Positions 1 to 36,243 of a DNA stretch of 36,243 nucleotides are shown piece after piece. This DNA is from Campylobacterales bacterium. Lineage in GTDB: Bacteria; Campylobacterota; Campylobacteria; Campylobacterales; Sulfurospirillaceae. The notes beneath the pieces are model-generated. The model did not search any database and was not told the DNA's origin. It worked only from the letters and a program-made list of their open reading frames with translations. How positions within the stretch are numbered: position 1 is the stretch's first letter; the number at the start of each line of letters is the position of its first letter. The translations under genes were made by a program, and so were the position numbers. The DNA lies in NCBI GenBank assembly GCA_024280575.1, contig JAJRPV010000048.1, positions 1 through 36,243 on the forward strand, read 5' to 3'.

Positions 1-77
1 CCAGAAATTTTAGCTCTTACTCTTCTTTTACGCTTAATTCTTAAATTTAATTTGCGTTTTAAAATATTTTGTCTCAT
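1..77 (-). CDS. rplR: 50S ribosomal protein L18, N-terminal fragment
   Basis: The first 25 codons lie in the window; the rest is beyond position 1. The peptide begins MRQNILKRKLNLRIKRRVR, the basic N-terminus typical of bacterial L18, the 5S rRNA-binding protein of the central protuberance. The start ATG at 75-77 lies 8 nt after the rplF stop, and L18 is the expected next gene of the spc operon, so identity rests on both sequence and order. Confidence 0.9.
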   Translation of the reverse strand, partial: MRQNILKRKLNLRIKRKRRVRAKIS

Positions 78-85
78 TTTACCCT

Positions 86-622
86 CTATTTCTTAGCTGT
101 TTTTCCGGCTTTGCGGATAATAACTTCATCAGAATATTTAACACCTTTGCCCTTGTATGGATCTGGCGGTCTGAAAGCTCTAACTTCTGCTGCAACTTGA
201 CCAACAACTTGTTTATCGTCACCCTTAATAGTTACAATATTTTTTTCCACTGTAACTTGAAGATCTTTTGGAAATTCATAATTTACAGGATGAGAAAATC
301 CAAGTTGTAATTCAAGAACATTGCCTTTAACCGCGGCTCTATAACCAACCCCATTTATCTCAAGTTGCTTCTGAAAGCCTTGTGTTAATCCAATGATAAC
401 ATTTTGGCTTAAAGATCTATAAGTTCCCCAAAATGCACTATCTTTTCTATCATCACTAATAGGTGTAAAAACGATGTTCCCATCTTCTATTTTTACGCCA
501 ACATTTCCTTTAGTGTCCAACTCTTTTTGAACGCTGCCTTTTTTAAATACCAATACATTACCATTTAGCTGTACTTCTACACCACTAGGTATCTTAACTG
601 GTTGTTTTCCAATACGAGACAT
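86..622 (-). CDS. rplF: 50S ribosomal protein L6
   Basis: A 178-residue protein of the usual L6 length. It starts [17 protein letters not shown], the family N-terminus, and carries near its C-terminus the conserved [10 protein letters not shown] segment of the second repeat of the L6 fold, which contacts 23S rRNA near the sarcin-ricin region. A 73-nt spacer separates it from rpsH, the largest gap inside this operon; the gene is preceded by AAAGGA. Nothing unusual in the protein. Confidence 0.97.
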
Positions 623-695
623 TTTTTTCCTTTTACTTGTCTACGATAAGTCTACATCTTAACATGGATATCGAATACCATAAAAAGAAAACTTC

Positions 696-1091
696 TTACC
701 AAATACTACAAAGAAGTTCGCCACCGACTCCGGCTTTATGCGCATCTTCATTACTAAGTACACCTTTTGATGTACTAACCACGATTGTGCCATAACCATT
801 TTTAAAAAGTTTCATATCATTTATACCTTTATAAACTCTTCTACCAGGTTTTGATATTTTTTTAACTTCTGTTATAACACTTTTGCCATTATTGTCATAT
901 TTAATAACAACTTTTATAAATTTTTTATTACCATCTTCTACTACATTAAAACTTTCGATATAGCCTTTGTTTTGGAATACAACCATAACTGCTTCTACTA
1001 GCTTTGAGTGCATAAGTGTAGTAACATCTAATTTTCTCATGGCCGCATTTCTTATTCTTGTTATAGAATCTGCTACGAGATCATTTATCAT
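696..1091 (-). CDS. rpsH: 30S ribosomal protein S8
   Basis: 131 residues, full length for S8, beginning [17 protein letters not shown] and ending in the conserved region [21 protein letters not shown]8 binds the central domain of 16S rRNA; in E. coli it also represses spc operon translation, but no equivalent target is evident here. It lies 9 nt after rpsN. Confidence 0.97.
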
Positions 1092-1100
1092 TATATTTCC

Positions 1101-1286
1101 TTACCAACTTGCTTTTTTTAGACCTGGAATCAGACCTTCGTTTGCCATTTTTCTTAGACAAATTCTACATAGACCAAAATCTCTATAAACAGAATGTGGA
1201 CGACCACAAATTTGACATCTTGTGTATGCTCTTGTACTAAATTTAGCTGTTCTTTTAGCCTTAGCTATCATTGATTTTTTTGCCAT
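1101..1286 (-). CDS. rpsN: 30S ribosomal protein S14, zinc-binding short form
   Basis: A 61-residue type Z S14. Four cysteines form two CxxC pairs (C24/C27 and C40/C43) that bind zinc; the longer zinc-free S14 of many proteobacteria lacks them. It assembles into the 30S head. The gene lies 1 nt after rplE, so it is probably translationally coupled. Confidence 0.97.
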
Positions 1287-1287
1287 C

Positions 1288-1833
1288 TTAACGACCCTTT
1301 GCGAATGGTAGCCCGATTAGCTCAAGAAGCTTATAAGCTTGCTTGTCATCACCGGCTGTGGTTACAATTGTAATATTCATACCATGAGTTTTTAGTATAT
1401 TATCATACTCAACCTCTGGGAACATCAATTGCTCATCTAAACCAAAATTATAGTTTGCTCTACCGTCAAATCCGTTTCGTGGAAGACCACGAAAATCCTT
1501 AACACGAGGAAGAGCAACAGCAATTAGTTTATCTAAAAATGCATACATATTCTCATCTCTTAGTGTAACTTTGACGCCCACTGGATAACCTTCTCTAACT
1601 TTGAAACCTGCTACCGATTTTTTTGCTACTGTTACAACTGCTTTTTGTCCGGCTATTAAAGAGATAGTATCAACAATATTTTGAATAATTTTGTTGTCTT
1701 TTCCCTCTTCTCCGGCACCTACACTAATAACAATTTTTTCAACGGCAGGTATCAGCATAGGGTTTTTAATATCAAATTCTTTTACTAATACATCTTTTAT
1801 CTCAGAATTGTATCTTTCTTTTAATCTATTCAT
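1288..1833 (-). CDS. rplE: 50S ribosomal protein L5
   Basis: 181 residues, full length. It begins [12 protein letters not shown] and has the typical L5 stretches [16 protein letters not shown] and [11 protein letters not shown]5 binds 5S rRNA with L18 and contacts P-site tRNA. Its ATG overlaps the rplX stop by one base, indicating tight coupling in the spc operon. Confidence 0.97.
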
Positions 1834-2069
1834 TATTCACCCTCAACTTTTTGCACATTTGAGATATTGATTGGCATCTCTTTGTTCATAAAGCCACCTT
1901 TTGGATGATTGTCATCCGGCTTGATAGCTTTTTTTACTATTTTGCAGCCTTCAACAACCACTTGAGAACTTTTTGGAAGAACTCTAGTAACTTTTGCTAC
2001 TTTGCCTTTATCATCTCCAGCAATAATTTTTACTTCATCGCCTTTTTTTATTTTCATTTTTACAGCCAT
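1833..2069 (-). CDS. rplX: 50S ribosomal protein L24
   Basis: A 78-residue protein with the N-terminal KOW motif expected of L24 ([18 protein letters not shown]). L24 is an early 23S rRNA assembly protein. It overlaps its neighbours rplN and rplE by a single base each. Slightly shorter than the roughly 100-residue E. coli protein, but normal for this phylum as far as I know. Confidence 0.95.
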
Positions 2070-2437
2070 TATAATACCTCCGGAGCAAGAGAAACAATTT
2101 TCATAAAATTTGCATATCTAACTTCACGACTAACAGGACCAAAAATTCTTGTTCCTAATGGTTCTTTTTTTGCATCAAGTATAACAGCAGCATTATCATC
2201 AAATCTGATTAAAGATCCATTTTCCCTTTGAATCTCTTTTTTAGTTCTAACAACAACAGCTTTTATCACTTGACCTTTTTTAACTTTTGCAGTTGGTATA
2301 GCTTTTTTTACAGAAGCTACAATAATATCTCCAACGCTAGCATATCTTCTTTTGCTACCACCCAATACTTTTATACACATAATCTCTTTTGCACCAGTAT
2401 TGTCTGCAACTTTAAGTCTTGTAAAACTTTGAATCAT
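2069..2437 (-). CDS. rplN: 50S ribosomal protein L14
   Basis: 122 residues, exact family length. It begins [18 protein letters not shown], the highly conserved L14 start, and ends with LAPEVL. L14 lies at the subunit interface. Single-base overlaps with rpsQ upstream and rplX downstream. Confidence 0.98.
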
Positions 2438-2688
2438 TACTCAACTCCTACAGATACAATCTCTTTTAGTCTAAAAGATTTGTTTTTTGATAGTGGTCTA
2501 CACTCTATAGCGATTATTTCGTCGCCTGCTTTTACTTGGTTTTTCTCGTCATGTACAAGGTATTTTTTGAATCGTTTAACAAACTTGCGATATCGCGGGT
2601 GCATTACTCTTCTTTCAACCAAAATAGTAGCTGTTTTTTCACCAGCTTTTTGTACAACAACGCCTTGAATTTCTCGTTTTAAAGCCAT
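2437..2688 (-). CDS. rpsQ: 30S ribosomal protein S17
   Basis: 83 residues beginning [19 protein letters not shown], with the OB-fold pattern of S17 ([19 protein letters not shown] and [14 protein letters not shown]). It binds the 5' domain of 16S rRNA. Located 13 nt after rpmC. Confidence 0.97.
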
Positions 2689-2701
2689 TACTTACCCTTA
2701 A

Positions 2702-2890
2702 TTACTTATTTAAAGCGGAAATAGCCGTATTAATACGCGCAATATCTCTTCTAACTTCTCTTAATTCATTTGGATTAGTTAGTTGCATTGTTTTTAATTT
2801 TTGTTTTACCGTAAACAAAAGAACCTTTTTTTCTTTTCGTAACTCAAGTAACTCAGAAGCACTCTTTTCTTTTAAATCAATATACTTCAT
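2702..2890 (-). CDS. rpmC: 50S ribosomal protein L29
   Basis: A 62-residue protein with the two-helix L29 pattern: the N-terminal helix [19 protein letters not shown] and the conserved [12 protein letters not shown] near the end. It sits at the nascent-peptide exit tunnel. Its start overlaps the end of rplP by 14 nt. Confidence 0.96.
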
Positions 2891-3296
2891 TTTCGCTCTC
2901 TTTTGTTATAATTTTTGTTTTAAATGGAAGTTTGTGCATAGCCAAAGTTAAAGCTTCTCTTGCCAACTCTTCACTAACTCCTGCCATTTCATAAACAATA
3001 CGCCCAGGCTTGATATTCATGACCCATCTGTCAACCGGTCCCTTACCTTTACCCATTCTTGTTTCGAGTGGTTTTGCTGTTAAAGGTTTATCTGGAAATA
3101 CTCTAATCCAGGTTTTTGCCTGTCTATTTACTTTTCTCGTCATTGCAATTCTAGCTGCTTCTATCTGGCGTGAATCAATTCTTCCAGCCTCTACAGCTTT
3201 AAGTGCAATTTCTCCAAAAGCAATAGTGTTTCCTCTAAAAGATTTTCCGCGATTACGGCCCTTCATTTGCTTTTTATATTTTGTTCTTTTTGGCAT
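2877..3296 (-). CDS. rplP: 50S ribosomal protein L16
   Basis: Start chosen at the ATG at 3294-3296, giving [17 protein letters not shown], the universal L16 start; the ATG two codons upstream would add only ML. The product is 139 residues. L16 helps position A-site tRNA and binds 23S rRNA. It begins 5 nt after rpsC and overlaps rpmC by 14 nt. Confidence 0.97.
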
Positions 3297-3301
3297 TAAC
3301 A

Positions 3302-3994
3302 TTAGTTTCTACCTCTTCTTCTTGGTTTTCTGTTTTCTCTAGGCTCAGCTTTCTCAACTGGAACACCTTTGCTTAAAACTTCACCTTTGAATATCCATAC
3401 TTTTACACCAATAATTCCATAAGTCGTATGAGCTTCTGCGAAACCATAATCAATCTTGGCTCTTAGTGTATGAAGAGGAACTCTTCCTTCAAGGTACCAT
3501 TCAGTTCTTGCCATCTCAGCACCGCCAAGTCTTCCGGCAACTGCAATCTTTATACCTTTTGCTCCAGACTTTTGTGCACCTTGAATAACTTTTTTCATTG
3601 CTCTTCTAAATGCAACTCTTCTTTCTAGTTGCATTGCAACATTTTCAGCTGCTAGTTGAGCTGAAGCTTGTGCTTTTCTCTCTTCTTTTATGTTTACATT
3701 TACATCTTTACCGATAAGTTTGTTAAGCTTAACTCTTAACTTTTCAATATCTGCACCTTTTTTACCGATAATAATACCAGGTCGAGCTGCCACAACTGTA
3801 ACTCTCAGTTTTTTTGCAGTTCTTTCTATGATAATTTGACTAACACCGGCATAATAAAGTTCTTTTTTTAAGAAAGTTCTTATTTTATAATCTTCACCGA
3901 TATTTACTGCTAAATTAGTTCCTGGATACCATCTTGAATCCCAATTTCTATTGATTCCAAGTCTTAAACCAATTGGATTTACTTTTTGACCCAT
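3302..3994 (-). CDS. rpsC: 30S ribosomal protein S3
   Basis: Start chosen at 3992-3994 ([13 protein letters not shown]), the invariant S3 start; an in-frame ATG 12 codons upstream lies inside rplV and is not needed. The 230-residue product has a KH domain with the GxxG loop (GKKG in [10 protein letters not shown]) and the C-terminal S3 domain ending in basic [10 protein letters not shown]3 forms part of the mRNA entry site. Only 1 nt separates it from the rplV stop. Confidence 0.97.
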
Positions 3995-3995
3995 C

Positions 3996-4328
3996 TTAGT
4001 CTTCCTTCTTTGCAGATTCGCTAACTTCAACCATCACATGCGAAGTTGGTTTTCTAATACCACTGGCACTTCCTCTAGCTCTTGGTCTAAATCTTTTGAG
4101 TACAGGACCAGCGTCAACACGACAAGAAGAAACGATAACTTCTTCTGGCTCATAACCACCATTTGCAACTGCAGCAGCAATTACTTTAGAAATAACAAGA
4201 GCGGCTTTATTTGGTGTAAATTCCAATCTTGCAAGTGCTATTTCAGCATTTAAGCCTTGCACTTCTCTTGCAATCAATCTTGCTTTTGTCGGAGATAATC
4301 TAATAAATTTTAATATTGCTTTACTCAT
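3996..4328 (-). CDS. rplV: 50S ribosomal protein L22
   Basis: 110 residues with the L22 core: [14 protein letters not shown] near the N-terminus and the beta-hairpin segment [19 protein letters not shown] that reaches into the exit tunnel. Lies between rpsS (8 nt gap) and rpsC. Confidence 0.97.
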
Positions 4329-4336
4329 AATTACCC

Positions 4337-4618
4337 CTACTTACCGATTTTCTTCTGAACTGAGCCCTTGTGACCCTTAAATGTTCTTGTAGGAGAAAAT
4401 TCACCTAATTTATATCCAACATGATTCTCTGTTATATATACAGGCACAAAATTTCTTCCATTATGTACATTAAATGTTAATCCGATCATATCAGGAGTAA
4501 TAGTACTTCTTCTTGACCAAGTTTTGATTGGCTTGTTGGATTTATCAGCTTTTGCTGCATCAACCTTTTTAGCCAAATGAGAATCTACGAAAGGACCTTT
4601 TTTTAGACTTCTTGCCAT
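4337..4618 (-). CDS. rpsS: 30S ribosomal protein S19
   Basis: 93 residues with the canonical S19 start [12 protein letters not shown] and the signature region [18 protein letters not shown]19 sits in the 30S head near the A site. Its ATG directly follows the rplB stop codon. Confidence 0.98.
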
Positions 4619-5449
4619 CTATTTTCCTTTTCTTCTAGAAATAATCAATTTATCACTCGCTTTTTTTCTACGAGTTTTAGCACCCTTAGTTGGCTTACCC
4701 CAAGGAGTAACAGGGTGACGACCTGAATTCGTTTTACCTTCACCACCACCATGCGGGTGATCAATTGGGTTCATAGCACTACCTCTTGTTTGAGGACGAA
4801 TACCACGATGTCTGCTACGACCGGCTTTTCCGATGACAACATTTGCCCAATCTTCACATCCGACTGTTCCGATTGTAGCCATACACTCACCTAAAACTTG
4901 TCTCATTTCACCACTTGGAAGCCTAAGCACTACATATTTTTCTTCTTTTCCCATAAGTTGTGCGTATCCACCGGCACTTCTTGCCATTTGAGCACCATGC
5001 CCCGGTTTCATCTCAATATTGTGAATGATAGTACCAACTGGTATATTTTTCATCTTCATTGCATTTCCAGGTTTGATATCCAGTCCGGCTTCGCTAGCTT
5101 TAATTTTGTCTCCAACGCTCAATCCTGAAGGCTGAATTATATATTGCTTCTCACCATCAACATATGTGATAAGTGCGATTCTACAGTTTCTATTTGGATC
5201 ATATTCTATGGCACTTACAGTACCTTCTATGTCAAATTTTCTTCTTTTAAAATCTATAATTCTATAAAGACGCTTTGCGCCACCTTGCTTATGACGAGAT
5301 GTAATTCTTCCATTATTGTTTCTACCGGCACTTACCGGAAGTTTTTTCAATAGTGAAGGGACACTCGCTTTAGCTGTAATATCGCCTGAATCCAAACCAG
5401 TTATATATCTACGGCTTGGGGTATATGGCTTATATGATTTTATTGCCAT
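4619..5449 (-). CDS. rplB: 50S ribosomal protein L2
   Basis: 276 residues, standard length. The conserved peptidyl-transferase-proximal segment [13 protein letters not shown] is intact, including its histidines, as is the C-terminal [10 protein letters not shown] tail. L2 is required for subunit association. One nucleotide separates it from rplW. Confidence 0.98.
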
Positions 5450-5450
5450 A

Positions 5451-5732
5451 TTACGCCTCCAAATTCTCTAGTTTAGCACCTTCTGGCAGCTGAACATAGA
5501 ATTTTTTTGAATCGCTTCTTTTACCAGCAATTCCTTTAAATTTCTTCACTTTTCCTAAAACTCTCATTGAGTTTATCTTCAGTGGAGTAAAACCGAAATA
5601 TTCTCTTAAAACCTCTTTTAGACCATTTTTTGTCATTCTTGTTGATGTTTGAATAACAACAGTTCCATTTTCCTGAAGGCTCAAGCTTTTTTCAGTATAA
5701 AGGATTGCTTTTATATCAGTTATATCTGCCAT
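5451..5732 (-). CDS. rplW: 50S ribosomal protein L23
   Basis: 93 residues: [16 protein letters not shown] at the N-terminus, then the L23 fold with [21 protein letters not shown]23 lines the exit tunnel and docks trigger factor and SRP. It follows rplD by 2 nt. Confidence 0.95.
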
Positions 5733-5734
5733 AA

Positions 5735-6349
5735 TTAGCCCTCTTTTGTTATTGTTTCAAGTATTGATTTTTCAATCACTACTGTATAGTATGCAGTAGT
5801 CAAATAAGCATTTAGCTCATTTGCTTCTATTAGATAGCAATTTTTAAGATTTCTAAACGCTAAAAAAGTTTTTTCATCTACCAATTCTTTTACTATCAAG
5901 GCATCTCTTGCACCTAAAGTTTTTATGATTGCTGCCGCATCTTTTGCTTTACCTGATTCTATTGATATAGAATCAACTACAAAAAGTGCATTTTTAGCTG
6001 CTTTTTCATTTAAAGCATACTGTAAAGCAAGTTTTTTCTGCTTTTTATTAACTTTTTGGTTGTAGTTTCTATTTGACTTCGGTCCAAATGTAACACCACC
6101 GCCAACCCATACAGGACTTCTATTTGATCCAGCACGAGCGCCACCTTTACCTTTTTGTGCCCACGGTTTTTTACCGCCACCACTAACCTCAGCCCTAGTT
6201 TTAGTACTTGCCGTATTTGCACGAATACTTGCTAGATAAGATTTGACATAAATGTAAAGATTATGTGAACTTATGTTTTCGTAATTTTCCGGAAGTGTTA
6301 ACTCACCGTCGTTTTCAAATTTTTCATTTAATACTATTGCGCTACTCAT
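5735..6349 (-). CDS. rplD: 50S ribosomal protein L4
   Basis: 204 residues with the extended L4 loop that enters the tunnel ([21 protein letters not shown]) and the following [15 protein letters not shown]. In E. coli L4 represses its own operon through the S10 leader; whether that happens here is unknown, but the rpsJ leader does hold a structured element (7281-7346). Start codon overlaps the rplC stop as ATGA. Confidence 0.97.
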
Positions 6350-6923
6350 TTAGCTATCCTCACTCTTCCAAGTGCTCCATTTGCGCCTGGAACCGGTCCC
6401 TTAACAGCTAAGATGCTGTTTTGTGCGTCAAAAGAAAGAACTTCATTTTTAACTGTTGTTTTTGCATTGCCATAGTGTCCTGGCATTCTTCTGCCTTTTT
6501 GAACACGACCTGGCCATTCAGCATTACCGATTGAACCTGGAGCTCTATGAAAACGGCTACCATGTCCTCCCGGACCACCTTTAAAATTGTATCTTTTCAT
6601 AACACCGGCGAAACCTCTACCTTTAGAGTTAAAAGTTGCTTTTAAAACTTTTACTTCACTTAATGCAGATACATCCAAATCGCCTGCTTCATCATTTGCA
6701 ACTTCAAGTGTTGCAAAACGATTAAACTGTGCACTTAAGTTATATTTTTTTTGCTTTCCGGCAATTGTACGATTCATTTTTTTACCACTGGCATAAGCTA
6801 CAATTGCTTTTTATCAGCGTCAACTTCGCAAACTTTTACTTCCACAACTTTAAGTAATGTCACAGGAACGCTAGGAACTGTGATAGTTCTGCTCATTCCG
6901 ATTTTTTCTACTATATATTCCAT
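6346..6923 (-). CDS. rplC: 50S ribosomal protein L3, split by a one-base frameshift
   Basis: The C-terminal 143 residues (from [14 protein letters not shown], starting at 6777) form one open frame with the L3 core [18 protein letters not shown] and [10 protein letters not shown]. The N-terminus is in another frame: from ATG 6921-6923 it reads [19 protein letters not shown] ... EVDADKKQL and stops at TAG. Adding one A to the run of five (complement of 6808-6812) joins both halves as [19 protein letters not shown], as expected for L3. ATG 6921-6923 is preferred to 6924-6926 because GGGGAG is better spaced. L3 is essential and single-copy, so a sequencing or assembly deletion is the likeliest cause. 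Confidence 0.9.
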
Positions 6924-6933
6924 CATTACTCCC

Positions 6934-7245
6934 CTATTTGCCCATTGCTCTTACTTCAACATTCACCTCAGGTGCAAGATCAAGCTTCATCAAAGAATCA
7001 ACCGTATCAGTCGTAGCAGATACAATATCTATCATGCGTGAATGAATTCTTATCTCAAATTGCTCTCTTGAATCCTTGTTTACAAATGGTGATTTAAGCA
7101 CTGTATAGCGCTTTATCTTCGTAGGCATAGGAATTGGGCCTTTTATCTCAGCTCCAGTTCGCTTAACAGCTTCTACAATTGCTGCAACAGATCTGTCTAA
7201 AACTCTATGGTCATGTGCCTTGAGTTTAAGTCGTATTTTTTCCAT
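6934..7245 (-). CDS. rpsJ: 30S ribosomal protein S10
   Basis: 103 residues with the S10 signature [17 protein letters not shown] and the conserved [19 protein letters not shown]10 also acts in transcription antitermination (NusE). It is the first gene of the operon, 10 nt upstream of rplC, with AGGGGAAATT before its ATG. Its roughly 130-nt leader starts from a strong promoter (7381-7409) and carries a two-hairpin element. Confidence 0.98.
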
Positions 7246-7280
7246 AATTTCCCCTAAATAAAGAACTTGTCACCTATCTA

Positions 7281-7346
7281 ACTGTTTTCTTTATCAGGAA
7301 GTAAATTCCCGATAAATTCATTGCGCTAAAGCTAGACCTTGCAGTC
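7281..7346 (-). repeat. Two-hairpin element, copy A (S10 operon leader)
   Basis: Read on the minus strand: P1 stem GACT/GGTC with loop GCAA (7335-7346), core TAGCTTTAGCGC then GAATTT, P2 stem TTATCGGGAA/TTCCTGATAA with loop TTTAC (7291-7315), then AAAGAAAACAGT. A possible outer helix pairs TCAC..CTAT (around 7351-7361) with ATAGGTGA (7270-7277). The P2 stem differs from the aroC copies by matched changes on both sides. It lies about 36 nt upstream of the rpsJ ATG, inside the predicted leader. Confidence 0.75.
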
Positions 7347-7380
7347 AAAAATAGCTAGTGATAACTTAATAAGGAACGAG

Positions 7381-7409
7381 ATTTTACTAAAATTTTACTT
7401 AAAAGTCAA
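7381..7409 (-). promoter_or_regulatory. Sigma-70 promoter of the S10 operon
   Basis: On the minus strand TTGACT (7404-7409) is followed after 17 nt by TAAAAT (7381-7386), close to consensus in both boxes. Transcription should start near 7374, giving a leader of about 130 nt that contains the two-hairpin element copy A before rpsJ. Confidence 0.75.
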
Positions 7410-7446
7410 TGATTTAGGGACTTTAAAACTATTTTATATAAATTTA

Positions 7447-7475
7447 TTTCCTTTTAATAAGGAAAGAACTATAAT
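7447..7475 (+). promoter_or_regulatory. Probable promoter with a palindrome, upstream of the ATPase gene
   Basis: TATAAT at 7470-7475 is only 5 nt before the ATG at 7481, so the mRNA would be leaderless or nearly so. Just upstream is the inverted repeat TTTCCTT/AAGGAAA with loop TTAAT (7447-7465), where a -35 region or operator would lie. No -35 box is evident. Confidence 0.4.
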
Positions 7476-7480
7476 ATTAC

Positions 7481-8380
7481 ATGATTTTATTAGAAACTAT
7501 TTATAACCAAAAATTGAAAAATAATATTTTTTATGATAGAAAAAAACGAATTATGAATAAAAAAACTCTTATATTGGGTCCTAGAAAAAGTGGTAAAACT
7601 CATTTGATTATTGATTATTTACAAAATTTTAATCCTGATGAATTTCTTTATATAGATTTTGAAGACGAGAGAATCGAGACTAATGATATAAGTTTTTCCA
7701 AACTTGAGGATTTTACCATCAAAAAGCATATCAAACTGTTAGTATTAGAAAATTTTAATTTCTCATTTAAAATTCCTAAAGTAGAAAACATCATAATCAC
7801 AAGTGATGATAGCAGTAAAGTTTTAGAAAATTTTCACAGGATTTTTTTGTATCCATTAGATTTTGAAGAATTTATTGCATTTGACAAAAGACATTTTAAC
7901 ATAGAACAGCTTTTTAGCATATACTCAAACAAAGGCACACTTATACCGATTGTTCTATTTAATGAAGATAATTATCTTAAAGAATTTCAAAAGATTTCAA
8001 AAGAATTTTTTAATAGCAAAAACGAATTTTTAATTTTTAAAAAATTATCCGTATTACAAAGTAGCAAGGTTTCTTTGTTTCAAATATACAATCAATTAAA
8101 AATGAAGATGAAAATTTCAAAAGATTTTCTATATAATGTGAGTCAAAAGTTAAACAACAGAGAGTTGGTGTTATTTTTAGAAAAATATGAGCAGAAAAAA
8201 GCAAGTAAGAAAATATATCTTTTTGATTTTGCCATCAAAAATGGCTTAACTTATAAAAAAGATTTTTTAAAAAGATTTGAGAATATGGTTTTTCTAGAAC
8301 TTTACAAAAGAGAGAAAACTATATTTTATACCGAACACATAAACTTCTTTATGCCCTTAAAAAATGGAGGGGTTATATGA
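7481..8380 (+). CDS. P-loop ATPase (AAA_14/DUF4143-like), truncated by in-frame TGA
   Basis: A 299-residue product with a Walker A motif GPRKSGKT (residues 33-40) and a Walker B-like hydrophobic strand LLVLEN near residue 90. It resembles the small AAA ATPases annotated as ATP-binding protein in Campylobacterota; the cellular role is not known to me. The frame is closed by TGA at 8378-8380 (after GGVI) but continues without a shift for 58 more codons to TAA at 8555-8557, one base before rnhB. The gene is therefore probably 1077 nt long with a nonsense codon; see the next entry. The start at 7481 follows TATAAT so closely that a leaderless message, or a start further down, is possible. Confidence 0.7.
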   Translation: MILLETIYNQKLKNNIFYDRKKRIMNKKTLILGPRKSGKTHLIIDYLQNFNPDEFLYIDFEDERIETNDISFSKLEDFTIKKHIKLLVLENFNFSFKIPKVENIIITSDDSSKVLENFHRIFLYPLDFEEFIAFDKRHFNIEQLFSIYSNKGTLIPIVLFNEDNYLKEFQKISKEFFNSKNEFLIFKKLSVLQSSKVSLFQIYNQLKMKMKISKDFLYNVSQKLNNRELVLFLEKYEQKKASKKIYLFDFAIKNGLTYKKDFLKRFENMVFLELYKREKTIFYTEHINFFMPLKNGGVI

Positions 8381-8557
8381 TCTCCTTTCACACCAACTGA
8401 AAGCTTGATAGAGAAGATGAAGAAAATAATCTCTCATTTTAAAGCATTACATGTAAAAAAAATTTGGATTATAACAATTGGCAATATTGGTGAATTTGAA
8501 TTAGAAAATATAAAATTTGAACAAATCCCATTTTGGGATTGGGCTTTAGGAATTTAA
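8381..8557 (+). other. Same-frame continuation of the ATPase gene after TGA
   Basis: Downstream of the TGA the frame reads SPFTPTESLIEKMKKIISHF and ends PFWDWALGI. The even, amphipathic, gap-free coding character and the PFWDWAL end, which I recognise as typical of the C-terminus of this ATPase family in related genomes (from memory), show that it belongs to the same gene. It fills the whole interval up to rnhB. Explanations in falling likelihood: nonsense mutation or base-call error, selenocysteine, readthrough. A weak hairpin CTTTCA/TGAAAG (8385-8403) lies after the TGA but its loop lacks the GU expected of a bacterial SECIS. Confidence 0.65.
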
Positions 8558-8558
8558 A

Positions 8559-9107
8559 ATGCTATGTGGAATTGATGAAGCAGGACGAGGTTGCTTAGCG
8601 GGGCCCTTGGTAGTTGTTGGCGTTGTGTTGATAAGCAAAGTAGATGACTTGGCTGATTCAAAAATACTTAGTGAAAAAAAGAGAGACGAGCTTTTTCCAA
8701 TCATCAAACAAAATAGCAAATACAAAATAGTTTTTTGTGATAATGAAATGATAGATAAGAAAGGCTTAAGCTATTGCCTTGGTTATGCGATAGCACAAAT
8801 AAAAGAACAATTTAAAGAATGTGAAATCTTGATGGACGGCAATAGCTCTTTTGGAGTAAAAAATATCAAAACTATGATAAAAGCAGATGCCAAAGTACAA
8901 GAAGTCAGTGCCGCTAGCATCTTGGCAAAGGTTAGTCGGGACTCCTACATGTACGGCATCCAAAAAGATTTCCCAAACTACTCATTTGCCAAACACAAAG
9001 GCTATGGCACAGCTCTACATGTAGAGGAGATAAAGAGGCATGGTTACTCAGCCATTCACCGAAAAAGTTTTAAAATAAAAAGCTTAAGAGAACCGCCGCT
9101 CTTCTAG
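8559..9107 (+). CDS. rnhB: Ribonuclease HII
   Basis: 182 residues, full length. The N-terminal motif GIDEAGRGCLAGPLVV supplies D6 and E7 of the DEDD active site; the strand ILMDGN supplies the third acidic residue, and the conserved AASILAKVSRD follows. It cleaves RNA in RNA-DNA hybrids and at single ribonucleotides in DNA. It starts one base after the ATPase frame and its end overlaps the end of aroC on the other strand by 4 nt. Confidence 0.96.
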   Translation: MLCGIDEAGRGCLAGPLVVVGVVLISKVDDLADSKILSEKKRDELFPIIKQNSKYKIVFCDNEMIDKKGLSYCLGYAIAQIKEQFKECEILMDGNSSFGVKNIKTMIKADAKVQEVSAASILAKVSRDSYMYGIQKDFPNYSFAKHKGYGTALHVEEIKRHGYSAIHRKSFKIKSLREPPLF

Positions 9108-10180
9108 TTAGCATACACTTTTTTTATATTTTCAATTTTTGAACTCATATTTAAAAGCAACATATCAACTATAACTAATGCTGCCATCGCTTCTGCTACG
9201 ACACTTCCTCTGACAGCAACACATGGGTCATGTCTTCCTTTAAGTGAAAAACTTAATTCATTCCCGTCTTTATCCACTGTTTTTTGCTCCATAAAAATAG
9301 AAGGTGTAGGCTTGAAATAAACTTTTATATCTATATTTTCTCCATTGGAAATGCCACCTAGTATTCCACCACTGTTGTTACTTAAAAAACCTTTTGTTGA
9401 TATCTGGTCGTTATTTTGCGAACCTAAGGTTTTTGCAGCGTTTATCCCATCACCAATCTCTACAGCTTTTGCAGCATTTATACCCATCATCGCACTAGCT
9501 AATATGGCATCTAATTTATAATATATCGGCTCACCTAAACCGATTGGTGGATTTTTAACCCTTACATGTACAGCTCCGCCTATAGAATCATGAGAATTTT
9601 TAGCTTTTAGTATCATTTCTTGCCACAATTTATCTTTATTTTTATCTAGTGCAAAAATCGGGCTTTGCGGAGCATATAGGAAATCTGTATCTTTGCCAGT
9701 GACTCCACCTACTTCACATACTCCGCTTTTTACTTCAATATTTAGCTCATTTAGTATCAGTTTTGCCACTGCGCCCGCAGCAACTCTTGAGGCTGTCTCC
9801 CTGGCACTGCTTCGTCCTCCTCCTCTATAATCTCGAATACCGTATTTTTCATAATAAGTAAAATCTGCATGTCCTGGACGAAAAATCTCTTTTATATTGT
9901 TGTAATCTTTGCTTTTTTGGTCTTTATTGAAAATGATGAGTTCTATTGGTGTTCCAGTACTGTATCCTTCAAAAATTCCACTTAAAATCTCTACTTTATC
10001 GCCCTCTTTTCTAGCCGTGGCAAATTTATTAAGTCCCGGCTTTCTTCTGTCTAGTTCACCTTGTATAAAATCCATATCAAGTTTGATTCCAGCAGGAACT
10101 CCATCTATCAGACAACCGATTGCTTTGCCATGTGACTCTCCAAAAGTGCTAAAGCAAAATCTTCTACCAAATTTGTTCAT
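9104..10180 (-). CDS. aroC: Chorismate synthase
   Basis: 358 residues, family length. Signature regions are present: STFGESHGKAIGCLIDGVP near the N-terminus, RPGHADFTYYEKYGIRDYRGGGRSSARETA in the middle (FMN and phosphate binding) and KGRHDPCVAVR near the end. It converts EPSP to chorismate in the shikimate pathway. The start ATG at 10178-10180 lies just 3 nt after the last of three tandem two-hairpin elements, whose end also provides the GGGG ribosome-binding sequence, so initiation is probably sensitive to that structure. It overlaps the end of the 81-codon repeat-derived frame as ATGA. Confidence 0.97.
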   Translation of the reverse strand: MNKFGRRFCFSTFGESHGKAIGCLIDGVPAGIKLDMDFIQGELDRRKPGLNKFATARKEGDKVEILSGIFEGYSTGTPIELIIFNKDQKSKDYNNIKEIFRPGHADFTYYEKYGIRDYRGGGRSSARETASRVAAGAVAKLILNELNIEVKSGVCEVGGVTGKDTDFLYAPQSPIFALDKNKDKLWQEMILKAKNSHDSIGGAVHVRVKNPPIGLGEPIYYKLDAILASAMMGINAAKAVEIGDGINAAKTLGSQNNDQISTKGFLSNNSGGILGGISNGENIDIKVYFKPTPSIFMEQKTVDKDGNELSFSLKGRHDPCVAVRGSVVAEAMAALVIVDMLLLNMSSKIENIKKVYAN

Positions 10181-10183
10181 TTT

Positions 10184-10250
10184 ACTGTCCCCTTTTTTAG
10201 GAAGTAAATTCCTAAAAAATTCCTCGCCACTGAAGCACGAGTTGGCACTC
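10184..10250 (-). repeat. Two-hairpin element, copy B1 (adjacent to aroC)
   Basis: Minus strand: P1 GAGT/ACTC with loop GCCA (10239-10250), core GTGCTTCAGTGGCGAG then GAATTT, P2 TTTTTTAGGAA/TTCCTAAAAAA with loop TTTAC (10193-10219), then GGGGACAGT. Identical over the whole 83-nt unit to copy B2. P2 ends where the aroC ribosome-binding site begins. Confidence 0.8.
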
Positions 10251-10266
10251 TGTATGATTTTATTTT

Positions 10267-10333
10267 ACTGTCCCCTTTTTTAGGAAGTAAATTCCTAAAA
10301 AATTCCTCGCCACTGAAGCACGAGTTGGCACTC
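10267..10333 (-). repeat. Two-hairpin element, copy B2
   Basis: Exact tandem duplicate of B1 with an 83-nt period: P1 at 10322-10333 and P2 at 10276-10302. The identity shows a recent duplication. Confidence 0.8.
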
Positions 10334-10350
10334 TGTATGATTTTATTTTC

Positions 10351-10409
10351 TTTTTTAATAGAAATATATTTTAAAAAATTCCTCGCCACTGAAGCACGAG
10401 TTGGCACTC
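10351..10409 (-). repeat. Two-hairpin element, copy B3 (variant P2)
   Basis: P1 (10398-10409) and the core are identical to B1 and B2, but the P2 part is replaced by another hairpin, TTTTTTAA/TTAAAAAA with a longer loop (10351-10378), and the GGGGACAGT tail is lost. Pairing is kept while the sequence differs. Located directly after the rnc stop. Confidence 0.65.
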
Positions 10410-10418
10410 TGTATTGAA

Positions 10419-11102
10419 TCATTGATTGTCTCCTTTTAGGGCTTCTAGTGCCAGTTTTGCAGAGGCTTGCTGGGCTTCTTTTTTACTTTTGCCTATCGCT
10501 CTTGAAAATTCTTTATCTTGTATAATAACTGCCATCTCAAACTCTTTTTTATGATCAGGTCCAAAAGATTTTATCAACCTATATTCGGGAGTCTCTCCAA
10601 ATCTAGCTTGTGTTAACTCTTGCAAAGTGGTTTTAAAATCTCTAAAAATTGCTTCCATATCTATAACAGGGTAGGCAATATCCAAAAGATGGATACATAT
10701 TTTTTTTGCTTTTTCCAATACCGCCTCAAGATAAACCGCACCCATCAAAGCCTCAAATGCATTTGAAAGAAGTGAGGATTTTTCTCTTCCTTTATTGTTT
10801 TCTTCTGCCATTGATATAAAGATATTATCCCCTAAATTCAATATATTGGCCAACTTGTAAAAACCTTTTTCACTTACCAAAGATGCTCTGAGTTTTGAAA
10901 GTTCTCCCTCCGCAACATCAGGAAACTTATGGTATAAATACTCTCCTACTATCAAATCCAAAACAGCATCGCCCAAAAACTCCAACCTTTCATTATTGTA
11001 TGGTTTTTTATAACTTTTATGAGGAAGAGCTTCGATTATCAGATTTTGGTCTTTAAACTGATAATCCAAACGCTTTTGTAACAGTTGTAAATATTTATCC
11101 AC
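10419..11102 (-). CDS. rnc: Ribonuclease III
   Basis: 227 residues. The catalytic domain carries the signature [19 protein letters not shown] (E and D residues for the metal site), and the C-terminal third is a dsRNA-binding domain ending [18 protein letters not shown]. It processes rRNA precursors and structured mRNAs. The gene directly follows rnhA and precedes the structured tandem repeats upstream of aroC, which are plausible substrates. Confidence 0.97.
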
Positions 11103-11531
11103 TTAATACTCCTTCAATTTTTCAGCTTCTTCTTTTGCAATTTTATCACATATCTCATTTTCTCTATGTCCTGCATGTCCTTTTACCCAAGTAGCTTTTA
11201 TTTTGTGTGTTTTTGCAACTTCGATATATTCTTTCCAAAGTTCTGGATTTTTTACTTTTGCAAAATTTCTTTTTTGCCAATTTTCAAGCCATTCATTTAT
11301 GCCCCTTACAACATAACTAGAATCACTGGTTATCTCAACGATACAAGGATTTTTTAAAGCTTTTAAACCCTCTATGACAGCTTTTAATTCCATCTGATTG
11401 TTTGTGGCCAATTTTTGACCACCGCTTATAATCTTCTCATTATCTTTATATCTTAAAATCGCACAATATCCTCCAAAGCCTGGATTTCCAAGCGAAGAGC
11501 CATCAGAGAAAAGGGATATTTTTTTCATCAT
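11103..11531 (-). CDS. rnhA: Ribonuclease HI
   Basis: 142 residues with the active-site pattern of RNase HI: SDGSSLGNPGFGGYCAI (first Asp), QMELKAVIEGL (Glu), ITSDSSYVVRGI (Asp), and VKGHAGHRENEICDKIAKEE (His/Asp). Either of two consecutive ATGs (11531 or 11528) can be the start. It overlaps the preceding TPR gene by 29 nt and abuts rnc, so the three are an operon. Together with rnhB the window encodes both RNase H types. Confidence 0.96.
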   Translation of the reverse strand: MMKKISLFSDGSSLGNPGFGGYCAILRYKDNEKIISGGQKLATNNQMELKAVIEGLKALKNPCIVEITSDSSYVVRGINEWLENWQKRNFAKVKNPELWKEYIEVAKTHKIKATWVKGHAGHRENEICDKIAKEEAEKLKEY

Positions 11532-12543
11532 TTACTTTAACAATAGAGCTTTGAATTTTTGCATTTCCAATACTTAGACAATTTGGACATCTGTAAAAAT
11601 ACAAAGGGTAAACATTTTTACACTCACTGCACATGTAGTGAAAACTAAGCTCAGCTTTAATACTTCCTTCTTTTCTTAAAGCCCCTAAAACATTAAATGC
11701 AAATATGCCGTCTTTTACCTCTTCGTAATCAATTAAGCCTTTTGCCATGGCTATTTGTCGTGGTATTTGCTTAGAAAAATGTGATAAATCCAGCCATTTT
11801 GCATCAGAAAACCAAAGTAAATCTGTAAAATTTTTAAAATCAAAATCATCTAGTTCTTTTGTAATATCCAATCTATTTTGTTGCATAAACTCAAAATACT
11901 TTCTTTGTAAAAATTTCTCTTTTTTGGATATTTCCCTTAGCTTTTCTTGCTTTTTTGTATTGCTTATTTTTGAATCTTCACTTACCTGCAAACACTCAAT
12001 ATATAGCTTTTGCCTTTTTACTGCAGCCCCTAACTCTTCTAAAGCATCTAACACTTCTATGGCTTTATCGTACTCTTTTAATCTTTCATACACTACCGTC
12101 AAGTATTTCAAAGATTCTTCATTTCTAGGATGCAGTCTGAGTGATTCTAGAAATATATCAGCACCTCGCCTTAGAAAGCCGGCCTTAAAATATGTTTTTC
12201 CGAGGCTTGAGAGTATGTACTCTTTTTTATCTTTTCCTTTGACCCTTTTAAGTGCGACGAGATAGATGTTTATAGATTTTTCATAATCACCGCTTTTACC
12301 ATAGGCATCAGCTAACAAAACCAGTGATTCTATAGGTATATTGGAATCTTGGAGTAGTTTTTTATACTCTTTTTCATCACTTATGATTTCAAATTTTTTA
12401 ACAAATTTTTCTATACTATCTTTTTCTTCTTTACTCTTAAAAACTCCCCACCAATAATTTGCGAACGAAATAATAAAAACAATGGCAAAAAGTATAATTA
12501 TCCCAAACATTGGGTCTCTGTACTCAATAAAAAAACTATTCAA
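11503..12543 (-). CDS. LapB/YciM-like membrane TPR protein with rubredoxin-type zinc/iron knuckle
   Basis: 346 residues. A membrane anchor lies at residues 13-33, followed by helical repeats with TPR spacing (LLADAYGKSGDYEKSINIY, LGKTYFKAGFLRRGADIF, LTVVYERLKEYDKAIEVL). The C-terminus has two CxxC pairs (C305/C308 and C319/C322) forming a rubredoxin-like metal knuckle. This order (N-terminal anchor, TPRs, C-terminal knuckle) is that of LapB, which in enterobacteria controls LpxC and so LPS synthesis. The family match is by architecture only. It heads the rnhA-rnc-aroC operon and has its own extended -10 promoter. Confidence 0.75.
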   Translation of the reverse strand: MNSFFIEYRDPMFGIIILFAIVFIISFANYWWGVFKSKEEKDSIEKFVKKFEIISDEKEYKKLLQDSNIPIESLVLLADAYGKSGDYEKSINIYLVALKRVKGKDKKEYILSSLGKTYFKAGFLRRGADIFLESLRLHPRNEESLKYLTVVYERLKEYDKAIEVLDALEELGAAVKRQKLYIECLQVSEDSKISNTKKQEKLREISKKEKFLQRKYFEFMQQNRLDITKELDDFDFKNFTDLLWFSDAKWLDLSHFSKQIPRQIAMAKGLIDYEEVKDGIFAFNVLGALRKEGSIKAELSFHYMCSECKNVYPLYFYRCPNCLSIGNAKIQSSIVKVNDEKNIPFL

Positions 12544-12570
12544 TGTGTACCCTTATATAAATATGGGACT

Positions 12571-12576
12571 ATTATA
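12571..12576 (-). promoter_or_regulatory. Extended -10 promoter for the LapB-like operon
   Basis: The minus strand reads TTGGTATAAT here, an extended -10 box, with the gene starting 28 nt downstream. No -35 box is visible, as is usual in Campylobacterota. Confidence 0.6.
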
Positions 12577-12594
12577 CCAAATTAGCTTTTAAAT

Positions 12595-12602
12595 GCTATA
12601 AT
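12595..12602 (+). promoter_or_regulatory. Extended -10 promoter for dnaG
   Basis: The sequence TGCTATAAT ends at 12602, 22 nt before the dnaG ATG, and lies back to back with the divergent promoter. AAAGGGG precedes the start codon. Confidence 0.6.
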
Positions 12603-12623
12603 TAAATTTTCCAAAGGGGTAAA

Positions 12624-14261
12624 ATGATAGAGAATCGCTCAATAGAAGATTTAAAAAATAGACTCGACATCGTTGATGTTGTGGGCAGTTATCTTGAGCT
12701 TAAAAAAAATGGTGCAAATTTTAAAGCAATTTGTCCTTTTCACAATGACTCAAATCCTAGTTTGGTTATCAGCCCTTCTAAGCAAATTTACCACTGTTTC
12801 AGTTGTGGAGCTGGTGGCGATAGTATAAAATTTGTGATGGAATACGAGAAGCTAAACTACCCTGCAACGATAGAGAAGCTCGCCAACATGTATAATTTTT
12901 CACTTACTTACACTGAATCTAGTGAAAAAAAAGAAGACAGAAAACTGATGGAAAATCTCACACTGTTTTTCCGAAAAAAACTTGATACTCAAAAAAATGC
13001 AAAAGAGTATCTTCTCCAAAGAGGCATAGGCGAATCAACCATAGAAAAATTTGAGTTGGGTTTTGCACCAAGCAGTGATGAAACTCTAAATTTTTTAAGG
13101 AGCTATGGTTATTCGATAAGTGAAGCAAAAGAGTTTGGTGTAGCTGATATCTCGGAAAACAGCGATAGAGCCTATTGTAGATTTATCGACAGAATAATCT
13201 ATCCGATTCGCTCAAGAAATGGAAAATTTGTAGGATTTGGCGGCAGAACAATCACAAATCATCCTGCCAAATATATCAATTCTCCCCAAACAAGATATTT
13301 TAATAAATCAAGGCTTTTATATGGATATTTTTTTGCGAAAGAGAGCATATTTAAACAGAAAAAAATAATCATAACCGAAGGATACATGGATACGATTATG
13401 CTTCATCAAGCTGGTTTCACAAATGCAGTTGCTACCTTGGGAACGGCATTGACAAGTGAGCATCTGCCTCTTATAACCAAAATGGAACCAGAAGTCATAC
13501 TTGCTTATGATGGAGACAATGCAGGAATTGCCGCAGCATTAAAAGCTTCTATACTACTAAGCAAACACTCCTTTAAAGGAGGTGTTATACTTTTTGGCGA
13601 AGGAATGGACCCGGCAGATATGGTTAAAAATGCACAAATTGAAAAACTAAACAGACTCTTTAGTGAAGCTCAACCGTTTATTGAGTTTGCGATTGAGCAG
13701 ATTGTGAAAAAATACAACTTACACGAAGGCCTGGAAAAACAAAAAGCTCTAAAAGAGGGATCTTTGTTTTTGCAAAGTTTACCTGCATCTTTGCAGGAAA
13801 GTTACAGAGGAGTTTTGAGCGGTGCATTGAACCTCCCCCAAAATTTGGTAAAAGTCAAAAGAGATTTTGTCAGAAGAGAGCAACGGGAAGGTTTTATAGA
13901 TATTTTGGAATTAACGATTATTAAGACTATCCTTGCTAAGCCTTCATTGATTGATACACTGCTAGATACCATAGATACGAGTATGTTTAAAACTCACGGT
14001 GAAGAGTTCAGGTTGTTGTTGGATAACCGGTTTGAGCATCCTAGTCTAAGACAAATCACACTGTGGGATGACATCAAGATTTACGAGGAAAAAGATTTGA
14101 TTTCTGCTATGATTACATTTTTGGTTAGATATTACAATGAAAAACTCCTACATGTAAAGAGTGATAAATCGCTCGATTATAAAGAAAAACAGTTTCATAT
14201 AAGATCAATTCAAGAAAAAATATTTAAATTGAAAAAGGGAGAATTAGTAGCTTATGAATAA
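12624..14261 (+). CDS. dnaG: DNA primase
   Basis: 545 residues. The N-terminal CHC2 zinc finger has C37, H40, C58 and C61 (CPFH and HCFSC); the catalytic core includes the toprim strand ITEGYMDTIML and the acidic motif AYDGDNAG. It makes RNA primers at the fork and binds DnaB through the C-terminal region. Slightly shorter than E. coli DnaG (581). Its end overlaps the next gene by 8 nt. Confidence 0.97.
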   Translation: MIENRSIEDLKNRLDIVDVVGSYLELKKNGANFKAICPFHNDSNPSLVISPSKQIYHCFSCGAGGDSIKFVMEYEKLNYPATIEKLANMYNFSLTYTESSEKKEDRKLMENLTLFFRKKLDTQKNAKEYLLQRGIGESTIEKFELGFAPSSDETLNFLRSYGYSISEAKEFGVADISENSDRAYCRFIDRIIYPIRSRNGKFVGFGGRTITNHPAKYINSPQTRYFNKSRLLYGYFFAKESIFKQKKIIITEGYMDTIMLHQAGFTNAVATLGTALTSEHLPLITKMEPEVILAYDGDNAGIAAALKASILLSKHSFKGGVILFGEGMDPADMVKNAQIEKLNRLFSEAQPFIEFAIEQIVKKYNLHEGLEKQKALKEGSLFLQSLPASLQESYRGVLSGALNLPQNLVKVKRDFVRREQREGFIDILELTIIKTILAKPSLIDTLLDTIDTSMFKTHGEEFRLLLDNRFEHPSLRQITLWDDIKIYEEKDLISAMITFLVRYYNEKLLHVKSDKSLDYKEKQFHIRSIQEKIFKLKKGELVAYE

Positions 14262-15246
14262 TAAAAGAAGATGTTTAGCGCTCTTTAGCGGAGGTCTGGA
14301 CAGTATGATAGCTATAAAATTAATGACTCTTCAAAACATAGATGTTATCGCGCTAAATATAAATATAGGCTTTGGCTCAAAAACCGATATCAGTGAACTT
14401 ATGAGAAAAAGAGCCCAAATGGCAGGAGCCAGGTTTGAAGTGATAGATACCAGAGATACTTACATAAAAAACATACTTTTTGATCCAAAATTCGGATATG
14501 GCAAAAACTTCAATCCCTGTATCGACTGCCACGGATTTATGTTTAGAATTGCCATGGAACTGCTAGACAAATATGATGCTTCTTTTTTAGTAACAGGCGA
14601 AGTCGTAGGGCAAAGACCGATGAGTCAAAGAAATGATGCTATGAATTCAGTCAGCAAACTTGCAGGTGATGAAGAAGGATTAATACTCAGGCCATTATGC
14701 GCAAAAGTAATGAAGCCAACCAAACCGGAAAGCGAGGGCTGGGTGGACAGAGAAAAACTTTTAGGCATAAACGGAAGAGGCAGAGAAACTCAACTGGCGC
14801 TAGCAGAAAAATTTGGCTGGGATGATTTTGAAAAACCAGGTGGTGGATGCCTGCTGACAGATGCAAACTTTACAAAAAAAATGAGAGATTTTGTAAAATA
14901 TGATAATTTAGAAGTAGATGATATAGATGTCTTAAAAAATGGAAGACAACTAAGACTAGAAGATGGGGCAAAGCTCATAGTAGGTAGAAATCAAGAAGAA
15001 AATGAAAGAATAGAAAAGATAAAAAGCAACAAATACATCTTCATAAAAGCCAAAGATATACCAGGACCCTCTTCGCTCTTGAGTGCAAATGCCTCCCAAA
15101 ACGATACAAATTTAGCACTAAAAGCAGTTCTTTCCTTTGCCAAAACGGAACTAAATAAAAAATATGATATAATGCTCGGCGAAAAAACAGTAAGCCAAAC
15201 ACCTTACGAAGATAAAGCCGATTTACGCAGATATTTTATCACCTAA
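14254..15246 (+). CDS. PP-loop ATPase (ThiI/MnmA type) fused to an NFACT-R domain; probable tRNA thiolation enzyme
   Basis: 330 residues. The N-terminal PP-loop SGGLDS (12-17) binds ATP for adenylation, as in ThiI and MnmA. A CxxC pair (C89/C92, NPCIDCHGF) may accept or carry sulfur. From about residue 215 the protein has an NFACT-R/DUF814 pattern (LRLEDGAKLIVGRNQEENER, IKAKDIPGPSSLL), an RNA-binding module otherwise known from Rqc2/RqcH proteins. Such fusions are described in the literature as predicted RNA-modifying proteins; the exact nucleoside is not known to me. It overlaps dnaG by 8 nt and lies 2 nt before a tRNA gene. Confidence 0.7.
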   Translation: MNNKRRCLALFSGGLDSMIAIKLMTLQNIDVIALNINIGFGSKTDISELMRKRAQMAGARFEVIDTRDTYIKNILFDPKFGYGKNFNPCIDCHGFMFRIAMELLDKYDASFLVTGEVVGQRPMSQRNDAMNSVSKLAGDEEGLILRPLCAKVMKPTKPESEGWVDREKLLGINGRGRETQLALAEKFGWDDFEKPGGGCLLTDANFTKKMRDFVKYDNLEVDDIDVLKNGRQLRLEDGAKLIVGRNQEENERIEKIKSNKYIFIKAKDIPGPSSLLSANASQNDTNLALKAVLSFAKTELNKKYDIMLGEKTVSQTPYEDKADLRRYFIT

Positions 15247-15248
15247 AT

Positions 15249-15324
15249 GGGGTATTAGCTCAGCTGGGAGAGCACGACGCTGGCAGCGTCGGGGTCAGCG
15301 GTTCGAACCCGCTATACTCCACCA
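15249..15324 (+). tRNA. tRNA-Ala (GGC)
   Basis: A full cloverleaf of 76 nt with encoded CCA. Acceptor arms GGGGTAT and ATACTCC pair (one G-U), the D arm is GCTC/GAGC, the anticodon stem CGACG/CGTCG encloses loop CTGGCAG with anticodon GGC, and the T arm AGCGG/CCGCT holds TTCGAAC. It lies 2 nt after the PP-loop/NFACT-R gene and is probably cotranscribed with it. Confidence 0.97.
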
Positions 15325-15526
15325 AACTTCTTACATATTGAGGTTTATTAAAAAGAAAATAAGTCGGTTACCACCTCAAAAAATTTTTCTATTAAAACGC
15401 AGGTAAGTAAACAAGTGGTTACTCTCAATACCTGACCCTTATTATATTTTCGTCAAATAAATTTAGCAATCTTAATAATCCCATTAGGAATCTATGTAGT
15501 TAAGGTTTGATTTTTGACTTTCATTT
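15325..15526 (+). other. Intergenic region between convergent units
   Basis: 202 nt between the tRNA and the end of gspF. The only structure I see is a weak inverted repeat TTGAGGT/ACCTCAA (15338-15344 and 15373-15379) followed by AAAATTTTT, possibly a terminator; the 28-nt loop makes this uncertain. No gene. Confidence 0.35.
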
Positions 15527-16747
15527 TTACATATTCAAATTTATCGAAAATATCGGTAACAACATGGCTGTGACTATCACACCTATGATTGCTCCTACTA
15601 TGAGTATTAGTATTGGCTCTAGGAGTGAGAGCATTTTGTTTATTTTGTCGTTATTTCCTTCTGTGTATAGCTCTGAGAGGTTTTGTAGTATCTCTCTCAT
15701 TTGGCTTGTTTCTTCACCTAGTGATATGGCTTGGATAAATGCCATATCTACTTTGTAATTTTGTTTGGAGAGTGAATTTGACAACTTTTTGCCTTTTACT
15801 AACTCATTTGATGCTCTTATAAATGTACGGTTTATTACTCTGTTTTTTATTGTATTTGAGGATAGTTTTACTGCTTGCACAAAGGTAACTCCGGAGTTTA
15901 TCAGAACTGAGACTATATATGAAAATTTCGCCAATTCTGAGGTTTGGATTATTTTTCCAAATAATGGAAGTTTTAAAAGAAAACTATCTATCATATATGT
16001 AAATTTTGGAAAACTCTTATACATGTAAGCAAAAGCAAATAAAAAAGCAAAGACAAAAACTAATATAAAAAGCCAATTTTTATCTATATAATCCCCTAAA
16101 GCTATCACAAATTTTGTTATTGCCGGCAATTCTTGCCCTAATTGATCAAACATACTTGTTATCTTTGGCACGACAACGCTAAGCATAAAACCTACCATAA
16201 AAAAAGAAACAATGACAATAAACAGTGGATAAGCAAGTGCGCTTGAGATTTTATTTTTGATCATTTCCTGATTTTTTAAAAAGATTGACAACTCTTTTAG
16301 CACAATAGCCAAAGTCCCTGACTCTTCCGCAACTTTTATTGATTGTTTATAAAAAGCGGGTAATGTGAAAACTTCTTGGGATTCAAGAGCATTATAAAAA
16401 CCTTTACCTTCTTGTAGTGAAGCTTCAATGGAGCTGAAAAATCTAAATATTTTTTTATCATTTTTATATTGTTGTTTTTCCAATTTAATAGCATATACTA
16501 TAGATGAAACTCCTGATTTTAGATAAATACTGAGGTTTCTACTAATGACATAGAGTTTCTTGGATGGAAAATCTTTAGTAAAAATTCCTTTAAAATAACT
16601 CTTGGCAAAGGATTTATCTATATCCAGATAGCTATATATTATACCTTGCAATCTTAGTTTGGCTTTTGCCTCCTGAATATCATTTGCCTCAAGAATACCT
16701 TTAGCTCTAGAGCCATCACTATTTAAGCCCTTATATTTAAAAAACAT
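15527..16747 (-). CDS. gspF: Type II secretion inner-membrane platform protein GspF
   Basis: 406 residues with the two repeated T2SSF domains (about 65-190 and 270-395), each ending in hydrophobic segments: one around 168-190, one around 221-245 and one at the C-terminus. Conserved features are GVSSIVYAI, LPAFYKQSIKVAEESGTL and the repeat equivalent FIQAISLGEETSQM. It anchors the GspE motor and assembles the pseudopilus. The gene is last in the minus-strand gsp operon, 10 nt after gspE. Confidence 0.93.
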   Translation of the reverse strand: MFFKYKGLNSDGSRAKGILEANDIQEAKAKLRLQGIIYSYLDIDKSFAKSYFKGIFTKDFPSKKLYVISRNLSIYLKSGVSSIVYAIKLEKQQYKNDKKIFRFFSSIEASLQEGKGFYNALESQEVFTLPAFYKQSIKVAEESGTLAIVLKELSIFLKNQEMIKNKISSALAYPLFIVIVSFFMVGFMLSVVVPKITSMFDQLGQELPAITKFVIALGDYIDKNWLFILVFVFAFLFAFAYMYKSFPKFTYMIDSFLLKLPLFGKIIQTSELAKFSYIVSVLINSGVTFVQAVKLSSNTIKNRVINRTFIRASNELVKGKKLSNSLSKQNYKVDMAFIQAISLGEETSQMREILQNLSELYTEGNNDKINKMLSLLEPILILIVGAIIGVIVTAMLLPIFSINLNM

Positions 16748-16757
16748 TTATTACCAC

Positions 16758-18281
16758 TTAATCTCTCAAGCCGACTCTTAGTGCTTCTTGAAAACTTGTT
16801 GTACCATTTTCTACTAAGGAGCTAATTTTTTGAGATAATAGAACCAAACCATTTCTGTGCATAATTTCCCTTATCTCAAAATCATTCATGCCTTTTTTCA
16901 ACATACTTTTTACTTCACCACTCATGAGAAATAGTTCTCCAACTGCAACTCTTCCTTTGTAGCCAGTAAAATTACACTGATTACAACCTTTTGATTTATA
17001 TATTTTTGTATCTTTTTTGATACCAAACTCTACCTTAAACTCCTCATTCTCGTCATCTTCAATTTTGCAGTGTGGACATAGCACTCTAACAAGTCTTTGT
17101 GCTAAAACTCCTAGTAAACTTGAGCTGATGAGGAACTCTTCTACGCCCATATCTATCAACCTTGTTAGAGCAGCTGTTGTATTGTTTGTATGCAAAGTTG
17201 ATAGTAAAAGATGTCCTGTGAGGGCTGATTGTATTGCTATCTTTGCAGTTTCCGTATCTCTTATCTCACCAACCATCACAATATCAGGATCTTGTCTCAA
17301 AATAGACCTCAAGCCCGAGGCAAATGTCAGTCCTGTTTTTGCATTAACTTGGATTTGGTTTATATTGTTTGCTTTATATTCAACTGGATCTTCTATCGTA
17401 ATGATATTTTTTTCCGGAGTTGCAATTGCACTTAAGAAAGAATGAAGCGTAGTTGATTTTCCACTTCCTGTAGGACCTGTGACTAAAATCATACCATAAG
17501 AGTGCGATAATAGCGTTTTAAATTCTTCTGTCATATACGAGTCAAATCCTAGACCTTCCAAGGTTGGTATGGTGGATGAATCCATCAATATTCTCATAAC
17601 AACTCTCTCGCCATAATATGTCGGCAATGTTGAAACTCTAACATCCAAACTCTTGCCAGATATTTTTACAGCAGTTCTTCCATCTTGTGGCACTCTTTTT
17701 TCAGATATATCTAAATTTGAGATAACTTTTATACGGTTAATTATGAGATTTATAATATGTTTGTCTAAATCCACATGTTTTATCAAAGCCCCATCAATTC
17801 TAAATCTTACAATTCCTCTACTTTCATGAGTTTCTATGTGTATATCAGAAGATCTTTTTTTAATTGCTTGATAGAAAAGTGAATTTACAAACTTTATAAT
17901 AGGAGCTGACTCTTCACTTGTTAGTATATCAGAACTGGTTTTCAGAAACTCGGATAATGAAATATCATCTTCAATAAATTCTTCTTTTTCATCTTCACTA
18001 AATGCACTGCTTAGTTCTTTATCGCTTCTTTTCTCTATATATTTATTGTAAAGTCTTTCGTAAGATGCGGCATCAACAAAACATACATCACATTCGATAG
18101 AAAGCTTTGCGAGATAATTTAATCCGTCACTTATATATGCTTTGTCCAATACTGCAAAAGGTTTTGTGTCTATATTGGTCAGCAAAAGATAGTTTTTTAC
18201 TAAAAGGTTGATATCTAGGCCAATATAATTAGCTGGTTGTAAATCTATATTTTCAAATGTTGGTATATTTTCTATTTTCAT
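16758..18281 (-). CDS. gspE: Type II secretion ATPase GspE
   Basis: 507 residues. Walker A GPTGSGKST is at 269-277, the Asp box ITIEDPVE at 293-300, Walker B region PDIVMVGEIRD at 331-341 and the His box region SALTGHLLLSTLHTN follows. The C-terminal zinc module has C401, C404, C432 and C435, typical of GspE rather than PilT. An N-terminal GspL-binding region (1-110) is short and divergent. Powers pseudopilus extension from the cytoplasm. Overlaps gspD by 4 nt. Confidence 0.95.
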   Translation of the reverse strand: MKIENIPTFENIDLQPANYIGLDINLLVKNYLLLTNIDTKPFAVLDKAYISDGLNYLAKLSIECDVCFVDAASYERLYNKYIEKRSDKELSSAFSEDEKEEFIEDDISLSEFLKTSSDILTSEESAPIIKFVNSLFYQAIKKRSSDIHIETHESRGIVRFRIDGALIKHVDLDKHIINLIINRIKVISNLDISEKRVPQDGRTAVKISGKSLDVRVSTLPTYYGERVVMRILMDSSTIPTLEGLGFDSYMTEEFKTLLSHSYGMILVTGPTGSGKSTTLHSFLSAIATPEKNIITIEDPVEYKANNINQIQVNAKTGLTFASGLRSILRQDPDIVMVGEIRDTETAKIAIQSALTGHLLLSTLHTNNTTAALTRLIDMGVEEFLISSSLLGVLAQRLVRVLCPHCKIEDDENEEFKVEFGIKKDTKIYKSKGCNQCNFTGYKGRVAVGELFLMSGEVKSMLKKGMNDFEIREIMHRNGLVLLSQKISSLVENGTTSFQEALRVGLRD

Positions 18282-20071
18282 TTTTTTGAAATATTCTTTA
18301 CAAATTTTTGCTCTAAAGTATTAATTTTTGAAAGCATTGCTCTCAAAGATGAAAGTTGTGTGCTTTTATTGATAATATATGGTGTCAGCACCACTAGCAA
18401 ACTAATCTTATCGTTAGTATCTTCATCATATTTAAAAGCTTGGCCTAAAATCGGTATATCACCCAAAATAGGGATTTTTGAGGTGGTGTTACTCTTCTTG
18501 TTTTTAACTAATCCACCTATGATGATACTCTCGCCATTCTTGACTATAGCTGTTGTTTCCACATCTCTTTTGGTTGTAGTAGGTATCCCCGCCTTGCTGC
18601 CTGGCACCACATCCTCCATCACTATTTTCACATGTAAAAATACTTTATTATCGCTGGAGATTCTAGGTTTTACTTTTAGTGTTAGGCCTATATCTTGCCT
18701 TGTATAAGTATTTTTGGTCACATCGGTTGTAGCCTGTCCGACAGTTCCTTGCGTGATTATCGATTCTGTTTTACCCACATATATAGAAGATTCAATATTG
18801 TTAATACAAAGCAAGGAGGGTTGTGATAAAACATTTGCAGCACCATTCATACTCAAAAGAGATATGGAAGCACCAAGAGCTAATCCTCTGGTCACAGTTG
18901 GCAAACTTAATCCGATTGTTGCCGGATCAAAAGCAATAGCACTAGCATCAGGGGAGCCCAAGGCTGCGCTAAAAGAGTATAGTCCTGAAGAGTTGGTTAT
19001 ACCTCCCAAAATACCATATTTAGCGCCTATCTTACTAGATATAGAATCACTTATCTCAACTATTTTTGCACTGACAAACACCTGTTGTCTTGGTGTATCC
19101 AAAGCACTTATGAGAGTTTTGATTTCATTAAATTCTTCATTTGAAGCATATATGACAAGAGAATTTGTTTCCTCATCTGCTGTAAAAGTTGGTTTCTTTA
19201 TATCTTTTTTAATTTTCTTTTTTCCGGATTCAGGTTTGCTCAGTATGATAGATTTAAGTGTCTTTGCGAGTGCTTTTGCATCGGCATTTTTAAGACTTAC
19301 TATATGTAGAGTCATCTGAGACACCTCATCTTTTATATCTAGTTTTTTAACTTGCGCCACTAACGATTTTATAATCTTTTTACTAGAAACAATTATTAGA
19401 GTATTTGTGCTTTCATCAGAAAAAATATCAACTTTTTGGCTAGGCATTTTCTGATTATAAATACTATTTGCAATACTTTTTATCTTTGGTAGCACAGAAG
19501 AAACTTTAGAGTTTTGCAGAGTATAAAATTTTATATCTTTTTTCTTTTGAGAATCAAGCCTGTAAACCAGACTTCTAACACTTTTTAGATTTTTAGGATA
19601 ATCTGTGATAATTAAACTGTTTGCCTCCTTGGAAACAGCTATTTTTCCATATTTACTCAACAAAAACCTTACCTGAGTTAACATCTGCGTAGCTGACAGA
19701 TTCTTTACGCCAATGATATCGGTTTGTATTTGATTTAATAAACTTCTTGATCTCATCGGAGGTGATTCTCTGGCAGCATCACTGCTTCTCACAACTTGAA
19801 AATAACCACTATGGCTGTCTATCAGCGTATACCCTTTGTTTTTCAAAACGCTGATAAGCAAATCATATACTTGACTTTTTTTGACAGGTTTTACAGATAT
19901 GAAATTAACTTTGCCCGGTATATTGTAGTTGAGGAGTATATTTTTATCACTAATCTTGGAGACCATTTTAACAAAAGCATTTATCTCTAAATCTTTAAAA
20001 TTTATCTCGACACTTTTTTCACCTGCAAACAAAAAACTAACAAATATAATTAAAATACTAATTAATCTCAT
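18278..20071 (-). CDS. gspD: Type II secretion outer-membrane secretin GspD
   Basis: 597 residues with a signal peptide (MRLISILIIFVSFLFAG), then N0-N3 ring domains to about residue 315 and the secretin barrel after that, including the conserved VETTAIVKNGESIIIGGL and IPILGDIPILGQAF. It forms the outer-membrane exit gate. Length is near the usual 600-700; the C-terminal S domain is short. Overlaps gspC by 14 nt. Confidence 0.95.
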   Translation of the reverse strand: MRLISILIIFVSFLFAGEKSVEINFKDLEINAFVKMVSKISDKNILLNYNIPGKVNFISVKPVKKSQVYDLLISVLKNKGYTLIDSHSGYFQVVRSSDAARESPPMRSRSLLNQIQTDIIGVKNLSATQMLTQVRFLLSKYGKIAVSKEANSLIITDYPKNLKSVRSLVYRLDSQKKKDIKFYTLQNSKVSSVLPKIKSIANSIYNQKMPSQKVDIFSDESTNTLIIVSSKKIIKSLVAQVKKLDIKDEVSQMTLHIVSLKNADAKALAKTLKSIILSKPESGKKKIKKDIKKPTFTADEETNSLVIYASNEEFNEIKTLISALDTPRQQVFVSAKIVEISDSISSKIGAKYGILGGITNSSGLYSFSAALGSPDASAIAFDPATIGLSLPTVTRGLALGASISLLSMNGAANVLSQPSLLCINNIESSIYVGKTESIITQGTVGQATTDVTKNTYTRQDIGLTLKVKPRISSDNKVFLHVKIVMEDVVPGSKAGIPTTTKRDVETTAIVKNGESIIIGGLVKNKKSNTTSKIPILGDIPILGQAFKYDEDTNDKISLLVVLTPYIINKSTQLSSLRAMLSKINTLEQKFVKNISKK

Positions 20072-20858
20072 AGATAATCTCCTTCATTTCTCCACCTCTC
20101 TCAAAACCTATCCTCATAGTAGTTGTACTATCTAGCCTATTGTAGTAAGGCAATAAATCCATAATACTTTTTAGCTCATTTCCATCAACGCTTTTTATGA
20201 TATCTCCTACTTTTAATCTCATTCTATCAAAAAATGAACCTCTTCTTACATAACTGAGTCTTAAACCTGCAAATTGTTTGCTTTTTCTCAACTCTTGCAC
20301 TCTTACATCTCTCAGGGCTTGTCTTATATTTTGCGTATATTTTTTAAATTCAACTCTCTTAACGCCAATATAACCTCCATTTTCTGTTTGCAGGGATGGC
20401 TTTATTGTCGTTTTATAAACACTAGTCGTTTTTGTGTTTTCCAGTACTAGTTTTATTTTTCTTCCCTCTTTTAAAAACACGGCATAATCAATACCTATTT
20501 TAATAACTTTCGCATTTTTATAGCTTTGGTTTAAATCTAAAAAAACTGTCTCCCTGCCATCTTTGAAAACTATAAATTTTTTGTCATTCTCCGAATAACA
20601 GGCCTGCAATAGTATCTTTCCTAACTTTTCTTTTTGCTTGATTTGTGGCAAAACCTTTTTCATTTCTGAAACACTTAAATTTAAAAATTTTGGAAACCTA
20701 TTTAAATATTGAGATTTTTTATAGCTTACATGTAGGTCTTGTATTTTTTTATTATCAAGTACAATAACCAGAATCGAGCTAAGAAGTAGAGCAATTAACG
20801 GTGGCACAACAACCCACCACAAGAAAGAGATAAACTTGGAATTAGTAAGCGAATTCAT
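20058..20858 (-). CDS. gspC: GspC-like inner-membrane clamp protein with PDZ domain
   Basis: 266 residues: a membrane anchor at about 12-34, a central HR-like domain, and a C-terminal PDZ domain from about 195 (GLRLSYVRRGSFFDRMRLK then VGDIIKSVDGNEL). This matches GspC, which links the inner-membrane platform to the GspD N0 domain and takes part in substrate selection. Assignment rests on architecture and on its position next to gspD. Confidence 0.8.
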   Translation of the reverse strand: MNSLTNSKFISFLWWVVVPPLIALLLSSILVIVLDNKKIQDLHVSYKKSQYLNRFPKFLNLSVSEMKKVLPQIKQKEKLGKILLQACYSENDKKFIVFKDGRETVFLDLNQSYKNAKVIKIGIDYAVFLKEGRKIKLVLENTKTTSVYKTTIKPSLQTENGGYIGVKRVEFKKYTQNIRQALRDVRVQELRKSKQFAGLRLSYVRRGSFFDRMRLKVGDIIKSVDGNELKSIMDLLPYYNRLDSTTTMRIGFERGGEMKEIIYEIN

Positions 20859-21351
20859 ATTTCATCCCCTCTTTTGTTTTCTTAAAATACTGTTGCAAAA
20901 AAGTATCTTTCATCGTATCACTCTTAAGCAATATAAAACCTTTATGCTTAAAAATTTCAACTTCCCCTACAAAATCACCACGCTTAGATGTACCTTTTAT
21001 TTTCACTTTTGTTGGAGATAAAACAGTGTATGTGATATATGAATTTGAAATTTTGAAATTTTTCAGTATCGGTATATTTTTACTAAGTCGCAAATTTTTT
21101 AAGTCTATTTCATTATAAAAAAACCACAACCGAGCTTCAATTTGCCCAATATTTGCCACCTTTACACTTTTAAAATATACTTTTATATCGCTTGCTATAA
21201 ATTTATATCTTTTATCTGCTTTTTTTTGTGCAATTATTATTATATTATTATCTTGCATATTTTGTATAAAATTATCCCAAAGCAAATTTTTTGGAAAAAG
21301 CAAAACAATCCAAAAAAGAATTAGAAGTATAAATATAATAGCTTTTTTCAT
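20842..21351 (-). CDS. Small inner-membrane protein of the type II locus, GspN-like
   Basis: 169 residues with one N-terminal membrane segment (4-19) and a beta-rich periplasmic part. The sequence is not clearly recognisable; size, topology and position between gspM-like and gspC-like genes suggest GspN. It overlaps both neighbours (17 and 4 nt), so it is part of the same translationally coupled operon. Confidence 0.5.
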   Translation of the reverse strand: MKKAIIFILLILFWIVLLFPKNLLWDNFIQNMQDNNIIIIAQKKADKRYKFIASDIKVYFKSVKVANIGQIEARLWFFYNEIDLKNLRLSKNIPILKNFKISNSYITYTVLSPTKVKIKGTSKRGDFVGEVEIFKHKGFILLKSDTMKDTFLQQYFKKTKEGMKYEFAY

Positions 21352-21737
21352 AATTGCACCTCTACATGTAGAGATATTTTATTGTTATTTTTCTGCACAT
21401 TTAATACTTTGATATTAAAATTAGAATTAAACAAAATCTTCATAATTTGTTCCAAATTAATCTGAGACAAATTGCTAAAATCCAAAACATATGTTTTGCC
21501 TTTTAATGTCTCTTTTTTCGGTTTTGATATAGCCTTTAATCTTGCAAATATATTTTTGTATTTTTTATTAGATCTCCATTTTTCTTTCAGCAAAATAAGT
21601 GTATTTGATTGATGCTTGAAACTATTAAAAACTTTTTGCTCTTCTTTTAATCTTCCTTGAGAAACAAATAAAAATAAAGCAAAAAATATTGATAAAAGTG
21701 CTAGTAAGACGATAGAATATTGTTTGAATCTACTCAC
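21348..21737 (-). CDS. GspM-like assembly protein
   Basis: 129 residues: N-terminal membrane segment at 8-26, a coiled stretch, then a small ferredoxin-like domain with the final strand NKISLHVEVQL. This is the topology of GspM, partner of GspL in the platform. The sequence itself is too divergent for a firm call. Overlaps its neighbours by 4 nt each. Confidence 0.55.
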   Translation of the reverse strand: MSRFKQYSIVLLALLSIFFALFLFVSQGRLKEEQKVFNSFKHQSNTLILLKEKWRSNKKYKNIFARLKAISKPKKETLKGKTYVLDFSNLSQINLEQIMKILFNSNFNIKVLNVQKNNNKISLHVEVQL

Positions 21738-22678
21738 AATGAAACCTCAATCATATAGTCTCTTTTTAACCTGCCTGTTCTTAATATTTTATATTTTTTA
21801 GCTATGTATTTTTTAAATTTTTGTTCCTTTTCTGTACTATCTAATTTTACAGAAAATTTCAAATGTTCTTTTTTATATGATAATGAACTAAAAAACCCAT
21901 CTTTGGATAATTTAAATTTTCCTAGATACACTATGACCATCTTTAGATTGCTTTGTTGCAAATCAATCCTCGATAGTTCGTCTTGCATACTTTTTATTTG
22001 GAAAGTAGTTTTTGGAAGGTTGTATTTTTTTACTAGTGTATTTTTTTGCTTTACTAGAAAACTTCTATCTCTTTGTAATTTTAAAACATTTAAAAAGAGC
22101 ATAGATACCAAAATCACCAAAAGCCACAAAATAAGATTTGATTCTTTTGAATTTATCTTTATGTTTTGAAAACTTTTAGAATATATATAATTTGTTGAAA
22201 GTTTTTTTTCTTCCAAAACATCATCAACATTCATATCTAATGAGGAATTTAAAAATTTTGATGGTACATATGTGATAACTCCTTCACTTGAAGCTATTGC
22301 GTATGTGCCGTTAATCCTCAAAGCTACATCTTTATCCATAAATTCACTTTGTGCTGTATAAATCTTTTCCACTAGATGCATATCCACACCTATGAGTTCT
22401 AGCTCTTTGATTATATTTTGTATATCATACGCTATAAATATAAATTCATTTTTATCTAATTTAAATACTTTAAATTTAAAAGCTCCAGCAGGTAAAATCC
22501 CATCAAATATAGAAGCAGCCATTTTGCTGGCTTCATAAGCATATCTTAAATTTAAAGTAGTTTTTTTTGCCCAATAAAACTCTGGTGATAAAACTAAATC
22601 ACTTTTTTCAAATAATTTTTCTTTAAAGTTTTTTGTAACTAAATAAATAGGTTTTTTCTCTTTATTAAAAAAACTCAA
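21734..22678 (-). CDS. GspL-like platform protein
   Basis: 314 residues: an actin-like cytoplasmic part (1-175) that would dock GspE, one membrane segment (about 183-200, LILWLLVILVSMLFLNVL), then a coiled coil and a small periplasmic domain. Fits GspL in layout, but is shorter than the roughly 400-residue proteobacterial protein. Overlaps gspK by 14 nt and gspM by 4 nt. Confidence 0.6.
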   Translation of the reverse strand: MSFFNKEKKPIYLVTKNFKEKLFEKSDLVLSPEFYWAKKTTLNLRYAYEASKMAASIFDGILPAGAFKFKVFKLDKNEFIFIAYDIQNIIKELELIGVDMHLVEKIYTAQSEFMDKDVALRINGTYAIASSEGVITYVPSKFLNSSLDMNVDDVLEEKKLSTNYIYSKSFQNIKINSKESNLILWLLVILVSMLFLNVLKLQRDRSFLVKQKNTLVKKYNLPKTTFQIKSMQDELSRIDLQQSNLKMVIVYLGKFKLSKDGFFSSLSYKKEHLKFSVKLDSTEKEQKFKKYIAKKYKILRTGRLKRDYMIEVSL

Positions 22679-23537
22679 AGTTGCTCACCTTCTTTGTTTT
22701 CATATCATAGATAAATGAAGCTCTATCTTTGATTGAATTTACTTGATAATACATTTTAACTAAAATATCATAATTGTTTTCTTTGCTAAATTTTTTTAAG
22801 TTATATTTCATAGCTATTTCTTTGTCTTCTTTACTACTATTTAGATCGCTACAGCCTGTAAAATTTTCACTGTCTAATCCGAGTAAAAAAGTTATTTCCT
22901 TACTCATCCTATCACAATCAACTATACTGGAATTTTTTCCGCCAAAATAGATTAACTGATTCCATGGAACATTAAAAATATTTTTATCCTGAACAACATC
23001 TGCATAATAATTTTCTAATATTTCAAACTGAGTCTTATTGTAAATACTTCCATTTGAATACTTAACTTCATGCAAAGAAATTTCGCTCAAGGCCTCTCTT
23101 TCCACACTGTCTTGATCGATACTATCTAATACCAAAGCGATAAAAAAACTAGGATCTAAAATATTATAAGTTTCACAAATTTTTTGTAAAAATTGTACAA
23201 GGTTTTTATTTATTTTTTTGTTTATAAGTATAGAATTTATATTTATCTTATCACTCAAAGGTTTTATTTCGACTTCAAGTCCTAGTCCGCTTCTATCATC
23301 GTAAAAAGGAGGTGTTCCCAAAAGAAAGGTTGAAAAATCCTTATCATCTTCAATCTCACTGGCATAACTATCTAAAAGCTTTTTCACATCACTACACAAA
23401 ACTGCGCTCTGATCTCTTTTTTTTACATTATTTACCTCATCAAAGGCTCTATTTGACAGTGTAAATATATAAGCTATTAGGGATGTCAAAATAACAATAA
23501 ATCCGATAGTTATGAGTAGTGCTATACCTTTTTTCAT
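22665..23537 (-). CDS. gspK: GspK-like minor pseudopilin
   Basis: 290 residues. The N-terminus MKKGIALLITIGFIVILT is a prepilin-type leader with hydrophobic segment that lacks Glu at +5 (Ile/Thr instead), a hallmark of GspK. The body contains the SAM-like helical region (DKININSILINKK, SFFIALVLDSIDQD). GspK caps the pseudopilus tip with GspI and GspJ. It heads the minus-strand operon and diverges from gspG, which is unusual because GspK normally follows GspJ. Confidence 0.8.
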   Translation of the reverse strand: MKKGIALLITIGFIVILTSLIAYIFTLSNRAFDEVNNVKKRDQSAVLCSDVKKLLDSYASEIEDDKDFSTFLLGTPPFYDDRSGLGLEVEIKPLSDKININSILINKKINKNLVQFLQKICETYNILDPSFFIALVLDSIDQDSVEREALSEISLHEVKYSNGSIYNKTQFEILENYYADVVQDKNIFNVPWNQLIYFGGKNSSIVDCDRMSKEITFLLGLDSENFTGCSDLNSSKEDKEIAMKYNLKKFSKENNYDILVKMYYQVNSIKDRASFIYDMKTKKVSNFEFF

Positions 23538-23633
23538 ATAGATATTTTACATATTTACCTGTTAAGACATACTGAATAGTTCAATTTTTTTGCAAAAATA
23601 TATTTTTACCCATCAAAGTTCAATCTAAACTTC

Positions 23634-23641
23634 GCTATAAT
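23634..23641 (+). promoter_or_regulatory. -10 promoter of gspG
   Basis: GCTATAAT lies 28 nt upstream of the gspG ATG, preceded by the octamer AGTTCAAT at 23617-23624, which also occurs at 23578-23585. The direct repeat could be a regulator site; this is speculative. Confidence 0.5.
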
Positions 23642-23669
23642 ATAATTACTTAAAAACTCGGAGTTATTT

Positions 23670-24086
23670 ATGAAAAAAGGTTTTTCACTTATTGAACTTA
23701 TGATAGTTATCATCATTTTAGGGCTTTTGGCTTCTTTGGTTTTGCCAAATCTTATTGGTCAAAGTGAACAGGCTAAAAGAAAGCTTACTTGTGTGCAAAT
23801 GCACTCACTTGGCAATGCTCTTAAATCTTTTAAAATTGCAAACAGCGCTTATCCAACTACCAGTGAAGGGCTAAAGGCTCTTATCACAAATCCTAATCCA
23901 TCTCTTTATACATCATATCCAGATGGTGGTTTTATAGATGGAAAGAAAATGCCGACGGATCCTTGGAAAACTCCCTACATATATATAAAAACTTCTAACT
24001 CTTTTGATATTATCTCTTTAGGAGCTGACAAAAAGGAAGGTGGAAGTGGTGACGACAAGGATATAAAACTATCTACATGCGAGTAA
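23670..24086 (+). CDS. gspG: Major pseudopilin GspG
   Basis: 138 residues. The prepilin leader is very short (MKKG) with cleavage before FSLIELMIVIIILG and Glu at +5. The C-terminal half has the GspG core LPTTSEGLKAL-like segment (YPTTSEGLKAL), MPTDPWKTPYIY and the calcium-loop region GADKKEGGSGDDKDI. Forms the pseudopilus shaft. CGGAG precedes the ATG. Overlaps gspH by 10 nt. Confidence 0.95.
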   Translation: MKKGFSLIELMIVIIILGLLASLVLPNLIGQSEQAKRKLTCVQMHSLGNALKSFKIANSAYPTTSEGLKALITNPNPSLYTSYPDGGFIDGKKMPTDPWKTPYIYIKTSNSFDIISLGADKKEGGSGDDKDIKLSTCE

Positions 24087-24618
24087 AAGCTTTTAGCTTG
24101 ATGGAGTTGATAGTAGTAATTTTGCTATTAGGAATCATGTTTTCATTGGCGCTTACAAGCTTTAAATCAAAAAAGGATAATATAAAAATTCCAACTATAA
24201 AAGAGATACCTTTGTATTTTAAAAAATTAAAATTAAAGGGCAATTCTACTTTTCTTATATATGGAGATAAATGTAAAAAAATGCACTGTTGTCAAATGAA
24301 ACAGATGATAAAAATAGTATAACCATGCCATTTGATAAAAATTCTATAGTTTACAAGATGAATAACCTAGGAATTATAAAAAAATTTGATTTTGATGATT
24401 TAGTTTTAGAAAAAAAAGAGCAACATGTATGCTTTAAACTTGATTTAAAAAAAGGAAAATTTACCGATAAGTTTATACTAAAGTCTTACGATGAGTTTCT
24501 GCTTTTTCTCCCATTTTTTCAGCAAATTAAAAGTTTTAACTCTCTATAAAAAGCTAAAGATGCATATTTTCAAGTCAATTTATATCCAAAGAGCATAGAT
24601 TACTACTACCACAAATAA
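24077..24618 (+). pseudogene. GspH-like minor pseudopilin, broken by a frameshift and a stop
   Basis: The first part (24077 onward) has a normal prepilin N-terminus (AFSLMELIVVILLLG) and runs to YGDKCKK before leaving frame at a run of seven A (24275-24281). One extra A would join it to the next frame (NALLSNETDDKNSITMPFDK) that ends FNSL at TAA 24547-24549. Beyond that TAA the same frame continues coherently as KAKDAYFQVNLYPKSIDYYY and ends at TAA 24616-24618. So one deletion and one nonsense change separate it from an intact gene of about 180 codons. Either the minor pseudopilin is decaying or the sequence has errors here. Confidence 0.65.
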
Positions 24619-25015
24619 CAAATCAGGATACATACTTATGGAGATAATCGTAAGTATAATAATACTCTCCATTGTAGGGCTTGCTCTTTTAAAAATTAAC
24701 TCAAACCAAAAGAAGCTTTATTTAATCGCTGAAAAAAAACTTAATTTTTCAAGATATGTATCTTTAGTTCTTGATCAACACTCCATAAACTTGCATAATA
24801 AAGATATAAATTTATACGACTTAGTCAAAGACAAGTATAATTTGAAAAATGATTATGAAATCCAAGGATTAAAAAAACTAAAAATTCACTACTCTCAAAA
24901 GTATAAATCTATCATAAATATGAAACAAGACGATAAAAGCATAAACATACTGATAGATGAGATAATACTCAGCAATAAAGATGGCGTATCAAAATTTCTT
25001 ACGGTAAAGCAATAA
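24599..25015 (+). CDS. GspI-like minor pseudopilin, non-canonical start
   Basis: The hydrophobic N-terminus KSGYILMEIIVSIIILSI has prepilin cleavage after G and Glu at +5, so translation must start upstream of the ATG at 24638, which would remove the leader. The only candidate in frame before the stop at 24596-24598 is ATT at 24599 (used rarely in bacteria, e.g. infC); it overlaps the end of gspH. A missed base is equally possible. The remaining 115 residues are a small soluble domain. Confidence 0.55.
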   Translation: MTTTTNNKSGYILMEIIVSIIILSIVGLALLKINSNQKKLYLIAEKKLNFSRYVSLVLDQHSINLHNKDINLYDLVKDKYNLKNDYEIQGLKKLKIHYSQKYKSIINMKQDDKSINILIDEIILSNKDGVSKFLTVKQ

Positions 25016-25018
25016 ATC

Positions 25019-25522
25019 ATGACAAAAAAAGGTTTTACTCTTGTTGAGATTTTAGTATCAATCGTTCTTTTAGGGTTAATTAGCGTTTTTGTATCATCAA
25101 CTATTTATCAAACAAAAAACAATAACAAGTTATTTAAAGATAAAGTATTTAAAAGCACAAAAAATGAGATTTTTTTAGATACCCTATATAAAGATATTTT
25201 ATTATCAAGTAACTTAAACATAAGTAATTATAAAAAATATACTATAATACAATTATTAAGCAATAATTCAGTTTATGGCATAAGCCATCCATATATTGCA
25301 TGGCTTGTATTGAAACAAAATAATACGATTGTAAGACTAGAATCTGCAAAAAAAATTTCATTGCCCATCAGTGAAAATGTGCAGAAATTCGTATATATGG
25401 ATACTGCACAGAAAAATTGTCAATATTTTCAGGCGAATCTTTCTAAAGATAAAAAATCTGTCCTTATTTTTATAAAAATTAAAAAACAAAAACCCATTAT
25501 CTATGAAATAAATAAATTATAA
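25019..25522 (+). CDS. GspJ-like minor pseudopilin
   Basis: 167 residues. Prepilin leader MTKKG followed by FTLVEILVSIVLLGL (Glu at +5). The rest is a divergent soluble domain. Position after gspG-H-I makes GspJ likely. Starts 3 nt after gspI and ends the pseudopilin operon. Confidence 0.7.
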   Translation: MTKKGFTLVEILVSIVLLGLISVFVSSTIYQTKNNNKLFKDKVFKSTKNEIFLDTLYKDILLSSNLNISNYKKYTIIQLLSNNSVYGISHPYIAWLVLKQNNTIVRLESAKKISLPISENVQKFVYMDTAQKNCQYFQANLSKDKKSVLIFIKIKKQKPIIYEINKL

Positions 25523-25833
25523 AAACTTATATATCTATTTTGCTTATATTTATAATAATATATTCAAATATACCTATGAGTTTTTCATTCCTTCGTTGTT
25601 ACTTTCTGTAACTATTCTTCAATAAATTAAAATAAATAAAATATATATTTATACAATTATAATCATAACTTATGCCTTTATATCGTACTCTAACGGGGTT
25701 TAATATGAGTTTTTCTTATGAAAAAGTATTTTTTATTATAATCTTTTCTTAAGTTAAAAAATGACAAAATAATGATGTTTTAAATATATTAATATTATTT
25801 ATTTTTATATTTATATTGAAAAAGGAGATATGA
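25523..25833 (+). other. Intergenic region upstream of the sox operon
   Basis: 311 nt, very AT-rich. It contains TATAAT at 25737-25742, about 90 nt before soxC, as a possible promoter, and AAAGGAG (25821-25827) as the soxC ribosome-binding site. No gene, repeat or clear terminator for gspJ is visible. Confidence 0.4.
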
Positions 25834-27207
25834 TTGAAAGAGATGAAACAAAATATACAAAATTCTTTTCCTTCAACTTCTGAATTGATTCAAGAAGTCT
25901 CAAAGGAATTAGAAAAAACTCCCAAAAAAAGTAGGCGAGAGTTTTTACGAAAAGGATTTTTCTTTTCTGTAACTGCTGCAGCTGCCTTAGGCGGAGTCGG
26001 TGCTACAAAACTTCAAGCAGGCGAGTCACATGTTGACCCTAAAAACTTACCGCCAAATAATCCTTCCTGGGGATTTAAATGGGGCAGAGATAACAATGCC
26101 AATCCATATGGTATTCCATCAAAATACGAGGCAAATGTCGTTAGAAGATTTGTTCCTTGGTTGACTGCCGATCAAAAAGCTTCTATTAGCTTTACTCCTT
26201 GGCAAGACCTTAAGGGCATCATAGTTCCAAATGGTTTGCATTTTACTAGGTGTCACGGCGGTGTTATAGACATAAATCCACTTGAATGGAGATTATTGAT
26301 ACACGGACTTGTAGAGAAAGAAGTTGTTCTTACTTTAGAAGATATCAAAAGATATCCGAGCATCAGCGTTATTCACTCATTTGAATGTGCAGCAAACAAT
26401 GGTATGGAATGGAGAGGGCCGGGAATCAACTCACTTCAAGCGACACACGGAATGCTCTCATGCTCAGAATGGACTGGAGTTCCTCTAAAAGTTATACTTG
26501 AAGATATTGGTTTAAAACCAGGTGCAAAATGGATGTTCCCTGAAGGCTCTGATCCCGCTGGTGTTGGAAGAAGTGTGCCCATAGAGAAAGTTTTAGATGA
26601 TGCAATGCTGGTTTATGCTATGAATGGCGAAGCGCTTCGTCCTGAACAAGGATATCCTGTAAGACTGTTTCTTCCGGGTTGGGAAGGTGCTATCCAAGTC
26701 AAGTGGCTTAAAAGATTAAAATTTGATGACAAATCATGGTTTGTTAGAGAAGAAACTACAAAATATACAATGCTTGAGACAGATGGTCACGCAAAAATGT
26801 ATAATTGGGCTATGGAAGCAAACTCTGTTATTACTTCACCTTGTCCTGAACGAAATTGGAGGGAAGCTAAAAAAGGTGTCATAAAAGTAGAAGGAATTGC
26901 ATGGTCTGGAAAAGGTGCTATCACCCATGTTGATGTTTCAACAGATGGTGGCAAAACATGGAAAGAAGCCAAATTTACAAGTATTGTTCTTCCTAAGGCA
27001 GTTACAAGATTTGCAATTGACATAAACTGGAATGGAAAGCCGATGCTACTTCAAAGCAGGGCAACCGATGATACAGGATACACTCAGCCAACAGCGAAAC
27101 AATTAGTATCTGCTCGGGGTCGAGAAGCTGTATATCATAGAAATGCTATACAAACCTGGGAAGTGAAAAGTAACGGGGAGGTAAATGATGTACATGTCTA
27201 TGCGTAA
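25834..27207 (+). CDS. soxC: Sulfane dehydrogenase subunit SoxC (molybdopterin)
   Basis: 457 residues. A Tat signal (R34-R35, RREFLRKGFFF) precedes a sulfite-oxidase-type molybdenum domain; the Mo-ligand cysteine is C185 in HSFECAANNG. The C-terminal Mo-co dimerisation domain is present (HVDVSTDGGKTWKEA). With SoxD it oxidises the SoxY-bound sulfane sulfur in the periplasm. Start TTG at 25834 is preferred: it lies 6 nt after AAAGGAG, whereas the ATG at 25843 is 15 nt away. Overlaps soxD. Confidence 0.93.
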   Translation: MKEMKQNIQNSFPSTSELIQEVSKELEKTPKKSRREFLRKGFFFSVTAAAALGGVGATKLQAGESHVDPKNLPPNNPSWGFKWGRDNNANPYGIPSKYEANVVRRFVPWLTADQKASISFTPWQDLKGIIVPNGLHFTRCHGGVIDINPLEWRLLIHGLVEKEVVLTLEDIKRYPSISVIHSFECAANNGMEWRGPGINSLQATHGMLSCSEWTGVPLKVILEDIGLKPGAKWMFPEGSDPAGVGRSVPIEKVLDDAMLVYAMNGEALRPEQGYPVRLFLPGWEGAIQVKWLKRLKFDDKSWFVREETTKYTMLETDGHAKMYNWAMEANSVITSPCPERNWREAKKGVIKVEGIAWSGKGAITHVDVSTDGGKTWKEAKFTSIVLPKAVTRFAIDINWNGKPMLLQSRATDDTGYTQPTAKQLVSARGREAVYHRNAIQTWEVKSNGEVNDVHVYA

Positions 27208-28300
27208 TCTTACACTATTAGCAAGCTCAATTGTAATTGTCACAAATTTAGGAGCTGCAAAATTAAACTATACTCCGGCCAATCCTGATAAATATCCTTA
27301 TCCAAGCACGGCAAAAGACAAACAAGGCAATACAACCAATGTTGATGGTGCGAAAATAAGAAAAAATGTAATCACGGTAAAAGAAGTCTATAAATCACAA
27401 ATTAGCGGTAAAAATCATAATTTTGGTGTACCGGCGACAAAAGCAACTTTAAAAGCATGGAATACCGATGTCAGACCAGACGGAAAAGGTTTGCCAAATG
27501 GGAAAATGACCGTAGAAGAAGGTGCTAAAGTATTTAGTGCAAAATGTGCAACTTGTCATGGAGATTTTGGTGAAGGAGTCGATAGATTTCCTGTACTAGC
27601 AGGAGGAATAGGCACATTAAAACTTCATCCAAAAACCGGTGGAGATCCAGGACCTCTTAAGACCATAGGAAGTTATGCTCCTTATATAGCACCATTTTTC
27701 TGGTACATTCAAACTGCCATGCCTCTTTCAGCACCAAAGTCACTTAGTAATAGTCAGGTATATGGAATCTTGGGATATTTGCTTCAGCTAAATGAAATTC
27801 AAGTAAATGGAAAAGATATCGAAGATGATACCGTGATTGATAGAAAATTTATAAAATCTGTTCATCTACCCAATGAAAAAGGTTTTGAGTATAACAACTT
27901 AAGAAAACCAGACACTCACAATACTAGGTGTATGAAAAATTGTATAGATCCGTCAAAAATGACTATCATGCACATAAAAACAGATGCAACACAAGTTAAA
28001 CCTCCATTTGGAGACGGGAGATACTCTTTTAATGATGCAAAGAAAAAAGAGTCTGCCGGAGAAATCGGTAAAACAATCTATGAAAATACATGTGCAGGTT
28101 GTCATGATTCAGGAATAGCCGGAGCTCCAAAGTTTGGAGATAAAGCTGATTGGGCACATGTAAGAGAAGAGAATTTAAAAGATGTGTTTAACCATGCGAT
28201 CAACGGATTTAATGCTATGCCTCCAAAAGGTGGAGACATGTCACTCAAAGATGAAGATGTTAAAAGCACAGTTAAATATATGCTTGAAAAAAGCAAATAG
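27188..28300 (+). CDS. soxD: Cytochrome c subunit SoxD of sulfane dehydrogenase
   Basis: 370 residues with two c-type haem sites, CATCH (about 120) and CAGCH (about 302), and probable Met ligands in TAMPLS and NAMPPKG. A third cysteine pair CMKNC sits between them without a His, perhaps a disulfide. Accepts electrons from SoxC. Start ATG 27188 chosen for its 6-nt spacing from GGGGAGG; the adjacent ATG at 27185 is too close. Overlaps soxC by 20 nt, consistent with coupled synthesis. Confidence 0.93.
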   Translation: MYMSMRNLTLLASSIVIVTNLGAAKLNYTPANPDKYPYPSTAKDKQGNTTNVDGAKIRKNVITVKEVYKSQISGKNHNFGVPATKATLKAWNTDVRPDGKGLPNGKMTVEEGAKVFSAKCATCHGDFGEGVDRFPVLAGGIGTLKLHPKTGGDPGPLKTIGSYAPYIAPFFWYIQTAMPLSAPKSLSNSQVYGILGYLLQLNEIQVNGKDIEDDTVIDRKFIKSVHLPNEKGFEYNNLRKPDTHNTRCMKNCIDPSKMTIMHIKTDATQVKPPFGDGRYSFNDAKKKESAGEIGKTIYENTCAGCHDSGIAGAPKFGDKADWAHVREENLKDVFNHAINGFNAMPPKGGDMSLKDEDVKSTVKYMLEKSK

Positions 28301-28303
28301 TTA

Positions 28304-28371
28304 GACCGAAAGGTTGTGCTTTAGTAGAGCGTGAATTTACTAGGGGCTTTGCCCCTAGTAAAGATGACAAT
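28304..28371 (+). repeat. Two-hairpin element, copy C (before soxX)
   Basis: P1 GACC/GGTT with loop GAAA (28304-28315), core GTGCTTTAGTAGAGC then GTGAATTT, P2 ACTAGGGGC/GCCCCTAGT with loop TTT (28339-28359) flanked by TTT/AAA, then GATGACAAT. It begins 3 nt after the soxD stop and ends 20 nt before the soxX ATG, which has its own AAGGAG. Confidence 0.8.
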
Positions 28372-28391
28372 TAAATAGAAAAGGAGAGAAA

Positions 28392-28760
28392 ATGATAAAT
28401 GCAAAAAAATTATTAGTATTAGCCATTGCAGGTATGCTAGGTGCTACTATAGCTAATGCTACCGGTAATGAGGCTTTAATCAAAGAGGGCAGAAAAGTAT
28501 TTACTACTAAAAAGCTTGGTAACTGTTTGGCTTGCCATGCAGTTCAAGGTGATGCAGGCATACCGCAAACTGGTGATATTGGTCCAAAACTTGCCAATCT
28601 GGATACTTATCCAAAAGAGTATCTATTTAATAAAATATGGAATCCAAACAAAACTGTCCCAGACAGCGTAATGCCTCCAATGGGGAAAAGCCACAAGATA
28701 ACAAGACACCAAGTAGATGCACTTGTAGCATATTTACAGGCAACAACAAAAGCAAAATAG
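28392..28760 (+). CDS. soxX: Cytochrome c SoxX
   Basis: 122 residues: signal peptide (to about residue 23), one haem site CLACH (45-49) and the Met-ligand region DSVMPPMGKS. SoxX pairs with SoxA to form SoxXA, which couples thiosulfate to the SoxY cysteine. It lies between two copies of the two-hairpin element; its own stop codon overlaps a decayed copy. Confidence 0.93.
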   Translation: MINAKKLLVLAIAGMLGATIANATGNEALIKEGRKVFTTKKLGNCLACHAVQGDAGIPQTGDIGPKLANLDTYPKEYLFNKIWNPNKTVPDSVMPPMGKSHKITRHQVDALVAYLQATTKAK

Positions 28761-28796
28761 TAGAGTGTGAATTTTACTTAAACAAAAGATAACAGT
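28758..28796 (+). repeat. Decayed two-hairpin element (D0)
   Basis: Directly at the soxX stop the sequence reads AGTAGAGTGTGAATTT, as in copies C and D, and then TTACTTAAAC followed by AAAAGATAACAGTT, close to the AAAGATGACAAT tail. P1 and the P2 pairing are lost. Confidence 0.5.
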
Positions 28797-28811
28797 TCAG
28801 ATAGAGCTTCT

Positions 28812-28879
28812 CGACACAAGTCGTAGCTTTAGTAGAGTGTGAATTTTATATGAGCTTTGCTCATATAAAAGATGACAAT
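28812..28879 (+). repeat. Two-hairpin element, copy D (before soxY)
   Basis: P1 CGAC/GTCG with loop ACAA (28812-28823), core TAGCTTTAGTAGAG then TGTGAATTT, P2 TATATGAGC/GCTCATATA with loop TTT (28847-28867) flanked by TTT/AAA, then GATGACAAT. Ends 24 nt before the soxY ATG. Confidence 0.8.
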
Positions 28880-28903
28880 AAAATAAAAAAGGGAGAATGA
28901 AAT

Positions 28904-29359
28904 ATGAAAAGAAGAAAATTTATAGGACTCGGTTTCGCGACAATGGCGGTAACTGCATTACAAACAGTAGGCAGTGCAAATATTTTAAAAGATCATCCAA
29001 AGGCATTTATGGATACTAAGCCTGAAGATGCTATAAAAGATATATATGGAACAACAAGCGTGATGAAGGATGACAAAGCATCACTAAAACTTCCAGATAT
29101 CGCAGAAAATGGGGGCGCAGTTCCGGTTACAGTTTCAACAAGCTTGGAAAATGCAAAAACAATGACTCTTATAATAGATGGTAATCCGCACCCACTTGCA
29201 GTAGCATGGGATTTACAAGAAGGTACAATTCCAAAATTTTCAACTAGAATCAAGATGAGAAAAACAGGAAATGTTAGATTAATCGTAGAAGATGCAAACG
29301 GCAAACTACACGAGGCAATCAAACAAGTAAAAGTAACAGTCGGTGGATGTGGTGGTTGA
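28904..29359 (+). CDS. soxY: Sulfur carrier protein SoxY
   Basis: 151 residues. Tat-type leader MKRRKFIGLGF and the carrier C-terminus VGGCGG, whose cysteine (C149) on a flexible arm carries the thiosulfate-derived sulfur through the cycle. Forms a dimer with SoxZ and is exported with it. GGGAG precedes the ATG. Confidence 0.95.
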   Translation: MKRRKFIGLGFATMAVTALQTVGSANILKDHPKAFMDTKPEDAIKDIYGTTSVMKDDKASLKLPDIAENGGAVPVTVSTSLENAKTMTLIIDGNPHPLAVAWDLQEGTIPKFSTRIKMRKTGNVRLIVEDANGKLHEAIKQVKVTVGGCGG

Positions 29360-29408
29360 TACCAACTTTCATATAGAACTTAAATAAACTATGCAAACTC
29401 AAGCCTCT

Positions 29409-29476
29409 AGGCGTAAGCCTTAGCTTCAGTAGCGTGTGAATTTTTCTTGGGCTTTGCCCAAGTAAAAGATGACAAT
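29409..29476 (+). repeat. Two-hairpin element, copy E (before soxZ)
   Basis: P1 AGGC/GCCT with loop GTAA (29409-29420), core TAGCTTCAGTAGCG then TGTGAATTT, P2 CTTGGGC/GCCCAAG with loop TTT (29446-29462) plus an outer TTTT/AAAA, then GATGACAAT. Ends 27 nt before the soxZ ATG. Confidence 0.8.
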
Positions 29477-29503
29477 TAGGTAAAAAATTTAGGAGAAATT
29501 AAA

Positions 29504-29800
29504 ATGGGAATAAAAGCAATAGCAAAAGTAAAAAAAGATATAGCAACAGTTAAATTACTAGTAAAACATCCAATGGCATCAGGAAAAATTGGTGGTGGAA
29601 AAGGTGATCCAAAATATATCAATCATCTAACGGTAAAACACGGAGGAAGAGTCGTGTATGATATGTATCCAACATCAGCCGTATCAAAAAACCCGTATAT
29701 AAAATTTGCATTTAAAGGTGCAAAAAAAGGTGACACAATCACAGTTGAATGGAAAGATAATACCGGAGCGACACAAAAGAAAGACATCAAACTGAAGTAA
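29504..29800 (+). CDS. soxZ: SoxZ, partner of SoxY
   Basis: 98 residues, normal length, with the immunoglobulin-like SoxZ pattern: VKLLVKHPMASG, INHLTVKHGGRVVYD and the C-terminal ITVEWKDNTGATQKKDIKLK. It holds SoxY in the carrier heterodimer and has no signal of its own, exported with SoxY. AGGAG precedes the ATG. Confidence 0.95.
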   Translation: MGIKAIAKVKKDIATVKLLVKHPMASGKIGGGKGDPKYINHLTVKHGGRVVYDMYPTSAVSKNPYIKFAFKGAKKGDTITVEWKDNTGATQKKDIKLK

Positions 29801-29802
29801 AT

Positions 29803-29845
29803 ACCCACAAGGTTATGCTTTTAGAAAAATATATTTGCCTCAAAT
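29803..29845 (+). repeat. Decayed two-hairpin element (G), between soxZ and soxA
   Basis: A P1-like ACC/GGT pair (29803-29813) is followed by TATGCTTTTAG, similar to the core TAGCTTTAG, and then by a weak hairpin ATTTG/CAAAT (29833-29845). The GAATTT and GACA parts are missing. Weaker than the other copies. Confidence 0.35.
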
Positions 29846-29877
29846 CAAATGTATAATTTAACAATAAGGAGAACAAT

Positions 29878-30786
29878 ATGTTGAAAAAACTGATAAAAAT
29901 TGCTACTATTTCGATGATAAGTGGCACTATTATGTTTGCAGCGAATTTTAATGCTCAAGCAGAAAAAGACAGACATGCGTTTGTAAACTATTTTTTAAAG
30001 AAATTTGAAAATCCGGTTGCGAACAGGGCAAAATACTTTCCATATGTACCGATAGAGGAATTGAAAAAGGACTATATATACCCACTTAAATTTGAAGATT
30101 TTAAAAATGGCCCTATGAGTTGGTACAGACCTGCGAAAGAACAGTTTGCGGAGATAAATGATTTTCCTCCATACGAAATACCTCTTGATGACGGAAAAGA
30201 ATTATTTACAAAACCTTTTGCAAACGGAAAAACATATAGTAGTTGTTTTCCAAATCCGGCAATTAAACAAAACTATCCATATTATGATACAAAAAGAGAT
30301 GAAATTGTAACAATCGGTATGGCTGTTAACGAATGTAGAGTTAAAAACGGAGAAAAACCTCTAAAATACGGCAAAGGCGACATTGCTAAAGTAATTGCAT
30401 ATCTTGCAGATAAGTCAAGAGGCCAAAAAATAAATATTAAGATACCAAGTGCAAACGCTGCTAAAGCATATGAAGCTGGTAAAAAACTTTTTTATAAGCA
30501 AAGAGGATATCTAAGCATTAGTTGTAATGAATGTCATGTTCAAAGCGCTGGTAAAAGAATTAGAGCCGAAGCTCTAAGTCCAGCACTTGGATCTACTACT
30601 GAAATGCCTGTTTATCGGCTAAAATGGGGTGGGCTAGGAACACTTCAAAGAAGACTAGTCGGTTGTATTAAAGATACAGGTAGTGAAAAACCAAAAATGC
30701 AAAGCAAGCCAGTAAAAGAGTTGGCATACTTCTTGACATATATGTCAAATGGTATGAAACTTAATGGCCCAGATACAAGAAAGTAA
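29878..30786 (+). CDS. soxA: Cytochrome c subunit SoxA, single-haem form
   Basis: 302 residues with a signal peptide. Only one haem motif remains (CNECH, 216-220); the N-terminal cytochrome domain retains lone cysteines C123 and C153, likely a disulfide instead of a second haem, as in other single-haem SoxA proteins. C263 in VGCIKDTG is the catalytic persulfide cysteine. Catalyses with SoxX the oxidative coupling of thiosulfate to SoxY. Normal SD (AAGGAG) before ATG 29878. Confidence 0.93.
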   Translation: MLKKLIKIATISMISGTIMFAANFNAQAEKDRHAFVNYFLKKFENPVANRAKYFPYVPIEELKKDYIYPLKFEDFKNGPMSWYRPAKEQFAEINDFPPYEIPLDDGKELFTKPFANGKTYSSCFPNPAIKQNYPYYDTKRDEIVTIGMAVNECRVKNGEKPLKYGKGDIAKVIAYLADKSRGQKINIKIPSANAAKAYEAGKKLFYKQRGYLSISCNECHVQSAGKRIRAEALSPALGSTTEMPVYRLKWGGLGTLQRRLVGCIKDTGSEKPKMQSKPVKELAYFLTYMSNGMKLNGPDTRK

Positions 30787-30796
30787 AGGAAAAAAT

Positions 30797-31105
30797 ATGA
30801 AAAAATTACTTTTAATAAGCACTATAACAGTAGCATTTCTAGCAGGCTGCGCGACAAATTATCCAATGGCAACAAATAGCGTTGACAGTGCGATAGCAAA
30901 TGCACAGGCAAAGTACAATAAAGCACACAGTGAAATGGTAGCTTGGGGTATGACAAAGAAAACAATAGAAAAAGCAAAAGCTCTAGCTAAAACTAATCCT
31001 AGAAAAGCAATAGCACTAGCAAATGAAGCAGCTTATGAAGCTGATACCGCATTGGCACAATCAGCCCAATATGAAAAAATTTGGCGTGCTGCCGTGCCTA
31101 AGTAG
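30797..31105 (+). CDS. soxK: SoxXA-binding lipoprotein SoxK-like
   Basis: 102 residues from ATG 30797, chosen because AAAGGA lies 6 nt upstream and the product begins with a lipoprotein signal MKKLLLISTITVAFLAGC, lipidated at C18. The rest is helical (EMVAWGMTKKTIEKAKALAK). Size, lipobox and position between soxA and soxB match the SoxXA-binding protein (SoxK) that stabilises SoxXA. Inferred by context. Confidence 0.75.
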   Translation: MKKLLLISTITVAFLAGCATNYPMATNSVDSAIANAQAKYNKAHSEMVAWGMTKKTIEKAKALAKTNPRKAIALANEAAYEADTALAQSAQYEKIWRAAVPK

Positions 31106-31116
31106 AAAGGGAGTTT

Positions 31117-32895
31117 ATGAGTTCATTAAATAGAAGAGAATTCTTATATATGATGTCCGTTTTAGGGGCATCATCATTGTTTGCAAAATCTCATCAAAAA
31201 CTCTTTGATGTCAAAAATTTGAATGACTATTATAAAATTCAAAATTTTGGAAATGCAAGATTTTTACATATGACTGACTGTCATGCCCAGTTAATGCCAG
31301 TCCATTTTAGAGAGCCTAGTGTAAACCTAGGCTTTGATTCAAACTTTGGCAAGCCTCCGCACATAGTCGGTAGCCACTTTTTGAAACATTACGGTATCTC
31401 TGAAAATTCTAGAGCCGGTTTTGCTATGACTTGTATGAATTATGTAGAAAATGCAAAAAGATTTCACAGAGTTGGTGGTTTTGCTCACATTAAAACACTA
31501 ACTGATCATTTAAGAGGAAGTTTTGGCAAAGATAAAACTCTCTTTTTAGATGGTGGAGATACCTGGCAGGGAAGTGCAACATCTCTTTATACCAGAGGCA
31601 AAGATATGGTGGGAGCCATAAATCTCCTTGGTGTTGATGTTTGTACGGGGCACTGGGAATTTACTTACAAAGAAAAGGAAATTTTAGCAAATATCAAAGC
31701 ACTCGACTCTGATTTTATCGCCCAAAATGTTTTTGTAAAAGATGAGGCACTGATGAATGGCGCTGAAGCTTACAATGAAGATACAGGTCGAGCTTTCAAG
31801 CCATATGTTATGAAAAAGATGGGCGATAATATGGTAGCCGTAATCGGACAAGCTTTCCCTTATACGACTATCGCAAATCCGCAAAGATTTATTCCTGATT
31901 GGTCATTTGGTATCAAACCTGATGAAATGCAAGAATTGATTGATGAAATCAAAACAAAAGAAAAACCAGACGCCATTATAGTTATATCACATAATGGCTT
32001 TGATGTTGACAAGAAGATGGCTGCGGTTGTCAGCGGTATCGACTTTATACTTGGTGGCCATACACATGACGCCGTTCCTGAAGCAGTGCCGGTTAAAAAC
32101 TCAAAGGGTGTTACACATGTAATCAACTCTGGTTCAAACGGTAAATTTATCGGAGTACTTGATCTTGATATAAAAGGCAAAAAGGTGAGAGATTTTAGAT
32201 TTACTCTCATGCCTGTTTTCTCTGACCTTCTACCGGAAGATCCGGATATGAAAAAATATGTAGAAAAAGTAAGAGCGCCGTTTATAGACAAGCTTACAAA
32301 ACCTTTGGCAACAACAGATAATCTTCTATACAGAAGAGGAAACTTTAACGGTACATTTGATCAGATAATCTGTGATGCTCTTCGTGAAGTAAAGGGAGCT
32401 GATATCTCTATGAGTCCTGGCTTTAGATGGGGAACTTCTGTTCTTCCAGGTGAAGCTATCACATTTGATGATTTGATGAATCATACTTCTATGACTTACC
32501 CTGAAACATATGTCAGGGAAGTATCCGGAAAAGATATACATACAATCTTAGAAGATGTTGCTGACAATCTTTTCAATAAAGATCCGTTTTTGCAACAAGG
32601 TGGCGATATGGTAAGAACCGGTGGTCTCTCATACAAGATAGATCCTAAAAAAGATATCGGCAAAAGAATTACCAATCTTCACCTGAGCAGTGGTCAACAA
32701 ATAGAAGCAAACAGAAAATACAAACTTGCAGGCTGGTCAACAGTTGGAAGTGCTTCTACAGGTGAGCCTGTTTGGGAAACTGTAGAAAAATATCTTGGAG
32801 CACACAAGCATATCAAGAACTTGAAGCTCGAAACTCCGGACATTATAGGTGTTAAAAACAATCCTGGGATTGAATTGTCACTTTATAAAAATTAA
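31117..32895 (+). CDS. soxB: Thiosulfohydrolase SoxB (dimanganese)
   Basis: 592 residues. Tat leader NRREFLYMMS, then a calcineurin-like metal domain: MTDCHAQL (D54, H56), LDGGDTWQGS (D145, D148), GHWEFTYK and the GGHTHD motif, with a 5'-nucleotidase-like C-terminal domain. It hydrolyses the sulfonate from SoxY-bound S-sulfonate to release sulfate. Immediately after soxK; ends before a strong hairpin. Confidence 0.95.
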   Translation: MSSLNRREFLYMMSVLGASSLFAKSHQKLFDVKNLNDYYKIQNFGNARFLHMTDCHAQLMPVHFREPSVNLGFDSNFGKPPHIVGSHFLKHYGISENSRAGFAMTCMNYVENAKRFHRVGGFAHIKTLTDHLRGSFGKDKTLFLDGGDTWQGSATSLYTRGKDMVGAINLLGVDVCTGHWEFTYKEKEILANIKALDSDFIAQNVFVKDEALMNGAEAYNEDTGRAFKPYVMKKMGDNMVAVIGQAFPYTTIANPQRFIPDWSFGIKPDEMQELIDEIKTKEKPDAIIVISHNGFDVDKKMAAVVSGIDFILGGHTHDAVPEAVPVKNSKGVTHVINSGSNGKFIGVLDLDIKGKKVRDFRFTLMPVFSDLLPEDPDMKKYVEKVRAPFIDKLTKPLATTDNLLYRRGNFNGTFDQIICDALREVKGADISMSPGFRWGTSVLPGEAITFDDLMNHTSMTYPETYVREVSGKDIHTILEDVADNLFNKDPFLQQGGDMVRTGGLSYKIDPKKDIGKRITNLHLSSGQQIEANRKYKLAGWSTVGSASTGEPVWETVEKYLGAHKHIKNLKLETPDIIGVKNNPGIELSLYKN

Positions 32896-32900
32896 ACTAT

Positions 32901-32933
32901 TTTTCAGCAAGGCATAGTCCTTGCTGAAAATTT
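32901..32933 (+). terminator. Rho-independent-type terminator after soxB
   Basis: The stem TTTTCAGCAAGG/CCTTGCTGAAAA (32901-32930) with loop CATAGT is followed by TTTCT. It lies between soxB and the next gene, so it ends or attenuates the sox transcript. Confidence 0.7.
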
Positions 32934-32947
32934 CTATCGGAGCTATC

Positions 32948-33859
32948 ATGAAAAAAACTATACTTTTACTTATCTTACCAATTTTTTTATTTGCAAATTT
33001 TTTTGATTTCAAACCACTTAAAATCAATAAGGATATAAGCTGTTTTATAGGAGCTTATGACCCGGTACTAAAATCAAATAAAGGCTTTGTGTCAAATGTA
33101 TGCTATATCGACATGGGGAATTATTTAATTCTTTTAGATGCGAGTGCAACTTATAATTTTGCAAAAGAGTTAAATGATTACATAGAAAAATCTACAAATA
33201 AGAAAATCAAATTTGTGGTTATCACAAACTATCATGATGACAGACTTTTGGGAGCTTCGTACTTTAAAGAAAAAGGTGTAAAAATTGTGGGCGCATCAAA
33301 TCTACCAAAGTTAATCAAATCTCACCCTGATACTTATAAAAGAACAATGACCACTTTGCCAAAAGATTTAACAAAAAATACAAAAGCGGTTTTGCCAGAT
33401 ATCTTAGTAGATAAAAAACTAGAGATAAAAGGAAAAGACAAATCAATTTTTGTACTCAAACCAAGCAAAGCAACCCAATCTCCTGCAGATTTAATTATAT
33501 ATAGCCCAAAAGACAGTTTTATATTTACAGGCAATACTATATTTAACGGAAGATTTGTAAACTATGCAAAAGACAGCAATATCGATGAATGGATAAAAGC
33601 TTTAAAATTTATAGAAAACAAACATGCCAAGTATGTTATGGGTGGACACGGAAAAAGGTTTGATAAAAACTCATATAAGCCTACTTTAGAATACCTCGAG
33701 ATGCTGAGAAAACAGGTAAAAAAAGCAAATGAAGACGACATAGACCCGGCTGATTTGGAGAAATACATCCACACCGACAAGTTTAAAAATATACCTCACT
33801 ATGATGAGCTATATCTAAGAAATGCCAGACACTATTTTGATCAATTAGAATGGCAATAA
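32948..33859 (+). CDS. Exported metallo-beta-lactamase-fold protein with a decayed metal site (SoxH-like)
   Basis: 303 residues from ATG 32948, preceded by CGGAG; a longer start would add nine residues from inside the terminator. N-terminal signal peptide. The fold is recognisable (VVITNYHDDRLLG around 91-102, FTGNTIF, MGGHG), but the metal motif HxHxDH is TNYHDDR: N94 and R99 replace two histidines, N196 replaces the bridging Asp of FTGD; H96, D98 and H234 remain. Position after soxB matches SoxH-type proteins. If active, its chemistry is altered. Confidence 0.7.
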   Translation: MKKTILLLILPIFLFANFFDFKPLKINKDISCFIGAYDPVLKSNKGFVSNVCYIDMGNYLILLDASATYNFAKELNDYIEKSTNKKIKFVVITNYHDDRLLGASYFKEKGVKIVGASNLPKLIKSHPDTYKRTMTTLPKDLTKNTKAVLPDILVDKKLEIKGKDKSIFVLKPSKATQSPADLIIYSPKDSFIFTGNTIFNGRFVNYAKDSNIDEWIKALKFIENKHAKYVMGGHGKRFDKNSYKPTLEYLEMLRKQVKKANEDDIDPADLEKYIHTDKFKNIPHYDELYLRNARHYFDQLEWQ

Positions 33860-33869
33860 AGGGGATATT

Positions 33870-34310
33870 GTGAAAAAATTATTACTAATTTTACTTATAA
33901 GCAGTTTTGCTTTTGCAAAGATAGATTTTGCTACTCCGCAACCTAGCTTTGAAAATCCTAGACTTTGGCTCATAAGAGTAAATGAAAGTGAAAAAACGAA
34001 GGTTAATCATATATTAAATGCCATAAACAATGTCTTAAAGGGCTATCCCGAAGAAGCCCTACATGTAGAGATTATTTTTTATGCAAACGGCATAAGAGCC
34101 GCTAGAAAAGACTACAATAAGGATATTCTAAAAAGGATAAAATCCCTAATGGTATATGACAACATAAGATTTGTCGTGTGTAAAAATACAATGGATACAA
34201 TGGGTTGGAAGAAAAAAGATTTTATTAGCGGAGTTGATTATGTTCAAATAGGAATAGCAGAAGCGATAGAAAAAGTGGCTTCGGGTTGGATAGATGTTTC
34301 GCCATACTAA
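33870..34310 (+). CDS. Exported DsrE-like protein
   Basis: 146 residues, start GTG at 33870 behind GGGG. A signal peptide (MKKLLLILLISSFAFA) is followed by a DsrE/DsrF-type fold: strand LHVEIIFYANGI and conserved C104 in FVVCKNTMDTM, then the glycine-rich end GIAEAIEKVASGW. DsrE family members carry sulfur on this cysteine. A periplasmic role with the Sox proteins is inferred. Confidence 0.7.
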   Translation: MKKLLLILLISSFAFAKIDFATPQPSFENPRLWLIRVNESEKTKVNHILNAINNVLKGYPEEALHVEIIFYANGIRAARKDYNKDILKRIKSLMVYDNIRFVVCKNTMDTMGWKKKDFISGVDYVQIGIAEAIEKVASGWIDVSPY

Positions 34311-34317
34311 AAAATTT

Positions 34318-35118
34318 ATGAAAAAGAATTTTATAATAATACTCATCTTGGCATCATCGATGAACTTATCTGCCTCTTGTGAAAACGGTAAAAAAATATT
34401 TCAAAAAAAATGCGCATCCTGTCATCTAGGATACATAGCAGGAAAAGTACTAGAAGACAATTTTTATAAAAAAGAGAATAAAACCTTAAACCTTAAAGCA
34501 CCAACTGTAAATATGCTTGCATACTTTTTAAAAGAAGCACCTGATCATTTAGGCGATAAAAACGACCCGGAAATGCAAAGAATGGAAATAGGTGATTTTA
34601 TTCAAGATTATGTCTATAATCCAAACAGAAAAAATAGCGTCATACCAAATCATTTTTTAAAATATTTTGCTCCAAAAAAGAGTATGAAAGGCAAGGTGAC
34701 CCAAGATGAGTTGTCAAAAATATCTGATTATCTCTTCGAATATAAAGACAGGAGAATTAAAAAAATAAAAAAGATATCTCTTGCAAACATGAGTATAAAG
34801 CAACTTGTGCAAAAAGCAAAAAAAGAAAATAAACGCTTATTGATAGAGGCGATTTCCAAAACATGCTACTATTGTGAAAAGATGTCAAAAGAAGTGCTTT
34901 CACTGCCTGATGTAAAAAAGGCAATCAATCAAAATTTTGTATTTATTCAAGTTGACATAGACGAAAAAAAACTGCCTCTCAACCTTGATAAGAAATTTAA
35001 AAAGATAACACCAACATTTTTTGCTCTTACGCCTAGTGGGAAGCTGTTAAATGATTATCCCGGTGCTTGGAGTAAGAGTGATTTTTTACTTATCTTAAAA
35101 GAAAATCTAAAAAAATAA
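34318..35118 (+). CDS. Exported cytochrome c-thioredoxin fusion protein
   Basis: 266 residues from ATG 34318 (an earlier in-frame ATG at 34294 overlaps the DsrE-like gene). Signal peptide, then one haem motif CASCH (32-36) in an unusual cytochrome domain, then a C-terminal thioredoxin fold with CYYC (183-186) and the cis-Pro ITPTFFALTP. The pairing of haem and dithiol in one protein suggests thiol oxidation or reduction near Sox, comparable in role to SoxW or SoxV, but this is inference. Confidence 0.75.
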   Translation: MKKNFIIILILASSMNLSASCENGKKIFQKKCASCHLGYIAGKVLEDNFYKKENKTLNLKAPTVNMLAYFLKEAPDHLGDKNDPEMQRMEIGDFIQDYVYNPNRKNSVIPNHFLKYFAPKKSMKGKVTQDELSKISDYLFEYKDRRIKKIKKISLANMSIKQLVQKAKKENKRLLIEAISKTCYYCEKMSKEVLSLPDVKKAINQNFVFIQVDIDEKKLPLNLDKKFKKITPTFFALTPSGKLLNDYPGAWSKSDFLLILKENLKK

Positions 35119-35268
35119 GCCCTAATTTATAATTTTGTGCTAAAATTTCACTAATTGCAACATGCTCAAGGCTTGAGCTGACATAGATGTTACATTAAAC
35201 TTTCACCAATCTACATGTACACTCTCAAATATGTCTTTATATGCAAAATCTATTCTCAGGATGACAGT

Positions 35269-35346
35269 ATGAAATATTCTTCGCAAAGTGAAAGCATAAG
35301 TTCGAGGAATTTTTCAGGAATTTACTTCCTAAAAAAGGAGAAATAA
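35269..35346 (+). other. Possible 25-codon leader ORF (MKYSSQSES...)
   Basis: An open frame from ATG 35269 runs through element F1 (RNFSGIYFLKKEK) and stops at TAA 35344-35346. No clear ribosome-binding site precedes it. Near-duplicate of the next frame by tandem duplication (79-nt period). Confidence 0.25.
35280..35345 (+). repeat. Two-hairpin element, copy F1
   Basis: P1 TTCGC/GTGAA with loop AAA (35280-35292), core AGCATAAGTTCGAG then GAATTT, P2 of 11 bp with one C-A mismatch around AGGAA/TTCCT and loop TTTAC (35310-35336), then GGAG. Confidence 0.75.
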
Positions 35347-35347
35347 A

Positions 35348-35431
35348 ATGAAATACTCTATGCAAAGCATAAGCATAAGTTCGAGGAATTTCTTAGGAAT
35401 TTACTTCCTAAGAAAGGAGACATTAATATGA
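35348..35431 (+). CDS. Possible 27-codon leader peptide coupled to the transglutaminase gene
   Basis: ATG 35348 has an excellent ribosome-binding site (AAAAAAGGAG, 7-nt spacing) supplied by element F1. The frame runs through element F2 (SSRNFLGIYFLRKETLI) and ends in ATGA, overlapping the next gene's start. Translation here would unfold F2 and couple to the next gene. No functional peptide is claimed: changes between the two frames alter residues but preserve pairing. Confidence 0.3.
   Translation: MKYSMQSISISSRNFLGIYFLRKETLI
35359..35424 (+). repeat. Two-hairpin element, copy F2
   Basis: P1 TATGC/GCATA with loop AAA (35359-35371), same core as F1, P2 TTTCTTAGGAA/TTCCTAAGAAA with loop TTTAC (35389-35415), then GGAGACATT, which is also the ribosome-binding site of the next gene. 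Both stems differ from F1 by changes that keep pairing. Confidence 0.8.
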
Positions 35432-36243
35432 AACGAAGAGAGTTTTTAAAAACTTCTGCGATGACACTTGGAGCGGTTTCGCTTATACAAAGTGATATCT
35501 TTGCGGATGAAAACAGAAGAAGATTTAAGGTTGTGGCAGATTTTGATATCAAGTATGATGAGAAAAATTTTCCTGCAAAACTGTGGTTTCCATTGCCATA
35601 CGACAGTAGCTATCAAAAAGTAAAATCTTTAAAGTTTAGCGGAAATTATGACAGTTCAAATATCAATTCACAAAACAGTGATGATGTAAAAATACTGTTT
35701 GCAAGTTGGGAAAAAAGCGATAAAAAAAAGAAATTGCATATAGAGATGGAAATTGAAACGACTTATAGAAGTGTTAATTTAAAATATATTAAAAAAATGA
35801 GCAAACAAAACTTGCCGATTCCACAAAATGTGAAAAAATTTCTGGAATCTTCTTCGCATATACCGACTGATGGAAAAATCAAAGAAATTGCAGACAAGAT
35901 AACTAAAGGCATAAGCGATAGATTTGATAAAGTTCAAGCCATATATGACTGGGTTACCGAGACTACTTTTAGGGATCCAAAAGTTATAGGTTGTGGTGTA
36001 GGAAATGCTGGCAAGATGGTAAAAAGCGGTTATTTTGGCGGAAAATGTACAGATATCAGCTCTTTGTTTGTAGCACTTACGAGAGCCGCTGGTATCCCGT
36101 GCCGAGATGTTTTTGGAATCAGACTTGGTTTATCACATTTTTCAAAAGCTTTGGGAAAAGCAGATAAAAATGGCTTTGCTAATATCTCTACTTGGCAGCA
36201 TTGCAGGGCAGAGTATTATATACCCGGAATTGGTTGGGTTCCA
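35428..36243 (+). CDS. Tat-exported transglutaminase-like protein, partial (cut by window end)
   Basis: 272 codons visible; no stop inside the window. Tat leader MKRREFLKTSAM. A beta-rich N-terminal half is followed by a transglutaminase core: C207 in GGKCTDISSLFVALTRAAG and H258 in TWQHCRAEYY, then GIGWVP; the catalytic Asp would come after the end. Such proteins act as papain-like proteases or cross-linkers; the substrate is unknown. Start ATG 35428 follows AAAGGAG at 8 nt. Confidence 0.8.
   Translation, partial: MKRREFLKTSAMTLGAVSLIQSDIFADENRRRFKVVADFDIKYDEKNFPAKLWFPLPYDSSYQKVKSLKFSGNYDSSNINSQNSDDVKILFASWEKSDKKKKLHIEMEIETTYRSVNLKYIKKMSKQNLPIPQNVKKFLESSSHIPTDGKIKEIADKITKGISDRFDKVQAIYDWVTETTFRDPKVIGCGVGNAGKMVKSGYFGGKCTDISSLFVALTRAAGIPCRDVFGIRLGLSHFSKALGKADKNGFANISTWQHCRAEYYIPGIGWVP

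Follow-up and report, generated by a model that had tools for sequence, protein, structure and literature searches.

Hairpin elements between the sox genes of a Campylobacterales bacterium: probable members of an insertion-polymorphic repeat family located upstream of translation starts

Hairpin elements in the sox gene cluster

Why do similar two-hairpin elements precede several genes of one sox cluster? The window analyzed here, the whole stretch of 36,243 nt of contig JAJRPV010000048.1 (assembly GCA_024280575.1) from a Campylobacterales bacterium, was initially examined in a first-pass annotation, which offered two answers: either the element is being amplified by local duplication, or each gene in the cluster is set separately, perhaps by RNA processing that adjusts subunit stoichiometry. 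Our analysis relies on a covariance model, termed here R1, which, like the consensus fold, was derived from an alignment of 18 copies including those from the sox region and from related genomes. The reading that we favor, and consider probable, is that the sox elements are class 2 copies of an insertion-polymorphic family of ~80-nt units, sense-oriented upstream of translation starts, which would work, if at all, as mRNA structure. The features of the sox region are as follows (gene names from NCBIfam models).

28297-28376, + strand: element C, class 2, before soxX (P1 28304-28315; P2 28336-28362; tail GATGACAATTAAAT); R1 score 86.3 bits, E 5e-15 in its own genome
28392-28760, + strand: soxX (TIGR04485, over cut-off)
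28758-28797, + strand: D0, decayed class 2 remnant at the soxX stop codon, with an intact core and a degenerate P2
28805-28884, + strand: element D, class 2, before soxY (P1 28812-28823; P2 28844-28870)
28904-29359, + strand: soxY (TIGR04488, over cut-off)
29402-29481, + strand: element E, class 2, before soxZ (P1 29408-29421; P2 29441-29467); R1 score 87.0 bits
29504-29800, + strand: soxZ (TIGR04490, over cut-off)
29803-29862, + strand: G, possible decayed copy before soxA
29878-30786, + strand: soxA (TIGR04484, over cut-off)

The placement of C, D and E before soxX, soxY and soxZ, as originally described, is confirmed by R1 scores of 86-97 bits, which are scores on training members, as all three copies belong to the R1 training set; element D is the best R1 match of the genome (96.9 bits). 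The fold of element C is more stable than that of shuffled sequences (z -4.3), and the Shine-Dalgarno (SD) sequence of soxX (AAGGAG, 28381-28386) lies outside the element. The remnant D0 before soxY also stands: positions 28758-28775 are an exact 18-nt copy of the element D core, the alignment beats 1000 out of 1000 shuffles, and there is a weak R1 match (23.5 bits) over 28733-28801. D0 is probably an older tandem unit beside D. The proposed remnant G before soxA fares less well. The soxZ-soxA gap is longer here (77 nt) than in four relatives (30-39 nt) and G resembles other copies with an alignment p of about 0.02, but it has no R1 match and folds no better than shuffles (z +0.33), so that its assignment as a decayed copy is weakly supported. 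The model search also agrees with the absence of the element from the soxCD, soxA-K and soxK-B joints. In two relatives the soxZ-soxA gap (L009:3820-3974, L010:3885-4037) contains another structured insert of ~155 nt, apparently unrelated, with the motifs GGCAGGG..CCCTACTGCC and CGAAAAGTAAGACTTTTCG.

Unit architecture, RNA fold and classes

A unit of ~80 nt comprises a hairpin P1, a conserved linker, a second hairpin P2 and a conserved tail; in the intact sox units, P1 with a four-base loop is followed by the linker CTTTAGTAGMGYGTGAATT, a P2 of up to 12 bp and the tail AAGATGACARTTAAAT. In the 18-copy alignment 90% of the cells pair, 14 of the 20 pairs exhibit compensatory changes, and the covariation score is reached by none of 500 shuffles and is lost when the partners are slid. 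Among the P2 pairs of 195 scored units, G-U outnumbers A-C by 123 to 35 (39 to 3 in class 2). A palindrome maintained at the DNA level would give approximately equal numbers, so that the P2 fold is kept as sense-strand RNA. The notion that the element acts as RNA is thus supported by the G-U bias and the covariation. The possibility that P2 is protein-coding was dropped, as P2 covaries as RNA and the encoded peptide changes along with it.

Comparison of the units reveals three classes, told apart by both flanks of P2. Class 1, which accounts for 71 of 101 distinct units (about 70%), has the arrangement AGTCGCGAGGAATTT - P2 - AAAGGGGACARTTAAATG; class 2, the sox type, has GTAGMGYGTGAATT - P2 - AAGATGACARTTAAAT; and class 3 has GTGCAATGAATTT - P2 - AAAGAAAACARTTAAAT. 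The sox P2 hairpins had been regarded as a subfamily defined by a common tail and by a TTT loop, distinct from a TTTAC-loop subfamily. The common tail (GATGACAAT) is correct, but it marks the genome-wide class 2, which is found also before dnaK, infA, mreB, rpoZ, flgE and gatA, and the loops cannot serve as class markers, because both of them occur in classes 1, 2 and 3. Class 1 units carry their own SD sequence and their arrays end exactly with the gene start codon; units of classes 2 and 3 stop at least 7 nt (mostly 7-36 nt) short of the start codon and are followed by a separate ribosome-binding site. A link of classes 2 and 3 to highly expressed genes was considered and rejected, as the codon adaptation of their genes shows no difference from that of class 1 (p 0.31 and 0.14). 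Outside the sox region, the window contains the following copies.

7276-7353, - strand: class 3 copy (GCAATGAATTT..P2..AAAGAAAACAGTTAGAT) before rpsJ (S10); R1 score 47.6 bits
10179-10415, - strand: three tandem class 1 units between rnc and aroC
35274-35429, + strand: two tandem class 1 units before the gene for a Tat-signal-like protein

In the triple array the last unit ends with ...GGGGACAGTAAAATG on the aroC start codon, while the first, rnc-proximal unit is decayed. The last unit of the double array ends on the start codon of the Tat-signal-like protein and forms a mini-ORF, MKYSMQSISISSRNFLGIYFLRKETLI followed by a stop. The rnc gene that adjoins the triple array (10419-11102, - strand) encodes RNase III, which could cut such hairpins; we found no evidence of a connection.

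Two unusual variants were observed. A few copies of classes 1, 2 and 3 contain within the P2 loop an extra hairpin of ~38 nt (AAGGAAGCATCGCTAACGCGACCGCATTTGCTTG; L075:475-590, L076:1237-1353, L013:2039-2156 and the upstream flank of L031), found at three sites in the genome of the window (termed here G000), at one site in G006, a distant congener with an AroC about 72% identical, and as one near match in the genome G009. It resembles a nested repeat or an extension of P2 common to the classes. In two hybrid units (L094:1645-1719 and L157:636-712), P2 is a TTAAAGAT..ATCTTTAA hairpin. In G009, the atpE-like gene found in L094 has a similar hairpin but no element, as if in L094 the element had merged with a native leader hairpin.

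Distribution of the family and its position at gene starts

R1 finds at least 112 matches in the 2.06-Mb G000 genome, a lower bound from 150 scored candidates. All ten genomes of the genus contain matches (13-102 per genome; copy number is put at 13 in G009 and at about 110 in G006), other genera of the family have fewer, and there are almost none beyond, although R1 was trained on class 2, so that the class 1 counts and the counts in distant genomes are lower bounds. Six G000 contigs (C10, C21, C45, C64, C72, C78) end inside units of the hairpin family; the repeat thus breaks the assembly, which is another reason to consider the copy number a lower bound. The 103 units analyzed in G000, which was sampled locus by locus with gene starts called by simple rules (the metagenome-assembled genomes being fragmented), form 70 arrays, 28 of which hold two or three units head to tail, and some 60 unrelated genes are preceded by the element. 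The sox elements, as part of a genome-wide family of more than 100 copies, are therefore not a sox-specific switch. At the Rfam gathering score only a tRNA is matched in the whole window, relaxed Rfam searches, which covered the sox region and six loci of the family, yielded no credible match at the elements, and no published description was found in the open papers searched; the family thus appears previously unlisted, in that we found neither an Rfam family nor an open paper describing it.

The position of the arrays is far from random. Among the 64 arrays for which a downstream gene could be called, 61 are co-directional with that gene (p 2e-15, a binomial value that overstates independence because the units are related by descent); of the other three, the one before rpoZ reflects a gene-calling error. 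About 40 arrays terminate precisely at the start codon of the next gene, and antisense or convergent positions, which should be harmless, are almost empty.

Class 1 arrays display additional regularities at their left junction. Of 41 arrays, 27 have an ATG there, which in many cases follows a native ribosome-binding site, and bases 4-10, counted from this ATG, match the start of the gene itself better than in permuted pairs (p 0.003), with short exact runs of 3-10 nt. This match is compatible with insertion at the start codon and a short duplication of the target, and many of the left ATGs may derive from older copies. In 22 of 26 class 1 units (and in 4 of 4 in G006) the left ATG stands 80 or 83 nt from the gene ATG, which places the two in a frame in which a mini-ORF of ~27 codons (e.g. 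MKLQKRQLRASVARNFFGIHFRKKGTIK or MKHTEVLLRALVARNFCGIHFRKKGTIV, each followed by a stop) ends with a TGA overlapping the gene ATG; the resulting ATGA is found at the gene start in 41 of 45 class 1 arrays. Tandem junctions with an ATG keep the frame more often (11 of 12) than those without (7 of 15; Fisher p 0.018, counted by hand), a result that is suggestive only, because the units share descent. An ATGA overlap is characteristic of translationally coupled leader ORFs. The class 1 mini-ORF resembles them in that its stop overlaps the gene start, and differs in being part of a repeat dispersed before dozens of unrelated genes. However, the mini-ORF may be a by-product, as it is missing from many class 1 units (about half of those in G000, most in G006, and 7 of 7 in G021). 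The sox copies, which belong to class 2, lack it.

Gain, loss and recurrence of units

The first-pass annotation suggested a comparison with the sox spacers of related species and would have taken a lack of such spacers in close relatives as counting against it. Close relatives do have elements, but some of their gaps lack one. In L009 and L010, two of these relatives, soxD and soxX are separated by 21 nt and soxX and soxY by 18 nt, with no element in between; here and in L012 both gaps hold elements. L013 carries four units ahead of soxX. Between soxY and soxZ, five of six relatives (L009-L013) have an element and L014 has none. At the rnc-aroC junction, units are found here and in three congeners, but they are not the same units; four other congeners have none. 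Among about 30 further genes compared with a low-copy congener most sites are empty in the latter. Judging from this variation among orthologous sites, the sox gaps included, units have been both gained and lost. The element may also affect its upstream neighbors: the gene upstream of pyrB (L082:3281-3361 and the upstream flank) ends with KGTII and a stop, encoded by an element-like tail (AAGGGGACAATAATATGA), and its G009 ortholog ends with GRKDS and a stop. Some upstream genes seem to have exchanged their 3' end for an element tail.

The same genes tend to be occupied in the distant congener G006. There, 18 of 29 arrays precede genes whose G000 orthologs also carry an array, with about 0.9 expected; as part of the G006 sample was picked by the class 3 pattern or by aroC, the count without those loci is about 11 of 20. 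At the shared loci the class mostly agrees, and the similarity of G006 units to G000 units is practically the same for orthologous loci (0.768) as for same-class units at other loci (0.757). The same genes thus bear new sequence, either by conversion among copies or because the same sites are repeatedly refilled. This recurrence is the strongest hint that the element is used.

Relation to known repeats and agents of movement

The main competing explanation, which we consider rather unlikely, is a selfish REP- or MITE-like repeat without benefit to the host: a transposase, perhaps a Y1/HUH protein, would insert it beside start codons, and only sense insertions with a working ribosome-binding site would survive, so that the orientation bias could be a survivor bias. 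The high copy number, the tandem arrays, the insertion polymorphism and decayed copies such as D0 all agree with it, and so do the two Y1_Tnp genes in G000 and the presence of at least one in eight of the ten genomes of the genus. On the other hand, the emptiness of the harmless antisense and convergent positions, the sense-strand G-U bias and the recurrence of the same class at the same genes argue for use. The link to the Y1 transposase is unproven, because no element lies beside either G000 gene, only 1 of 18 congener loci has a match, and the element-bearing genomes G004 and G005 yielded no match to Y1_Tnp. Spread by phages was rejected, as the class 1 and class 2 cores are absent from IMG/VR, where two matches to a shorter core are chance matches in coding sequence.

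REPs are 20-40 bp long, have a tag at one end of a palindrome, form rare head-to-tail dimers, and are located for the most part 3' of genes and in the spaces of unidirectional or convergent gene pairs (PMC3733652). The element resembles REP or GTAG- and CGTC-tagged repeats associated with RAYT (PMC3733652, PMC2817692) in being small, in exceeding 100 copies per genome, in the covariation and G-T pairing of its stems, in forming arrays, and in the occurrence of Y1 transposases in most genomes of the genus. It differs in having ~80 nt and two hairpins, in its head-to-tail, sense-only arrangement at gene 5' ends (61 of 64 arrays upstream of a co-directional gene, about 40 of them ending on its start codon), in that no unit lies near either G000 Y1_Tnp gene (1 of 18 in congeners), and in that GTAG is confined to class 2, about 11 nt from P2, while class 1 has GTCGCGAGG. 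Small MITEs (Correia/NEMIS, ERIC, RUP, YPAL, RPE) mostly have terminal inverted repeats and fold end to end, and cleavage of NEMIS RNA by RNase III has been proposed (PMC2229807). Like them, the element is non-autonomous, insertion-polymorphic (with empty and filled sites at sox, aroC and about 30 further genes), RNA-structured and sometimes endowed with open reading frames, but it lacks terminal inverted repeats, its ends being different (AAGTTTCT.. versus ..GACARTTAAAT). A text search of the MITE review found no mention of start codons or SD sequences (PMC2229807).

Origin of the sox copies

The evidence also bears on the two explanations originally offered for the sox cluster. It is very improbable that the element exists as a sox-specific system, in which RNA processing at each copy sets the subunit stoichiometry gene by gene. 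An intact element is present in three of the four sox gaps of at least 77 nt, strong hairpins could be RNase substrates, and the soxY-soxZ gap is occupied in most close relatives; but the same element precedes some 60 unrelated genes, which makes sox stoichiometry unlikely as its reason for being, and several relatives, with Sox proteins about 75-95% identical, have no element between soxD and soxX or between soxX and soxY.

Even less credible is local tandem duplication inside the operon as the source of C, D and E. The family commonly forms tandem arrays, the remnant D0 beside D is probably such a unit of older date, and the best match of E is D, at only 76% identity. However, C is most similar to the copy before dnaK (81% identity, compared to 69% for D and 65% for E) and D to a copy located on another contig (81%), i.e. 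both are closest to copies elsewhere in the genome and not to each other, and relatives fill different gaps. Recent local duplication is thus unlikely, and the sox copies are better explained by insertion into separate gaps, since these are empty in some close relatives and in others carry as many as four units.

A ligand- or temperature-sensing leader (riboswitch, thermometer or ribosomal-protein leader), suggested by the conserved unpaired linker and tail flanking P2 and by class 3 copies before rpsJ, rplK, rplL and tuf in G000, is equally hard to credit: there is no Rfam match, the SD sequence is not sequestered at sox (for which reason a riboswitch acting in this way was rejected), the P2 sequence varies freely, the downstream genes share no common pathway, and the ribosomal-protein leader interpretation of class 3 fails at flgE and rpoZ of congeners.

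Possible function and implications

The preferred reading, class 2 copies of a mobile family acting at most as mRNA structure, implies little interference with translation at sox. As class 2 units have no start signals and lie upstream of the SD sequence of the gene itself, they should leave initiation largely intact; the predicted accessibility of the SD sequence hardly changes with or without the element, so that no direct effect on initiation is predicted. A promoter or terminator role was rejected, as such sites are no more frequent in the sox region than in shuffles. The sox units would at most be intercistronic mRNA hairpins that shield or separate neighboring messages, possibly with an effect on mRNA stability or processing. 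The most plausible view of them is that of class 2 insertions, either tolerated or retained, on the upstream side of the native ribosome-binding site.

For the family as a whole, the preferred reading is that of a probably mobile, sense-oriented translation-start element of a group of Campylobacterota, acting on mRNA. The element would insert at or beside the start codon, leaving the native start region on its left side, and would rebuild a start region on its right side, so that the gene would still be translated. In about half of the class 1 units the left ATG would open the mini-ORF, and the ATGA overlap would pass on ribosomes from the upstream cistron. We tentatively propose a more far-reaching possibility, namely that of a mobile, RNA-structured translation-start cassette, inserted in sense orientation at start codons, with its own SD sequence and start codon, coupling through the ATGA mini-ORF and classes matched to the start region, spreading by repeated insertion or gene conversion, such that the same genes stay occupied while the sequence turns over.

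Dispersed repeats of bacteria are usually viewed as passengers near gene ends. If the cassette interpretation is true, this family would be a post-transcriptional network built through transposition, and a direct case of a mobile element rewriting translation initiation genome-wide and recurring before the same genes across species. The family also matters for the annotation of these genomes, in which at least 60 genes have start codons and upstream small ORFs that lie within repeats.
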